NCBI GenBank assembly: GCA_002683655.1
Contig: NYTS01000031.1
Span: 7,849 to 64,054 of the forward strand
DNA from: Deltaproteobacteria bacterium
GTDB taxonomy: Bacteria; SAR324; NAC60-12
DNA: 56,206 nt
Direction: 5' to 3'
The stretch's first letter is position 1. Every line of letters starts with the position of its first letter. The notes beneath the pieces are model-generated. The model was not told the DNA's origin. It did no database searches and was given only the letters and a program-made list of their open reading frames with translations. The position numbers were made by a program, and so were the translations under genes. This document shows, one piece after another, positions 1-56,206 of this stretch.

Positions 1-625
1 TGCTGTGGGTTGCTACGATCATGGTTTTCCCTGCTTTCCGAATAAGTTCCCTAAATAAACCTAAAGCTTGCTCTCCAGTTTGTCGATCTAGGTTACCAGT
101 GGGCTCATCGGCCAATACTAAATTTGGTTCGTGAACCAGTGCTCTGGCAATCGCTACCCTCTGCTGTTCCCCACCAGAAAGCTGATCAGAGAAGCTTTCC
201 AATCGATCCCCCAAACCTAGTTCCTGCATAAACTCAGCAACTCTAGCTTTGGCAATTTTTACAGATATTCCATTTAATTCCATTGGTAGCAACAGATTTT
301 CTTCAACGGTCAATGTAGGAATTAAATTGAAGGACTGGAAAATGAATCCAATATTTTTTCTACGAAATAGAGTTCTTTGGTGCTCGTCCAATTCATTCAA
401 CATGGTTTTCGCTATCCTAATACTTCCTGAGGACGGTTCATCGATCCCAGCCAGTAAGTTGAGCAAAGTAGATTTGCCAGAACCACTTCTTCCCAACAAA
501 GCCACTATCTGTCCCTCTTGAATTTTAAGACTTACATTTCGAAGGACTTCACGCATCTCACCACCTTCCAAATAGAACTTGTTCAATTCATTAAGTTCTA
601 AAAAATCTTTCGCTAAAATCTCCAA
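1..625 (-). CDS. LolD-like ABC transporter ATP-binding protein (3' end outside window)
   Basis: This is the nucleotide-binding subunit of an ABC transporter of the LolD/MacB type, which powers extraction of lipoproteins or substrates at the inner membrane. Visible motifs are a Walker A (GRSGSGKST), the signature LSGGEQQR followed by VAIARAL, and a Walker B with LADEPTGNLD. The start is read as TTG at 623-625, giving MEILAKDF; an AAGGA ribosome site lies six bases upstream and no better ATG precedes the conserved N-terminus. The reading frame runs off the left edge just after the H-loop (VATH), so only about the last 15-20 residues are missing. The permease partner (LolC/E-like) would lie outside the window. 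The family is certain; LolD specifically, rather than another export ATPase of the group, is inferred from the sequence style. Confidence 0.88.
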   Translation of the reverse strand, partial: MEILAKDFLELNELNKFYLEGGEMREVLRNVSLKIQEGQIVALLGRSGSGKSTLLNLLAGIDEPSSGSIRIAKTMLNELDEHQRTLFRRKNIGFIFQSFNLIPTLTVEENLLLPMELNGISVKIAKARVAEFMQELGLGDRLESFSDQLSGGEQQRVAIARALVHEPNLVLADEPTGNLDRQTGEQALGLFRELIRKAGKTMIVATHS

Positions 626-644
626 ATAGAATCCTTAATCAAAG

Positions 645-673
645 TTGACAAGTGACAGCAATCAAAGTAATTT
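645..673 (+). promoter_or_regulatory. putative sigma70-type promoter of the tRNA-His/tRNA-Arg pair
   Basis: A perfect TTGACA (645-650) is separated by 17 bases from TAATTT (668-673), placing a start site near 680, about ten bases ahead of tRNA-His. The -10 box is weak, so this is a motif-based inference. It faces away from the divergent ABC ATPase gene. Confidence 0.45.
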
Positions 674-690
674 TAACCGCTTTGCTGATG

Positions 691-766
691 GCGGGAGTAG
701 CTCAGTTGGTAGAGCGCTGGATTGTGATTCCAGTGGTCGTGGGTTCAAGTCCCATCTCTCGCCCCA
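691..766 (+). tRNA. tRNA-His (anticodon GTG)
   Basis: A cloverleaf can be drawn by hand. The acceptor arm GCGGGAG pairs with CTCTCGC, the D-arm region reads AGCTCAGTTGGTAGAGC, the anticodon loop contains GTG, and the T-arm contains GGTTCAAGTCC. The discriminator base is C73 (763) and CCA (764-766) is encoded. The base just upstream (690) is G, so the G-1 that pairs with C73 in histidine tRNAs is genomically encoded. It lies three bases ahead of tRNA-Arg and is almost certainly cotranscribed with it. Confidence 0.95.
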
Positions 767-769
767 TGG

Positions 770-846
770 GCGCCTGTAGCTCAGCTGGATAGAGCATTTG
801 ACTTCGGATCAAAGGGTCGGGGGTTCGAATCCTCCCGGGCGCGCCA
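770..846 (+). tRNA. tRNA-Arg (anticodon TCG)
   Basis: The acceptor arm GCGCCTG pairs with CGGGCGC (one U-G pair). The anticodon stem TTTGA/TCAAA closes a loop with TCG, the T-loop is GGTTCGAATCC, the discriminator is G, and CCA is encoded at 844-846. It reads CGA codons. It forms a two-tRNA unit with tRNA-His. Confidence 0.95.
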
Positions 847-920
847 TGCCTTCCTCACAAAATACAATCATTTCGATTACCCCGCTTTTCCTGCTTTCAA
901 AAAGACCCTCGCAATTAATT

Positions 921-2180
921 TTAATATTCTACTGCTTCTCTCTTGAGCAATGGTTGCTCTTTCACTGGAAGATGAACGATGGCTGAGAAAGCCCCCACCC
1001 CAACACCAACCCACCAAACTACATCGTAAGACCCAAATTCATCATAGAACAGACCACCTAACCATACCCCTGCAAAACCACCCAGTTGATGAGATAAAAA
1101 AACCAATCCGTATAAAGTACCCATGTACTTAAGTCCGTAGTTATAGGCAACCAATCCTGAGGTTAGTGGCACAGTGGCTAACCATAAGCTTCCCATCACA
1201 GCTGAAAACAATAGAACTGAGTTCGACGTAATTGGCAACATGATGAAGGCTGCAGCCGCAATTGTGCGGCCTAGATAAATCAACGATAGCAAATTTTTCT
1301 TTAGAAAGTATTTCCCCAGTGCCCCTGCGGCTATGGTTCCCAAAAGATTTGCTATGCCAATCATAGCGATTGAAAATGCACCCAACTCCGACGTTGTTGA
1401 GACTCCAATGCTCCGTAAAAGACTATCCTGAGGTATTCCCATACACATTTCCTCCACTAAAGCTGGAAAATGTGCAGTGATGAAAGCCAGTTGAAAGCCA
1501 CAGGAAAAGAATCCCAAGAAAATCATGATGAAGCTTGGATCCTTGAAAGCCCTGCCACAAACTTCTCCTAGGCTCTCCTCCAAATCTTGCCGAGTAGCAG
1601 AATTGGTTGATCGCAAGAAAGGGAGAACTACTAAGACAAAGAGAATCGAAACTGCAAAAACCAGAAAAACTTCGGACCATGGCATTATCCCAAGTAACCA
1701 ACTAGCTGTTGGAGGACCAACAATCTGACCAGCTGAGCCAGCTGCTGCGGTAATGCCTAACGCTAGGGAACGATTCTCAGGACTCGTACTTCTTCCAACG
1801 ACAGCCAAGATCACCCCAAAACCTGTCCCAGCGATTCCAAAACCAACTAAAATTTCTAGTATTTGAAGCGCTTCTGGAGTGACGGCATAGCTACTCAAAA
1901 CTAATCCTAGAGCATACAGGAGTGCCCCAAGCACAATTGCTTTTCGGTCTCCCCACTTCTCTGCAATGACACTGAAGAGTGGTTGTCCAATTCCCCAAGC
2001 AAGATTCTGAATAGCAATCGCGAGAGAAAACTCTGAACGAGGCCAAAGGAACTCGGTACCGATAGGGACCTGAAAAACCCCAAAGCTGGCCCTGATTGCA
2101 AAACCAACCATTAAAATGACGGAACCAGCCAAAAGCACTGGAGTAAACAATGATGCCTTGTTGTCTGAGTGCATATTCAA
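921..2180 (-). CDS. MFS transporter (monocarboxylate/oxalate-antiporter-like)
   Basis: This is a 419-residue inner-membrane permease with about twelve hydrophobic segments in two halves joined by a charged loop near residues 190-215. The short loop between segments 2 and 3 carries the family's A-motif-like basic stretch (AEKWGDRKAIVLG). The N-terminal helix with RASFGVFQVPIGTEF and the overall length resemble the OFA/monocarboxylate branch of the major facilitator superfamily, so an organic acid is the likeliest substrate. That is inferred, and the substrate cannot be read from sequence. The gene is monocistronic as far as can be seen: tRNAs lie downstream and the calcium ATPase gene ends about 150 bases upstream. 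Translation could start at Met1 or Met3. Confidence 0.85.
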   Translation of the reverse strand: MNMHSDNKASLFTPVLLAGSVILMVGFAIRASFGVFQVPIGTEFLWPRSEFSLAIAIQNLAWGIGQPLFSVIAEKWGDRKAIVLGALLYALGLVLSSYAVTPEALQILEILVGFGIAGTGFGVILAVVGRSTSPENRSLALGITAAAGSAGQIVGPPTASWLLGIMPWSEVFLVFAVSILFVLVVLPFLRSTNSATRQDLEESLGEVCGRAFKDPSFIMIFLGFFSCGFQLAFITAHFPALVEEMCMGIPQDSLLRSIGVSTTSELGAFSIAMIGIANLLGTIAAGALGKYFLKKNLLSLIYLGRTIAAAAFIMLPITSNSVLLFSAVMGSLWLATVPLTSGLVAYNYGLKYMGTLYGLVFLSHQLGGFAGVWLGGLFYDEFGSYDVVWWVGVGVGAFSAIVHLPVKEQPLLKREAVEY

Positions 2181-2282
2181 AACAACTCTGTCTTTCAGGA
2201 GTAGAGTGGGGATTCTGCTAACGGAAGATGAATCAGCGGTGGGAATAAATTATTAAAAATGTCAGCTTGCTTTGGTAAGCTT

Positions 2283-2308
2283 TCCGGCCTTGTGCATGCC
2301 AGGCCGGA
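2283..2308. other. stem-loop in the 3' flank of the calcium ATPase gene
   Basis: There is a perfect 8-bp inverted repeat, TCCGGCCT (2283-2290) and AGGCCGGA (2301-2308), around a 10-base loop. It sits about 20 bases past the ATPase stop codon. No T-run follows on either strand, so it is not a textbook intrinsic terminator. It may still protect or end the transcript. Confidence 0.5.
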
Positions 2309-2329
2309 GTAGCAGCTACTTCTTAAAGC

Positions 2330-5170
2330 TTAGGCTTTCAATCTCTCTACCTCCTCAGGTTTCATCTTGGTTGCTGTGGCAACAACGTCAATGCTCATCT
2401 CAGTTTCACTGTTGACTAGCCTGCGAGCAATTTCAACTCGCTCATGTTCTTGGCCACGCAGCATTCCTTCCCGGTGACCTTGGCGCCCTTTTGCTTCCAT
2501 TGCCTCCATAATCCGATCCCGAATTCTTTTACGAATTTGATCCACTGGAATGATCAAGACCGCCAAAATAAGAACCATCAGCCATTCACCAAAGCCTAAA
2601 CCGACAGTTCGTAGAACCTCACCTCCCAAGTAAGTGAAGATGATCTGGAGGAAGAAGATCAAGCCAACGACCCGTAAGAAATTCTTGTTTTCACCAATAT
2701 ACTCAAATAGATCTGTACCCTCTGTACGTGAGTTAAATTTATTGAAATTGTTGATGAAAACAAAGAACGCGAAAAATGCTGTCAACAATACTGCATCTGG
2801 ATTGTAACCTGGATCTGTTGGTAATCCACAACGACTTTCATCACAGGCAAAGAAACTGCTGAGTCCATCACTGGTCAAGAAGAACAAACTCATGATAGCC
2901 ATCGCAATCCCATTTGTGAAAATAGCAGACCACATGTCTGGGGTAATTAATGGTGCATTTTTTGGAATTGGAGGTTCCTTCATGTATCGACTCAGAGCAG
3001 CCTCTCCAGCAAAGGCAATCGCAGCCAGAGTGTCCATAACAAGGTTAATCCAGAGCATTTGAGTCATGGTGAGCGGCAGGCCTATTCCAAAGAAAGGGCC
3101 AAAGAAAGCCACCAGAATCGCAGCAACATTTACTGAAAGTTGGAAGATTAGGAACTTTCTTATAGATTTTAGCAATGTCCTTCCATAAAGGACAGCACGA
3201 GTTAGTGATGAGAAGTTGTCGTCCAAAATGACAATATCACTGGACTCCTTCGTCATTTCAGTCCCACTCCCCATAGCGAATCCAACATCGGCATTTTTTA
3301 CAGCGGGGGCGTCATTAACGCCATCACCCGTCATACCCACAACCCAATTGCGTTCCTTGGCAGCCTTAACAAGGCGGCTTTTATCAGTTGGTAGTGCTCT
3401 TGATACGACACAAAGATTCGGAAGCATGTCGCGAACCTGAGCGTCAGACATTTCTCCCAGTTCTGTGGAGGTCGTCACAACTGGATTATCCCCTTGGATA
3501 ATCCCCATTTCTTTGGCAATCGCACGCGCAGTATTCTTCGCATCACCCGTGATCATAACCACGCGAATTCCAGCTGCTTGAGCCTCTTGAACTGCAACTT
3601 TAGCTTCCTGACGAATTTCGTCTCTCAACCCGAAGATGGTGATTAAAGCAAGATTTTGAGGCAGGGAAGGATCCTCACTAATTGACTCATCGGTCACTGC
3701 TAGCCCAATCAAACGCATAGCTCGCTCGGACATCTTATCCATCTCCTCTAGCAAGTTCTCATGCGAAGGTAAAGGATGGCGCTCTCCGTTTTCGTCTATA
3801 TAGGCCGTACAGTTAGCCAGCACAATTTCGGCGGCTCCTTTGACCATCGTGACTGACTTCTTACCTTTCACTTGTGAGGCTGAAAATTTGTAGAGGCTCT
3901 TGAAGGGGATATTTTGGACGAGTTCTACATCGTCTTTTTCGTTTAGGTTCTCAGCCAAGTATCTAAGTAGGGCTTTTTCAGTTGGATTAGCTCCAACAAT
4001 GACAGGTTTTGGACCGGTAGTGTCAATGGCAGCGCTGGTATTGTTGCGCAAGGAGAAGACAATTTCATTGCGCAGGCCATCAGGAATTTCATCAAGCTTA
4101 GAGTGGTGCTTGCCTGTACCGTCTAGAGTATCAGCAACCTGTAATAAGCCCTGCGTCAGGGTTCCAGTTTTGTCGGAAAACAATACCGTTAGACTACCAG
4201 CTGTTTCTATTCCGAGTAGCTTCCTCACGAGAACTTTAGCCTTCAACAGCTTACGCATGTTCATCGAAAGGACGGTTGCGATCATCATTGGTAGTCCCTC
4301 TGGAACTACTACTACGATGATGATGATGGCTAATACTAATGCAGTTACGATATCGTGGACAATCTCTCCAAATGGCTGCGAGAAGTATAGGCCTACACTC
4401 TCGGCTTCAATGAAGATGTGATTTGACATGAATGCAAAGGCAATCATCACAGAACCAATGTAGCCAAAACGGCTGATTTTTTGACCAAGATCTGCTAACT
4501 TTTCTTGTAAAGGAGATAATCGGTCTTCGGCCGAAACTAACTCTTTCATGGTTTGACCGTATTTGGTCTTGTCACCAACAGCAGTGACCAGCATCACACC
4601 TTCACCATCATCAACCAAAGCCGCACGCGGAAGTTCGTTTCGCTCTTCATCAATTTTATTTGGGTCTTCGACTGGTACCTTTTTAATAGGTTCTGATTCC
4701 CCAGTTAGGGCAGCAGCGTTTACTTCGAGTTTCCCAGCGAGCAAGTATCCGTCAGCCGGCACTGTATCACCTGGTTGTAAAACAACATTATCCCCAGCAA
4801 CCAAATCGTTGATGCTAATTTCTTGAAGTGTATTATCCCTGAAGGCTTTCACTTTAACTAATGATGCTTCTTCGAGAAGCTTTTGAAACTCATTCTCATT
4901 ACTGTACTCTGACCAGGTCGCAACAAGAGTAGCCAACGCTACAGCAATCGCGATTCCTACGCCCTCATACCAAGGAGCAAAGCCAATCAGGGAGAGGAAA
5001 ACTGTTATCCCAAGCGCAGCAATCAGGATGATAATGATTGGGTCTTTCAGGTTTGCCAGTAGCTTGTCGGAAAAACTCTCTACCTCCTGTGTAGTTACCG
5101 CGTTTGAACCATTCTGATTTCTCGACTGCAGCGCTTCTGCTTCAGTCAAACCAGGGTACTGAAATTTCAT
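2330..5170 (-). CDS. P-type calcium-transporting ATPase, PMCA type
   Basis: This is a 946-residue P2-type cation pump exporting Ca2+ from the cytoplasm at the cost of ATP. Motifs seen are TGES at about residues 156-159 (dephosphorylation), PEGLP at about 290-294 in the fourth membrane helix (ion binding), the phosphorylation motif DKTGT with Asp333, and TGDGVNDAPA of the hinge. The last hydrophobic pairs include NLVMDTLAA, typical of calcium pumps. After the final helix there is a charged C-terminal tail of roughly 80 residues ending in a small helix-turn-like stretch (MSIDVVATATKMKPEEVERLKA), possibly regulatory as in plasma-membrane type pumps. The gene is transcribed away from kdsA across a 216-bp AT-rich gap holding both promoters. 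The start ATG at 5170 precedes the conserved N-terminal region. Confidence 0.93.
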   Translation of the reverse strand: MKFQYPGLTEAEALQSRNQNGSNAVTTQEVESFSDKLLANLKDPIIIILIAALGITVFLSLIGFAPWYEGVGIAIAVALATLVATWSEYSNENEFQKLLEEASLVKVKAFRDNTLQEISINDLVAGDNVVLQPGDTVPADGYLLAGKLEVNAAALTGESEPIKKVPVEDPNKIDEERNELPRAALVDDGEGVMLVTAVGDKTKYGQTMKELVSAEDRLSPLQEKLADLGQKISRFGYIGSVMIAFAFMSNHIFIEAESVGLYFSQPFGEIVHDIVTALVLAIIIIVVVVPEGLPMMIATVLSMNMRKLLKAKVLVRKLLGIETAGSLTVLFSDKTGTLTQGLLQVADTLDGTGKHHSKLDEIPDGLRNEIVFSLRNNTSAAIDTTGPKPVIVGANPTEKALLRYLAENLNEKDDVELVQNIPFKSLYKFSASQVKGKKSVTMVKGAAEIVLANCTAYIDENGERHPLPSHENLLEEMDKMSERAMRLIGLAVTDESISEDPSLPQNLALITIFGLRDEIRQEAKVAVQEAQAAGIRVVMITGDAKNTARAIAKEMGIIQGDNPVVTTSTELGEMSDAQVRDMLPNLCVVSRALPTDKSRLVKAAKERNWVVGMTGDGVNDAPAVKNADVGFAMGSGTEMTKESSDIVILDDNFSSLTRAVLYGRTLLKSIRKFLIFQLSVNVAAILVAFFGPFFGIGLPLTMTQMLWINLVMDTLAAIAFAGEAALSRYMKEPPIPKNAPLITPDMWSAIFTNGIAMAIMSLFFLTSDGLSSFFACDESRCGLPTDPGYNPDAVLLTAFFAFFVFINNFNKFNSRTEGTDLFEYIGENKNFLRVVGLIFFLQIIFTYLGGEVLRTVGLGFGEWLMVLILAVLIIPVDQIRKRIRDRIMEAMEAKGRQGHREGMLRGQEHERVEIARRLVNSETEMSIDVVATATKMKPEEVERLKA

Positions 5171-5386
5171 CTAGACTCCTTTGTAAAACCTCGGTTCATC
5201 ACTTTGTTAAAATATTTTGACATTATGGATGCTAGCAGGTTTTTTCCCTTCGTAAAGCTATTTCTATCCTTTTCTCCCATAGATTACTCATGTGAAAAAT
5301 ATGTGACAAATACTTCATATCATTGATAAAAATTAATCTAATCTGATTATCCTGAATTAGACGTTTACATTCTACCAAATTAAATT

Positions 5387-6235
5387 ATGCCGCTTAGTAC
5401 TATTCCGTTATCTACTGAAATTGAAATTGGAAACCATCTTCCCTTCGTTTTAATTGGAGGGATGAATGTGTTAGAGAGTCGGGAACTCACACTTAGAACA
5501 GCAGAGACCTTTGTTAACATAACAGAAAAGCTCTCGATTCCTTATGTATTCAAGGCGTCATTTGATAAAGCGAATCGCTCCTCAGTTCACTCATTTCGTG
5601 GACCTGGAATTGAAAAGGGATTGAAATGGCTGGAGGAAGTCCGTCAGGCTTTCAATGTACCTGTAATTACAGACGTACATGAGCCTCATCAAGCAAGTGC
5701 TGTTGCCTCCGTGGTAGATATACTCCAGCTGCCTGCCTTTTTATCGAGGCAAACGGATCTGGTCATAGCTCTCGCAAAGACTCAGAAAGCTATCAATATC
5801 AAAAAAGCACAATTCCTTTCTCCCTCTGAAATGGAAAATATTCTTCAGAAGTTTGAGAGCGCAGGTAATAGCCAAGTTATGCTATGTGAACGGGGGACAA
5901 TGTTCGGATACAATAATTTAATTGTGGACATGTTGGGCTTTGGCTTGATGAAAAAACTAGGTGCACCTGTAATTTTTGACGCAACTCACGCAGTACAGAT
6001 TCCTGGTGGACAAGGCTCTGCTGCTGGTGGTCGTCGACAGCAACTCCGAGAATTGGTCCTCTCGGGATTAGCCACTGGCATTGCGGGAATCTTTCTGGAA
6101 GCCCACCCAAATCCCTCTGAGGCAAAATGCGATGGACCCAGTGCTTGGCCTTTGGACAAATTAGAAGCTTTACTGATTCAACTTAAGAAGCAGGATGAGT
6201 TGGCTAAAAGCCTGCCACCAATTGAAGTGGAATAA
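5387..6235 (+). CDS. kdsA: 3-deoxy-8-phosphooctulonate (KDO-8-P) synthase
   Basis: The enzyme condenses phosphoenolpyruvate with arabinose 5-phosphate to give KDO-8-phosphate, a committed cytosolic step toward the lipopolysaccharide inner core. The 282-residue protein aligns by eye along its whole length with E. coli KdsA, through blocks such as [55 protein letters not shown] and [19 protein letters not shown]. Asn27 in GGMNVLE occupies the position that is Cys in metal-dependent enzymes, so this is predicted to be a metal-independent KdsA. It stands alone between two minus-strand blocks, and pyrG/eno, its common neighbours, are absent. No clear Shine-Dalgarno precedes the ATG. Confidence 0.97.
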
Positions 6236-6286
6236 GCTTGGAGGGACGGAACACCTTCTTGTTTTGCACAAGAGGGTTGGCTGGAT

Positions 6287-7036
6287 TCAGATTTGGAAGA
6301 GAGTTTTCCAGAATCTTTTTGAGGATTGACGGCCCATCTCGGCTATGCTTTCCGTCAAGGGGATTGATTTTGGACATACCTCTACACAGTTCTGAGCGTT
6401 GCCGCAAGCAGCAATTCCGCCATCGTCCATCAGGGAGTCTAGTCGCTCATTGGCGATTAATTTTCCGGTAGGATGCATGTTGAACAGGCGTGCTTGGCTG
6501 ATCGCTGCTGCTCCCACGAAATTGTTATCACGACTGTACTGAGGGCATGCTTCAACGCAGCAGCCACAGGTCATGCACTCTGAAAGTTTGTAAGCGACTC
6601 CCTGATGATCTGGTAGAATCTTATCTCCAGGCCCAAGATCATGGTAGCCATCCATCGGAACCCAGGCTTTGATCCGCTTCAGTGCTTCAAACATTCTGGA
6701 GCGGTCCACGGCTAGATCCCTGACAACGGGGAACTTGCTCAGAGGCTGCAAGGTAATTGGTTGCATTAACTTATCGATCAAAGCACTACAAGACTGGCGA
6801 GTCTTGCCATTGATCACCATTGTGCAGGTTCCGCATACTTCTTCCAGGCAGTTGCACTCCCAAACGACCGGACGTACTTTCTTACCTTCTGAATTGATTG
6901 GATTCTTTTGAATATCCATCAAGCAGGAAATGACGTTCGAATTTGGCAGATAAGGTATCACAAATGTCTCCCAGAAAGAGGGCTGATTAGGCCCATCTTG
7001 CCGAAGGATTTTAAAGGTAATTGTCTTGTTTGACAT
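6287..7036 (-). CDS. sdhB: succinate dehydrogenase/fumarate reductase iron-sulfur subunit
   Basis: The 249-residue electron-transfer subunit carries the three clusters of complex II. The [2Fe-2S] ligands are Cys61, Cys63, Cys68, Cys71 and Cys83 in the N-terminal ferredoxin fold. The C-terminal domain has CxxCxxCxxxCP starting at Cys154 and a second set at Cys211, Cys217 and Cys221 (CGNAQNCVEVCPKSIP). It passes electrons from SdhA to the membrane cytochrome SdhC. It is the last gene of sdhC-sdhA-sdhB, 13 bases after sdhA, and ends convergently to kdsA. The protein belongs to the group of diheme (b558-type) complexes in which there is a single membrane subunit. Confidence 0.95.
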   Translation of the reverse strand: MSNKTITFKILRQDGPNQPSFWETFVIPYLPNSNVISCLMDIQKNPINSEGKKVRPVVWECNCLEEVCGTCTMVINGKTRQSCSALIDKLMQPITLQPLSKFPVVRDLAVDRSRMFEALKRIKAWVPMDGYHDLGPGDKILPDHQGVAYKLSECMTCGCCVEACPQYSRDNNFVGAAAISQARLFNMHPTGKLIANERLDSLMDDGGIAACGNAQNCVEVCPKSIPLTESIAEMGRQSSKRFWKTLFQI

Positions 7037-7049
7037 TTCGCTCCCTAGT

Positions 7050-8984
7050 TCAGTCGTACTTGCGTGGACGTGGTTGAATCAATGAGGTATCTATGGCTTC
7101 ATAGCTGATATCAGGGCCTTTTCCATTGAAAGTCGCAATCGAACTTTTCAGCCATTTCTCGTTCGTTTCCTCGTAAAGCCGCATATATTCTAGGTGATCT
7201 GGCTTGAAAGAATCTTGTTTGAGGCCTCTCTCCGCTTTCAACTTGGTGTACTCGAGGAAACTTTCTGGCTTAAAATCACTTGGCTGGTTGATTTCAAATT
7301 CTGGCTTATAGTGGGCCCCCCTGAACTCGTCACGGAGCAGCGCACCTTTGGCAATTACCTTTGAAAGCTGAATCATGTTGTAGAGTTGGTTTACAAAGCT
7401 TGGCACTGGATTGGTCCAGTCACTCGTGTCCAAACATTCAACATCTTTCCAGCGTTCATCATACTCATCAATTTTTTCAACGGTTGCAGCAAGTCTAGCA
7501 TTATCGCGAACGATGAGGACATTTGACATCATCGTTTCTGATAATTCTGTATGGAGCTTGTATGGGTTTTCCTTACCCTTCATTTGCTTTATGCTAGTAA
7601 ACTTTTCTTGCCATTGTTGTTGTGCCTGATCAAACAAGGAAGACGGAAGGTCAGTTGCAGATCCTTTTTGATTCTTGATGTAATTCACGACTCCTGGTCC
7701 CATCATCAAGCCGGTGTAGATACAGCTCAATAGTGAATTAGCTCCGAGTCGGTTAGCCCCATGGTACTGATAATCAGCTTCTCCCGCAGCATATAGCCCC
7801 TCCATCGAGGTCATTTGGTTGCGAGGGGACTGGTGATCAATAAAACCATCGGCTGTCCTGTTGTAATCTGTCCAAATCCCTCCCATCGAATAATGAACAG
7901 CTGGAAAGATTTCCATTGGCTCCTCACGAGGATCCACCCCAGTAAATTTCTCATAAATTTCAAGGATTCCCCCAAGTCTTCTATCCAGGAATTCGCGTGA
8001 ATGATGAGTAAGGTCTAAATAGACCTTCATGTCTCCATGCACACCCAGGCCTTGATTCACACAAATATTGTAGATTTCTCTTGCACCAACATCTCTTGGG
8101 ACCAAATTCCCAAATCTGGGGTATTTCTCTTCAAGAAAATATAACCGCTCTTCCGCTGGAATCTCTTTTGGATCTCTCTGATCATTGGCTTTTCTAGGAA
8201 CCCAAACCCTACCACCTTCACCCCGTGCAGATTCGCTCATCAAGCGCAATTTGTCACGCCCAGGCACAGCCGTGGGGTGAATTTGAATGAATTCACCATT
8301 TCCATACTTAGCACCTTGTAAATAAGCTGAGGTTGTTGCAGTTCCAGTACAAACCACAGAATTTGTAGAACGACCATATACTACCCCAGGTCCTCCTGTG
8401 GCCAATATGACCGCATCACCTCTCTCTGCTCGGATATCACCAGTTCTTAGATTTTGGATTACAGCCCCGACACATTTTCCATCTTCGTCTTGAACAGCCC
8501 CAAGATATTCATGCCATTCTATTTTTTCGACCAAGCCTTCAACTTCGTATCTTCGAACCTGCTCATCTAACGCATAAAGTAGCTGTTGGCCCGTGGTGGC
8601 ACCAGAGAAAGCAGTCCGATGGTGTAGGGTGCCTCCAAATCTGCGGAAGTCTAAGTTGCCTTCAGGTGTTCGATTGAATGGAACCCCCATTCGATCCAGT
8701 AAATAAATGATGAAGGGGGCATGATAGCACATATCCTTACACAAAGGTTGGTGCCCCAAAAAGTCCCCTCCCTTTACGGTGTCGTAGAAATGAATCTCCG
8801 GAGAATCTCCTTCTCCTTTAATATTTACTGCCCCGTTGATTCCACCCTGAGCACAAACCGAGTGGGATCGTTTCACCGGAAGGAATGAAACCAGTAGCAC
8901 TGACATTCCCTGCTCCGCAATTTTCATGGTTGCGGCCAATCCAGCAAGCCCTCCTCCTACAACGATAGCTCTCTGCTTAGTCAT
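7050..8984 (-). CDS. sdhA: succinate dehydrogenase/fumarate reductase flavoprotein subunit
   Basis: This 644-residue catalytic subunit oxidizes succinate to fumarate (or the reverse) and holds covalently bound FAD. The N-terminal Rossmann motif GGGLAGLAA is present. His41 in RSHSVCAQGG is the expected FAD attachment site. Further conserved blocks are HPTAVPGRDKLRLMSESARGEGG, with the active-site Arg, and GGIWTDYNRTADG followed by LYAAGEADYQYHGANRLGANSLLSC. Length and insertions match the Bacillus/Wolinella-like class rather than the E. coli SdhA class. It is the middle gene of sdhCAB, with 13 bases to sdhB and 68 to sdhC. Confidence 0.96.
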   Translation of the reverse strand: MTKQRAIVVGGGLAGLAATMKIAEQGMSVLLVSFLPVKRSHSVCAQGGINGAVNIKGEGDSPEIHFYDTVKGGDFLGHQPLCKDMCYHAPFIIYLLDRMGVPFNRTPEGNLDFRRFGGTLHHRTAFSGATTGQQLLYALDEQVRRYEVEGLVEKIEWHEYLGAVQDEDGKCVGAVIQNLRTGDIRAERGDAVILATGGPGVVYGRSTNSVVCTGTATTSAYLQGAKYGNGEFIQIHPTAVPGRDKLRLMSESARGEGGRVWVPRKANDQRDPKEIPAEERLYFLEEKYPRFGNLVPRDVGAREIYNICVNQGLGVHGDMKVYLDLTHHSREFLDRRLGGILEIYEKFTGVDPREEPMEIFPAVHYSMGGIWTDYNRTADGFIDHQSPRNQMTSMEGLYAAGEADYQYHGANRLGANSLLSCIYTGLMMGPGVVNYIKNQKGSATDLPSSLFDQAQQQWQEKFTSIKQMKGKENPYKLHTELSETMMSNVLIVRDNARLAATVEKIDEYDERWKDVECLDTSDWTNPVPSFVNQLYNMIQLSKVIAKGALLRDEFRGAHYKPEFEINQPSDFKPESFLEYTKLKAERGLKQDSFKPDHLEYMRLYEETNEKWLKSSIATFNGKGPDISYEAIDTSLIQPRPRKYD

Positions 8985-9052
8985 GAATTTTTCTCCATTT
9001 TAAATCGGATGAATTTAGGCGGATGATTCTTGAAAACTCATTACTAGAGATT

Positions 9053-9670
9053 CTACCAGATCGCTGACAGTGAATACAACGCTACTGCGGTCAGGAAAAC
9101 AAAAACTAAGATGCTCAAAACCCTAACTCTCAACTGTGCTCTGGGTGTCAGAGCAAGCCCCCAAGTCATACTAAATGTGTTGATACCATTCGCAAAATGG
9201 AAGGTTGCGCCCAAAATTCCAAGTAAATAAACACTTTTTGTGAGCCATCCAGTTTCTGCAGAGGCAAATCCCTCAGCCAAGTGTTCGAAGTGTTGGCCGT
9301 AAGTATCGGTCATCAACGGCATCACCTTAGTGTTATAAAGATGAGCAAAAATAAATAATAGAACTCCGATACCACTAATTCGCTGAAGCCAGTACAGAAG
9401 ATGTGAAAAATAGTGATAGGAAGGCTGTGGGGTTGCCTCAATGGAGAGTTTTGCCCCTAAAATCGAATGGTAGAAAAGCGGTATGTAAACGAAGATGATC
9501 AGTAGCCAGATTGCTAATGGGCTTTCATAGAATGCATTCGTATGCTCGTTATATTTCTCAGCCCCTTGATGAAGATAGAGTTGGGTATAGAGGTGATATA
9601 TTAAAAAGAGGCCAACTGGGATAATACCTGTAAGACTATGAACACGGCGGGCAAAGAAATAGGAGTTCAT
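9053..9670 (-). CDS. sdhC: succinate dehydrogenase cytochrome b558-type membrane subunit
   Basis: The 205-residue membrane anchor has five hydrophobic helices. Histidines suited to ligating two hemes lie inside or at the ends of helices: His26, His68, His110 and His158. The N-terminal YFFARRVHSLTG and the later WLQRISGI are typical of the single-subunit diheme cytochromes of SdhCAB complexes. The protein anchors SdhAB at the inner membrane and transfers electrons to the quinone pool. No sdhD is present, consistent with this type. It is the first gene of the sdh operon and follows rpsT at about 110 bases, a gap large enough for a promoter. Confidence 0.92.
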   Translation of the reverse strand: MNSYFFARRVHSLTGIIPVGLFLIYHLYTQLYLHQGAEKYNEHTNAFYESPLAIWLLIIFVYIPLFYHSILGAKLSIEATPQPSYHYFSHLLYWLQRISGIGVLLFIFAHLYNTKVMPLMTDTYGQHFEHLAEGFASAETGWLTKSVYLLGILGATFHFANGINTFSMTWGLALTPRAQLRVRVLSILVFVFLTAVALYSLSAIW

Positions 9671-9779
9671 CTAGACCTTTCCTCAGGAATAAATCGCAGG
9701 TTACAGCAGTGGATCTCTCCAGTCACACTTTAAGACAGCTGGTCAAATATCTTAATCTAGTCGATCACGTCTCCAGATG

Positions 9780-10049
9780 TCAAGATTCTGAAACCTTATT
9801 TAGCGCTGAGGCTAGGCGTGATTTGTAGCGTGCTGCAGTTCGCGCATGCAAAATACCTTTTGTTACTGCTTTATCAATCCTCTTTTGAATTTCTGGGTAC
9901 TCACCTGCAGCTAAAGCTTTGTCATCTCTAGCCAAAACTTCTCGATATTTTTTCACTGAAGTTCTCAAGGATGAGCGCTCAGAACGATTTCTTGCCGTGC
10001 GCTTGATCGTTTGACGTATTCGCTTAAGTGCAGATTTATGGTGTGCCAT
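9780..10049 (-). CDS. rpsT: 30S ribosomal protein S20
   Basis: The 89-residue basic protein begins MAHHKSALKRIRQTIKRTARNRS, the characteristic S20 start, and is helical and Lys/Arg-rich throughout, with FNKVSES-like closing residues. It binds 16S rRNA in the small subunit. The start codon lies nine bases after the end of the yraN reading frame, so it is probably cotranscribed with rnhB-yraN. That is an unusual place for rpsT, which is often alone. Confidence 0.96.
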   Translation of the reverse strand: MAHHKSALKRIRQTIKRTARNRSERSSLRTSVKKYREVLARDDKALAAGEYPEIQKRIDKAVTKGILHARTAARYKSRLASALNKVSES

Positions 10050-10058
10050 TTTTCTCCT

Positions 10059-10415
10059 TCAGAAGGCATCGGGAATATACTCCAACTCTGGAGCATCGTT
10101 TTTTTGGAAAATAATCGGAATCACATCGAAGCGAGGCTTCATTTTCAGCTTACTTGGGTAGTTAGTGATGAACACCTCATAAAGTTTTCTGAGTTTCGTG
10201 CGCTTCGCTAAGGTAACCGAAAAGGATGCATCAATTTCACCGCTAGATCGAGATTTTACTTCACAAATCACAAGATAGCCTTCTTACTCTGCTACAATAT
10301 CAATTTCACCGAGACGGTGTCTGAAGTTTCTCCCTACAATACTATACCCAAGATTCTCCAAATATTTCGCAGCCAAATTCTCCCCATCAATCCCTAAATT
10401 CTTTCTGGCCGACAT
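10059..10415 (-). pseudogene. yraN: YraN family (UPF0102) nuclease-fold protein, interrupted by one in-frame stop
   Basis: Reading from ATG at 10413-10415 gives MSARKNLGIDGENLAAKYLE, then RHRLGEIDIVAE, a TAA at 10284-10286, and the same frame continues EGYLVICEVKSRSS to the natural end at 10059. The EIDIVA and EVKSR blocks are the conserved catalytic-like core of UPF0102, a PD-(D/E)XK-fold family, and the stop falls exactly between them. Apart from this codon the gene has normal length (about 118 codons) and its usual neighbour rnhB, three bases upstream. The stop could be a real nonsense mutation or a base-call error. A GTG at 10271 could restart a 70-residue C-terminal piece, but that would lack part of the active site. 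Confidence 0.88.
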
Positions 10416-10418
10416 GCT

Positions 10419-11027
10419 TCACCAGCGAAACGTTTTTCTATGAATTGGGGTTGGACCAAACTGCTGCAACAGTTCCTTGTGACGTTTAGTAGGGTAGCCT
10501 TTATGCTTTGAAAATTCCCACTGTGGATATTCTTGAGCGTACCCTTGCATAATCGTGTCACGCGTTACTTTTGCCAAGATTGAAGCTGCTGCAATCGATT
10601 TGCTCTTTTGATCTCCTTTCACAACAGCTTGAGCAGTGAACGATAGCTTGGGTAATCTGTTCCCGTCAATAAGGACGTAATCAGGTATTGGCCTTAAAGC
10701 TTCTACTACTTGTTGCATACCTTTTAACGTAGCATTCAAGATGTTTAACTCATCAATTTCAATGTTTCCAAGAACTTCGATTTGATGACTAATTGATCCT
10801 GAAATGATCGTCTCAAATAGGGCTTCACGACGTGATTCGCTAACTTTTTTTGAATCATCGACGTCTAAATACTGTGCTGTGTTCGGATTTAAAATCACAC
10901 CAGCAACAACTACAGGTCCCGCAAGGGGGCCCCTGCCTGCTTCATCGACACCCACAACACTATGGTAGCCTTGACTCCAAAGTGCCTTTTCAATATCAAG
11001 ACCTGCTGCGGGCACTGATCTTTTCAC
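10419..11027 (-). CDS. rnhB: ribonuclease HII
   Basis: It removes ribonucleotides from DNA and RNA-DNA hybrids during replication and repair. The 202-residue protein has GVDEAGRGPLAGPVV with the catalytic Asp28-Glu29 pair, DSKKVSESRREAL, YVLIDGNRLP, the VVKGDQKSKSIAAASILAKVTRD block and the closing HKGYPTKRHKELLQQFGPTPIHRKTF. All four acidic residues expected for RNase HII can be found. Its ATG lies inside the end of rplS (32-base overlap), and no later in-frame Met precedes the motif, so the overlap is probably real. Confidence 0.95.
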   Translation of the reverse strand: MKRSVPAAGLDIEKALWSQGYHSVVGVDEAGRGPLAGPVVVAGVILNPNTAQYLDVDDSKKVSESRREALFETIISGSISHQIEVLGNIEIDELNILNATLKGMQQVVEALRPIPDYVLIDGNRLPKLSFTAQAVVKGDQKSKSIAAASILAKVTRDTIMQGYAQEYPQWEFSKHKGYPTKRHKELLQQFGPTPIHRKTFRW

Positions 11028-11364
11028 GGATACGTGCTGCCTTACCTCGACGCTCTCTGAGGTAGTAAAGTTTTGCTCTCCTCACATGCCCATGCTTAAG
11101 GATTTGAACACTCTCAATTCTTGGGGAGTGGATTGGGAAAATCCTTTCGACGCCGTGTCCTTGAGTCATTTTTCGAACAGTGAATGTAGCCTTACTATTC
11201 TTATCTCCAAGATGCTTGCGAATGACAACACCCTCGTATGCTTGGATACGCTCTTTGTTGCCTTCACTAATTCTGTAATTCACTCGAACTGTGCAACCTA
11301 CCCTAAAGGCAGGGATATCTTCACGTAGTTGACTTTGTTCAACTACTTTCATCAAGTCTGGCAT
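10996..11364 (-). CDS. rplS: 50S ribosomal protein L19
   Basis: The 122-residue protein contains IPAFRVGCTVRVNYRISEGNKERIQAYEGVVI, VRKMTQGHGVERIFPIHSPRI and RRAKLYYLRERRGKAARIREK, the standard L19 blocks. It sits at the 30S-50S interface. It overlaps trmD by 26 bases and rnhB by 32, indicating translational coupling in the rpsP-rimM-trmD-rplS-rnhB operon. Confidence 0.97.
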   Translation of the reverse strand: MPDLMKVVEQSQLREDIPAFRVGCTVRVNYRISEGNKERIQAYEGVVIRKHLGDKNSKATFTVRKMTQGHGVERIFPIHSPRIESVQILKHGHVRRAKLYYLRERRGKAARIREKISARSRS

Positions 11365-12082
11365 CTTCGCCTTTGTGTTTTTCAGTTAGTAAGTCTGGAC
11401 GACGCTGCAAGGTACGTTGCCGAGCTCGCTGACTGCGCCACTCCAATATTTGGGCGTGGTGGCCAGAAAGAAGCACTTCTGGGACACGCTGCCCTCTAAA
11501 TTCTAAGGGCCTAGTATACTGGGGATATTCGAGAATTCCATTTTGGCTGAACGTCTCTTGTTTAGCTGATTCTTGGTTCCCCAAAATATTTCCTCTCAGG
11601 CGGCTAATGGCTTCAATTAAGACCATTGCGACGACTTCGCCACCAAGGCAGATGAAATCTCCTCCCGAAATTTCTTCATCCACATAATCTCTGATTCTTT
11701 CATCAAAGCCTTCATAACGCCCACAAATAAAAAGTAGACATTCATCAAAAGTACTCAGTTCTTCTGCTTTTCTTTGCTGGAAGGGATTCCCCTGAGGAGA
11801 TAGCAGTATAGAATGAACTTTCTGATCTTGGCTTTTGTAAAAGGATTTTCTCTCTTCAAGCGCCCTAACAACTGGCTCAGGGCGAAGAAGCATTCCTGGT
11901 CCACCACCGTATGGTTCATCATCAACCTGTCGGTGTTTATTAATTCCAAATTCTCGCAGATCGGTGAGTTTAATCTCCAGTTCTCCCTTAAGTATTCCCT
12001 TTCCAATTAAACTCTCATTCAAGAACGAAGAAAAGAGATCAGGAAACAAAGTGATAATGTCAAAAGTTAGAGGGTTTTTCAC
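11339..12082 (-). CDS. trmD: tRNA (guanine37-N1)-methyltransferase
   Basis: This SPOUT-class enzyme uses S-adenosylmethionine to methylate G37 next to the anticodon and prevent frameshifting. The 247-residue protein shows DDEPYGGGPGMLLRPEP, LLSPQGNPF and LLFICGRYEGFDERI, which form the knotted AdoMet site, and then VLLSGHHAQILEWR. The start ATG overlaps the end of rimM by four bases. The C-terminus runs 26 bases into rplS. Confidence 0.97.
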   Translation of the reverse strand: MKNPLTFDIITLFPDLFSSFLNESLIGKGILKGELEIKLTDLREFGINKHRQVDDEPYGGGPGMLLRPEPVVRALEERKSFYKSQDQKVHSILLSPQGNPFQQRKAEELSTFDECLLFICGRYEGFDERIRDYVDEEISGGDFICLGGEVVAMVLIEAISRLRGNILGNQESAKQETFSQNGILEYPQYTRPLEFRGQRVPEVLLSGHHAQILEWRSQRARQRTLQRRPDLLTEKHKGEDARLDESS

Positions 12083-12618
12083 GAATCTATTAGCCCTGGA
12101 ATTGGATCGATGACCAATTTTTTGTTCTGACTGTCAAAAAACCGCACAATGTTGCCTGAGGAAGGAACCAGAAATTCTTCTCCATTAGGTTGTTGAACTG
12201 TGTAAACGTGTCCAGCACCAGTTTCGATAATTTCGACAACCTCCCCAAGTGATTTCTCTAAAGAATCAACAACGGTAGCACCTTTAATCTGGTGCAAAAA
12301 CACTTCGTTATCACTCAACGGTCGAAGATCTTCATCATTGACCAACAATCTCGATTTTTTCCAGCTTGCAGCGATATTTCGATCCCCACATTCCTTACAT
12401 TTCAGAATCCAAATACCCTTATGAATTTTGAGATTCTTTATGTTTATCGTCTCAAATCCCTTGGCATATTCTCTCAAAAAAGATTTGAGGGACTTGCAAT
12501 AGAAATTGGGATCATCAGTCAGCGGATAAACTTTAAGTTCTCCCTGCACACCGTGAGGTCCGATAATCGTTCCTAGCCAGGTCAGATCCGAGTAATCTGT
12601 TTCCCTCGTCTCAGACAC
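12079..12618 (-). CDS. rimM: ribosome maturation factor RimM
   Basis: RimM helps assemble the 30S head around S19 and 16S rRNA. The 179-residue protein has the N-terminal [24 protein letters not shown] signature of the RimM barrel and the C-terminal PRC-barrel region with [17 protein letters not shown] and LVIDPIPGL. It overlaps rpsP by eight bases and trmD by four, the classical rpsP-rimM-trmD-rplS order. A CKECG-like stretch in the middle is not conserved in the family as I know it. Confidence 0.95.
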
Positions 12619-12856
12619 CTTCGATGGAAGCTAACTTCATTAATTTCCGGACACGTTCTGTTGGCTTCGCTCCTACAGACAACCAGTATTTGGCTCGTTC
12701 TGCATCAATATTAAAGCGATTTTCTTGAACCATGGGGTTATAGGAACCAAGTCTTTCAATGAAACGCCCGTCTCTTTTAGCTCGTACATCAGCTACAACA
12801 ATTCTGTAGAATGGAGCTTTTTTAGCTCCACCTCGAGCAAGTCGGATTTTGACCAC
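12611..12856 (-). CDS. rpsP: 30S ribosomal protein S16
   Basis: The 81-residue protein begins [23 protein letters not shown] and continues [14 protein letters not shown], with the late [11 protein letters not shown], all diagnostic of S16. It is the first gene of the rpsP-rimM-trmD-rplS-rnhB operon. ffh ends 33 bases upstream and may feed transcription into it. Confidence 0.97.
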
Positions 12857-12889
12857 TCAAATCTCCTAGTTTGATTTAATAAATGCAAT

Positions 12890-14248
12890 CTACATAAAGC
12901 TGCGAGACTGCGGCGGCATCATATTTTTCATCATCTGCATAGCTTTGCGTGGATCTTGGGTCTTGGAAAGCTTGTTCATCATCTTTCGCATCTGGGTGAA
13001 CTGCTTCATTAAGCGATTGACATCATTGACTGCCACCCCACTACCTACAGCGATTCTTTGTCTACGTGAGCCATTCAAAAGATTGTGATTTTGCCTTTCA
13101 TCACGGGTCATGGATGAGATGATTGCATCAATGCGATTGAATTGTTTTTCATCTACCTTTGCATTCTTCAGCAAATTTGAATCCACACCGGGTAGCATCC
13201 CCATCAACTCTTTCATTGAACCCATTTTACGCATTGTACGAAGTTGATCTCTAAAATCATCTAGCGTGAACTCATTGCGCCTGAATTTGTCCTGGATCTC
13301 AAGGGCTTGGGCCTGACTGTAATTGTGCTCAACTTTTTCAATCAGGGAGAGCAAATCCCCCATTCCAAGGATTCTTGATGCAATTCTTTCGGGATGAAAA
13401 GCTTCAAGATTTTCTAGCTTTTCACCAACTGCAATAAATTTGATCGGTTTCTGTGTTACCGCACGAATTGATAGGGCTGCTCCTCCCCTCGCATCACCAT
13501 CCATCTTTGTCAGCAATATGCCTGTCAAGTCGAGCTCATCATTAAAGCTCTTGGCCATATTGACAGCATCTTGACCCGTCATCGCATCTGCGACAAACAA
13601 AATTTCTTGTGGATTGACCAGCTGACGCATTTGATGCAGTTCGTCCATCAGTTGACTATCAATGTGCAGACGACCAGCTGTATCAATTAGAACCAAGTCT
13701 AGGTTATTGATTTTTGCCGACTCTAAGGCAGCTAACGCAATTTCAACTGGATTTTGGTCTTTTGTAGAAGGATGACAGGGTAGGTGAAGCGAATCTGCGA
13801 GTATCCGCAATTGATCAATTGCAGCAGGCCGATAAACATCTGCAGGAACCAGATACGGACTAAATCCTTTCTGGGCATGATAATTCGCCAACTTTCCAAC
13901 AGAAGAAGTTTTTCCAGCACCCTGGAGCCCCACAACCATTACGACTGTTGGTCCATTCTCAGATCTTGCAAGGGACTCATTGCTAGCTCCCATCATGTTC
14001 GTTAATTCGTCATTAACGATTTTGATGAATTGCTGTCCTGGGGTCAAACTCCCTTGAACTTCCTCACCAATGGCACGACTTTTGACGGACCTGAGGAAAG
14101 CCTTGGCAACACGGAAGTTGACATCCGCCTCCAGCAAGGCCATCTTTACTTCTTTCAGCGATTCATCAATGTTGGTTTCCGTGAGTCGTCCCTGGCCACG
14201 CACTTTGCGCAATGTCGTGGTCAGTTTTTGGGACAAGTTCTCAAACAT
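12890..14248 (-). CDS. ffh: signal recognition particle protein Ffh
   Basis: Ffh binds signal sequences and 4.5S RNA and targets nascent membrane proteins to FtsY. The 452-residue protein has the N-domain (about 1-85), a GTPase G-domain with GLQGAGKTSS (P-loop), PADVYRPAAIDQL, DTAGRLH and TKMDGDARGG, and a C-terminal M-domain rich in methionine (MRKMMNKLSK, MQMMKNMMPP). The start ATG follows an AAGGGTTTC-like stretch. It lies upstream of rpsP, a common arrangement. Confidence 0.97.
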   Translation of the reverse strand: MFENLSQKLTTTLRKVRGQGRLTETNIDESLKEVKMALLEADVNFRVAKAFLRSVKSRAIGEEVQGSLTPGQQFIKIVNDELTNMMGASNESLARSENGPTVVMVVGLQGAGKTSSVGKLANYHAQKGFSPYLVPADVYRPAAIDQLRILADSLHLPCHPSTKDQNPVEIALAALESAKINNLDLVLIDTAGRLHIDSQLMDELHQMRQLVNPQEILFVADAMTGQDAVNMAKSFNDELDLTGILLTKMDGDARGGAALSIRAVTQKPIKFIAVGEKLENLEAFHPERIASRILGMGDLLSLIEKVEHNYSQAQALEIQDKFRRNEFTLDDFRDQLRTMRKMGSMKELMGMLPGVDSNLLKNAKVDEKQFNRIDAIISSMTRDERQNHNLLNGSRRQRIAVGSGVAVNDVNRLMKQFTQMRKMMNKLSKTQDPRKAMQMMKNMMPPQSRSFM

Positions 14249-14345
14249 GAAACCCTTGTGAATTCGAAGCGATTGGAAGTGAAAATAAACTGAGTATTAA
14301 AAGCCTTTGGCGGGCATATTGTCAAGTTCAATTCAAGAGGGAAGA

Positions 14346-14630
14346 ATGCACAAGGTTCTTGTTTTCATTGGTTTGTTAGTTCTCGCAGGATGCCAACCCT
14401 GGCAAGATGATTTGAATCGTAACTCGATGCAGTTGCTGAGTTTGGAAGCAAGAGTCCAAATGTTAGAATCTCAGGTTGAAAGCCTAACTACAGAGTTGGA
14501 GGGCCGTAGAGCAAAAAGCGGATCATTCGTAATTATGGAAATTCCTACACTAGAATTGGTGAAGATGTACAAAAACAATGACAAAGCCTTCAATCAAGCT
14601 TTTAGAAAGTACATAGATCAACAAAACTGA
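14346..14630 (+). CDS. small predicted lipoprotein with coiled-coil
   Basis: The 94-residue protein begins MHKVLVFIGLLVLAGCQPW, a type II signal peptide with lipobox LAGC. A GAGGGAAG ribosome site just ahead of ATG 14346 supports this start over an upstream ATG at 14307 that would bury the signal. After the lipidated Cys there is a heptad-like region (LLSLEARVQMLESQVESLTTELEG), predicted to be a short coiled-coil, then an unremarkable helical tail. I do not recognise a family. Position beside tatA and convergent to the tol operon suggests an envelope role, which is inference. Confidence 0.75.
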   Translation: MHKVLVFIGLLVLAGCQPWQDDLNRNSMQLLSLEARVQMLESQVESLTTELEGRRAKSGSFVIMEIPTLELVKMYKNNDKAFNQAFRKYIDQQN

Positions 14631-14726
14631 TTCACTGAATTTAAATCAAACTTGCAACAGAACAAATTTTCGCCTATCAAGATTAGCTTGAATCGGATTC
14701 TATCAACAATTAATCAAGGATAAAGT

Positions 14727-14936
14727 ATGTTTGGTCTTGGCATTTGGGAACTGATCATCATTTTGAGTATTGTCGTGATGCTCTTCGGTGCAAAACGACT
14801 CCCGATGATTGGCGAGGGCTTGGGCTCAATGATCACAAATTTCAAGAAAGCTACGAAGACAAACGAACTTGAAGAGGAAAAAGAAGAGTCAGTTTTAGTG
14901 GAAGGATCTTCAAAAGAGAAAGAAGGAGTTAGCTAA
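14727..14936 (+). CDS. tatA: Sec-independent translocase subunit TatA/TatE
   Basis: The 69-residue protein has one N-terminal membrane helix ([17 protein letters not shown]), the hinge [14 protein letters not shown] and an amphipathic helix (ITNFKKATK), followed by an acidic tail. This is the TatA-type pore component that exports folded proteins. tatB and tatC are not in the window. Its stop codon overlaps the stop of the convergent tolR by two bases (CTA/TAA at 14933-14936), so the two transcripts run into each other with no terminator between. Confidence 0.93.
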
Positions 14937-15379
14937 TTCGCCTCTGGTTGAATAACTAAATTTAAGTTTACTTCCATTTCTTTCAACCTTGCGATTACAG
15001 GAATTAAGACTCCGTAAGCTACGTTCACATCAACTTCAACATCTGCAAACCACGGCCCACTTCCTTGCTTCCAGGCGCCAACTTTTGTCTGGAAACTTTC
15101 TACCCAGCCCTTTCCGTCCAAATCTCCGATTTTGTTGTCGCCAATAAAAATCTCTTTGTCAGCATTGATCACTACACGTAGCGGATCTAATTCCTGAGTT
15201 TGTTCATCTTTGTAGCTATCTTTGGGCAGTTCTACTTGAATTGCTTGATTAATGATTGGTGCTGTCACCATAAAAATTACCAATAATACCAACAAGACAT
15301 CCACGAAGGGAGTCATGTTAATATCACTGATAGAGTCATTTTCCTGACTGTGCCAACTGCTCATAAAGAACCCATTCAA
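14933..15379 (-). CDS. tolR: TolR/ExbD-family proton channel subunit
   Basis: The 148-residue protein has one N-terminal membrane helix containing the essential acidic residue in [17 protein letters not shown] and a periplasmic domain of about 100 residues. With TolQ it forms the proton-driven motor that energises the Tol-Pal envelope-constriction system. Two starts are possible: ATG 15379, which overlaps tolQ by 44 bases, or ATG 15364 ([10 protein letters not shown]). The second removes a hydrophobic MNGFF and looks more like other family members. Confidence 0.9.
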
Positions 15380-16067
15380 TTCGGTTAGTCAGTTCAAGAC
15401 TAAAATCTCTCATTTGACCACCGAGGTTTCGAACTTTATTTCGATAATGATTGAAGGCCATTAATGCAGGTATTGCTGCAAGAAGCCCAGCTGCAGTCGC
15501 AATGAGCGCTTCCGAAATACCTGGTGCCACAGCCGCAAGGCTTGTGATACCTGAAATTCCAATGCCCTGAAAGGCATCGATTACACCTAGAACAGTACCA
15601 AATAATCCTACGTAGGGGGAAGCACCCGAAACAGAAGCTAGTATATTTAATCGATGTTCAGAGTAAGCATAGCGTTCGTTGAAGGAGCGTTCCATCACTC
15701 TTTGAAGGCGTTCGTTAAGCAAACTTACTGTCGCTTCGCTATGCTGGGAAGTGGGTTTTTGTAGGCGACGGTACGTCTGATTTATTTCCTGGTAAGCTTT
15801 ACGAAAAATATATGCTAGTGAAGACTGTGGGAAAACATCGACTTGTTTGTATGTCTGATCGAGAGAAGATTCGCGAAAGAGATTAAGAAAATTCTGATCG
15901 TCTTTTTGAAATCTGTAGAACTGCAATCCCTTTAGAATAATTACAGCCCAAGAAAGAGAAGACAATAGGAGGAGGGACACCAGCACTAGTTGTCCAATGA
16001 GTGTACCCTCAAAGACTACCTGCAAAAGGCTTTGCCCATCAGTCAACTGTGCCAGTACTGAATCCAT
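15336..16067 (-). CDS. tolQ: TolQ/ExbB-family proton channel subunit
   Basis: The 243-residue inner-membrane protein has a first helix near residues 22-45, a cytoplasmic loop of about 90 residues, and two closing helices with LNILASVSGASPYVGLFGTVLGVIDAF and ISEALIATAAGLLAAIPALMAFNHYRN, the signature MotA/TolQ/ExbB core. It pairs with the overlapping downstream tolR. pal lies 18 bases upstream in the same operon, so the order is pal-tolQ-tolR and differs from the usual tolQRAB-pal. Confidence 0.92.
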   Translation of the reverse strand: MDSVLAQLTDGQSLLQVVFEGTLIGQLVLVSLLLLSSLSWAVIILKGLQFYRFQKDDQNFLNLFRESSLDQTYKQVDVFPQSSLAYIFRKAYQEINQTYRRLQKPTSQHSEATVSLLNERLQRVMERSFNERYAYSEHRLNILASVSGASPYVGLFGTVLGVIDAFQGIGISGITSLAAVAPGISEALIATAAGLLAAIPALMAFNHYRNKVRNLGGQMRDFSLELTNRIEWVLYEQLAQSGK

Positions 16068-16085
16068 TCAGAGAACCGGATTGCC

Positions 16086-17276
16086 TTAGAGTCTTGTAAA
16101 TTCAACGCGTCGATTAAGATTCCATGACTCTTCACTATTTCCCGTTTGAGCAGGTCTTTCTTCGCCAAAGCTGACAATGGTGAATCTATTGGGATCTGCA
16201 CCAAGTCTATCAATCATGTAATTCAGAACAGATCTTGCTCTTCTTTCACCCAAAGCGAGATTATATTCGTTGGTACCACGTTCATCACAATGACCTTCCA
16301 ACTGTATATTTATACCAGGATTCTGCTGTAACCAACGGAAATTATCTCTAAGTTGAGTCTCAAACTCTGATCTGATTGAACTTTGATCAAAATCGAAGTA
16401 GACTACGTTCATATCTTGAATTTTATCCGACTCAGTCTCGGCAGGTGCTGGCAGAAGTTCGTACCTGCGAGTTTCAGGAGTTGCTTTGTCACCACCTGGT
16501 TGAAGATTACCCCGCATGGATACCACTTGCTCCTCAAGCTGATTAATTTCTTCCTCAGCTTCTGCAAGTAATTCTTTAGCTCGATCATATTCTAGTTGAG
16601 CTGCAGCTAGCTCTCTCTCTGCAGCGGCGCGCTCTTCTGGTGTTTGGGCATTCTTAAGTCGTTCTTCGGCTTTCCGAAGCCGCGCTTCTGCAATAGCTGC
16701 TCTGCGACGAGCCTCTTCAGCCTTATCAGCTACGATCTCTGATTGTTCTTGGAGTAGCTCTGTTTCTGCCATTATATTAGCAGGAGCCTGCTCGACCATA
16801 ATCTGGGTTTCTTCCGCCAACGCTCTGGCTTCCTCGACTGCAGCTTGTGCATCTTCGGTGAGCGATCGTTTCAGTTCCTCTTGGTCAACAATAGTATCTT
16901 TCTCGGCGTTTGCCAGAGCATCTTCAGCTTGTTTTATAGCATCTTCGGCGGCAATAAGTGAACGCTTGGCTTCTTGACGTTCTGCCCTATTGGTAGCATA
17001 ATTGACCTTTGCCTCTGCTGCTTCAACTTTTTCTTGAGCTCTTTGCACAATCTCAGCAGTGGCTTCATCTGCTCCAATTGAACGAACTCGCTCGGCCACC
17101 TCATCAGCTTTTTTTGCAATCCCTTCAGCAGCAGCAGCATTTTCTTGAATCTCTAGGAGTTCTTCCTCAGTCAGTTCTGCACTAGGTGGACGCGGGTCGA
17201 GTTCTTCGGTGCACCCTGCACCTAATAACATTCCCGCCAGCACGGCAGCGGCCAGTTTCTGTTTCCATACCTTCAT
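16086..17276 (-). CDS. pal: peptidoglycan-associated lipoprotein (Pal/OmpA C-terminal) with long coiled-coil
   Basis: The 396-residue outer-membrane lipoprotein has a lipobox signal (AGMLLGAGC near residue 22), then roughly 220 residues very rich in Ala, Glu, Arg and Lys with heptad spacing (for example RRRAAIAEARLRKAEERLKN), and a C-terminal OmpA-like peptidoglycan-binding domain from about residue 285: VVYFDFDQSSI, LEGHCDERGTNEYNLALGERRARSV and NRRVEF. Ordinary Pal is about 170 residues, so the coiled-coil insert is the unusual feature and could reach further through the periplasm. The adjacent tolQR genes support the Pal assignment. tolB is not nearby. Confidence 0.87.
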   Translation of the reverse strand: MKVWKQKLAAAVLAGMLLGAGCTEELDPRPPSAELTEEELLEIQENAAAAEGIAKKADEVAERVRSIGADEATAEIVQRAQEKVEAAEAKVNYATNRAERQEAKRSLIAAEDAIKQAEDALANAEKDTIVDQEELKRSLTEDAQAAVEEARALAEETQIMVEQAPANIMAETELLQEQSEIVADKAEEARRRAAIAEARLRKAEERLKNAQTPEERAAAERELAAAQLEYDRAKELLAEAEEEINQLEEQVVSMRGNLQPGGDKATPETRRYELLPAPAETESDKIQDMNVVYFDFDQSSIRSEFETQLRDNFRWLQQNPGINIQLEGHCDERGTNEYNLALGERRARSVLNYMIDRLGADPNRFTIVSFGEERPAQTGNSEESWNLNRRVEFTRL

Positions 17277-17365
17277 AGTGCGTACTCCGCAGTGTGAGTG
17301 AGGTTTTTGTGAATTATTCTGTTCGAGATCGATCTCACCTCAGTTAGACCTATTCCATGGCCAAA

Positions 17366-17382
17366 CTCTGCTATCAGCAGAG
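17366..17382. other. short perfect hairpin in the pal/phosphohexomutase divergent region
   Basis: CTCTGCT (17366-17372) and AGCAGAG (17376-17382) form a 7-bp hairpin with a 3-base loop, about 90 bases upstream of pal and 150 upstream of the divergent phosphohexomutase gene. There is no T-run. It might act as an operator or a leader structure for pal; its function is unknown. Confidence 0.35.
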
Positions 17383-17533
17383 CCACCAGTTTAAAAGCAG
17401 CAATTTCAGGGCCACTTTCTGAGGAAACCGTTTATGTTCCAGAATTTCAATTAAAAAGTTGAAAAACAAAGATTGACTGAAAACAGCGCTTCTCAAACAA
17501 CTAAGATAATCTCAAATCTTTTGGAGAATTACG

Positions 17534-19555
17534 ATGGGAATTTGCCTTCAAGGCACGGATGGCATTCGAGGACCGATTCAACAATACCTCCCACAAAGTG
17601 AGCATCCAGTAAAGTGGTATTTGCAAACCGGAGAAATTACACCCGAATTTTTCCAACTCTATACATATTCAATATGTTGTTTACTCCGAAAGTTTGAACT
17701 GACGGAGATCACGAATAGTATTGTTGTAGGTTGGGATTCCCGAGATACAAGTGGTACTTTCAACAATGCAGCAATATTGGGTATTTTGCAAGCAGGGCTG
17801 GCCCCTCGCTCTGTCGGAATTTTACCTACACCAGCAGTTGCCCTTCATATGCTAGCTACCCAAGCAAGTGCTGCAATAGTTCTTACCGCTTCCCACAACC
17901 CTGCAGATCAAAATGGGATCAAAATTTTTCTGGGCTCTTCTGGCTTAAAATTATTTCCGTCAGATGAAGAAGCATTGACAGAATTTCTCCTGAAACAACC
18001 TTGGCCTCTAGCGAACTCAAATATTATTTATGACGCCTGCGATGAATCCGAGGCAGCCCAGAAAAACTTTATTACGCATCTTCTCCAAAACCAAGATTTT
18101 GAGATGATACTAGATCGACCAGAATCTATCAATATCATTACTGACTCAGCTTTTGGTGCTTGCCAAGTGATTGTGCAGCATTTCCCCAAAAGCTGGAAAA
18201 TATTTCAGCACTACAACGCAGATTGTTCTCATGAGATTAATCGTTTCAGTGGCGTAGCTGATCTGGAGGGGACTCACTGGTTAAGCGAACAGCACCTGAA
18301 AAATGGTCGGTGGAAAGATTACACAGCATTGCATCAACTTTTTCAGAATCTACAAAAACATCCGGAAATTCTTCATCTATCATGGATCTTTGATGGTGAC
18401 GGAGATCGATGCTTTATTTTAGTCGCTGATCCATCTCGACAGGGTATTCATATTCTTTCTGGTGATGCTCTGATGCTACTAATCTCCTCAGAATCTGAAT
18501 TCCAAAGCCAAAATAAATATCTCTTCAATACTATTGAAAGTGATTTAGAGGCTTCCAGTCGCATTTTGGGTATGCAATTCAATCTTCGTCAGTGTGCTGT
18601 TGGTGATAAGTGGCTACTTCTGGAGGCCTTCGATTCTCGAATCAAAATTTTAAAAGAACACGTTCGAAAGTTTTCTGGAACAAATAAGGATCTGATCGAT
18701 CATATTCAAAACACCTTAGTAGAAATGAGAAAAGGGATTAGGCCCAGCGCGTTTGAGTTGACTCGATTGTGGAGAGATTTGATCAAGGAGATCCCAGAAG
18801 CGAATCAATTGTCTACTGATTTCTTTTTGGGCGGTGAGGAATCGGGTCATGTCATTTTACCAGCAACTCACAGCAAGCAGCTGGTTTTCCTGGGTAACGG
18901 TCTGTTAGTGGCTTTCAAAGCGACCGAAATTCTTTACAAACGCTGGTTACACAATCTAGAAGAGTTTTTCAAAAATATTAAAGCACTCCAACCTCAAGGA
19001 ACCCACTTTACTCTACATGTTTACTATGTAGTTAAAGAAAAACTACTAGAGACCAGATTTAGGGATGAACTCTGTCAGATCATCCAAGAGAGGGCTGGTA
19101 ATCTTTATCCAGAATTTATCCAAGACTGGGTCAATCTGCCCGAAGACAATCAGCTTTTGATGCTGCAATTGAAGGATGAAGACACTCTGAAAATTGCGAT
19201 TTTCATTAGGAATTCAGGTACTGAGGATAAGCTCTCCCTGTACATCCAAGGTAATGGAATTTCTGATCAAGCTTTGAACGAACTCTCAGGAAAAATTTAT
19301 TGGCATCTTTTGTGTCATTGCAAAAACAGAAATTCTACTTGGTATCAGTCAGAAACTCAGATCATGGTTGAACTTCTCAAAGTATCTCCAACAATTTCAT
19401 GGCCAGAAAATCCAGTCAAAAAATCCAGGCTACTCCACGAGATGCGAAACAAACAAAAGTTTGTCAACGGAGGCCCAGAAAATTTGGTTCTTACAGAAAT
19501 GGGAAGACGCTACGCTCAGTTTCTTTCTGAGAATACTGACTTTAAGGGTGGATAG
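17534..19555 (+). CDS. enlarged phosphohexomutase (phosphomannomutase/phosphoglucomutase family)
   Basis: All four family motifs are present in order: the N-terminal TDGIRG, the phosphoserine loop TASHNPADQNG with Ser130, the metal-binding DGDGD at 297-301, the sugar-binding GGEESGH at 443-449 and the phosphate-binding RNSGTEDKLS at about 569-578. The protein should interconvert hexose 1- and 6-phosphates in the cytosol. At 673 residues it is about 200 longer than typical phosphomannomutase or phosphoglucosamine mutase. Extra sequence lies between the metal and sugar loops and in a C-terminal tail of about 90 residues. The TDGIRG start recalls GlmM, but spacing differs, so substrate is left open. 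Its 3' end overlaps the convergent TonB-like gene by 40 bases. Confidence 0.85.
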   Translation: MGICLQGTDGIRGPIQQYLPQSEHPVKWYLQTGEITPEFFQLYTYSICCLLRKFELTEITNSIVVGWDSRDTSGTFNNAAILGILQAGLAPRSVGILPTPAVALHMLATQASAAIVLTASHNPADQNGIKIFLGSSGLKLFPSDEEALTEFLLKQPWPLANSNIIYDACDESEAAQKNFITHLLQNQDFEMILDRPESINIITDSAFGACQVIVQHFPKSWKIFQHYNADCSHEINRFSGVADLEGTHWLSEQHLKNGRWKDYTALHQLFQNLQKHPEILHLSWIFDGDGDRCFILVADPSRQGIHILSGDALMLLISSESEFQSQNKYLFNTIESDLEASSRILGMQFNLRQCAVGDKWLLLEAFDSRIKILKEHVRKFSGTNKDLIDHIQNTLVEMRKGIRPSAFELTRLWRDLIKEIPEANQLSTDFFLGGEESGHVILPATHSKQLVFLGNGLLVAFKATEILYKRWLHNLEEFFKNIKALQPQGTHFTLHVYYVVKEKLLETRFRDELCQIIQERAGNLYPEFIQDWVNLPEDNQLLMLQLKDEDTLKIAIFIRNSGTEDKLSLYIQGNGISDQALNELSGKIYWHLLCHCKNRNSTWYQSETQIMVELLKVSPTISWPENPVKKSRLLHEMRNKQKFVNGGPENLVLTEMGRRYAQFLSENTDFKGG

Positions 19556-20667
19556 ATAAATCTAAAGCTAACTAACAAGCTCTCATCTTGGAAGGTATCT
19601 GGGAGAGGGGGAAGTTGCGAAACTGATAAAATAGCATTGACCACTGATTCCTCCATCTGACTTGACGAACCAAAACTACTGATAATTTCAAAGCTCTCTA
19701 ACTCACCTTGAAGACTTAACTGGACTTTTATACCAACATTGCCACCGTTGGGTTGTAATCCTTGAATGTAGTCCTCTGGAGGTTGAGAATTCCACGCATA
19801 TCGTAAATGTTTTGCCCATCGACCCATGTAAGATTCGTAAGGCCATTGATAATTACTCAACGTAAAGAAACCGTCACCACCCAAACCCAATAATCCTTGT
19901 TGACCGTTACTAATCGAACTAGCCTGTGCTTCTCCAATCCAATTTGTTGGCTTACCCGATTGCCTTTTTGATTCCGAAGCCTCTCGATCCATTATAGATT
20001 CACTGAAGAAATAGCCTTCAGTCAAATTTGATTTGACTTCCCTTCTCGCATTCATACGATTTTCATAACGTTGATCATCAAATTCAGTTCCTTGCTTCTG
20101 CTTTGAAATTACCCCAGAAAACTCTTCATCATTCAATTTTATCTTCGAAAATGAGGGCACATCTTGCCTTTCAAAGTTCTGTCCTTCTTGATCTACAACT
20201 GCTGCCAAATTTGGATTCAAAGCTGATGTAACTGTTGCACTGTTTGGCTCACCCTTTGGCAAGGAAGCACTTGGCATTGAGATCAGACTCAACTTGCTCT
20301 CTGATTGCTGGATTAATTTTTCCAAGTCTAATTCTACTTCGTCTTCAGGTGGGACGATTATTTCTGCAGGCATTTCAATTGAGTCAAATTCAAGTTCACT
20401 GAAATCTTCTAAATCAACTATTTGCTGACTTTCTAATGGGTTCTCAGGGAATTGAATTATTGAAGGCAAATGAACTTTATTGCTAGGAGAAACTGAATCT
20501 TTTGCCAGCCGAATTTGAACAGCAGTTACGAGACGAGTGGGATAGTCTTTTAAGAAATTTAGAGTGGAAAGAAAGAAAAGATGTGTAAGAATGGAAATAA
20601 TCAGAATGATCGTTTCCGAGTAGTTGACTTGAGGGGTTGGTTTAGTGTGTTGATTAGTTTTGTTCAA
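19516..20667 (-). CDS. TonB/TolA-like energy-transducer protein
   Basis: The 383-residue protein has a single N-terminal membrane helix (about residues 17-40), a long hydrophilic Ser/Glu/Gln-rich periplasmic linker, and a C-terminal domain of about 90 residues with VGIKVQLSLQGELESFEII and SVVNAILSVSQLPPLP, which matches the TonB/TolA C-terminal fold. It could couple the proton motive force from TolQR to the envelope, as TolA does, since no tolA lies next to tolQR, or serve as a TonB for receptors. The linker is not the Pro-rich type of classical TonB. The start overlaps gatC by 14 bases. The 3' end overlaps the convergent phosphohexomutase gene. Confidence 0.75.
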   Translation of the reverse strand: MNKTNQHTKPTPQVNYSETIILIISILTHLFFLSTLNFLKDYPTRLVTAVQIRLAKDSVSPSNKVHLPSIIQFPENPLESQQIVDLEDFSELEFDSIEMPAEIIVPPEDEVELDLEKLIQQSESKLSLISMPSASLPKGEPNSATVTSALNPNLAAVVDQEGQNFERQDVPSFSKIKLNDEEFSGVISKQKQGTEFDDQRYENRMNARREVKSNLTEGYFFSESIMDREASESKRQSGKPTNWIGEAQASSISNGQQGLLGLGGDGFFTLSNYQWPYESYMGRWAKHLRYAWNSQPPEDYIQGLQPNGGNVGIKVQLSLQGELESFEIISSFGSSSQMEESVVNAILSVSQLPPLPDTFQDESLLVSFRFIYPPLKSVFSERN

Positions 20668-20932
20668 TCACTCTTGGTACTTTGAAAAACTTTCCATCCA
20701 AATAAGGACTGAATTGATCGGGGGAGACCTCTGAGTCCGTACAGATGTCATCACGGCCATTCACTTGTCGTTGATCATCATCGTCTACTAACTCACCTAT
20801 ATCCACCTCTTTAAGCTTTTCAAAATATTTCAAAATAACTGTGAATTGTTCAGCAAACTTTCCTACTTCTTCATCTGAAAGTTCAAGCGAAGAAAGGGCA
20901 GCAATTTTCCTTACGTCTTCTGGCTTAAACAT
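20654..20932 (-). CDS. gatC: Asp-tRNA(Asn)/Glu-tRNA(Gln) amidotransferase subunit C
   Basis: This small subunit stabilises GatAB, which converts misacylated Glu-tRNA(Gln) and Asp-tRNA(Asn). The 92-residue frame from ATG 20932 begins MFKPEDVRKIAALSSLELSDEE, the GatC start, and contains FAEQFTVILKYFEKLKEVD and the closing FFKVPRVIE. An upstream ATG at 20950 would add six residues and deepen the overlap with fabZ; Met at 20932 leaves an 8-base overlap. gatA and gatB are not adjacent, so the complex is encoded at separate loci. Confidence 0.93.
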   Translation of the reverse strand: MFKPEDVRKIAALSSLELSDEEVGKFAEQFTVILKYFEKLKEVDIGELVDDDDQRQVNGRDDICTDSEVSPDQFSPYLDGKFFKVPRVIEQN

Positions 20933-21386
20933 TTGTGAAATTTTCTGCAAAAACAGGCTGTAGCATTAATTTAATTTCTGCTTGCGCTACTAACTTTCCC
21001 TCAACATGAGCTTTGCCCTCTAATACCCAAAGACTTTGACGATTTGCTTTTGCCGTTGTAGTCAAAACCACTTGGTCTCCAGGCACTACAGGATAACGAA
21101 ATCGAGATTTTTCGATCCCTGCAAAAAAAACAAGTGATTGCTTGACAACTTCCTCAGGGGTTACAGAGTGAATGACAATTCCTCCAACCTGCGCCATGGC
21201 CTCCACGATCATTACGCCCGGCATGACCGCCATTTGCGGAAAATGCCCTTGAAAAACCTGCTCATTGGCAGTGATGTTTTTGATGGCTTTGCAGGAAGTG
21301 CCTGGATCTAACTCTAGAACCCTGTCAATAAGCAGCATCGGAAAGCGGTGGGGGAGGATTCGCTTAATTTCTTCTAGATTCATCAT
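20925..21386 (-). CDS. fabZ: (3R)-hydroxyacyl-ACP dehydratase FabZ
   Basis: The hot-dog-fold enzyme dehydrates beta-hydroxyacyl-ACP in fatty-acid elongation. The 153-residue protein has ILPHRFPMLLIDRVLELDPG and the active-site block QGHFPQMAVMPGVMIVEAMAQ with catalytic His48 and Glu62, then FAGIEKSRFRYPVVPGDQ. It follows a Skp-like gene at 37 bases, a remnant of the widespread bamA-skp-lpxD-fabZ-lpxA order, with lpxD and lpxA missing here. Confidence 0.96.
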   Translation of the reverse strand: MMNLEEIKRILPHRFPMLLIDRVLELDPGTSCKAIKNITANEQVFQGHFPQMAVMPGVMIVEAMAQVGGIVIHSVTPEEVVKQSLVFFAGIEKSRFRYPVVPGDQVVLTTTAKANRQSLWVLEGKAHVEGKLVAQAEIKLMLQPVFAENFTNV

Positions 21387-21423
21387 GTTAATTTAGTTCT
21401 GTTTGAATTGATTGTAAGCGTAA

Positions 21424-21942
21424 TCACTCGTTGTTTTGATGCTTTAGTGAATTGTAATAATCAATAATCTTTTGGGTGAGATCAGTTGTTTCCTCTTTCA
21501 TGTACAGAATCACCTGAGCAGCGTTTTTTTCTAAAACCAAATCATAGTCGCTTCTTTGAGAAACAGTTCTGATCGCCGCCTTCAGGTCTTGAAAAATTGC
21601 TTCTGTCAGCTTTCGTTCTTCTAATCTAAGTTCCTGCTCAAACTGTCTGACTTTCTCTCTGAGAATTCGTTGCCTATTCTGGAGTTCTTGGTCTTTTTCC
21701 TGTTTTGCTTTGGGTGTTAGCAGAGGATTGTTACGAAGATCCTCAGCAATCTGCATCAACTCTTCCTCCTCAACCTTAAACTCCTGCTGCTTTTGTCTTC
21801 CACGACTCTCCAATAGATTTTTGGAACGCATACCCTCTTCCGACTCATTAAGAGCTCGATTGAGGTCTACGACTCCAATCTCAAGGGCGTGCGAATTAGA
21901 GATCATGAAGACAAAAAGGATTATAGAAAGAAGGTATCGCAT
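21424..21942 (-). CDS. OmpH/Skp-family periplasmic chaperone
   Basis: The 172-residue protein has a cleavable signal peptide (RYLLSIILFVFMISNSHA), then LEIGVVDLNRALNESEEG, a long charged helical hairpin (residues about 40-120, Glu/Gln/Lys/Arg-rich), and the closing beta segment YDLVLEKNAAQVILYMKEETTDLTQKIIDYYN. This is the layout of Skp, which carries unfolded outer-membrane proteins across the periplasm. Location just upstream of fabZ supports it. Confidence 0.88.
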   Translation of the reverse strand: MRYLLSIILFVFMISNSHALEIGVVDLNRALNESEEGMRSKNLLESRGRQKQQEFKVEEEELMQIAEDLRNNPLLTPKAKQEKDQELQNRQRILREKVRQFEQELRLEERKLTEAIFQDLKAAIRTVSQRSDYDLVLEKNAAQVILYMKEETTDLTQKIIDYYNSLKHQNNE

Positions 21943-22042
21943 TGGCTTTAGAAAATTTAAGATGGCAGGAAAATCAGAGGTTTAATCGAAATAATTTTAA
22001 GACTAACACAGTTAATGAACGTTCAAAGCCTAAAAGAAGAGA

Positions 22043-22513
22043 TTATTGTATGCATTTGCCCAGCGATCCATCTTTACAAATCTGACCGTTGGTCCAGACA
22101 GCCCCTTTCAGAACTGTTCCTATCAACTTGGTATCTTCTAGTAAAGCTCCGGTCAAGTTGGCTTCAAATAAAACTGCTTCTCTCAAATCAGTTCTAGTAA
22201 GATCTGCTCCCTGCAGGTTGGCACCTTGAAGATTGGTTTGCTTCAAATTGCTCCTTCCCAAATTCGTGTCACTAAGATTTGCTCCTGTCAAATCACTTTT
22301 GTAGAAGTTTGCACGAAATAAATTCGATCCTCGTAAATTTGCTCCTTGTAGTTCCATCTTTGAAAGTTTTGCTTTGGTCAAACCGCACTCTTCGCATATC
22401 TTGTCTTTCTTGAAGATTTCGAGATGCCCTTTATCATATGCGAGAATCTCATTTGTTCCGAATAATGCGAAAACTAGTATGGAGATCCGGTAAATCTGAT
22501 TGGATATCATCAA
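22043..22513 (-). CDS. secreted pentapeptide-repeat protein
   Basis: The 156-residue protein begins with a signal peptide (about residues 1-26, ending EILAYD). A short segment follows with a CEECGL motif (KDKICEECGLTKAKL), then about fifteen A(D/N)LXX-type pentapeptides such as GANLRGSNLF, GANLSDTNLG and GADLTRTDLREAVLF, which would form a right-handed quadrilateral beta-helix. Two further Cys occur near the C-terminus (QICKDGSLGKCIQ), so it probably contains periplasmic disulfides. Function is unknown. It is separated from skp and aroE by about 100 bases on each side. Confidence 0.85.
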   Translation of the reverse strand: MMISNQIYRISILVFALFGTNEILAYDKGHLEIFKKDKICEECGLTKAKLSKMELQGANLRGSNLFRANFYKSDLTGANLSDTNLGRSNLKQTNLQGANLQGADLTRTDLREAVLFEANLTGALLEDTKLIGTVLKGAVWTNGQICKDGSLGKCIQ

Positions 22514-22605
22514 ATGCCGAAGTTAAATTAGTACTTTGAATGCACTTCTTATAGTTGGAGAATAGAATAGTCTTCTTGAAATGTAGCTAAATTTGACTTC
22601 ACCCT

Positions 22606-23466
22606 TCAGATCTTTGAAAGATGTTCATCCAGTGCTTTGCACATAATGATTTCGGGAGCCGGTCTCCCTGTCCAGAATGAAAATGCCGCTGTTCCTTGAT
22701 ATAGCAGCATTCCTCCACCATTCAGGTTTGGCAAACCCAGCTTTTCCGCTTCAAGCAACAAAGGGGTTTGTGAAGGTCGATAAATTATATCTGCAACGGC
22801 ACCCAAGTTATCAAATCTATTGAGCTTAGCTGGACTAGCATACCTTTCACTTCCTACAGTAGTCGTATTGACCAATAAATTTAGTTCTTCTTTCTCGAGT
22901 TGTTCCAAGGACACAGCTTTTACACTTTGCTGACCAAATGATGCTTGGAGAAGCTCTGCAAGTATAATTGCTCGCTCGTAATTTCGATTGCAAATAAATA
23001 ATCGACTAACTCCAGCTTCCAAAAGCCCAACTGCAACACCACGCGCAGCACCGCCAGCTCCGAGCATTCCGACTGAACATCCCGACAAGTTCAGTCCTAA
23101 TGGCTCTAATGATCGAATAAAACCAGTCGCATCAGTATTTTCTCCAATCCAATGTCCTGAGTCATTTCGGAGAGTGTTGACAGCACCAATTTTGCGGGCC
23201 GTATCCGTGACTTCATCTAGATATTGAAACACCTCATTTTTGTGAGGAACAGTGACGTTGATTCCCTGAACATTCAGTGCAAGCAGACCTCGCAAGGCGT
23301 CCCCCAATGAGGAGGGCGCAACCCGGAAAGTCACATAGACAGCATCAATTCCCAAGGCAGCAAAAGCTGGATTTTGGAGTGAAGGAGACAGTGAGTGAGA
23401 AATTGGATCGCCGATTACACCGTATATCTGTGTTGTCCCATGAATCATTGACTCAATCACTCTCAT
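22606..23466 (-). CDS. aroE: shikimate dehydrogenase
   Basis: It reduces 3-dehydroshikimate to shikimate with NADPH in aromatic amino-acid synthesis. The 286-residue protein has GVIGDPISHSLSPSLQNPAF (substrate site), INVTVPHKNEVFQYLDEVTDTARKIGAVNTL with the catalytic Lys, GENTDATGF, and the NADP loop LGAGGAARGV followed by ICNRN. The ATG at 23466 overlaps ptsH by 14 bases; ATG 23448 (MIHGTTQ) would leave a 4-base gap and is equally possible. Third gene of metK-ptsH-aroE in genomic order on this strand. Confidence 0.95.
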   Translation of the reverse strand: MRVIESMIHGTTQIYGVIGDPISHSLSPSLQNPAFAALGIDAVYVTFRVAPSSLGDALRGLLALNVQGINVTVPHKNEVFQYLDEVTDTARKIGAVNTLRNDSGHWIGENTDATGFIRSLEPLGLNLSGCSVGMLGAGGAARGVAVGLLEAGVSRLFICNRNYERAIILAELLQASFGQQSVKAVSLEQLEKEELNLLVNTTTVGSERYASPAKLNRFDNLGAVADIIYRPSQTPLLLEAEKLGLPNLNGGGMLLYQGTAAFSFWTGRPAPEIIMCKALDEHLSKI

Positions 23467-23722
23467 GGAATCGTGCAGCGATCAATCTTACAGTTGCATC
23501 AAGTGCTTCTTGCTCATCCTCTCCAGATGCTTCAACGATGATTTGAGTACCTTGAGTACCAGCAAGCATCAAAACATCCATAATAGTTTTGGCGTTGGCG
23601 GACTGCCCACCTTTTTTTAAAAACACCTTTGACTGAAACTGAGTTGTCAGCTTCACCAATTGAGCAGCTGCCCGCGCATGCAGACCTAACCTATTGATGA
23701 TTTCAACATCTTGAGAAACCAT
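23453..23722 (-). CDS. HPr-family phosphocarrier protein
   Basis: The 89-residue protein has the active-site block NRLGLHARAAAQLVKL with the phosphorylatable His15, and the second conserved region SANAKTIMDVL, where the regulatory Ser46 position is Thr. It resembles PTS HPr/NPr. No enzyme I, EII or HPr kinase gene is in the window, so its role (sugar uptake or nitrogen-type regulation) cannot be told. The start lies only three bases from the end of metK, so it is translated from the metK operon. Confidence 0.93.
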   Translation of the reverse strand: MVSQDVEIINRLGLHARAAAQLVKLTTQFQSKVFLKKGGQSANAKTIMDVLMLAGTQGTQIIVEASGEDEQEALDATVRLIAARFHESD

Positions 23723-23725
23723 CTC

Positions 23726-24883
23726 TCAAATTCCTGCCTGTTCACGTAACGTAGCAGCCTTGTCTGTTTTTTCCCAAGAAAACTCCTCCAGTTCTCTCCC
23801 AAAATGTCCGTAAGCCGCTGTTTTTCTAAAAATTGGCCGAAGCAAATTTAAAGCTTTGACAAAACGTCCGGGTTTCATCTCAAAATTTTTCCTAATCAAC
23901 CCTGAAATTAGCTCTTCACGAATTGTATTCGTCCCAAATGTATCCACAGATACTGAGACTGGCTCAGCAACCCCAATTGCGTAAGCCAACTGAACTTCAC
24001 ATCTCTGCGCCAGGCCTGCAGCCACCACATTTTTAGCAATATACCTGGCCAAGTATGCGGCTGATCGATCTACCTTGGATGGATCCTTACCGGAGAATGC
24101 ACCACCCCCATGCCGACCCATTCCACCATAGGTATCAACAATAATTTTTCTGCCTGTTAATCCTGCATCACCTTGAGGACCTCCGATCACAAATCGCCCT
24201 GTCGGGTTTAGATGATATTGAATGTTACCCTTGTCAAATTGGGGTGGAATTACCATCGCAATCACCTCTTTCTTCAAATCATCATGTAAACGAGACTGTT
24301 CAATCTCTGGAGCATGCTGTGTACTAATCACGATAGCGTTAACCTCTACTACCTTACCATCAACATAACGCACAGTAACTTGGGATTTGCCGTCGGGACG
24401 AAGATAGGGCAGTGTGCCGTTTTTTCGAACCTCGGTAAGTCTTGCCGTTAATTGATGTGCTAGCGAAATCGGAAGCGGCATCAATTCGGGAGTTTCGTCA
24501 CAAGCATACCCAAACATCAATCCTTGGTCACCGGCACCCTGCTCTTTGCCATCGTTTTCATCAACACCTTGTGCGATATCTGCAGATTGTTGGTCTAGTG
24601 CAATCAGGACCGCACAGGTATCACAATCAAATCCCATTGCTGAATTTGTGTAGCCAATCTCTTTGATCGTTTGCCGGACTACCCTCTGAAAATCCACTTG
24701 TGCCGTTGTTCTCACCTCTCCAGCAACGACGACCATTCCCGTTGTAACCAAGGTTTCACAAGCCACACGACTGCTGAGATCTTCTGTCAGCATTGCATCC
24801 AAAATCGCGTCAGAGATACTGTCAGCAATTTTATCAGGATGGCCTTCAGTCACACTTTCTGAAGTGAAGAGGAGTTCTCGCAT
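23726..24883 (-). CDS. metK: S-adenosylmethionine synthetase
   Basis: It makes AdoMet from methionine and ATP. The 385-residue protein carries [20 protein letters not shown] (methionine/ATP site), [49 protein letters not shown], and the [20 protein letters not shown]-loop-like block. The upstream 119 bases contain a TTGACA on the minus strand (25001-25006) but no convincing -10 box and no riboswitch I could recognise. It heads the metK-ptsH-aroE unit. Confidence 0.97.
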
Positions 24884-25002
24884 TTTGTTTCTAATTTTAG
24901 TTGGGCTGTTAAAGCAGTTTTGAGAAGTTCAAATCAGTTACTAGTAAGGTGGTAGTAAATTAAAATGCAAGCGATTTGAATTACGTAAAGCGACTCGCCT
25001 TG

Positions 25003-27330
25003 TCAAGTTTCCTGCAAATTAACGACAAGTTTGAAACTCCCACGCTTATATTCACGTCGATCTAGGATTTCCAGATAGTGAGAAGCGAGTTGATAAAGAT
25101 TGTCATCTTCAAGCAAGAAATCCTCCGGAGTACACACCTGCAAGAGTTGAGAAAAATATAAACGAGCATCGAAAAGATTGTGCTCTCTGTAGGCAAGTTC
25201 CCCGAGGTGATACAAGGTCCTCGGCTGGTCTCCCTGCAAGTCCAAGCTTCTTCGTAGGGCCTCTTTTGCTTTCGGTAACCATTCCAGACTCAGATACAAC
25301 TTACCTGCTTCTAGAAGTAATCGTGCTTTTTCAACTGAGGTGATCTGAGATTGCTCTAACAATCGGTCCAAATGATTTAGAAACGTTTGAGGATTGCACT
25401 TCCTGTTGTTAAGGCGTGGAAAGTCCAGCAATTGGAAAGCCTGCATTCGCTCAGCTTCTTCATCTGTCAACTTTAGCATCTTTGCTGTTAGCACTTCCGA
25501 AAACAAAGTAGCTCGAAAGCGAGCATCCGTTCTGAACTCGAGTTTCCCATTACAATTTTTGCAGTTCAATTTTTCGGGCATCCAAAGATCCTTATCTTGC
25601 AAAAGGCGTCTCTGCTCTACCAATTCGGCATCAATATATAGTTTTTGAATGGGATAATGGTATGCAGATTGGCACTTCTGGCAGAAAATCCGAACATGCG
25701 GAACAACTTCTTGGTGGAATACAACTTCTTCATCCGAAGGCATCAGGTTCTCTTTGCCATGCAGAAGACACAGTAAACACAGCAACTGTCGGACAGAATT
25801 TTCTCCTTTTCGATAGTAACTTAGCAACTTTTCCAAAAATCGTTCATCAGGGACCTTTTCAATCAAATTGAGCAATTGATCAAAGTGATGATGGATTAAA
25901 AGTGGGAAATGCTCTACTACCTGATCTATGAGATGTGATGTTGGGTAGCGAATAAAGAGTTCCAGTGCATAATCCAAGTGCTCATGCTGGTGAGATTGAA
26001 CCAAGTCAGGAAACCATTTTTCGTAAATTGCTGTCAGTTGTTCCATCAATTCCGTAAGCCGATACTGCCAGGGCCTCGGAAGAACCAGTGGAAATGGATA
26101 GAAGCGCTCGATTGAACCAGAGCCAACCAACCGTAACAGGGCTTGTCGTGGATCTCCAGGAACGGGACTCATCGAGGTATCTGCAGCAAACTGTCGAAGT
26201 TCATTTGGTTGCAATAACAAATCTCTGAGAAACATCCTCATCCAGGTTTCGCGAAGTAAAGGAGACTGATATAAGCGCAAGCTGGATGCAATATGATCTC
26301 TTGATTTCTCCAAAAATTCTGTTTCACACAAACTTAGCCAAGCAGAAACAGGCAAACTGAGAAGAAGCAAGAATTCTTGGTCCTGAATCTTTAGGATTGT
26401 CGAATCCCAGTCAGTCGCGACAAGTTCCTTGAATGCCTGAAGACAAGGCCATTCGGAGGTCAATTCGGGATGATCCAATGAAATACGCATTAGATCTTCC
26501 AATGTTTGTAATAGCGGGGTAATCTCTTGCTGACGGCGAAGCAGATCCAAGCGAGCCATTAACTCAGATAATTCAACGTCGATTTGCATCGACAAACCAT
26601 AGAGGCACCCCGGATAGAGTTCTTGGAGAGACTTACCGAATTGCAATTGAGCTTGGAACCATTGGATCAGTTCAGCACAATCAAAAATGCTGGCCAAATG
26701 CTGAAAGAATTGAGGATCAGTGAAATGCACTCGGAAAAATCGATAATGACGCATCAAGCGTTCAATCTGGTCAGAACTTTGAACGCTTTGGCAAAGATAA
26801 CCAAACAAGCATAGCGCCTTCATGTGATTTTCACGTTGTTCCCAAAGTGCAGACTCTAGCTCATCCCAAATTTCAGAATTTAGGCTTTGCACAAGGCACT
26901 TGATCGCGCACTGAAGATCGGCCAACTGAAGCTCCTCAGATTCCCATAAATGACGGAACCATTGCGACAGGGCAGGTTTGAATGCCGTATATTTTAATTC
27001 TATAAGGGCAACGGCACTGGAATGTTTCAGCGAACCCTTAGAACGATTAAATAAGCCAAAAATTGGAAAAGCAAACTGCTTAAGTTGATATTGTCCGACA
27101 AGACAAATTGCTGCTTCCCGACTCTCCGCAATATCTGATTCCAATAACAAATGGACAAACTCAGACGCACGCTCCTGCCAACACTCAATCAGTTGATAAA
27201 CAGCCCACATGCGGATCTGTCGGTGCTCAGAATTCAACAGATCAAGAGTTTGCTCAAAACCTAAAACTCGAGGCCCCTGCCATTGAATAAGTTCTTTACC
27301 AAATTGCTGAATGTCGTACTGCATTGTCAT
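25003..27330 (-). CDS. large HEAT-like/zinc-ribbon/TPR protein of unknown function
   Basis: This 775-residue soluble protein is not one I recognise as a named family. The first about 450 residues are helical, with repeats spaced like HEAT units (for example RQIRMWAVYQLIECW, SREAAICLVGQYQ, HSSAVALIELKY). Near residues 547-595 there are two CxxC pairs (CQKC and CKNC), 40 residues apart, which could bind a zinc ion as a ribbon. The last about 110 residues hold TPR-like helices (LLEAGKLYLSLEWLPKAKEALRR, LYHLGELAYREHNLFDARLYFSQLL). It is likely a protein-binding scaffold. The start ATG overlaps the start ATG of divergent hemW in a CATG, although Met3 at 27324 is an alternative. Confidence 0.7.
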   Translation of the reverse strand: MTMQYDIQQFGKELIQWQGPRVLGFEQTLDLLNSEHRQIRMWAVYQLIECWQERASEFVHLLLESDIAESREAAICLVGQYQLKQFAFPIFGLFNRSKGSLKHSSAVALIELKYTAFKPALSQWFRHLWESEELQLADLQCAIKCLVQSLNSEIWDELESALWEQRENHMKALCLFGYLCQSVQSSDQIERLMRHYRFFRVHFTDPQFFQHLASIFDCAELIQWFQAQLQFGKSLQELYPGCLYGLSMQIDVELSELMARLDLLRRQQEITPLLQTLEDLMRISLDHPELTSEWPCLQAFKELVATDWDSTILKIQDQEFLLLLSLPVSAWLSLCETEFLEKSRDHIASSLRLYQSPLLRETWMRMFLRDLLLQPNELRQFAADTSMSPVPGDPRQALLRLVGSGSIERFYPFPLVLPRPWQYRLTELMEQLTAIYEKWFPDLVQSHQHEHLDYALELFIRYPTSHLIDQVVEHFPLLIHHHFDQLLNLIEKVPDERFLEKLLSYYRKGENSVRQLLCLLCLLHGKENLMPSDEEVVFHQEVVPHVRIFCQKCQSAYHYPIQKLYIDAELVEQRRLLQDKDLWMPEKLNCKNCNGKLEFRTDARFRATLFSEVLTAKMLKLTDEEAERMQAFQLLDFPRLNNRKCNPQTFLNHLDRLLEQSQITSVEKARLLLEAGKLYLSLEWLPKAKEALRRSLDLQGDQPRTLYHLGELAYREHNLFDARLYFSQLLQVCTPEDFLLEDDNLYQLASHYLEILDRREYKRGSFKLVVNLQET

Positions 27331-28477
27331 GTCGAATCCTGCAATTAGCGCTCTATACGTTCACATCCCATTTTGCCATCGGATTTGCCCCTTCTGTTCC
27401 TTCGCAGTTAGGAAAAATCGACCAAGTGTTCATAGGGAATACTTGACAGCCGTTCTACTTGAAACTAGAAGTCGAGTCCAAGGCATCACAATTAACGACC
27501 TGGAATCACTCTATATTGGCGGGGGCACTCCATCTGTTCTTTCATCAACTGACATTATTTTTCTGATGCAAGGCATCCGCCAATCCTGGACACTCTCAAG
27601 AGACTGTCAGATATCACTCGAATGCAACCCAGAGGATGTTAAATCCGATTATTTGGGGACATTGCTTAATTCAGGTGTAAATCGTTTGAGCATAGGTGTG
27701 CAAAGCTTTCAACAAGAATTTCTCAAAAGCTTGGGGCGTAATCACACCCTAGAACACCTTCGTCAAAACTTAAATGCGCTCAGAGATGTCGGTTGGAAAA
27801 ACTTCAATATTGATTTAATGTTTGGCCTCCCTAATCAAACCCTGGAACAATTTCAATTTGATGTAAAAAAAGCACTCGAATGGGGCCCCACACACTTGTC
27901 ATTCTATGCACTTGAACTGGCCGAACAAACCCCTTATAGCAAAAGCGAGAAAATTCGAAAGTCTTGGATGGACGCTCAAGAAATTACGACTGATATGTAT
28001 TTGTGGGGTACGGATTATCTGGAAAATAATGGGTGGGAGCATTACGAGGTTTCCAATTTTGCCAAACCAAACTATCAGGGCCGAATGAACGAAATGGTTT
28101 GGAATGGTTCAGGATATCTAGGGGTGGGAGTTGGTGCTCATTCTTATGATGGACAAAGCAGGTGGGCAAATCTAAGGTCTCTTCACCGATATTTACAATT
28201 GTTGAAAGAAAATTGCTGGCCCACAGCTTTCTCAGAAACTCTTACTGACACTGAAAAAGCGAACGAATTCCTGATGCTCCAACTGAGACAGACTAAGGGA
28301 CTATCGTTAAAGAAATGGGTAGGGAATTTTGCTCCCAAAAATTGGATGGACAATCATTTTGATGTATTGAGAGCTTGTCAAAAAGAGGGATTGTTAAATT
28401 GGATTGGCGATCGAATCATGCTTACAAAAAAAGGCTTCCTGGTTGCGGATGCTCTGACTGCAGAATTGAGTTTATGA
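27329..28477 (+). CDS. hemW: HemW-like radical SAM protein (HemN-related)
   Basis: The 382-residue protein starts MSNPAISALYVHIPFC and has the radical SAM cluster motif CxxxCxxC (CHRICPFC), then YIGGGTPSVL, LECNPEDV, RLSIGVQSFQ, LMFGLPNQTLEQF and the HemW-type C-terminal winged-helix region. HemW is a heme chaperone rather than a coproporphyrinogen oxidase. The motif lacks the fourth Cys (CxxxCxxCxC) that marks true HemN, which supports HemW. ATG 27329 is preferred over ATG 27311 because the latter adds six residues not seen in the family. It is divergent from the HEAT-like gene and converges on the GNAT gene with a 4-base gap. Confidence 0.9.
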   Translation: MSNPAISALYVHIPFCHRICPFCSFAVRKNRPSVHREYLTAVLLETRSRVQGITINDLESLYIGGGTPSVLSSTDIIFLMQGIRQSWTLSRDCQISLECNPEDVKSDYLGTLLNSGVNRLSIGVQSFQQEFLKSLGRNHTLEHLRQNLNALRDVGWKNFNIDLMFGLPNQTLEQFQFDVKKALEWGPTHLSFYALELAEQTPYSKSEKIRKSWMDAQEITTDMYLWGTDYLENNGWEHYEVSNFAKPNYQGRMNEMVWNGSGYLGVGVGAHSYDGQSRWANLRSLHRYLQLLKENCWPTAFSETLTDTEKANEFLMLQLRQTKGLSLKKWVGNFAPKNWMDNHFDVLRACQKEGLLNWIGDRIMLTKKGFLVADALTAELSL

Positions 28478-28481
28478 TTTC

Positions 28482-29345
28482 TCAGTAGATACAGGGTTGG
28501 CTATTATTTCGATCTTCAATGAAATTCATTAGCTCTTCTGGTGCCAATCTCTTATTTGAGCTTTTCGGAACAAAACTACTCAGAAAGCTCCGTTTCAAAG
28601 GCCAACCAGACATGGCCAAGAAGAGTCCAAAGGTGTTGAGTGAAATCTGCCGTGTGGAGTTCCAGTCAGTTTTGCATTGAGGTCTTTCGGTGTAATATGT
28701 ATCAGATTTTCTACGTTCAGCCTGAAAAACAACGGTATTGAATGGTGAACCCAATTCAAAAGATGCCCAGTTATTTTTCATTGAGAACCGATGGTTTGGC
28801 AGCCCTTGATCCTTGATGAGGGTTAGGTTCCCCTGCCACTTATTCAACCAAAAATTATTTTCTAGGTAAAATTGAACAGCATTTCGCCAACACCAATCGG
28901 TTTCTAGCTCAATCCCATGAAAATGATTTTCGAACGCAGTTTCTTCTACCAAAGCTAGAACTTTCTTTCCAAGGCCAAGACCTCGAAATGCTGGCAATAG
29001 GTATAAGCTTCCCACAAAAAGTCGATTCTTACCAATGATTGGACGGCCTAGAGCTATTATCCCCGCTCGATCATCAGATGCTTTGATCCAAAAGTGTTGG
29101 TACCTTCCCCAGGCCTCAGGACCTAAGAAGGATTCTGTCTGTAGCAAACATCGGTTGCGCCAATATCGTCTCTGCTGATCACTCCACCCATTGGGATCTT
29201 CAATAATTCCACATCGGTTTTCGACAAGAATTGCCAAATCGTGATCAGCCCAGATTTGGGCTTCTTCCGGATCATCTATATCTAACTGTTCGAAGGCCCC
29301 ACCTATCAAGAAATTATCAAATTTGAGAACGCGGTTCTGAATCAT
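28482..29345 (-). CDS. GNAT-family acetyltransferase domain protein
   Basis: In this 287-residue protein the acetyl-CoA binding region is visible near residues 100-160: VGSLYLLPAFRGLGLGKKVLALVEETAFENHFHGIELET, with the R/Q-x-x-G-x-G/A loop, followed by NAVQFYLENNFW. About 90 residues precede the domain and about 110 follow it, so substrate cannot be inferred from length. It is read four bases after tmk and probably belongs to the permease-tmk-GNAT unit. Acetyl acceptor unknown. Confidence 0.75.
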   Translation of the reverse strand: MIQNRVLKFDNFLIGGAFEQLDIDDPEEAQIWADHDLAILVENRCGIIEDPNGWSDQQRRYWRNRCLLQTESFLGPEAWGRYQHFWIKASDDRAGIIALGRPIIGKNRLFVGSLYLLPAFRGLGLGKKVLALVEETAFENHFHGIELETDWCWRNAVQFYLENNFWLNKWQGNLTLIKDQGLPNHRFSMKNNWASFELGSPFNTVVFQAERRKSDTYYTERPQCKTDWNSTRQISLNTFGLFLAMSGWPLKRSFLSSFVPKSSNKRLAPEELMNFIEDRNNSQPCIY

Positions 29346-29349
29346 TTCT

Positions 29350-29997
29350 TCAAAGAAGCCAATCTGCAGGAAGTTGACTTTGAATTTTATGTTGAATTTT
29401 TTCTATTGATTGGGAGGCATCGATGGGCTCACACCGTTTTGGTTCACGCCTCAACAATTCTCTGTAAGAAAAATCTACTCTTTCGAAAAACTTTCCTGAT
29501 TCCAAATCTAGCCTTGAGAGGCCCAAACCTCCACTAGCCTCCCGCTGCCGCAAGCGTTCCAGAGCCATTCCCGGAGATAACAATAAAACGAACGTTTTGT
29601 CAGGTTGAAAAGGTTGAATCTTCTCAATGACTATTGAGTCAAGAAAGGCCAAATCTAAATTACGCCCACCACCCTGATAAGCGACGGTAGAATCATGGAA
29701 ACGATCACTTATCACCCACGTTCCTTCAGCAAGTGCAGGAACCACCTTTTCCTGAAGATGCTGAAGTCGGTCTGCCAAGTACAATAGGAGTTCGGTTTCA
29801 GGAATCATCTCTTGATTTTCAGGATTCTGTAACACTTGCCGAATTGATTTTCCGATTCTTGTCCCTCCTGGTTCTCTGGTCAGTTCTGTGTTGATATCCC
29901 TTGCACGCAAAAAGTCGCTAAGCAATCTAGCCTGAGTACTCTTCCCACAACCGTCGATTCCCTCTAGAGTGATAAATCGTGCTGGAATCTTACTCAT
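29350..29997 (-). CDS. tmk: thymidylate kinase
   Basis: It phosphorylates dTMP to dTDP. The 215-residue protein from ATG 29997 begins MSKIPARFITLEGIDGCGKSTQARLL with the P-loop, followed by TREPGGTRIG (dTMP site), SDRFHDSTVAYQGGGR and the lid RQREASGGLGLSRLD. An ORF start 75 bases further upstream would run into the permease gene and adds residues foreign to the family. It follows the amino-acid permease at 16 bases. Confidence 0.95.
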   Translation of the reverse strand: MSKIPARFITLEGIDGCGKSTQARLLSDFLRARDINTELTREPGGTRIGKSIRQVLQNPENQEMIPETELLLYLADRLQHLQEKVVPALAEGTWVISDRFHDSTVAYQGGGRNLDLAFLDSIVIEKIQPFQPDKTFVLLLSPGMALERLRQREASGGLGLSRLDLESGKFFERVDFSYRELLRREPKRCEPIDASQSIEKIQHKIQSQLPADWLL

Positions 29998-30013
29998 TGC
30001 GAAACATTCAATT

Positions 30014-31300
30014 TTAATTGGATTGATTACTTCGGAAGCGAAGAACAATTGAGAATAAAACACCTGGAACAACTAGAATTCCAGCTGTAAACCAGCTCTC
30101 TTGTTCTACAAAAATGCTTAGAAATCCACATGAAAAGAGGCCAATGATTGATATCCACTTTGGAAAGATTTGATCCTGCTTGTTGAGCCGAAGTGCTGCC
30201 AGATTTGTGATTCCATAGTAGAGAAGGATGGTCACTGCACTTAAAGACCATGTCATGCGAACATCACCCATCAAACATAGCGCAGCAACAACAACACCTG
30301 TAAAGAGAACAGCTAGTCTAGGGTTACTTTGAGTATCTAATTTAGCAAAAGCTTTTGGCAGATCATTCCTCCGCCCAAGAGCCAAATATACTCTTGAAAG
30401 TCCAAGAACTAGATTCAGTAAAACACCTAGCATCGCAGTCATGGCACCCGCCTGAACAAATTTCTCTAACCAAGGCTGCTCAAACATCTGAACCACTACT
30501 TCTAGGCGAAGGGGTTGATTTAAACCAACTCTGAGTCCTAAGTCTGCCAATTGCTGATACTTTGTAAGGACCCAACCCACGGAGGCGTAAAGTAGCCAGG
30601 AAACTCCCAAAGTTGCAAAAATGGCCAATGGAATTGTTCTTCGTGGCTCTCTCACTTCTTCCCCCAAAGTAGCTATTCTACCGTAGCCTGTATGTGCAAC
30701 AAACAATAATGCTGTGGCTTCCAGCAGCCCTTCTGGAGCTAATTGATCGTCTCTCAAGTTTGAATCAGCAGTCGTCTCTACAAAAGCACCAAATAGAACA
30801 AAAGAAACTAATGATAATATCGTTATCAGAACGATAGCGATATTGAACTGATTCGATCTTCTAAGGCCAAGTAATACTAAGCAAGTGACCGACAAAGAAA
30901 GAGCAGCACTTCCAAGTCGCAAAGAAAAATCAATAAGGTCCAAATTGAGCGCAGCAGCTGAAAAACTTAGGACCCCCAATGCAGCAGTAGCAGCAGAGGC
31001 ACTTTTAGCCGTTAGAAATAACCATCCCGCAAATATACCGACTAACGGGTGCAGAGTTCTGTAAGCATACTCATAGGTCCCTCCACTGACAGGATAAGCA
31101 GCTGCCAGTTGAGCGCTGCTCAATCCATTGCAGGCCGCAAGAATTCCTGCAAATAGGAGAGCCAGCCCAATCCATTCTCCAACTTGGCCAATTACTAATC
31201 CAATACTGACAAAAACCCCCGTTCCGAGAATCGACCCTAGACCAAGAAAAATAGCTCCTAGGATACCAATCTCACGGCGCAGAACCTCCACATTACCCAT
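30014..31300 (-). CDS. APC-family amino-acid permease
   Basis: The 428-residue membrane protein has about twelve hydrophobic helices. The first helix contains GAIFLGLGSILGTGVFVSIG, the broken-helix substrate site of amino acid-polyamine-organocation carriers, followed by AAYPVSGGTYEYAYRTLHPLVGIFAGWLF. It lacks an obvious periplasmic domain and imports or exchanges an amino acid or amine that cannot be specified. Twelve bases separate it from the upstream metallo-hydrolase gene, and tmk follows 16 bases on, so one transcript is likely. Confidence 0.87.
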   Translation of the reverse strand: MGNVEVLRREIGILGAIFLGLGSILGTGVFVSIGLVIGQVGEWIGLALLFAGILAACNGLSSAQLAAAYPVSGGTYEYAYRTLHPLVGIFAGWLFLTAKSASAATAALGVLSFSAAALNLDLIDFSLRLGSAALSLSVTCLVLLGLRRSNQFNIAIVLITILSLVSFVLFGAFVETTADSNLRDDQLAPEGLLEATALLFVAHTGYGRIATLGEEVREPRRTIPLAIFATLGVSWLLYASVGWVLTKYQQLADLGLRVGLNQPLRLEVVVQMFEQPWLEKFVQAGAMTAMLGVLLNLVLGLSRVYLALGRRNDLPKAFAKLDTQSNPRLAVLFTGVVVAALCLMGDVRMTWSLSAVTILLYYGITNLAALRLNKQDQIFPKWISIIGLFSCGFLSIFVEQESWFTAGILVVPGVLFSIVLRFRSNQSN

Positions 31301-31312
31301 GATTTCGATCGT

Positions 31313-32365
31313 TCAGAGTCTCAAGGTTTGACCATGTTTCAGTGTGATAAAGCTTTCTTGACTCAATTTTCTCTCAGTCAAGACTTCTTTCAGCCGTTGT
31401 GATGGTTCCAGTAACGGTTCCTCGGTTAGATTCAAGAAAGTTCCCCAATGCATGCCAACAGAAAATCTGCTTTGAACGTCCTGATGAATTTGAACAGCTT
31501 CATCTGGATTGACATGCATGTCTTGCATAAACCATCTCGGAGCATAAGCCCCAATCGGAATTAAGGAGATATCCATGCTTCCAAAGCGTTCACCAATGTC
31601 TTTAAAGTCTCGGGAATAACCCGTGTCACCGGCAAAAAATATCTTCTGTTCAGGCGCTTCTACTACCCAACCAGCCCAAAGTGTCTTGTTAGTATCGAAT
31701 AATCCTCTGCGACTCCAGTGCTGCACAGGTACGGCGTTCAACTGCCAGTCACCAACTCTATGGCTTTGCCACCAATCAAGTTCGATCACTTTTTCGTTGA
31801 TACCAATATCAGCAAACCAATCTTTCAAACCTAGTGGCACCAAAAAGAGAGGTGGATTTGCCGGCTGTTGTTCTACCAAAGCCGATACAGTTTTCCGGTC
31901 TAAATGGTCATAGTGGTTGTGTGAGATAATGACGATATCAATGACAGGAAGATCAGTTAGAGCTAATCCTGGTTCCACCAATCTCTGTGGTCCCAAAAAA
32001 TTTACTGGCGATGCTCGTTGAGTCAAATGGGGGTCTGTAATCAAATTGACCCCTTGATATTGCCAGAGAAATGTCGAGTGTCCAATCCATGTCAGTGTTG
32101 GGACTGTTCGGTTCTCTCTGAGGAAATTAACGTCTGGATTAATCAATTCAAACTGAACGGGTTCTTGTTCGATCCGATTTTGATGCCAGCGCCATAACTT
32201 GGAAAAGCTTTTGGTCATCCTCTCAGGTGGAAGATAATTATTTTGAAAACCATCTTCTGTGTGATGGGCAGGCCGATTCTTGGCCAGTCCATGAGAATCG
32301 ATACAAGCACCCAAGGACATCAGCAAGGGGAGTGACAGGGCAGACAATTGTCGTAGGTAAAGCAT
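31313..32365 (-). CDS. metallo-beta-lactamase-fold lipoprotein (NAPE-PLD/UlaG-like)
   Basis: The 350-residue protein has a probable lipobox signal (LSLPLLMSLGAC). The metal site is intact: WIGHSTFLWQYQGVNLITDPHL, then ISHNHYDHLD (HxHxDH) and AGDTGYSRDF. This pattern, with the long N-terminal segment ERMTKSFSKLWRW and MHWGTF near the end, resembles bacterial NAPE-hydrolysing phospholipase D-like proteins, so a lipid or phosphodiester substrate at the outer membrane is plausible. It is the first gene of a unit with the permease, tmk and GNAT genes. The dead IS element lies about 70 bases upstream and so separates it from tsaD. Confidence 0.85.
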   Translation of the reverse strand: MLYLRQLSALSLPLLMSLGACIDSHGLAKNRPAHHTEDGFQNNYLPPERMTKSFSKLWRWHQNRIEQEPVQFELINPDVNFLRENRTVPTLTWIGHSTFLWQYQGVNLITDPHLTQRASPVNFLGPQRLVEPGLALTDLPVIDIVIISHNHYDHLDRKTVSALVEQQPANPPLFLVPLGLKDWFADIGINEKVIELDWWQSHRVGDWQLNAVPVQHWSRRGLFDTNKTLWAGWVVEAPEQKIFFAGDTGYSRDFKDIGERFGSMDISLIPIGAYAPRWFMQDMHVNPDEAVQIHQDVQSRFSVGMHWGTFLNLTEEPLLEPSQRLKEVLTERKLSQESFITLKHGQTLRL

Positions 32366-32432
32366 TTCATAACTAAGGAGAGAGAAGGCGTTTATTACTA
32401 AAAAAAGTGTAAGCCGATCTTTGTGTGACTAG

Positions 32433-32445
32433 GGCCTGTCATCAA
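32433..32445 (+). repeat. left terminal inverted repeat of the IS5-family element
   Basis: A 13-base terminal repeat, GGCCTGTCATCAA, matches the right end in inverted orientation without mismatch. The transposase stop codon (32442-32444) lies inside it. Confidence 0.9.
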
Positions 32446-33210
32446 TTTAGCCAAATGACTGCAGCTATCCAGTGGATACCCCCTAGAAAAGCACTGGCCC
32501 GCTTATCGTAACGGGTGGCAATCCCCCGGTATGGCTTCCACTTGGCAAAGAGGTTCTCAATCAGGTGTCGCCAGCGATACTTGTCTCGGTCGAACTCCCA
32601 GGGTTGCTTTTGATTGGACTTCGGTGGAATCACTGCTTCGACTTGGCGCTGCTCCAAGCGATCCAGGAGTCTTGCCTTTGCAGCGTAGGCAATGTCTGCC
32701 AGCAGCGCCTGGATCTGATCCAAAAGGGCTTCCAGCAACACGTCCGCACCTCCAGGTCATGGGCTTGACCAGGACTCAGGTGAAAACCCGTTGGATTGCC
32801 GAGCACATCGCAGGTTGCCTGGATCTTGGTCGTCAGACCTCCACTGGAGCAACCGATACATTCTTGGGTACGATCGCTTTTTTTGCACCAGCACTATGTT
32901 GATGGGCCAGCACAATCGTGCTGTCAAGCTGGGCATACTCGTTGTCTGCCTCAGCAGCCAGTACCTCAAAGACCCGTTGCCAGACACCCCGCTTGCTCAA
33001 GCCCATGTGAAGAGTGTGAATCACCCGAAAGTCGCCAAAGCGTTCGGGCAGGTCACGCTAGGGAATACCGACCCGATAACGGTAGAGCACTGTCTCGACA
33101 AAGAGGCGATTATCTTTGGCAGTCACTCAGACTGTGCCAACTCCGCCGGGGAGCAGGTGCTCGATACGTTGCCACTGATCATCACGGAGAGCGTAGCGTC
33201 TGGTAGTCAT
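32442..33210 (-). pseudogene. IS5-family transposase, broken by two stops and two frameshifts
   Basis: Reading from ATG 33208-33210 gives MTTRRYALRDDQWQRIEHLLPG, the usual IS5 start, then TGA at 33127-33129 and TAG at 33058-33060 (in GIP-stop-RDLPERFG, where family members have Trp). It continues VIHTLHMGLSKRGVWQRVFE and STIVLAHQHSAGAKK. At a run of seven A's (32878-32884 region) the family sequence moves to the -1 frame (GGLTTKIQATCD). A second 1-base shift near 32757 leads to LLEALLDQIQALL and the C-terminal RHLIENLFAKWKPYRGIATRYDK. The first shift could have been a programmed one in the ancestor. With four lesions no active enzyme is possible. Confidence 0.92.
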
Positions 33211-33291
33211 TGGACTCTCTTGAATAGGGAAAAGGAAAAAGAGCTTATCCTCCCAAGGAGAACGATGTGCCTCAAACGCTCAAGTGTTTAT

Positions 33292-33304
33292 TTGATGACA
33301 GGCC
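33292..33304 (-). repeat. right terminal inverted repeat of the IS5-family element
   Basis: TTGATGACAGGCC is the exact reverse complement of the left end. It abuts the CTAG target duplicate at 33305-33308, in which tsaD terminates. Confidence 0.9.
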
Positions 33305-34315
33305 CTAGCTTAAGAGATTTGGGTATGCATCCATGAGCAAATCGTCAAAGAGACCTGCTGTGTGGCGGTAAGAAGCCAAACAAGTAACCATTGCGGCATT
33401 GTCTGTACATAATTTAGGTGGAGGATACCAGAGTTCGATGCCCTGCTTTTTCACTTCCTCCTCAAAGGCTTCTCTAAGAAATTTACTAGCCGCCAAGCCA
33501 CCAGAAACTGAGAGGCGTTGCAAGCCGTAGGTATCTAAAGCTCGGAAGGTCTTATGAATCAACACTCGAGCCACACTTCTGAAAAAACAGGCCAATACTT
33601 CGGGTTCATCTTTTTTTGCCTTTTCGGGCTCTTGTTCTTTAAACCTCAGAAGTGCTGTCTTTAGCCCACTGAATGAAAAATCAAAATCTGGTTCATGAAT
33701 GCGAGGGCTTGGGAAATCGTAACTGTTTCCTGGATTTCCAACAGCAAAACGGTCTACAATTGGCCCTCCTGGCATTGGATATCCAAATAGTTTCGCAACC
33801 TTGTCCACACATTCTCCCGCTGCATCATCCATACTTCGACCAACAATTTCGTAATCGAAGTGATCTCTTGCATGCATCAGAAGAGTGTGTCCTCCAGCAA
33901 CTACCAAATGTAATATTGGATACTGAAAGGGTTGGCCTGAGAGAACACCCGCGTAGGGATGCGCTTCAACGTGGTTCAGGCCAATGAGAGGAATCTTCAA
34001 TGAGAACGCAAGTGTTTTGGCCACCATCACTCCAACTAGAAGAGCTCCAAGTAATCCTGGCAAATTACTAACAGCAATGTAGTCAAGGTCTTCTAACTTC
34101 ACATCTGCTTTACGACATGCCTCATCGATCAAAGCATGAATCACTTCGAGGTGTTTACGGGCTGCTCGCTCTGGAACAACCCCTCCAAATTCTGCATGGT
34201 CCCGATATTGAGATAATGTCAGGTTTACCAGAATTTCTTGGTGCCCGCGCAGGATTGCAACTGATGTATCATCGAATGTTGTATCAATCCCAAGTCCCAA
34301 GGCATTTTTAGTCAA
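33305..34315 (-). CDS. tsaD: tRNA N6-threonylcarbamoyladenosine transferase TsaD
   Basis: TsaD transfers the threonylcarbamoyl group to A37 of ANN-decoding tRNAs. The 336-residue protein has the ASKHA-fold motifs GLGIDTTFDDTSVAI, HAEFGGVVPERAARKH, the metal ligands His115 and His119 in LNHVEAHPYAG, VVAGGHTLLM, SMDDAAGECVDKVAKLFGYPMPGGP, DFSFSGLKT and the C-terminal LCTDNAAM. The N-terminal DTTF replaces the more common ETSCD. Length is normal. Its stop TAG (33305-33307) lies in the IS target duplication. It ends the aat-SPOR-CPBP-tsaD run. Confidence 0.95.
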   Translation of the reverse strand: MTKNALGLGIDTTFDDTSVAILRGHQEILVNLTLSQYRDHAEFGGVVPERAARKHLEVIHALIDEACRKADVKLEDLDYIAVSNLPGLLGALLVGVMVAKTLAFSLKIPLIGLNHVEAHPYAGVLSGQPFQYPILHLVVAGGHTLLMHARDHFDYEIVGRSMDDAAGECVDKVAKLFGYPMPGGPIVDRFAVGNPGNSYDFPSPRIHEPDFDFSFSGLKTALLRFKEQEPEKAKKDEPEVLACFFRSVARVLIHKTFRALDTYGLQRLSVSGGLAASKFLREAFEEEVKKQGIELWYPPPKLCTDNAAMVTCLASYRHTAGLFDDLLMDAYPNLLS

Positions 34316-34342
34316 ATTTATTCCCTAAAGTATGTTGTTGAA

Positions 34343-35041
34343 TCAGAGCAATACGTGAATGTCATAAAAGGCATGAGTGTAGGCAGTCACCGCAAATCCA
34401 CGCACAAAATAAAGTACTGTGAACAGTAAACCAGCTACCCAGCGAAACAGGAAGCTATGCAAATCAAAGTCATCTCCCAGACTACCTACATAATGAGCTA
34501 AGGCAAAGAGAAATGAGGCGGAGAGGATCGCAATCACAGCTGTTAAAACTGTACTCCGCAAAATGGGGTGTAGCCCGAAAAACAACCCATTCAACAGCAG
34601 CACTCGAAAAAAAAATTCTTCGTATAACCCCGCACCAATCGAGAGGGCGAGTTTTTGAGCTGACTGGTTACCAATCAACAGATCTAAAACACTCGAGTAT
34701 AAGAGTAGGTTCACCAAAACTCCCAGGACCATGCTGTAAATAAAGGCCTCTAGCAGTAAGATCCCGGCATGATTTAGTGGCAAGCCCATCTCAGGTCTTT
34801 TCAATCGAAGCCAGACGAGAGCACCAATCAGAATACCGATCAAAACAAGGGTCACATGTTGTGGCCGAATTTCAAACGCCTGAAACACGTATCGCACCCA
34901 AACATCCATTGCGTTACGGATCTGCCAGGCTCCTCCCGTGTCGCTCAAAAGCAATAGGATCTCGTAGCAAACCAATAGGGGTAAGGCTAGAAGCACGGAG
35001 GCATAGTGGCTCCTAGTCGTCTCCCAATAGGAAGGCATCAT
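34343..35041 (-). CDS. CPBP-family intramembrane glutamic endopeptidase-like protein
   Basis: The 232-residue polytopic membrane protein has about seven helices. The catalytic-type motif YEEFFFR (Glu141, Glu142, Arg146) is followed by FLFALAHYVG (His183) and a C-terminal THAFYD (His223), the arrangement of CAAX-protease-like/Rce1-related CPBP proteins. Whether it cleaves a partner or acts as a scaffold is unknown. It lies 11 bases after the SPOR-domain gene and 27 before tsaD. Confidence 0.85.
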   Translation of the reverse strand: MMPSYWETTRSHYASVLLALPLLVCYEILLLLSDTGGAWQIRNAMDVWVRYVFQAFEIRPQHVTLVLIGILIGALVWLRLKRPEMGLPLNHAGILLLEAFIYSMVLGVLVNLLLYSSVLDLLIGNQSAQKLALSIGAGLYEEFFFRVLLLNGLFFGLHPILRSTVLTAVIAILSASFLFALAHYVGSLGDDFDLHSFLFRWVAGLLFTVLYFVRGFAVTAYTHAFYDIHVLL

Positions 35042-35052
35042 AAGGCTTTAGA

Positions 35053-35739
35053 CTAGATTCTTGTGATTTGGACGGAGTCGATGAAATTCAAGCGACGTAG
35101 CTCAAAGGCGCGATCTTCGGCTTTATCCTTGGGCACCTTGCCAACACGAACCCGGTAGAGAACATTGTTGTCCTGATTAATGTGCGTATGAATATACGCA
35201 TCAGGGAAGCCCTTCTCACGCAGTTGATTGAGCACATCCTCAGCATTTTTTCGCAATTTCGAAGAAAATACTTGAACAGTATAACTTGAACTTGGCTCTG
35301 AAGGACGGGCTTGATCGACTGATTCAATGTTTCCTTCATTAGCCGACTCCAATTTGAGATCTGGAGTTATTACTGTGGGGCGTGCAGGAGGCTGCAAAAG
35401 ATCTGTCGGACGAGGAGAATTCTTAAGTGTATTGGCTGCAGAACTAAGAGCCTCCGTACGCTGCTGCAGACGGTCTAATCTTGGTAAATCTAAATTTATT
35501 TGATCTTCTTGGGGTTCACTCAGCCCAAAAAAACGAAGATCTTCTTTTTTAAGATCAGGTGCTTCTGGGCGATTTGTTTCCTTAGAAGCAATGCTTGTTT
35601 CTGGTAACTGCCGCATGCTTTGCCCCGTGATCATACCCATATAGAAACTGACGACTAAGCTGAACCCACTTATTACCAAAATCATCATTGCAACCGGATA
35701 GGAAAGTTTCAGCAGAAACATTGCTTTTTGTTTAGCCAT
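35053..35739 (-). CDS. SPOR-domain membrane protein
   Basis: The 228-residue protein has a single N-terminal membrane helix (LLKLSYPVAMMILVISGFSLVVSFYMG), a Pro/Ser/Thr/Glu-rich periplasmic linker and a C-terminal SPOR domain from about residue 145 (SSYTVQVFSSKLRKNAEDVLNQL, NVLYRVRVGKVPKDKAEDRAFEL). SPOR domains bind denuded septal peptidoglycan, so this is probably a division-associated protein of the DedD/FtsN type. Small gaps of about ten bases on both sides put it in the aat-tsaD operon. Confidence 0.87.
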   Translation of the reverse strand: MAKQKAMFLLKLSYPVAMMILVISGFSLVVSFYMGMITGQSMRQLPETSIASKETNRPEAPDLKKEDLRFFGLSEPQEDQINLDLPRLDRLQQRTEALSSAANTLKNSPRPTDLLQPPARPTVITPDLKLESANEGNIESVDQARPSEPSSSYTVQVFSSKLRKNAEDVLNQLREKGFPDAYIHTHINQDNNVLYRVRVGKVPKDKAEDRAFELRRLNFIDSVQITRI

Positions 35740-35749
35740 GAAGATTCCG

Positions 35750-36457
35750 TTAAGTGCGGATCCAGCGGCCCCGCAGGGTAGGATAATTCAGTTCTTGCTG
35801 TAGCATTTCCAAAAAATCTTTGCGTCTCATCTCCTCAGCTCCCAAGCTCAAAAGATGATCAGTCGTGACCTGACAGTCAATGAACCGCAATCCTTGTTCC
35901 ATTGCAAACTTAGATAGTGAAACCAAGGCCAATTTTGATGCATTACTTTTTTTGCTAAACATAGATTCACCAAAAAAACAATGTCCGAGTGAAATCCCAT
36001 AGAGTCCTCCCACCAATTGATCTTCCTCCCAGACTTCAATGGAATGGGCAAATCCTTGCTCGTGCAACCGAATATAGGCACTTTTCATTGCCCTTGTGAT
36101 CCAAGTGCCCTCCAAAGCCCGAGTGGTAGCACACTGATCAATCACCTCAGCAAAGTGAGTGTCATATCGCACTTGATGGGGTCTGTTACGAAGAACTTTT
36201 GCTAAACTGCGGGTAATGTGGATCTTGTCAGGGAAAAGAACTAGTCTTGGATCAGGACTCCACCAAAGTAGCGGCTGCCCTTCTTCATACCAAGGGAAAA
36301 TCCCTTGTTGATAGGCCATCAGAATCCGATCACTTGAAAGGTCTCCGCCCACTGCCAACAAGCCGCCGGATTCTGCTTCATTAGGTGAAGGAAATTGTAA
36401 AATATTCGGATGAAGTTGATAGATTGGCATTGGCCTTCTGCTAAAGACTTCCGTCAC
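35750..36457 (-). CDS. aat: leucyl/phenylalanyl-tRNA-protein transferase
   Basis: Aat attaches Leu or Phe from tRNA to N-terminal Lys/Arg, creating N-degrons read by ClpS. The 235-residue protein has FPSPNEAESGGLLAVGGDLSSDRILMAYQQGIFPWYEEGQPLLWWSPDPRLVLFP, then VGGLYGISLGHCFFGESMFS and FIDCQVTTDHLLSLGAEEMRR, all diagnostic. Translation may begin at ATG 36457 or at ATG 36430 (MPIYQLHP). It heads a four-gene run with SPOR, CPBP and tsaD genes and is divergent from panE. clpS is present 17 kb away, so the N-degron pathway is represented. Confidence 0.95.
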   Translation of the reverse strand: MTEVFSRRPMPIYQLHPNILQFPSPNEAESGGLLAVGGDLSSDRILMAYQQGIFPWYEEGQPLLWWSPDPRLVLFPDKIHITRSLAKVLRNRPHQVRYDTHFAEVIDQCATTRALEGTWITRAMKSAYIRLHEQGFAHSIEVWEEDQLVGGLYGISLGHCFFGESMFSKKSNASKLALVSLSKFAMEQGLRFIDCQVTTDHLLSLGAEEMRRKDFLEMLQQELNYPTLRGRWIRT

Positions 36458-36476
36458 AAAATAGATTGCTTTTTAA

Positions 36477-37445
36477 ATGTCATCCACCTCTCAAATAGAA
36501 AACAGAATAATTCTACCTAAGTGGGGAATCCTTGGGGCAGGGGCCATGGGCTGGCTTTGGACTTATTACCTTCAGCGAGCAAAAATAGACACTTTACTCC
36601 TGCAGCGCCAAAATACCAGTTATCGAGAATGTATAATTCAAAAGGATAATCTTTTTGAAAATTGCAGAACCTCTGCAACGAAATCAGACAATCCCTCCTT
36701 GCCAACTTTAGAAGCACTGATTATCGCTACCAAAGCCTATTCTGTAAGGAGTGCTCTTCTGCCACTTCAAGAAGCATTGATCTCAAAGCAGATCCCGATA
36801 ATTCTATTACAAAATGGTCTTGGTGTATTTGAAGAAGTCCGCAAGCTTTTCTCTGAACAACCTATTCTGATACTATCAACTAGCAATGGAGCTTACTGGC
36901 ACGAGTACGAATTTCTCAAACTTACTGGAACAGGCCCAAGTTATCTTGGCACATTGGACAACTCCGTTCCAAGGTCATTGATAAACATACTTTTCAAAAG
37001 ACTTAGAGCGACAGGACTTCCTGTTTTACTAACTGACAACATCCTTAAACAACTTTGGGAAAAACTGCTTGTCAACTGTTCCATCAACAGTCTTTCAACT
37101 TTATGGCTGTGTCGAAACGGAGACTTGCTTGATAATCCAAATTCTAAGCAAATCTGGAAGAGAATTGTCCATGAGGGAGTTCAGATGATGAGACTAGAAT
37201 TGTGTCAAGAAGTTGAACCTTTAGAAATTCTCACTTTAATTGATCAAGTCGCCTATAAAACCAGTGCGAATTACTCTTCTATGTGTGAGGATCGACGAAG
37301 AAATCGACCTAATGAAGTGGATTATATTCAGGGTTATTTGGTCAGGAAAGCTCACCAGCATCATCTCTCTGTTCCAACACTGGAAACATTGGCAGAACTC
37401 TTAAAATTTCCTGAAAACTCTTTATTAAAACAAACACCAAATTGA
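36477..37445 (+). CDS. ketopantoate reductase-family protein (ApbA/PanE)
   Basis: The 322-residue protein begins with a Rossmann NADP loop GILGAGAMGWLW, contains ALIIATKAYSVRSAL and ILLQNGLG (motifs of the PanE family), and ends with the C-terminal helical domain NRPNEVDYIQGYLVRKAHQHHLSVPTLETL, which holds the catalytic Lys/Asn/Ser region. 2-Dehydropantoate reductase (pantothenate synthesis) is the best guess, but paralogues act on other 2-keto acids. It starts 19 bases from the aat start on the other strand, and the HDAC-like gene follows nine bases on. Confidence 0.85.
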   Translation: MSSTSQIENRIILPKWGILGAGAMGWLWTYYLQRAKIDTLLLQRQNTSYRECIIQKDNLFENCRTSATKSDNPSLPTLEALIIATKAYSVRSALLPLQEALISKQIPIILLQNGLGVFEEVRKLFSEQPILILSTSNGAYWHEYEFLKLTGTGPSYLGTLDNSVPRSLINILFKRLRATGLPVLLTDNILKQLWEKLLVNCSINSLSTLWLCRNGDLLDNPNSKQIWKRIVHEGVQMMRLELCQEVEPLEILTLIDQVAYKTSANYSSMCEDRRRNRPNEVDYIQGYLVRKAHQHHLSVPTLETLAELLKFPENSLLKQTPN

Positions 37446-37454
37446 GCTAGTAGT

Positions 37455-38396
37455 GTGGCTACTGGATTCTACACCAACAAAATTTATCTTGAACACGACA
37501 CAGGCAACCACCCCGAAAATGCTGACCGCCTCCGAGCAGTCGATCACCATCTACGGCACAGTGGTCTGTGGAATAAATTAGCGGTGCGTCCGGGACGTAC
37601 CGCAGAACTTAAAGAAATCGAAATGCTACACTCCAAGAGGTATATCGATTCCGTTCAGGAAGCGGTGGAACTGGGTAGAGGAACACTTGGAACCCCAGAT
37701 TGTGTCATTTCCCCTGGGACTTTCGGCGCAGCCTTACACGCAGTTGGAGCAGTTCTCGATAGTGTTTGCCAGGTTGCTGAGGGCAAACTAGACAATGCCT
37801 TTTGTGCTGTTCGCCCTCCCGGGCATCATGCTGAACATGACTCTGCGATGGGCTTCTGTTTCTTTAACAATGTAGCAATTGCTGCGGAATTTTTGCGGAA
37901 AAATTTAAGATATCAGAGGATTCTCATCTTTGATTTTGATGTACATCATGGCAACGGCACACAGCATCTCTTTGAAGAAACCGCACAGGTCCTATACGCA
38001 AGTACACATCAAGACCCAAGAACTTGTTATCCTGGGACTGGTTTCGCCCATGAAACTGGCTTTGGATTAGGTAAGGGATTTACATTAAATTTTCCTATGC
38101 CTCCCGGTACATCAGATGAGAGATATTTAGAATTTTTCCATAATCGAATTATTCCTCAATTCAAGGAATACAAACCAGATTTCATACTTCTTTCTGCCGG
38201 TTTTGATGGACATATTCGTGACCCGCTAGCGATGCTGAATCTCACAGAAAATTGCTATCGTGAAATCACAAAAACAATGAGAACTCTCGCTGAAAAATTT
38301 GCGGCTGGTCGTATTGTAAGCTTGCTGGAGGGGGGTTATGATCTGGAAGCACTGGCTTTAAGCGTAGAAGCCCATATTCAGGAACTTCTAAACTGA
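37455..38396 (+). CDS. histone deacetylase-family/acetylpolyamine amidohydrolase-like protein
   Basis: In this 313-residue zinc deacetylase fold the GTG start at 37455 leads to MATGFYTNKIYLEHDTGNHPENADRL. Catalytic blocks are RPPGHHAEHDSAMGFCFFNNVAIAA, IFDFDVHHGNGTQ with zinc ligands, AGFDGHIRDP and LEGGYDL. Bacterial members act on acetylated polyamines or small amides, not histones, and the substrate here is open. It lies between panE and ylqF in a three-gene plus-strand run. Confidence 0.9.
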   Translation: MATGFYTNKIYLEHDTGNHPENADRLRAVDHHLRHSGLWNKLAVRPGRTAELKEIEMLHSKRYIDSVQEAVELGRGTLGTPDCVISPGTFGAALHAVGAVLDSVCQVAEGKLDNAFCAVRPPGHHAEHDSAMGFCFFNNVAIAAEFLRKNLRYQRILIFDFDVHHGNGTQHLFEETAQVLYASTHQDPRTCYPGTGFAHETGFGLGKGFTLNFPMPPGTSDERYLEFFHNRIIPQFKEYKPDFILLSAGFDGHIRDPLAMLNLTENCYREITKTMRTLAEKFAAGRIVSLLEGGYDLEALALSVEAHIQELLN

Positions 38397-39271
38397 TGGA
38401 AGATTTGCAAGACTTTGAAAAGTTGAACATCAACTGGTTCCCAGGGCACATGCGCAAGGCGTTGCGAGGAGTAGGGGATCAAATTAAAAGAGTTGACGTT
38501 GTCCTTGAGTTGAGAGACGCCAGACTCCCTGTCACTTCACAAAATCCTGACTTACAAAATCTTTTGATCAACAAGCCTTCTTTAATTCTGTTCAATAAAT
38601 CAGATTTGGCTGATCCAAATCAAATCAAGAAGTGGGAGTCAAAATTAAAAAACGAATCGACCAAGCCCTTCCTATTTGTGGATGTAAAAAAGAGAAAAGG
38701 ACTCAGCCAAATTATTCCCAATTCAAAAAAACTGATGCAAACACGCTGGGAGAATCTGCGACAAAGAGGCATCCGCCCCCCAGTTTTGAGACTGATGGTT
38801 ATCGGTATACCTAACGTGGGAAAATCAAGCTTGATAAATGCTCTGGCTCGTCGTGGGGCTACTCAAACTGGTCCCAAGCCTGGAGTGACTAGACATCAGG
38901 AGTGGATTGTTCTCGGCCAAAATGCTGAATTACTGGATACTCCAGGAATCCTCTGGCCTAAAATCCAAAATACCATTGATGGATTGAACCTAACCCTCAT
39001 TGGAGGCATCAGAGATGAAATCGTTGGTGTGGAGAAATTAGCCAACTATTTGATTCAACTAGGTAAAAAACGTTTCTCTCAAAAGCTATTAGCAAGATAT
39101 AAAATTGACGGCTGTGAGGCACAAAGCTCACAGGAAATTCTTCATCAAATCGCCAACAATAGAGGTTTTTTTCGGACAGGGGGAAATGTAGATATTCAGC
39201 GAGTTTCAGAGATGCTTCTCCACGATTTTCGGGAAGGACTCTGTGGCCCAATTAACCTGGATCTACTGTAA
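38396..39271 (+). CDS. ylqF: ribosome biogenesis GTPase YlqF/RbgA-like
   Basis: This is a circularly permuted GTPase of 291 residues. NKSD (G4) precedes the P-loop GIPNVGKSSLIN (G1), followed by GVTRHQEWI (G2 region) and DTPGILWPK (G3). The family starts with NWFPGHMRKALR, as here. It promotes late 50S assembly. Its ATG overlaps the stop of the preceding gene (TGATG), so translation is coupled. The C-terminal helical domain carries about 90 residues. Confidence 0.93.
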   Translation: MEDLQDFEKLNINWFPGHMRKALRGVGDQIKRVDVVLELRDARLPVTSQNPDLQNLLINKPSLILFNKSDLADPNQIKKWESKLKNESTKPFLFVDVKKRKGLSQIIPNSKKLMQTRWENLRQRGIRPPVLRLMVIGIPNVGKSSLINALARRGATQTGPKPGVTRHQEWIVLGQNAELLDTPGILWPKIQNTIDGLNLTLIGGIRDEIVGVEKLANYLIQLGKKRFSQKLLARYKIDGCEAQSSQEILHQIANNRGFFRTGGNVDIQRVSEMLLHDFREGLCGPINLDLL

Positions 39272-39272
39272 T

Positions 39273-40259
39273 CTACATAATTGTCCTGGCTCCGCTAACT
39301 CTGAGAAGTGGGCGTTTCAGGAATCCACCTACCCAGTTCTTTTGCCTAATGTGAAACAAACCCAAACTACTGGGATTCTCGATGCAGCTTAGAAGGCCAC
39401 TCCAGTAAATTACAGACACAAGTTACTGAATACAATCCTCACCCTCAACCATTGCGATTCCATTAAAACTTGCTGGACCAGATCCCTCTCCAGCTTGTAG
39501 AATCAACTTACCAATTACCCAGATCAACATTTGAGAATCTAATTCTCCAAAATCACTCGCTGAAGGTAAATTCAGAACCAAGTTTCCATATACAAAGATG
39601 GATAATGGTACCACCAAGCTATGGTTGTCAGAGGCAATCTGGACATTTTCACCAGACCAGTCCAGTTGCTGAGATCCAGAATAAGAAAAATCAAAAGGTG
39701 GTTTCATCCAAGTATCAGCTAACCAGACCCAATGTCTTAAACTCGTCTCAACTAATTCTCGATCCTCACTAACATCCCAAATGAGCTTGGGTGGTAATTT
39801 AGGAGATTCTCGCTGATGATATGCTAATTTAGTCACATCGAATTGATTGCTTGAAAGTAGCACTTCAATGCTGATTTCTGACTGGGAAACCGTTTGATAA
39901 TTTAGACCAAGTAGCAAATTTGTTCCTCCATCCGCTTAACTCGCTAGCGCCTGCCTATCTATCCCCATTCCTGATGATATCAGCAAACTTTTCGGAGTTG
40001 CCGATAAGGGCAACCTGGGCACGTTTCTTAGGGAATCTAACCCCAACAACGCAACCGCCTGGGCTTCCTGATAAATTTTTAAGCGATCCAGTAAGATTTT
40101 GCTGTGAGCTTTGCTTTGAGTCTCACTTTGATAGATCCTAGCGACTAAAGCTGAAAGATAAACGCCCAGCATTAGTGTAAGAAGTAGGACAAATCCCTGG
40201 CGGTAGCTAGGCAGGTCGGCTGGAGAAGAGTTCGATTTGGGTGGCCTGCTCGTTCTCAT
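39273..40259 (-). pseudogene. GspK/PilX-like minor pseudopilin, interrupted by two in-frame stops
   Basis: One continuous reading frame from ATG 40259 begins with a basic leader and a prepilin-type helix (RQGFVLLLTLMLGVYLSALVAR) followed by a conserved-looking AQAVALLGLDSLR. It meets TAA at 39936-39938, continues in frame (GTNLLLGLNYQTVSQSE and onward) to a second TAA at 39423-39425, and can be read further through YWSGLLSC to TAG at 39273. Total length of about 328 codons matches GspK, the type II secretion tip pseudopilin. The reading beyond the second stop is less certain. No other type II secretion genes are here apart from the possible remnant just upstream. Confidence 0.7.
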
Positions 40260-40527
40260 GAAATGGAAATTTCAGTTGCTCAAGAGATGGATTATTTCTC
40301 CGAGAAAATCCCTTCTCAGTAATTTCTTTTTCAAGAATTTTTATTTTCGAGTGTAGTGCATCTGCAGACTTGAACCAATTATCCTTCGAATAATGATTGG
40401 TCCCCACTTTCCCAGTCTGAACGCTCAGACGCCATTGTTGCAGACCTCTCCGTACCTGCTGACCCCATGCAAGCCTGCAAAAGCGGCGCGGACCGACAGT
40501 TGGCTGAGTTTCGAAATAGAGGAACAT
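40207..40527 (-). pseudogene. possible remnant of a second minor pseudopilin gene
   Basis: This 106-codon frame begins at ATG 40527, right after msrQ, and overlaps the GspK-like frame by 53 bases. It has no signal or prepilin helix. The tail (FPFHENEQATQIELFSSRPA) could be the C-terminal strand of a GspJ-like pseudopilin whose first half has been deleted; that would suit the gene order J-K. I cannot match it confidently, and it could be a chance ORF. Confidence 0.3.
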
Positions 40528-40543
40528 AAAAATGCTCGGGAAG

Positions 40544-41152
40544 TCATCTTTCTTTTTGGCAGTATCCGTAACACCAGAATCCTAATCGCATGAATTCTGC
40601 GGCTAATAAGGGTACAAACAAAATCAGTGCCTGAAGATTCGATGACTTTTCATTCAGAAATAAGTGAATTGACGTCAAAACCACTGCAAAATAGATGAGA
40701 CGATGGATGTTTTTCCAATGATTCGCACCGAGTTTTCTGACCATTGCATTGCTACTGGTCAGGGCTAATATCAAAAGGATTAGGAAGGCTAGGAACCCTG
40801 TGAGTAAGTAGACTCTATGAAGATCTTTCCACAAAATCTCCCACTCAGGATTATCAAGTACGTGCAATGTAAAATGCAGAGCCGCATAGAAGGCCGATGC
40901 TAGCCCAATACTTCTTCGATGGGATTGAAGCCGCTTGATCCAACTAAAACCACTCCGCTTCCCAAGCCAAATTCTTAACGGAGAAAGCCATAAAATACCC
41001 ACTAAAAAATAAGCAGCCCAGTCTCCTGTTGCATGAACAAGATACTCTACAGGGTTTGCGCTCTCAGTAACTTGAGTTCCTATCCAAATTAATGGTAAGA
41101 GGCAGGCAACCCAAAAGAATTTATTGGTTGTTCGCGATGCTTTGGATGACAA
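40544..41152 (-). CDS. msrQ: MsrQ (YedZ) heme-binding membrane subunit
   Basis: The 202-residue membrane protein with about six helices belongs to the ferric-reductase-like family. Histidines placed as heme ligands are seen in FYAALHFTLHVLD, ANHWKNIHRLIYF and LTSIHLFLNEK, with GDWAAYFLVGILWLSPLRIWLG near the start. MsrQ supplies electrons from the quinone pool to the molybdopterin enzyme MsrP, which repairs oxidised methionine in the periplasm. msrP is not adjacent. The preceding noncoding region contains the folded element described separately. Confidence 0.87.
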   Translation of the reverse strand: MSSKASRTTNKFFWVACLLPLIWIGTQVTESANPVEYLVHATGDWAAYFLVGILWLSPLRIWLGKRSGFSWIKRLQSHRRSIGLASAFYAALHFTLHVLDNPEWEILWKDLHRVYLLTGFLAFLILLILALTSSNAMVRKLGANHWKNIHRLIYFAVVLTSIHLFLNEKSSNLQALILFVPLLAAEFMRLGFWCYGYCQKER

Positions 41153-41259
41153 ATCACGAGTTAAGCATGTATTATTAGATCAGGATTGCAGATTAATGCG
41201 CAGATTTAGAATTTGCCTTGACTCACTCTGAATGCCTGGTTAATTTTTTTAAGCCTTCA

Positions 41260-41278
41260 AACTTGTTTCAAACAAGTT
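41260..41278. other. short hairpin adjoining the nested structure
   Basis: AACTTGTT (41260-41267) and AACAAGTT (41271-41278) pair perfectly around a 3-base loop. It stands five bases from the larger element and has the same short-loop style. It is not followed by a run of T on the minus strand. Confidence 0.5.
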
Positions 41279-41282
41279 CGTT

Positions 41283-41335
41283 GACCTAGGGAGGAGTTGG
41301 TAGCCTCCAATAGTTGGGGGCTACAGTCCTAGGTC
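41283..41335. other. nested inverted-repeat element (possible structured RNA)
   Basis: The outer arms GACCTAGG (41283-41290) and CCTAGGTC (41328-41335) are perfectly complementary. Inside, GTAGCCTCCAA (41300-41310) pairs with TTGGGGGCTAC (41314-41324) over 11 positions with one G-U type mismatch and a 3-base loop. Nine unpaired bases on one side and three on the other give an internal loop. It lies in the 198-bp gap between msrQ and an unknown gene, both on minus. The compact cruciform suits a REP-like repeat, a 3'-end RNA structure or a small RNA; no family is recognised. Confidence 0.6.
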
Positions 41336-41350
41336 GAATCATATTTAAAA

Positions 41351-42232
41351 TTACTCCCCTGCCTTCATCCAATCTGCTAGATCATCCCTGAGCCCCTCCA
41401 GAGTACTTGCTTTTAGCGGCGCATCTAAAGTTAGCCTCAAAAACTCTTCCTCCCGATTCCACTGATCTACATCTCCTTGGTGAGCAAAAACGACGATCTC
41501 ATCAGTATCCACAATGCCCACACTGACACCTGACGCTCCGATCTGAGTCCACAACAGAGTATCCTCAACTTTTTGTAGTTCACCCGTGCTTTCTTGAACT
41601 AGTTGGAGTACTTGAATCAATGTCTGGTCACGTGTCGCTGCCTCCAATGAATCCAAAGCTTCTCTGATTTGTTTGCGAGATGCTTCTAAATCTATCTCAT
41701 CAGAAAGATGGGCACTCCACAACTCTTGTGCTCCTCCCGCAGAAGCATATCGGAGAGTTAGCCAAGCCTGCTCTAACCCTGCAAGACTTCGAATATCTTC
41801 AAACTGAACAAGAATATCCAATACCCTTTCTATACCGTAATCCAAAGTCTCTAACTCCTTGCGCCAGACCCCTTGGCGTTCAGTTGCCTCAAAGTTTTGC
41901 TCAGCCTTAAATAAGCCAAATAACTGCCGAAATCTGTCTCTTTGAAAGTGTCTCAAACCGAATTGATAAGTCTCACCTTCATGTAGTTCTATCAAAAGGT
42001 TTTTGACAGATTCAGCTTCTTCTTCTTTAACATGAGTCTGGCATGCCTCCCAGTGCTCTTCTGGCTTATAATGATGCTCCATGTATTCTGGGGTTGAGAT
42101 TCGAAACATAGGAGATGCTTTAGGATCACTACCAGAAGGTACAATCCAACCCTGCTGGTACATTATCTTAAGCAGAGCCCTCTCAACTGCAGCGAGTTGT
42201 TCTGTACTTAATTCGAAAATGGATTGTGCCAT
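41351..42232 (-). CDS. conserved-looking protein of unknown function
   Basis: I do not recognise this 293-residue acidic cytosolic protein. It has no signal peptide, membrane helix or metal motif. The N-terminal 50 residues (FELSTEQLAAVERALLKIMYQQGWIV) look like a helical or winged-helix pair, the middle is predicted helical with charged repeats, and the C-terminal third has a beta-like SGVSVGIVDTDEIVVFAHQGD segment followed by a helical tail. It is monocistronic with the folded element downstream and a 12-bp palindrome 33 bases upstream of the ATG. Confidence 0.7.
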   Translation of the reverse strand: MAQSIFELSTEQLAAVERALLKIMYQQGWIVPSGSDPKASPMFRISTPEYMEHHYKPEEHWEACQTHVKEEEAESVKNLLIELHEGETYQFGLRHFQRDRFRQLFGLFKAEQNFEATERQGVWRKELETLDYGIERVLDILVQFEDIRSLAGLEQAWLTLRYASAGGAQELWSAHLSDEIDLEASRKQIREALDSLEAATRDQTLIQVLQLVQESTGELQKVEDTLLWTQIGASGVSVGIVDTDEIVVFAHQGDVDQWNREEEFLRLTLDAPLKASTLEGLRDDLADWMKAGE

Positions 42233-42264
42233 GGCTATTTGATTGGTGGTTATTAAGTCTGATT

Positions 42265-42276
42265 AATTGATCAATT
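42265..42276. promoter_or_regulatory. perfect 12-bp palindrome upstream of the unknown 293-aa gene
   Basis: AATTGATCAATT at 42265-42276 is self-complementary and ends 33 bases upstream of the ATG at 42232. Its location suits a dimeric regulator binding site. AT-rich palindromes of this size arise by chance, so support is weak. Confidence 0.25.
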
Positions 42277-42433
42277 TCTAGTTTATTAGAGCTGCTAATT
42301 TCAGTGGCTTAAATAACTTGCCGAAACGTTTTATCAAAAGTAAGTCAGTCGTAGATCAAAACTTCTTTTCCAAATACTCTAAGGCTAAGCCGCTCTCATG
42401 TCTCGTGGTATCAAAGAGAGCGCTAATTGCCCC

Positions 42434-44332
42434 TCAATTGCGCTGTACAAACGAAGTGTTGATTAAACTCTCCAACGGTTCAGGTGAAAGCAGTTGGAAA
42501 AGAGGTGGGACTGAGAGTGATTGCTGAATAGAGATTGGATCATTCAGTTGCTGAAACTGGCGCAAAGTTCTCTGGTAGGCCACCTGATCATTAAGCTGTC
42601 GATAAACTGTTGCAAGCCGATCCAAAAAAACTGATTGGAATGGAGAGTCGGCTTTTAGAGCGTTCTCCAGAATTACCTTTGCTTCCTTGTACTGCCTGGT
42701 TACAAGGTAAGAAGCACTCAGTGCTTCAATCAAATAAAATTGGCGTGGGTATCGCTCAAGGCCTCGAACCAAAATTTCCTGGGCCGCTTGTTCTTGGCCA
42801 CGATAGCGTTTGATATCTGCTACAAGACGATGGGCTAATCCTTGGGATTCCTCTCTGACCAGAAAGTCTTCAGACAATTTCAGTGCTTGATCGGTCTGAT
42901 CTAACTGTAGCAAAGTCATTGCCTGCAGATATACCCTCTCCCAATGAATGGGGAAATCTTTCAACAAGTCCTCGGTGTAAGACAGAGCACGAGAGTATTG
43001 TCTCTGCAGATACAAAACTCTAGCTAGGGAAAATCTCAGCGAAAATGTTGCTCTCACTACCAGCGCCTGTCGAAGCAGTGCCTCTGCCTGGTCGTATCTC
43101 CCTTGAGTGACCAGTAAATCAGCTTGCAGAGTCAACAAATAAATATTCGTGGCGTCTTGGTGCTTCAATTTCTCGATGATTTGCTCTACCTGCTGCAATT
43201 CCCCTCGCATCAGCTTCCGTCTAGCATTCAGCAGTTGATAGGGCAAAGGACGATCATCTAATTCAAGCGCTCTAGCAAGCGCAATATCACCTCGCAGGTA
43301 ATCTCTTCGTTGGAAGAGCAATGATGCTCTGAGATAGTACAAATCTGCTCGTTGATTTTGAATTTCCAGAGCATTCTCTACCAATTCCAAAGCTAGCTGA
43401 TACTCACCGACTTGAAGGCTTAACTGCGCTCGGCCTAACAGAGCTTCCACGTTGGTGGGATCTCTTCTGAGTAAATCTTCAAGAACTTGATTTGCGGTAG
43501 CTTGGCTTCCTTGATTACTGAGAAGGAGAGCGTAGATGAGTTGATCCTCTGGTTCCAACTTTCCCAACCGAGCCAATTCTTTGATTCTTTCCAGCGCATC
43601 ATCCGGTCTTTGTTGAAGGTAGAAAAGTCGGAGCTGCTCTCGAAGGACTTCAACCCATTGGGGGTCCTGGGCCAAAAGTTCTGTAGCCAATACACTGGCG
43701 GGATAATAGTTTCCTTGGGCAACAAAGACTCTCAATCTCAGAAGTTGAGCATCTTTGTTTGATGGTTCCAAGACGAGTAGATTTTCCACTGCCTCAAGTG
43801 AAGATTCATAGTTTTGACGTTTGATTTGAATACGAGCCATGTGGAAATAAGCTTCAACATAATTCACATCACGTTGAAGTGCCTCATCTAATGATACCAC
43901 AGCCTTTCCATATTCACGAATCTGCTCATAACCAAGTCCTAAATTCAAATAAATGGAAAGCCGATCTGGATCAACCTGAAGAGCAGCGTTCCATTCTTTG
44001 ATAGCATCCGCATAACGTTCGCTCGCGTACAGAACCTTACCTAACAATTCAAGATATTCAGCGTTCAGAGGAGACCCCTGAACTGCAACTCTTAACGCAC
44101 CTTCTGCTCGCTCGTTTTCACCCAGAAACAAACGTCCACGAGCCAATTCAAACGCCGCATCTAAATTATTTTTGTCTTCACCGAGTCTTTCTTCCTGCTG
44201 CTCGACAAAAGAGTGAACATTTGCCAGGTTCAGAGGTTGCCGCAATAGGGGCAAATTCGGATTTGTGCAACCAACAATTGCAATCAACAGAGAGAAATGG
44301 ATCAACCAATTTTGCAAAAACTTACGGCGCAT
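42434..44332 (-). CDS. TPR-repeat lipoprotein
   Basis: This is a 632-residue protein if started at ATG 44332 (MRRKFLQNWLIHFSLLIAIVGCTNP), which places a lipobox (IVGC) correctly; upstream ATGs up to 44431 lack a signal. Nearly the whole mature chain is tetratricopeptide repeats, roughly 15 or more, with typical units such as EYLELLGKVLYASERYADAIKEWNAAL and SIYLNLGLGYEQIREYGKAVVSL. It is a probable outer-membrane scaffold comparable to exopolysaccharide or pilus assembly TPR lipoproteins. Its start overlaps the upstream lipoprotein gene by 11 bases, so the two are translated together. Confidence 0.82.
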   Translation of the reverse strand: MRRKFLQNWLIHFSLLIAIVGCTNPNLPLLRQPLNLANVHSFVEQQEERLGEDKNNLDAAFELARGRLFLGENERAEGALRVAVQGSPLNAEYLELLGKVLYASERYADAIKEWNAALQVDPDRLSIYLNLGLGYEQIREYGKAVVSLDEALQRDVNYVEAYFHMARIQIKRQNYESSLEAVENLLVLEPSNKDAQLLRLRVFVAQGNYYPASVLATELLAQDPQWVEVLREQLRLFYLQQRPDDALERIKELARLGKLEPEDQLIYALLLSNQGSQATANQVLEDLLRRDPTNVEALLGRAQLSLQVGEYQLALELVENALEIQNQRADLYYLRASLLFQRRDYLRGDIALARALELDDRPLPYQLLNARRKLMRGELQQVEQIIEKLKHQDATNIYLLTLQADLLVTQGRYDQAEALLRQALVVRATFSLRFSLARVLYLQRQYSRALSYTEDLLKDFPIHWERVYLQAMTLLQLDQTDQALKLSEDFLVREESQGLAHRLVADIKRYRGQEQAAQEILVRGLERYPRQFYLIEALSASYLVTRQYKEAKVILENALKADSPFQSVFLDRLATVYRQLNDQVAYQRTLRQFQQLNDPISIQQSLSVPPLFQLLSPEPLESLINTSFVQRN

Positions 44333-45191
44333 AAGTGATTTTCTTTGAAGGCAAACTTTCATTTCCTGATCTATCAACCCAGCGAACATGATAAAGACCA
44401 GGATCTGAACGCAATTCCGGCACCAAAGCAAAGCTCTCTTGGATTGGCTGCAAAGTCAGCGGAGTCTCAGGCCATCGACGACCATCTTCACTCCGATAAA
44501 TATTGACTCGATAATACATCTGATTGTGAGCAAGAAATTTTTCATTCTGCCATCTAAATTCAACATTTACAGAAAGTGGTTTCCAAACCATTTTGATTAA
44601 TCTGATATTGTTTAAATTCTTGGAGAGCAGTCGGCTTTGTTTCAACAAAGAATCTAAATTTGCGGCTAAATTTTTGGGACTAACCTCTTCAATGGTTAAT
44701 TCAGGCACTCGAACAAAATTTGTGGGCAATCCTGCACTCACGTAATCAGATATTGAGATTAAATTATTGGTTGGAATAAATATATGTCGAATTTTGAAAA
44801 GAGTAACTTCCTTAGGATTTGCAGATAAGGGAGGAAAAAAGTAGAAAATATTCCCTTCACGTTCTAATTGCGGAGAATTGAAATCAAGCACGTATCTTGA
44901 CCCAACGCGCAATTCACAGCGCGAACAAGGTTCTTCTCTGATCAGAGTTTCTATTTCAAAGCGGTGATCCTTCAGCTTCCCCTCACTAGCCAGTTCCTGT
45001 AGCAATTCTGGTTCAATTAGCTGCCAAGACAGACGCAGGCTTTCTCCTCTAAATATTGCCTTAGGACTTTGAAAAGTCTTGAGCTGGGGCTTTTCTGGGT
45101 CTGGCTGGGGTGCCGTTCGATAGCCACACGCAACCAGGTTTAAAAGGATCAAGCTTAAGAAAATACTCCTACAAGCTTTGCTCAATAGCAT
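44322..45191 (-). CDS. lipoprotein with fibronectin/Ig-like domains
   Basis: The 289-residue frame from ATG 45191 begins MLLSKACRSIFLSLILLNLVACGYR, with lipobox LVAC. The ORF extends 69 bases upstream but only this start gives a proper signal. The mature part has two beta-rich halves. The C-terminal one, with VNIYRSEDGRRWPETPLTLQPI and YHVRWVDRSGNESLPSKKI, looks like a fibronectin type III-like domain. A C-x-x-C pair (EPCSRCELRVG) lies near residue 120. It precedes the TPR lipoprotein, and the two probably act as an envelope pair. Function unknown. Confidence 0.75.
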   Translation of the reverse strand: MLLSKACRSIFLSLILLNLVACGYRTAPQPDPEKPQLKTFQSPKAIFRGESLRLSWQLIEPELLQELASEGKLKDHRFEIETLIREEPCSRCELRVGSRYVLDFNSPQLEREGNIFYFFPPLSANPKEVTLFKIRHIFIPTNNLISISDYVSAGLPTNFVRVPELTIEEVSPKNLAANLDSLLKQSRLLSKNLNNIRLIKMVWKPLSVNVEFRWQNEKFLAHNQMYYRVNIYRSEDGRRWPETPLTLQPIQESFALVPELRSDPGLYHVRWVDRSGNESLPSKKITYAP

Positions 45192-45596
45192 CTCTTCTTG
45201 ATGTTCACAAAAACCAAGGAGGGGCTTAACGCAATTTGCGATTTGACCGATCCTCTTCAAGTTAACGTAGTTAAGTATTTTTTAGTGGGAAAATGGGGCA
45301 GGGATGGAGGATGCTAGGTGGTCCTATTCTCCATGGATCATTCTAGATAAACAAGGAGAATATCGATCTTGATATCTTCATCACCATCGCCATCTTTCTG
45401 TAGCAAGTCCATTTGCCTTATTTAAAATTTATTTTGGATAAATTGATATTATTTCGCAGGAACGACAAAGGAAAGACCTCTTTTGTTTTTGTGTTAAAAA
45501 CTCAAGCAAAAGCTTTTGGTGGGGTGTTATTGAGTGCAAGTTCGAAGCAGGCTCTTCTCATAGAACCTGCTGTTTGTTTGAAAAATATTTTATTCA
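45192..45596. other. 405-bp intergenic stretch, no convincing gene
   Basis: No ORF here looks like a protein; a 100-codon plus-strand frame (45413-45715) runs antisense into the neighbouring pseudogene. The one structure is a hairpin, AGCAGG (45546-45551) and CCTGCT (45566-45571) with further paired bases inside, 26 bases past the end of the substrate-binding pseudogene and probably its old transcript end. The remainder contains the 5' region of the FN3-like lipoprotein. Confidence 0.5.
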
Positions 45597-46805
45597 TCAA
45601 TAAGCCCGGACTAACCTCGGACCAGTTGGAGTTGGACCGACTTAGTAGAGTGCATCGCCAGCCCCCAAAATGTCTCCAGATTCATTGGAGCGGAATTCGC
45701 CAATGGCAGAACTAGTATTTCAACCTCCTTCCAAGTATCAATCACTGCAGATGAATCTGATGTTCCAGATTTTTCCAGCGCCTTTGCAAATACTTGAACA
45801 GCTGCATGGGAACGAAGACTATGAATCCTAGGATCTGATCCAAATTCAGCCTTATACTGTTCTGTGACGCTTCTAGCGCCCGCCACTTTTGAAAGATCAA
45901 ATGGCGCAGAAACATAATATTCCATTGCGTATTTTCCTGCGTTTTCAATAAACGAAGGATCTTTTTAGCCATCTCCAGAAATGAAATAGGCATTATTTCT
46001 TTCTTTTCGGGCCTCAGCAACAAATTTAACCGCTTCTGGATGATAACCGCTGAAAAACACAGCGGTACCATTTGAACTGTTCACCTTTGCTTTGCGGAGC
46101 TTTCCGATTAGCTCAGAATAACTCTCAGCTCCAGATTCAGTGGGCTCAAAGACCCACACCTTGACCCCATTCTGTTCAAGACCATTTCTAACGAGACCGG
46201 CCATCTCTTTTCCGTAGTTTCCTTGGTCAAAAATTGCAGCAGCCTTTTTCATTCCCAACGCTTTGACAGCGAACCCTACTTGCAGAAGTGCTTGAGAGGC
46301 GTCGTGACTGATTGTCCAAAAGAAATTGGGACATTTACCATCATTCGTCAGGCTTGGATTAGTCGAAGCAGCAGATATAACCGGAATATTTTCGCTTAAG
46401 TAGCTTGGCAAATCTGCTTCTGTCAAGTTGTTGCAGATGTGTCCAATTGCCGCAATTACATTTTCTGCTATCATTTCCTCAGCCACTCGAGCGGCCTTGG
46501 CTGAATCACAGGCATCATCTTATGAAACGACCTCCAGCTGTGTACTAAGAACTCCTCCAGTAGCGTTGATATATTTTATTGATAAGGTCGCTCCATTTTT
46601 TGCAGCAATACCATACCATATTTTGACATCTCTCCGGTGTAGGGGCCTACTACACCAATTTTAAGACCTTCTGCCATTGAATTTGAATAAGCTACGGTTG
46701 AAATTCCAAAAGTAATCAAAGAGCTAGCGACTCTTCTAATAAACTTATTTTTACCATTGGTAACTCTGTTGAAACAATTTGAATAAAATTTTTAGAGTTG
46801 TGCAT
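45597..46805 (-). pseudogene. branched-chain-amino-acid-type ABC substrate-binding protein, multiply broken
   Basis: From ATG 46805 a signal peptide is readable (RRVASSLITFGISTVAYSNS), then MAEGLKIGVVGPYTGEMSKYG. A small indel near 46620 shifts the frame; GIAAKNGATLSIKYINATGGVLSTQLEVV follows, ended by TAA at 46520-46522 before DDACDSAKAARVAEEM. The next piece (ENVIAAIGHICNN through YFISGDG) hits TAA at 45965-45967, then resumes in frame with KDPSFIENAGKYAMEYYVSAPFD. Near 45730 the frame shifts again and a TAA at 45642-45644 interrupts the tail. The pattern is that of LivJ/LivK-like periplasmic binding proteins. No permease genes accompany it. Confidence 0.92.
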
Positions 46806-46928
46806 TAGTTCTTGGTTTTCAGCTAAATCAAATACTAATGAGTATTTTTTTCAATATACCGAAGGTAATGCGAAACAAAAAATGAAAAATATTCAAAATT
46901 GACAAAAAGCAATTTTTCGCTTTCGGAT

Positions 46929-47923
46929 TCAATCGTATTGCTGAAGCCTGTAAAAATTACGGAGGTCAGCTGAAACCACCTCTATTTGTTGCAGTTGATT
47001 ACCTTTCAAAATTGTCATTGGAACACGCACTCCAGCTTCACCTTGCCCCCAGACACCCATAATAGTTCCTCCAAGTCTGAACCTACCACCTCATTAATTT
47101 TCAGAATCAAATCTCCCGCTGCTAGTCCAGATTGGCTTGCAGGGCTGTTCTTGCTGAAACTTTGAACCAAGACTCTCCCATATTGTTCAGCGACAATCAC
47201 ACCTAGCCAAGGTTTTGGTGGCTTGGAAACCTGACCTTGTTCAATCAGTTCGGACAAAATTGGTTGAATGGCTTCAATTAGAACAAACATATTTTCTGGT
47301 ACAAGTTGATCTGCAAAATGACGTCTCACAAACAAAGAGCCGATTCCCACCAACTCACCTTTATCATTAATCAACCCGGCCCGCGCAAATGCTGGAACAG
47401 CTGGTGTAGTAAAAAGGGCATCTTCCAATAAATACTCCAATAACCTGCAAAATTTTCACGGTCCATCACGATCACTTCTTGAGGCACAGAATCGGTTTCC
47501 CGACTGACGACCCGTAGTTGGCTTCCCACCTGTAATTTTGAGGAATCCCCAAGTGCAACTGGCTCTGCTTGGAGGGGTTGTGAGGGCCTGCACAATTCCA
47601 AATCTAGTATCTCTATCGTAGCCAATGACTGTTGCAGGAACGGTTTTACCGTCTACATCAACTAGGCTTACTTTGCTTGCTTCCAAGATAAGATAGCCAA
47701 TTGTCAGCGCTCTGCCTTCGTCATCAATCACAATTCCATTACCTCTCCGGTTTGCTACCAATGAAGCCGCTGTTCTGGCTGTGACAGGAATCTTTACTTC
47801 CAGCCCAACAATCACATTTGTAGGATTGGCCAACAGCGAAGACGAACCAAGCAAAGGCAAAACGAAGGCAGACAGTGCAACCTGAAAAACTGGAACAAAA
47901 TAATTTAAATTCTTCATGATCAA
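46929..47923 (-). pseudogene. secreted trypsin-like/PDZ protein without catalytic His, three frameshifts
   Basis: A signal peptide (SAFVLPLLGSSSLLA) is followed by a chymotrypsin-fold first barrel with GNGIVIDDEGRALTIGYLILEA, where the normal catalytic His motif (TNAHVV) is replaced by TIGYLI. A 1-base insertion near 47585 moves the reading to another frame (PLQAEPVALGDSSKLQ to MDRENFAGYW), a 1-base loss near 47437 returns to EYLLEDALF, and a third shift near 47055 precedes the C-terminal VWGQGEAGVRVPMTILKG. The late PWLGVIVAEQYGR to GDLILKINEV region is a PDZ domain. The family, as I recall it, is naturally inactive as a protease, so the missing His is ancestral while the frameshifts are decay. 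Confidence 0.88.
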
Positions 47924-48081
47924 TTCCTTTAAAAGTCTGTGTGCTTAGTTTCAAACAAAACGCATAGCTTTTGTCTGCTTTAATTAATTCAAAGGACATA
48001 TCAATATGGAATCTAATTGACAGGAGCCACTAAAAGTGACAAAAACTGGCCAAAATCAAACTTTCTATACAAAACAAATTT

Positions 48082-49722
48082 ATGAAACTTCGCTTGCATC
48101 ATGTATTGCTAGTCACAGTCGGTGCTACCCTATTGCTTACCAATGCGGTCATTCTTTTCGTAGGCTTTCAGCAAAGATCAGCAGATATTCAAAAAGCCTA
48201 TCATGACCACTTTCATCTGACCTCAAAAGTGTTTGCAAACCGTTCATTTTTTGTCCTCCAAGGGGGGATGGAGAAGCAACTCCCTTACTACCTAAATGTA
48301 CTACTCACGGATCAAATATATTATTATGTAATAACAGACACTAACAAAAAGGTCTTAATTTCTTCCTTTGATTCTGAAAATCAATTATCTGATCATTACT
48401 TATCGATTTGGTCGCAAGGAAAAACTGAAACTAACCAAAACGTGATTCTTAGTAACAAGGACCAGAATCATGGGATTCAGAAAATGGTAGGCAGGCTTCG
48501 ATCTTTCCGCCCCGGGACTCTAACTCCGCAAGGAGAATCGATGATACATGATGAAAGAGTATATGAAGTTGAAGTTGAATTTGGGGACACACGAAAACTG
48601 GATGTCCTAGATACTCGCGCAGCATTTATGTATATGGGCTTTCAAGAATATGAGTCATCTCTGTTCGAATATTTAAATGATTACAGAATTTTTCTAAACT
48701 TATTTTTCACAATCATTTTTATTTTATTTTTTTCATACGTCTTCAGTGGCTGGTTCCTAGCCCCAATGAATCAATTACAACGATATCTGAACAGATTTCA
48801 ACAAGGGACAAAAAAGACGACTCCCAAGAAATTTGCTATGCAAGTGAGGATTTTGGATCCAAGACGCATCACAGCGCATACTGTGGAGACTCAGCATCTC
48901 CTGGATGCCTGCAAAAATTTTCAGGATAATCTTCTTCACAGTCTTCAGGTGGTGCAGAAAACTCATCACCAGATGCAGGCTGCCACTGATGGAATTCAAG
49001 AGTCTTACGTCTCTCTCGAACAAGCCCAAAGGCAACTTGTGCAGTCCACGAAGATGGCCGCTGTTGGAGAAATGCTTGCGATGATTGCCCATCAGTGGCG
49101 ACAACCCCTTTCAGTGATTGGGATGATCACATCCGGACTCACTCTGAAAGTTCATATGAACAAAATCGATACAGCTTTCACAGATGAGATCGACAAGCTG
49201 CAGCACCAGATCTGTTTCCTCTCCAGGACCATTGAAGATTTTCAAAATTTCTTCAGACCCAACGATAAATTAGCAAGCCTCCAACTTGGTGATATCGTGA
49301 CCCAGACATTGAAAATGTTTGAACCAATCCTTCAAAAATCTGCAATTGAAGTTCAGACAGAACTGATTGCCGTTCCATCCATTAGAGTTCATCAAAGTGA
49401 ACTGCAGCAAGTGATCATGAATTTGCTCAAAAATGCAATGGATGCTTTGGATGAGAAGCAGCCAAAACTAAGGCAAATCAAAATTCGATTGGGCCAAAAT
49501 GAGAATCGCCAAATTCTTGAGGTGCAAGATAACGCAGGAGGGATTGACGAAGAAATTATTCATCGAATCTTTGACCCTTACTTCACAACCAAAGGAAAGT
49601 TGAATGGAACCGGATTAGGCCTATACATGTCAAAATTAATTATTGAAGAGCATCTCTGCGGGAAACTTTTCGTACAGAATCAAGATAGTGGTGTGAATTT
49701 CCGAATTGAGCTACCCTGCTAA
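48082..49722 (+). CDS. sensor histidine kinase
   Basis: The 546-residue membrane kinase has one helix at residues 8-29, a periplasmic sensor region of about 170 residues, and a second helix at about 203-226. A linker with coiled-coil follows, then the H-box MAAVGEMLAMIAHQWRQPL with phospho-acceptor His337. The ATPase domain has the N-box QQVIMNLLKNAMDAL, G1 DNAGGI, F-box DPYFTTK and G2 GTGLGLYMSK. This H-box (HQWRQPLS) is common in two-component kinases of deltaproteobacteria and relatives. No response regulator gene is adjacent, so it is an orphan. Confidence 0.92.
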   Translation: MKLRLHHVLLVTVGATLLLTNAVILFVGFQQRSADIQKAYHDHFHLTSKVFANRSFFVLQGGMEKQLPYYLNVLLTDQIYYYVITDTNKKVLISSFDSENQLSDHYLSIWSQGKTETNQNVILSNKDQNHGIQKMVGRLRSFRPGTLTPQGESMIHDERVYEVEVEFGDTRKLDVLDTRAAFMYMGFQEYESSLFEYLNDYRIFLNLFFTIIFILFFSYVFSGWFLAPMNQLQRYLNRFQQGTKKTTPKKFAMQVRILDPRRITAHTVETQHLLDACKNFQDNLLHSLQVVQKTHHQMQAATDGIQESYVSLEQAQRQLVQSTKMAAVGEMLAMIAHQWRQPLSVIGMITSGLTLKVHMNKIDTAFTDEIDKLQHQICFLSRTIEDFQNFFRPNDKLASLQLGDIVTQTLKMFEPILQKSAIEVQTELIAVPSIRVHQSELQQVIMNLLKNAMDALDEKQPKLRQIKIRLGQNENRQILEVQDNAGGIDEEIIHRIFDPYFTTKGKLNGTGLGLYMSKLIIEEHLCGKLFVQNQDSGVNFRIELPC

Positions 49723-49761
49723 ATCATAAATTTTAAATTAGATTTGGTAGGAGCTATCAAC

Positions 49762-50133
49762 ATGAACAACGACCTAAATGTCTTGGGAGAACCTCTACAA
49801 CCCTGCAGTATGAATCCTTTGACAGGATTCTATCGAGATGGTTGTTGTAAAACCGGTGAAGATGATAGAGGAAAACATATTGTCTGTGCCCAGATAACAG
49901 AAGACTTTTTGAACTACACCAAAAGTCGTGGAAATGATCTCTCAACTGCCATTCCACAATTTGGTTTTCCAGGCTTGAAGCCAGGTGACCAATGGTGCCT
50001 TTGTGCCTCCCGTTGGAAAGAAGCCCTTGATGCTGGAATGGCTCCACCTATTCGGCTTAGGGCAACTCATGAAGCCGCCTTGGAGATTGTTTCCTTGGAG
50101 GAACTTCAGCATCACGCTCTTCCAGATGCCTGA
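49762..50133 (+). CDS. DUF2237 family protein
   Basis: The 123-residue small protein matches DUF2237 in LNVLGEPLQPCSMNPLTGFYRDGCCKTGEDDRGKHIVCAQ and GDQWCLCASRWKEALDAGMAPPI. Conserved Cys residues are seen at CSMNP, DGCC, HIVC and WCLC, and they may bind a metal or a cofactor. The start ATG 49762 is preferred to 49744 because an AGGAG site lies eight bases upstream of it. Biochemical function is unknown. The ATL gene starts seven bases downstream, so they share a transcript. Confidence 0.88.
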   Translation: MNNDLNVLGEPLQPCSMNPLTGFYRDGCCKTGEDDRGKHIVCAQITEDFLNYTKSRGNDLSTAIPQFGFPGLKPGDQWCLCASRWKEALDAGMAPPIRLRATHEAALEIVSLEELQHHALPDA

Positions 50134-50140
50134 CTGAACA

Positions 50141-50500
50141 GTGCCTCACCTCCATCAGAAAATTCTCAAAACCTCGATCAAGTCCAAGCCAAGTCAACCT
50201 ACCTTCTTACAAAAGGTGGAACTCGTTTTGAGCCAAATCCCGGCTGGTCAAGTAATGACCTATGGTCAAGTATCACAGTGCATAGGTCAGGGTACAGCTC
50301 GACTTGTCGGAATGGCCCTATCTTCTTTACCGACAGGATCTTCCATTCCTTGGCATCGAGTGGTAAACGCCAAGGGTGGTATAAGTCCACGTGCTAATCC
50401 CCAAAGCTCGCTCGAACAGATCCAACGACTCCTTGATGAGGGAATCCAATTCAACCACAACCAAGAGTTGGATCTGAACTCATACCGTTACAAACCTTAA
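50141..50500 (+). CDS. alkyltransferase-like protein (ATL, MGMT family)
   Basis: The 119-residue protein is homologous to the C-terminal DNA-binding domain of O6-alkylguanine-DNA alkyltransferase: FLQKVELVLSQIPAGQVMTYGQVS, GTARLVGMALSSLPTG and PWHRVVNAKGGIS. The active-site Cys of PCHRV is Trp71 here, the hallmark of ATL proteins, which bind alkylated guanine without repairing it and hand it to nucleotide excision repair. It starts with GTG at 50141. It lies directly behind a DUF2237 gene. Confidence 0.88.
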   Translation: MPHLHQKILKTSIKSKPSQPTFLQKVELVLSQIPAGQVMTYGQVSQCIGQGTARLVGMALSSLPTGSSIPWHRVVNAKGGISPRANPQSSLEQIQRLLDEGIQFNHNQELDLNSYRYKP

Positions 50501-50677
50501 AACTTTGAAGTAAAATCCCTATGAACTCTCAGCAGAACATGTATTGAAGGCATCTATTACTAGCCGGGTATCAGATCTCTGATATCTTTTTGAAAAGATA
50601 CAGAGTTGAATTTGCAGCGGGCATTGTGGATGTGCTCTCATTTAACCTCTCAAGTATAGTCATTATCAGGAAAAACC

Positions 50678-51451
50678 ATGTCTGGCAGAATCGAAGGAAA
50701 GATCGCACTGGTTGTGGGTGCGGCGCAAGGTATCGGTGAAGCAATCGCGAAACGTTTTGTGGAAGAGGGAGCAAAGGTTGTAATTGCAGATGTTTTGGAT
50801 GAGGTCGGCCAAGCAACAGCCGAACGTCTAAGTGGCATCTATGTCCACACGGACATCTCAGATTTTGAAGCAGCTAAAGTAGCAGTAAAAGTAGCTATCC
50901 AATATTACGGGACCCTCGATATTATTGTACAGAACGCAGGAATTTATCCTTGGACTTTGATTGAAAACACACCACCAGAAGAGTGGGACCAAGTTTGTGC
51001 AGTTAATCTGAAAGGGACTTTTCTGGCAGCTCGAGCAGCCCTCCCAGTGATGAAAAAAAATCGATTTGGTCGTATGATTTTCACCTCTTCAATTACAGGT
51101 CCCTACGTAACAAGTCCCGGCCACGGTCACTACTCTGCGACAAAAGCAGGTATAAACGGCTTCATTAAGGCTGCTGCTCTTGAATTTTCTGGCTACGGTA
51201 TAACAGTCAATGGAGTTGAACCCGGAAATATTCTAACAGATGGGATGAAAGCTCACCGATCTCAATACTTTATCAAGTCGATGGAAGATGCTATTCCTCT
51301 TGGCCGGCTCGGTACCCCACTCGACGTAGCAAACGCATTTTTATTTCTTGCTTCTGATGAAGCCGCCTATATCACAGGTACAACTATCGTGGTTGACGGT
51401 GGACAATTACTACCTGAAGGGAATGATTTTCGGATCAATCCAGACCAGTAA
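50678..51451 (+). CDS. short-chain dehydrogenase/reductase
   Basis: The 257-residue classical SDR has the NAD(P) loop VVGAAQGIGEAIA, an acidic residue at the end of strand 2 (IADV) favouring NAD, NAGIYP, the catalytic Ser-Tyr-Lys triad (ITGPYV, then HYSATKAG), GNILTDG and a closing VDGG. The substrate is unknown. It starts a catabolic-looking group with a second SDR and a broken dioxygenase, 46 bases from the next gene. Confidence 0.9.
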   Translation: MSGRIEGKIALVVGAAQGIGEAIAKRFVEEGAKVVIADVLDEVGQATAERLSGIYVHTDISDFEAAKVAVKVAIQYYGTLDIIVQNAGIYPWTLIENTPPEEWDQVCAVNLKGTFLAARAALPVMKKNRFGRMIFTSSITGPYVTSPGHGHYSATKAGINGFIKAAALEFSGYGITVNGVEPGNILTDGMKAHRSQYFIKSMEDAIPLGRLGTPLDVANAFLFLASDEAAYITGTTIVVDGGQLLPEGNDFRINPDQ

Positions 51452-51496
51452 TATTTAACGAACAACATCAATGACAAAATCATATTTGGATCAGTT

Positions 51497-52366
51497 ATGA
51501 GTCGTTTCGAAGGCCAGGTTGTTATTGTTACAGGAGGTGCTTTAGGAATTGGAGGAGCTACTGCTCGAAAATTTGCGAAAGAGGGGGCTAAAGTCCTCAT
51601 CGCAGATTTCAATGAGGAGGCCGCTACCAAGAGTGTCGAATTGATTCTCAGTAAAGGGGGCATCGCAGCATTCAGCCACACTGATGTTTCCAAGAGTGAA
51701 GATGTCGAGAGAATGGTTCAGGAAGCCATTCGACAATTTGGTGGTGTGGATGTTCTTGTACAAAACGCTTTCAGTGTCGTAGCCGGTGAAAATCATATTC
51801 ATGGAAGTGCTGTCACTGTCAAAGAGGAAAGCTGGGACTACGGAATGGATGTGATGCTCAAGGCTCTATACCTTGGCGCCAAGCATTGTATCCCCCACAT
51901 GCAACGCAAGCAGTTTGGGAACATCGTCAACATCGCCTCAGTCCACAGCTTTCTTCAAGAACCCAACATGCTTGTCTATGAAACTGCAAAAGCTGCAGTA
52001 GTTGGCTTGACACGGCAAATGGCTGTTGATTTTGGCCCTGACAATATTCGTGTAAACGCGATTGCACCAGGACACATCGTCACCGAAGGTATACAGAAGG
52101 TCTGGGAGCAAAACCCTACGGGTCTTCAATTTCTTGAGAATCAGTACCCCTTGCGCACGGCAGGGGTACCTGATGACATAGCAGCAGGAATCGCTTTCCT
52201 CTGCTCTGACCAAGCTTCCTTCATCACAGGGCACACGCTAGTGATTGATGGTGGGCTCTCGATTCAACTTCAGGAAAAATTTGGTATTCGGCAGGCTGTA
52301 TTCGCTCGCAATCAACCCGATGTCCAAATTCCAGACGCCGACTATCAGACGGAAAAGAACAAATGA
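51497..52366 (+). CDS. short-chain dehydrogenase/reductase
   Basis: The 289-residue classical SDR has TGGALGIGGATARKF, an Asp (IADF) after strand 2, NAFSVV in place of NAG, the triad in ASVHSF and VYETAKAA, PGHIVTEG and VIDGG. It differs clearly from the SDR just upstream, so the two are not recent copies. The C-terminal tail (KNQPDVQIPDADYQTEK-like) is longer than usual. It lies next to the PhyH pseudogene, so all three may have served one pathway. Confidence 0.9.
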   Translation: MSRFEGQVVIVTGGALGIGGATARKFAKEGAKVLIADFNEEAATKSVELILSKGGIAAFSHTDVSKSEDVERMVQEAIRQFGGVDVLVQNAFSVVAGENHIHGSAVTVKEESWDYGMDVMLKALYLGAKHCIPHMQRKQFGNIVNIASVHSFLQEPNMLVYETAKAAVVGLTRQMAVDFGPDNIRVNAIAPGHIVTEGIQKVWEQNPTGLQFLENQYPLRTAGVPDDIAAGIAFLCSDQASFITGHTLVIDGGLSIQLQEKFGIRQAVFARNQPDVQIPDADYQTEKNK

Positions 52367-52408
52367 ACTGCTCGTCGCGATTCTCCAACCTGATTACTGG
52401 ACCCTGAA

Positions 52409-53263
52409 ATGACTGCCTTACCTCAACTCCGAGCGGATGGATATTGCGTCATTAACCAAGTTCTAGATCAAACAGCTATGGACTGGCTTCGAAGTCTATG
52501 TTGACAAGCTCTGAGCAACGTTTCTGCTGAACACCGAGAAAGAAATCGTTCCCAAGGCAGTTTGGTTTTGATTGCGGACTACCCAAGTTTGGCAGATTAC
52601 TGGGCCACCCAGTTCTTTCTAAGATCTTTGATGAGCTGGAATTTCGAGATCCGAAATTTAATTCAGGTTACATCATCAGCAAGCCTCCTCAGAGTCCAGC
52701 CTTATTCTGGCACCAAGATTGGTGAGGTTGGGACGAACCATCATACTTCACCGATCAAATGGCTCAGCTTCTTGTGATGATTTATCTGCAGGACACCCAG
52801 CCACAGAATGGCTGCCTACGCAGTGATTCCTGGTTTTCATAGAAAATTACACGAGTTGCATTATGTCAACGCCCATACAGAATCTCTGTCTCGTGTAGAG
52901 AATCCCAATGGTAGATTGTTCGAATCACTTCCAGACCAAGTTGCCGTCCCGATAAATTCTGGAGATGTGATCTTTGGGGATGCACGGCTGATTCATGGTG
53001 CATTTCCAAACGAGCAATTAGAGGATAGGACAATCATTACTCTGTGGTTTCACTCCTATTGCGATTCTCTGACACTGGCTCTTCAATCACGGATTTCAGA
53101 GATATTTTTGCGAACTGGTGTTGACACAGACCCAGCTGCACCCTACAAAATGACGTCTTCAGATTGGCCTGATGAAAATCGCGTAGGATGTGATTTTTAT
53201 TTTCCTAATAAGTTGGCAGGAATTGACCAGAATCCTCGGTGTCGAATTCCTGAAAGGCAGTAA
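52409..53263 (+). pseudogene. phytanoyl-CoA dioxygenase-family protein, multiply broken
   Basis: Starting at ATG 52409 the first 31 codons (MTALPQLRADGYCVINQVLD) end at TGA 52502-52504. The frame reopens, then shifts near 52597 to GHPVLSKIFDELEFRDPKFNSGYIISKPPQS, where the iron-binding HQDW motif is followed by TGA 52723-52725. A one-base insertion near 52820 restores the frame at VIPGFHRKLHELHYVNAHT. The second metal His is in RLIHGAFPN. The gene is a 2-oxoglutarate/Fe(II) oxygenase relative (PhyH family) inactivated by at least four lesions. Confidence 0.9.
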
Positions 53264-53293
53264 CAGAGGAAAGTGAACCTAAATTTATGAGGC

Positions 53294-53599
53294 TTATAAC
53301 TCGCGAAGGCTAAACATCAACGGATAGCCCTCATGCTGTGCCATATCATGAACCTTGTCTACCTTGGTCTCAGCTTCTTGCAGACTATAACTTCCAACAA
53401 CAGCAACTCCGTGTTGATGTGCCTGCCACATGATTTGAATCGATATCTCCTGACCCTTGTGGAACACGACTTCCAACACATGCACAACAAACTCGCGTGG
53501 AGTGAAATCATCATTGTGCAGTAAGACCTGATACTGCTTTGGATGTTTTAGTTGAGTTTTTGTCTGAGTTTTCGGTTTGAAAGTTGTTTGATCAGCCAT
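53294..53599 (-). CDS. clpS: ClpS N-degron adaptor
   Basis: The 101-residue adaptor delivers N-degron proteins to ClpAP. Conserved blocks are YQVLLHNDDFTPREFVVHVLE, where the D-D and T-P residues line the N-degron pocket, MWQAHQHGVAVVGSYSLQEAETKV and a final YPLMFSLREL. The N-terminal tail is Lys/Gln/Thr-rich. clpA is not adjacent. With aat 17 kb away it indicates a complete Leu/N-degron route. Confidence 0.93.
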   Translation of the reverse strand: MADQTTFKPKTQTKTQLKHPKQYQVLLHNDDFTPREFVVHVLEVVFHKGQEISIQIMWQAHQHGVAVVGSYSLQEAETKVDKVHDMAQHEGYPLMFSLREL

Positions 53600-53991
53600 C
53601 GTTCTCCATCTGTTGCCGGAAAATAAATTTTTCCAATTGACGATATCCTACGCCTCCCACCACTCGCTGTAAACAATTTCTACAACTGCTGGTTTCTCTA
53701 ATTCTTGTGGTTCCTAATCGCTTTCCTGTTTTTTCGATTTCAGAGAAATCTCAACAGACATGTTTAATAATGTCTCTATAGTTGATTTTTGAATTTGCTT
53801 CTCTAAGATAAAATTTATGATTTATTTTATTTTTTAAGTTATTGAATTTTTTGAATCTGTTATTTATGAAAGCAAGTTCTTTGAACAAGAGAAGATCTGT
53901 CCTTTCATTTAGTGATCAATTTGTTTAGTATCCAGTCTGCTAATTCACTAAAGTAAATTTTTTAAATCAACTTAGAGTGTACTGAATTCTC
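53600..53991. other. 392-bp AT-rich divergent intergenic region
   Basis: No gene is visible between clpS and the HAD gene. One inverted repeat, AGACAT (53756-53761) and ATGTCT (53770-53775), is separated by eight bases. Downstream of it the sequence is a run of A/T tracts that probably carries the HAD-gene promoter, but no clear -35/-10 pair can be chosen. Confidence 0.4.
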
Positions 53992-54636
53992 ATGAAACCA
54001 ATCATTGTCTTTGATCTTGGTGGAGTTTTGATTGATTGGAATCCATGCTATCTTTACAGGAAGTTTTTCACTGACGAAACTCACATGGAGTTCTTTCTAC
54101 GTGAGGTGGTTTCCAATCGGTGGAATCTCCAGATGGATTCAGGAAAATCCCAACAGGAGTCCGTGGAAGATCTATCAAGAGCATGCCCTCAATATCGCGA
54201 TGCGATTATTGCCTGGATGACACGTTGGGATGAGATGCTTGGTGATTCTATTGAGACAATGCCAAAAGTTTTGCAGTATTTTTCTAGAGCAAATTACGAT
54301 CTGCACGCAATCACTAATTGGTCCGCAGAAACTTTTCACTTTGCCGAGAAGAAATTCGATTTTCTACAACTCTTCAGGACGATCACTGTTTCTGGACGAG
54401 AGAAAGTAGCCAAACCCAACCCCGTGATTTTTGAAATATTTCTGGAACGAAACCGACTCAAAGCCAGTGATTGCATTTTCATAGACGATGCCCTTAGAAA
54501 TATCGAATCCGCCCACTCAATGGGTTTTGAAACTGTTCATTTTACTTACCCTTCGACCTGTATACGAGAACTCGCTGAGAAGATTGGTGATCAAGGCTTA
54601 CTGCAATTTGTCGAGGAAAAAGTCAGTGTACCCTGA
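53992..54636 (+). CDS. HAD-superfamily hydrolase (YihX-like)
   Basis: The 214-residue cytosolic hydrolase has motif I FDLGGVLIDWNP with the nucleophile Asp8, motif II TNWS, motif III Lys in VAKPNPVIFEIFLE and motif IV IFIDDALRNIESA. The second Asp normally found at position +2 of motif I is Gly, as in YihX-like and haloacid-dehalogenase-like subgroups, which suggests a sugar-phosphate phosphatase or a relative. Its 3' end overlaps the DUF1479 gene by 11 bases. Confidence 0.87.
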   Translation: MKPIIVFDLGGVLIDWNPCYLYRKFFTDETHMEFFLREVVSNRWNLQMDSGKSQQESVEDLSRACPQYRDAIIAWMTRWDEMLGDSIETMPKVLQYFSRANYDLHAITNWSAETFHFAEKKFDFLQLFRTITVSGREKVAKPNPVIFEIFLERNRLKASDCIFIDDALRNIESAHSMGFETVHFTYPSTCIRELAEKIGDQGLLQFVEEKVSVP

Positions 54637-55864
54637 TCCGAAAATTTTGAGTCAGCAAATTCAGCAACAAAAACAAAAATTACAAAAAGCCGCTGACTTG
54701 GAAAGTTCTTTCATTGAATTAAGCAGAGCCATGAAAGAGGAGGTTGAGGAGATCATTGCTTTGGCAGCCACGGGATCTCAGGTTATTCCAGAAGTAAATT
54801 TCAATGATATTCAAAAAGGAGAAGTTAGTTCGGATTTGACGCAACTCGTAAAAAAAAGAGGCTGCGCAGTCGTCCGACAAGTTTTTACCTCAGAACGAGT
54901 CAATGAATGGAATGTACAGATTGTCGAATATATCGAATCTAATCAGTACTATGACAAGGAAATTGAAAAACGTGGTCTGGACCAATACTTCAGTCAACTA
55001 GCTTCCGGTCGACCACAAATTTTCGGTTTGTATTGGTCTAAACCTCAAATCGAAGCACGCCAGTCTGAAGAACTAGCGGCAGCAAGAAGATGGTTGAATA
55101 GGCTTTGGGATCATAATCAGTCTGGCAAACCAGTTTTCAATCCAGATCAAGAATGCTCCTATGCTGATCGATTACGTCGACGCCAGCCCGGCGATAGTAC
55201 TCTTGGCCTTTCACCTCACGTCGATGGTGGCTCAGTGGAGCGCTGGTTGGATGAGGGTTTCCACAATGTTTATCGACTTGTCTACTCTGGGGAATGGCAA
55301 AAGTATGATCCCTTTGCAGCAGTTCATCGTACCGAAACAAAAGAGATCCCTTCTCCTGCCGTCTGCCAGATGTTCAGAACCTTTCAAGGATGGACTGCCT
55401 TGACATCACAAGGTCCTGGTGAAGGCACACTTCAACTCATTCCAATCGCCAGGGGAATGGCCTGGATTCTTCTCAGGGCATTGCAGAATGATGTTGCCGA
55501 GGATGATCTTTGTGGAGCAAAAGCTGGAAGAGCTCTCTCCATTCTTCCTGAATACCACCAACTGCTACTGAAAGCTTTGGCCCCCATTCCAAAGGTTCAA
55601 CCCGGTGATACGGTGTGGTGGCACCCTGACGTCATTCATGCTGTAGAGAATCATCATCAAGGAAATGACTACAGCAATGTCATGTACATTGGTGCTGCTC
55701 CTGATTGCGAAAAGAATCAGATTTTCCTTCCCAAGCAAGCCGAAGCCTTTCTACGAGGAAAATCCTGTCCTGACTTCGCTCCAGAAGACTATGAAATTGA
55801 TTTTGTCGGAAGAGCGCAATTGAGTAATTTAACTGACCTCGGTCGCCTGCAAATGGGACTGTAA
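54626..55864 (+). CDS. DUF1479 family protein (probable 2-oxoglutarate/Fe(II)-type oxygenase)
   Basis: The 412-residue protein is read from GTG 54626 (VYPDPKILSQQIQQQ). A GAGG site nine bases upstream supports it, and the longer frame from 54488 lies antisense to no signal and within the HAD gene. Motifs are LSPHVDGGSVERW (HxD), RTFQGWTALTSQGPGEGTLQLIPI and PGDTVWWHPDVIHAVENHH with a distal His, the jelly-roll metal triad expected for DUF1479/YbiU proteins. The N-terminal 60 residues are helical. Its substrate is not known. It is coupled to the HAD gene. Confidence 0.87.
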   Translation: MYPDPKILSQQIQQQKQKLQKAADLESSFIELSRAMKEEVEEIIALAATGSQVIPEVNFNDIQKGEVSSDLTQLVKKRGCAVVRQVFTSERVNEWNVQIVEYIESNQYYDKEIEKRGLDQYFSQLASGRPQIFGLYWSKPQIEARQSEELAAARRWLNRLWDHNQSGKPVFNPDQECSYADRLRRRQPGDSTLGLSPHVDGGSVERWLDEGFHNVYRLVYSGEWQKYDPFAAVHRTETKEIPSPAVCQMFRTFQGWTALTSQGPGEGTLQLIPIARGMAWILLRALQNDVAEDDLCGAKAGRALSILPEYHQLLLKALAPIPKVQPGDTVWWHPDVIHAVENHHQGNDYSNVMYIGAAPDCEKNQIFLPKQAEAFLRGKSCPDFAPEDYEIDFVGRAQLSNLTDLGRLQMGL

Positions 55865-56071
55865 TAGTCTAGCAAACCCATCCCACTCCAACATATACTG
55901 CAGACAGTTGTTTTCAGGTCTGCTCCCCTCTCGAGATTTGAGCATTATACTTCCTGAAAAGTGTCTCTCGAATCTCCACCTAATCAAAATCCACATCGAA
56001 TCAAGACTCACATCCCTAATTTTCCTCTACTAACTTCTCCATAGTGTCAGAAATCATTTTGAAAAATAGCT

Positions 56072-56090
56072 GATAACCAAGTTGGTTATC
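56072..56090. other. 19-bp palindrome near the right-edge IS end
   Basis: GATAACCAA (56072-56080), one spacer base, then TTGGTTATC (56082-56090) are perfectly complementary. AGCTG just outside on the left and CAGCT on the right extend the symmetry with an inserted CAAAA. It stands 14 bases from the IS end. It may be a transcript end for the DUF1479 gene, an operator, or a target-site hot spot. Confidence 0.55.
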
Positions 56091-56104
56091 AAAACAGCTT
56101 CTTA

Positions 56105-56206
56105 GAGCTTATCCCTAAATAGACATTATCTTATTCAAAGTGATCATCGCCGCAGCCAAGCTAGTCAAAGCCTGCTAGGAGCAATCCGTTTTTTCATACC
56201 TGGGAA
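56105..56206 (-). mobile_element. probable IS5-family element, right part cut by window edge
   Basis: On the minus strand the last codons read RYEKTDCS, a TAG at 56175-56177, then QALTSLAAAMITLNKIMSI and TAG at 56115-56117. This resembles the C-terminal end of IS5-family transposases that close with RYEKTDRSYLALLHLAAAM-like sequence; the in-frame TAG suggests a defective copy. The terminal repeat would begin GAGCTTATCCC at 56105. It differs from the 32.4-kb element. Only about 100 bases are visible, so assignment is tentative. Confidence 0.55.

Follow-up and report, generated by a model that had tools for sequence, protein, structure and literature searches.

A conserved, single-copy two-hairpin element beside a genus-restricted SAR324 gene: a probable small RNA or unusual gene-end hairpin

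The window analysed here is a 56,206-nucleotide stretch of contig NYTS01000031.1 from an uncultured SAR324 bacterium, whose genome assembly comprises 3.15 Mb in 109 contigs and is 81% complete. Within it, two genes of the - strand, P0001 and an msrQ-like gene, are separated by an intergenic gap of 198 bp that contains a two-hairpin element. The element spans positions 41260-41337 and consists of an 8-bp hairpin and, 2-4 nt further on, a compound hairpin in which an inner stem is nested within an outer one. The arms and coordinates given for it in a preliminary description were right when verified in the sequence. The features of the locus are as follows:

40544-41152, - strand: gene for an MsrQ-like heme-binding membrane subunit with a Ferric_reduct domain, which does not reach the MsrQ equivalog cut-off; distance to the element 107 nt
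41218-41246, + strand: candidate weak promoter, TTGACT-17-TAATTT, below the scanner threshold and not evidence of transcription
41253-41259, + strand: invariant 5' leader GCCTTCA, from the alignment, with transient pairing in prefix folds
41260-41278, + strand: hairpin 1, 8 bp, AACTTGTT-TCA-AACAAGTT, loop UCA, from arms and fold
41281-41291, + strand: 5' arm of the outer stem (8 perfect and 3 flanking pairs), from arms, fold and alignment pairing
41283-41290/41328-41335, + strand: the 8 perfect pairs of the outer stem, GACCTAGG/CCTAGGTC, from the arms
41292-41299, + strand: longer side of the internal loop, which is asymmetric (AGGAGUUG/A), with 1 variable base among five species
41300-41324, + strand: inner stem, 11 bp, GTAGCCTCCAA-TAG-TTGGGGGCTAC, 3-nt loop UAG, one U-G pair
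41327-41337, + strand: 3' arm of the outer stem, from arms, fold and alignment pairing
41351-42232, - strand: P0001, 293 aa, genus-restricted, function unassigned; stop 13 nt from the element

On the + strand, the outer stem grows from 8 to 11 pairs by means of G-U and U-A pairs. The preliminary description had reported two perfect hairpins, one of 8 bp and one compound; both are present, but one T/G position interrupts the perfect pairing of the 11-bp inner stem. This position, which is the same in every species, forms a U-G wobble on the + strand and an A-C mismatch on the - strand, so that only in + strand RNA can the inner stem pair throughout its length. The internal loop is asymmetric, with its sizes corrected from 9 and 3 bases to 8-9 nt and 2-3 nt.

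P0001 was found only in the genus that carries the element, where it is 92-96% identical among five species. Searches of Pfam, NCBIfam and PDB with it gave nothing, its best PHROG match was insignificant (E=0.23), and its AlphaFold model, with a mean pLDDT of 43, was set aside. The msrQ-like gene has no adjacent msrP; the molybdopterin oxidoreductase domain PF00174 is encoded elsewhere in the genome, on contigs C21 and C98. Several other genera of the family have a gene of ~320-340 aa directly before msrQ.

To compare the structure with chance, we folded native and shuffled sequences. The whole element folded at -32.9 kcal/mol on the + strand and the compound hairpin at -32.1 kcal/mol (z = -4.8), a value reached by 0 of 200 dinucleotide shuffles and 0 of 20,000 mononucleotide shuffles. 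The compound hairpin is the strongest 60-nt fold on the + strand of the window, by a margin of ~7 kcal/mol. Among 98,048 strand-windows covering both strands of 259 kb of the same genome, the element ranked second overall and first among intergenic windows, the sole stronger window of this sample lying inside a predicted gene. These results uphold the earlier claim that the structure is beyond chance.

Variation was counted in the four genomes with the whole locus. Only 5 of the 78 columns of the element vary, fewer than in the adjoining intergenic DNA (20/107; p=0.017), the next intergenic region (71/191; p=8e-8) and the third codon positions of P0001 (85/294; p=1e-5). Third codon positions of the other flanking gene vary at 43/203, and across the intergenic flanks and the third codon positions 19-37% of sites vary. 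In its variation the element is comparable to positions 1 and 2 of the P0001 codons (41/588). Because it has fewer variable columns than its surroundings, the element, judged by sequence comparison, is under some constraint. Among relatives, the 5' leader and the internal loop hardly vary, and the loops are conserved in sequence as much as the stems. Across the alignment, 99.3% of cells are paired, rising to 100% in hairpin 1, where a single A-to-G change in the most divergent species (G025) gives U-G. The sequences are very similar, and four one-sided pair-preserving changes were seen; compensatory double changes were absent from these closely similar genus homologs.

Both blastn and a covariance model found one copy in the genome; a further weak covariance-model match (E=0.57) came from the opposite strand of this copy, which it overlaps. 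The element occurs at the same locus in five of the six genomes of the genus. MAGs of close relatives, UBA6967 among them, were deposited as unclassified 'Deltaproteobacteria'. The sixth genome, 68% complete, had no match to the element, P0001, msrQ or the TPR gene. Two matches were found in one genome (G026), and because the msrQ flank lies on one contig and the P0001 flank on another, we read them as one locus divided in assembly. These contigs (L004 and L006), which meet at the element, overlap by ~180 bases with several differences, a pattern suggestive of strain variation in the assembled sequences.

Run over the 52 phylum genomes searched, the covariance model found no divergent homolog outside the genus, the 46 other genomes giving no match in a limited first look with stricter filters. 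Inspection of the equivalent positions beside msrQ or the TPR gene brought out no similar compound hairpin in other genera; in a second genus, the TPR gene immediately precedes another gene. Phages and viral contigs yielded no match and plasmids a single spurious one of 36 nt outside the element, and a phage or plasmid origin was rejected for lack of any relevant match. The preliminary suggestion of a mobile REP-like repeat was not borne out either: REP or MITE-like repeats exist as multiple dispersed copies, and the element, found once in the genome by both searches and not at all in phages or viral contigs, is therefore not REP-like. With 0 covariance-model matches in Rfam 15 for 41100-41500 at E up to 10, a known RNA family was also rejected; at the Rfam gathering score the whole window contains two tRNAs and nothing else. 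Of the papers found that mention both SAR324 and small RNAs, none treats the subject, to judge from titles and abstracts.

Two kinds of evidence on the strand were considered, the energy of the fold and the direction of substitutions. The compound hairpin folds at -24.9 kcal/mol on the - strand versus -32.1 on the +. Since a strand difference this large was seen in 41% of strong-fold windows of the same genome, it is not diagnostic. In G025, all three stem substitutions are A-to-G on the + strand and keep their pairs as G-U; its + strand folds at -30.7 kcal/mol with the structure unchanged, and its - strand at -19.6 kcal/mol into a different structure. One change shared by G023 and G027, from U-G to U-A, does not discriminate between strands, and one near a contig end in G026b runs in the opposite direction, against the + strand. 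The direction of wobble substitutions, over this handful of events, is suggestive and weakly favours a + strand RNA.

Scanning for signals gave no convincing promoter or terminator on the + strand. A 10/12 promoter match lies at 41146-41175, at the start of msrQ. No terminator-like site with the stem and U-run of a canonical intrinsic terminator was found on either strand in 41100-41460, and the T-run already reported as missing is indeed absent after the hairpins on both strands. In the 20 kb of the genome that was scanned, T-run terminators were no commoner than in shuffles. Upstream of the element, TTGACTCAC (41218-41226) is invariant in five species and contains the palindrome TGACTCA; it could belong to a promoter or a regulator site.

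Taken together, the locus holds a real, constrained, single-copy structured element that probably acts as RNA, and this is probably either a small RNA or an unusual hairpin at the end of a gene, in line with the two other readings of the preliminary description, a small RNA and an unusual 3' UTR element. Our tentative first choice is a genus-restricted structured RNA of ~80-100 nt on the + strand, running towards the 3' end of P0001 and antisense to it; such an RNA is plausible and would be ordinary in kind. The element would then be transcribed with + as the functional strand, and might use its exposed internal loop, which contains GGAGGAG, to work as a small RNA, either stand-alone or cis-antisense. 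More speculatively, in modelled folds the GGAGG of this loop could pair with CCUUC of the leader, a pairing that appeared transiently and only in folds of truncated prefixes. That the element represents a new small-RNA family of this uncultured lineage, antisense to the P0001 3' end, in which CCUUC/GGAGG pairing makes a switchable or pseudoknotted regulator, seems to us unlikely. A CsrA sponge was considered and rejected: a CsrA gene is present in the genome, but the element has a single GGA-rich loop.

On position alone, the natural reading is that the hairpins form the 3' end of the P0001 mRNA on the - strand, as a U-tract-less terminator or stability element ending or protecting the transcript before msrQ, and we hold this possible at nearly the weight given to a small RNA. 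A survey of 13 genomes by Gupta and Pal (PMC8355165) reports that most terminator hairpins lie no further than 20 nt from stops, that two-thirds are clustered and that poly-U is often missing; the element, with two hairpins a few nt apart, begins 13 nt past the P0001 stop, inside the limit of about 20 nt in the definition used there. In a sample of the same genome, z fell below -2 in 11 of 79 post-stop regions versus 1 of 72 regions upstream of starts, the element's locus having the lowest z, and the lack of any excess of T-run terminators over chance in the scanned stretch fits the same reading. However, antisense folds after stops were nearly as enriched (10% versus 14% sense), so the strand signal of this enrichment is weak. 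The weaker - strand fold, its different refolding in G025 and the three substitutions there that disrupt - strand pairs while + strand pairs survive all count against a 3' end of P0001, as does the conservation of loops. Elsewhere in the genome (L068, 8971-9030 of contig C1), a post-stop hairpin GAGCAGG...CCTGCTC followed by AGTTTCTG folds at -29.3 kcal/mol. Perfect 8-bp inverted arms, the AvrII palindrome CCTAGG and the conserved position would also suit an inverted-repeat site for protein binding or recombination, working as DNA or as a cruciform; this is improbable, given that G025 loses the symmetry of the arms in DNA (CCTGGGTC) yet keeps the RNA pairing, that the element is single copy and that no recombinase is among the flanking genes examined. 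Still less probable is that a repeat of mobile or imported origin (REP, MITE or IS end) became fixed in the ancestor of the genus and survives as a functionless remnant. A genus-restricted element beside a genus-restricted gene would fit such a history, but each genome has one copy, variation lower than in neighbouring DNA implies selection, and phages, viral contigs and plasmids offered nothing beyond the spurious match.

If transcribed, the element would count as a small RNA not yet catalogued, in a lineage for which Rfam lacks this element. Should it prove to be a 3'-end hairpin instead, it would offer a strong case of U-tract-less termination or mRNA protection in a genome whose scanned stretch lacks T-run terminator enrichment. 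Under either reading the significance is modest, as a single locus of one genus is concerned.

Like the poly-U-less hairpin clusters of intrinsic terminators (PMC8355165), the element has two close hairpins within 20 nt of a stop and no U-tract; unlike them, its better-preserved fold is opposite to the gene strand, its loops are conserved in sequence and it is nested, with an asymmetric internal loop. It shares with REP/MITE palindromic repeats a compact, palindromic, intergenic form, but is single copy and without a shown link to a RAYT or transposase. Although the element showed no convincing promoter or terminator and matches no Rfam family, it resembles lineage-restricted bacterial intergenic small RNAs in being compact, conserved in both fold and sequence, and confined to close relatives.
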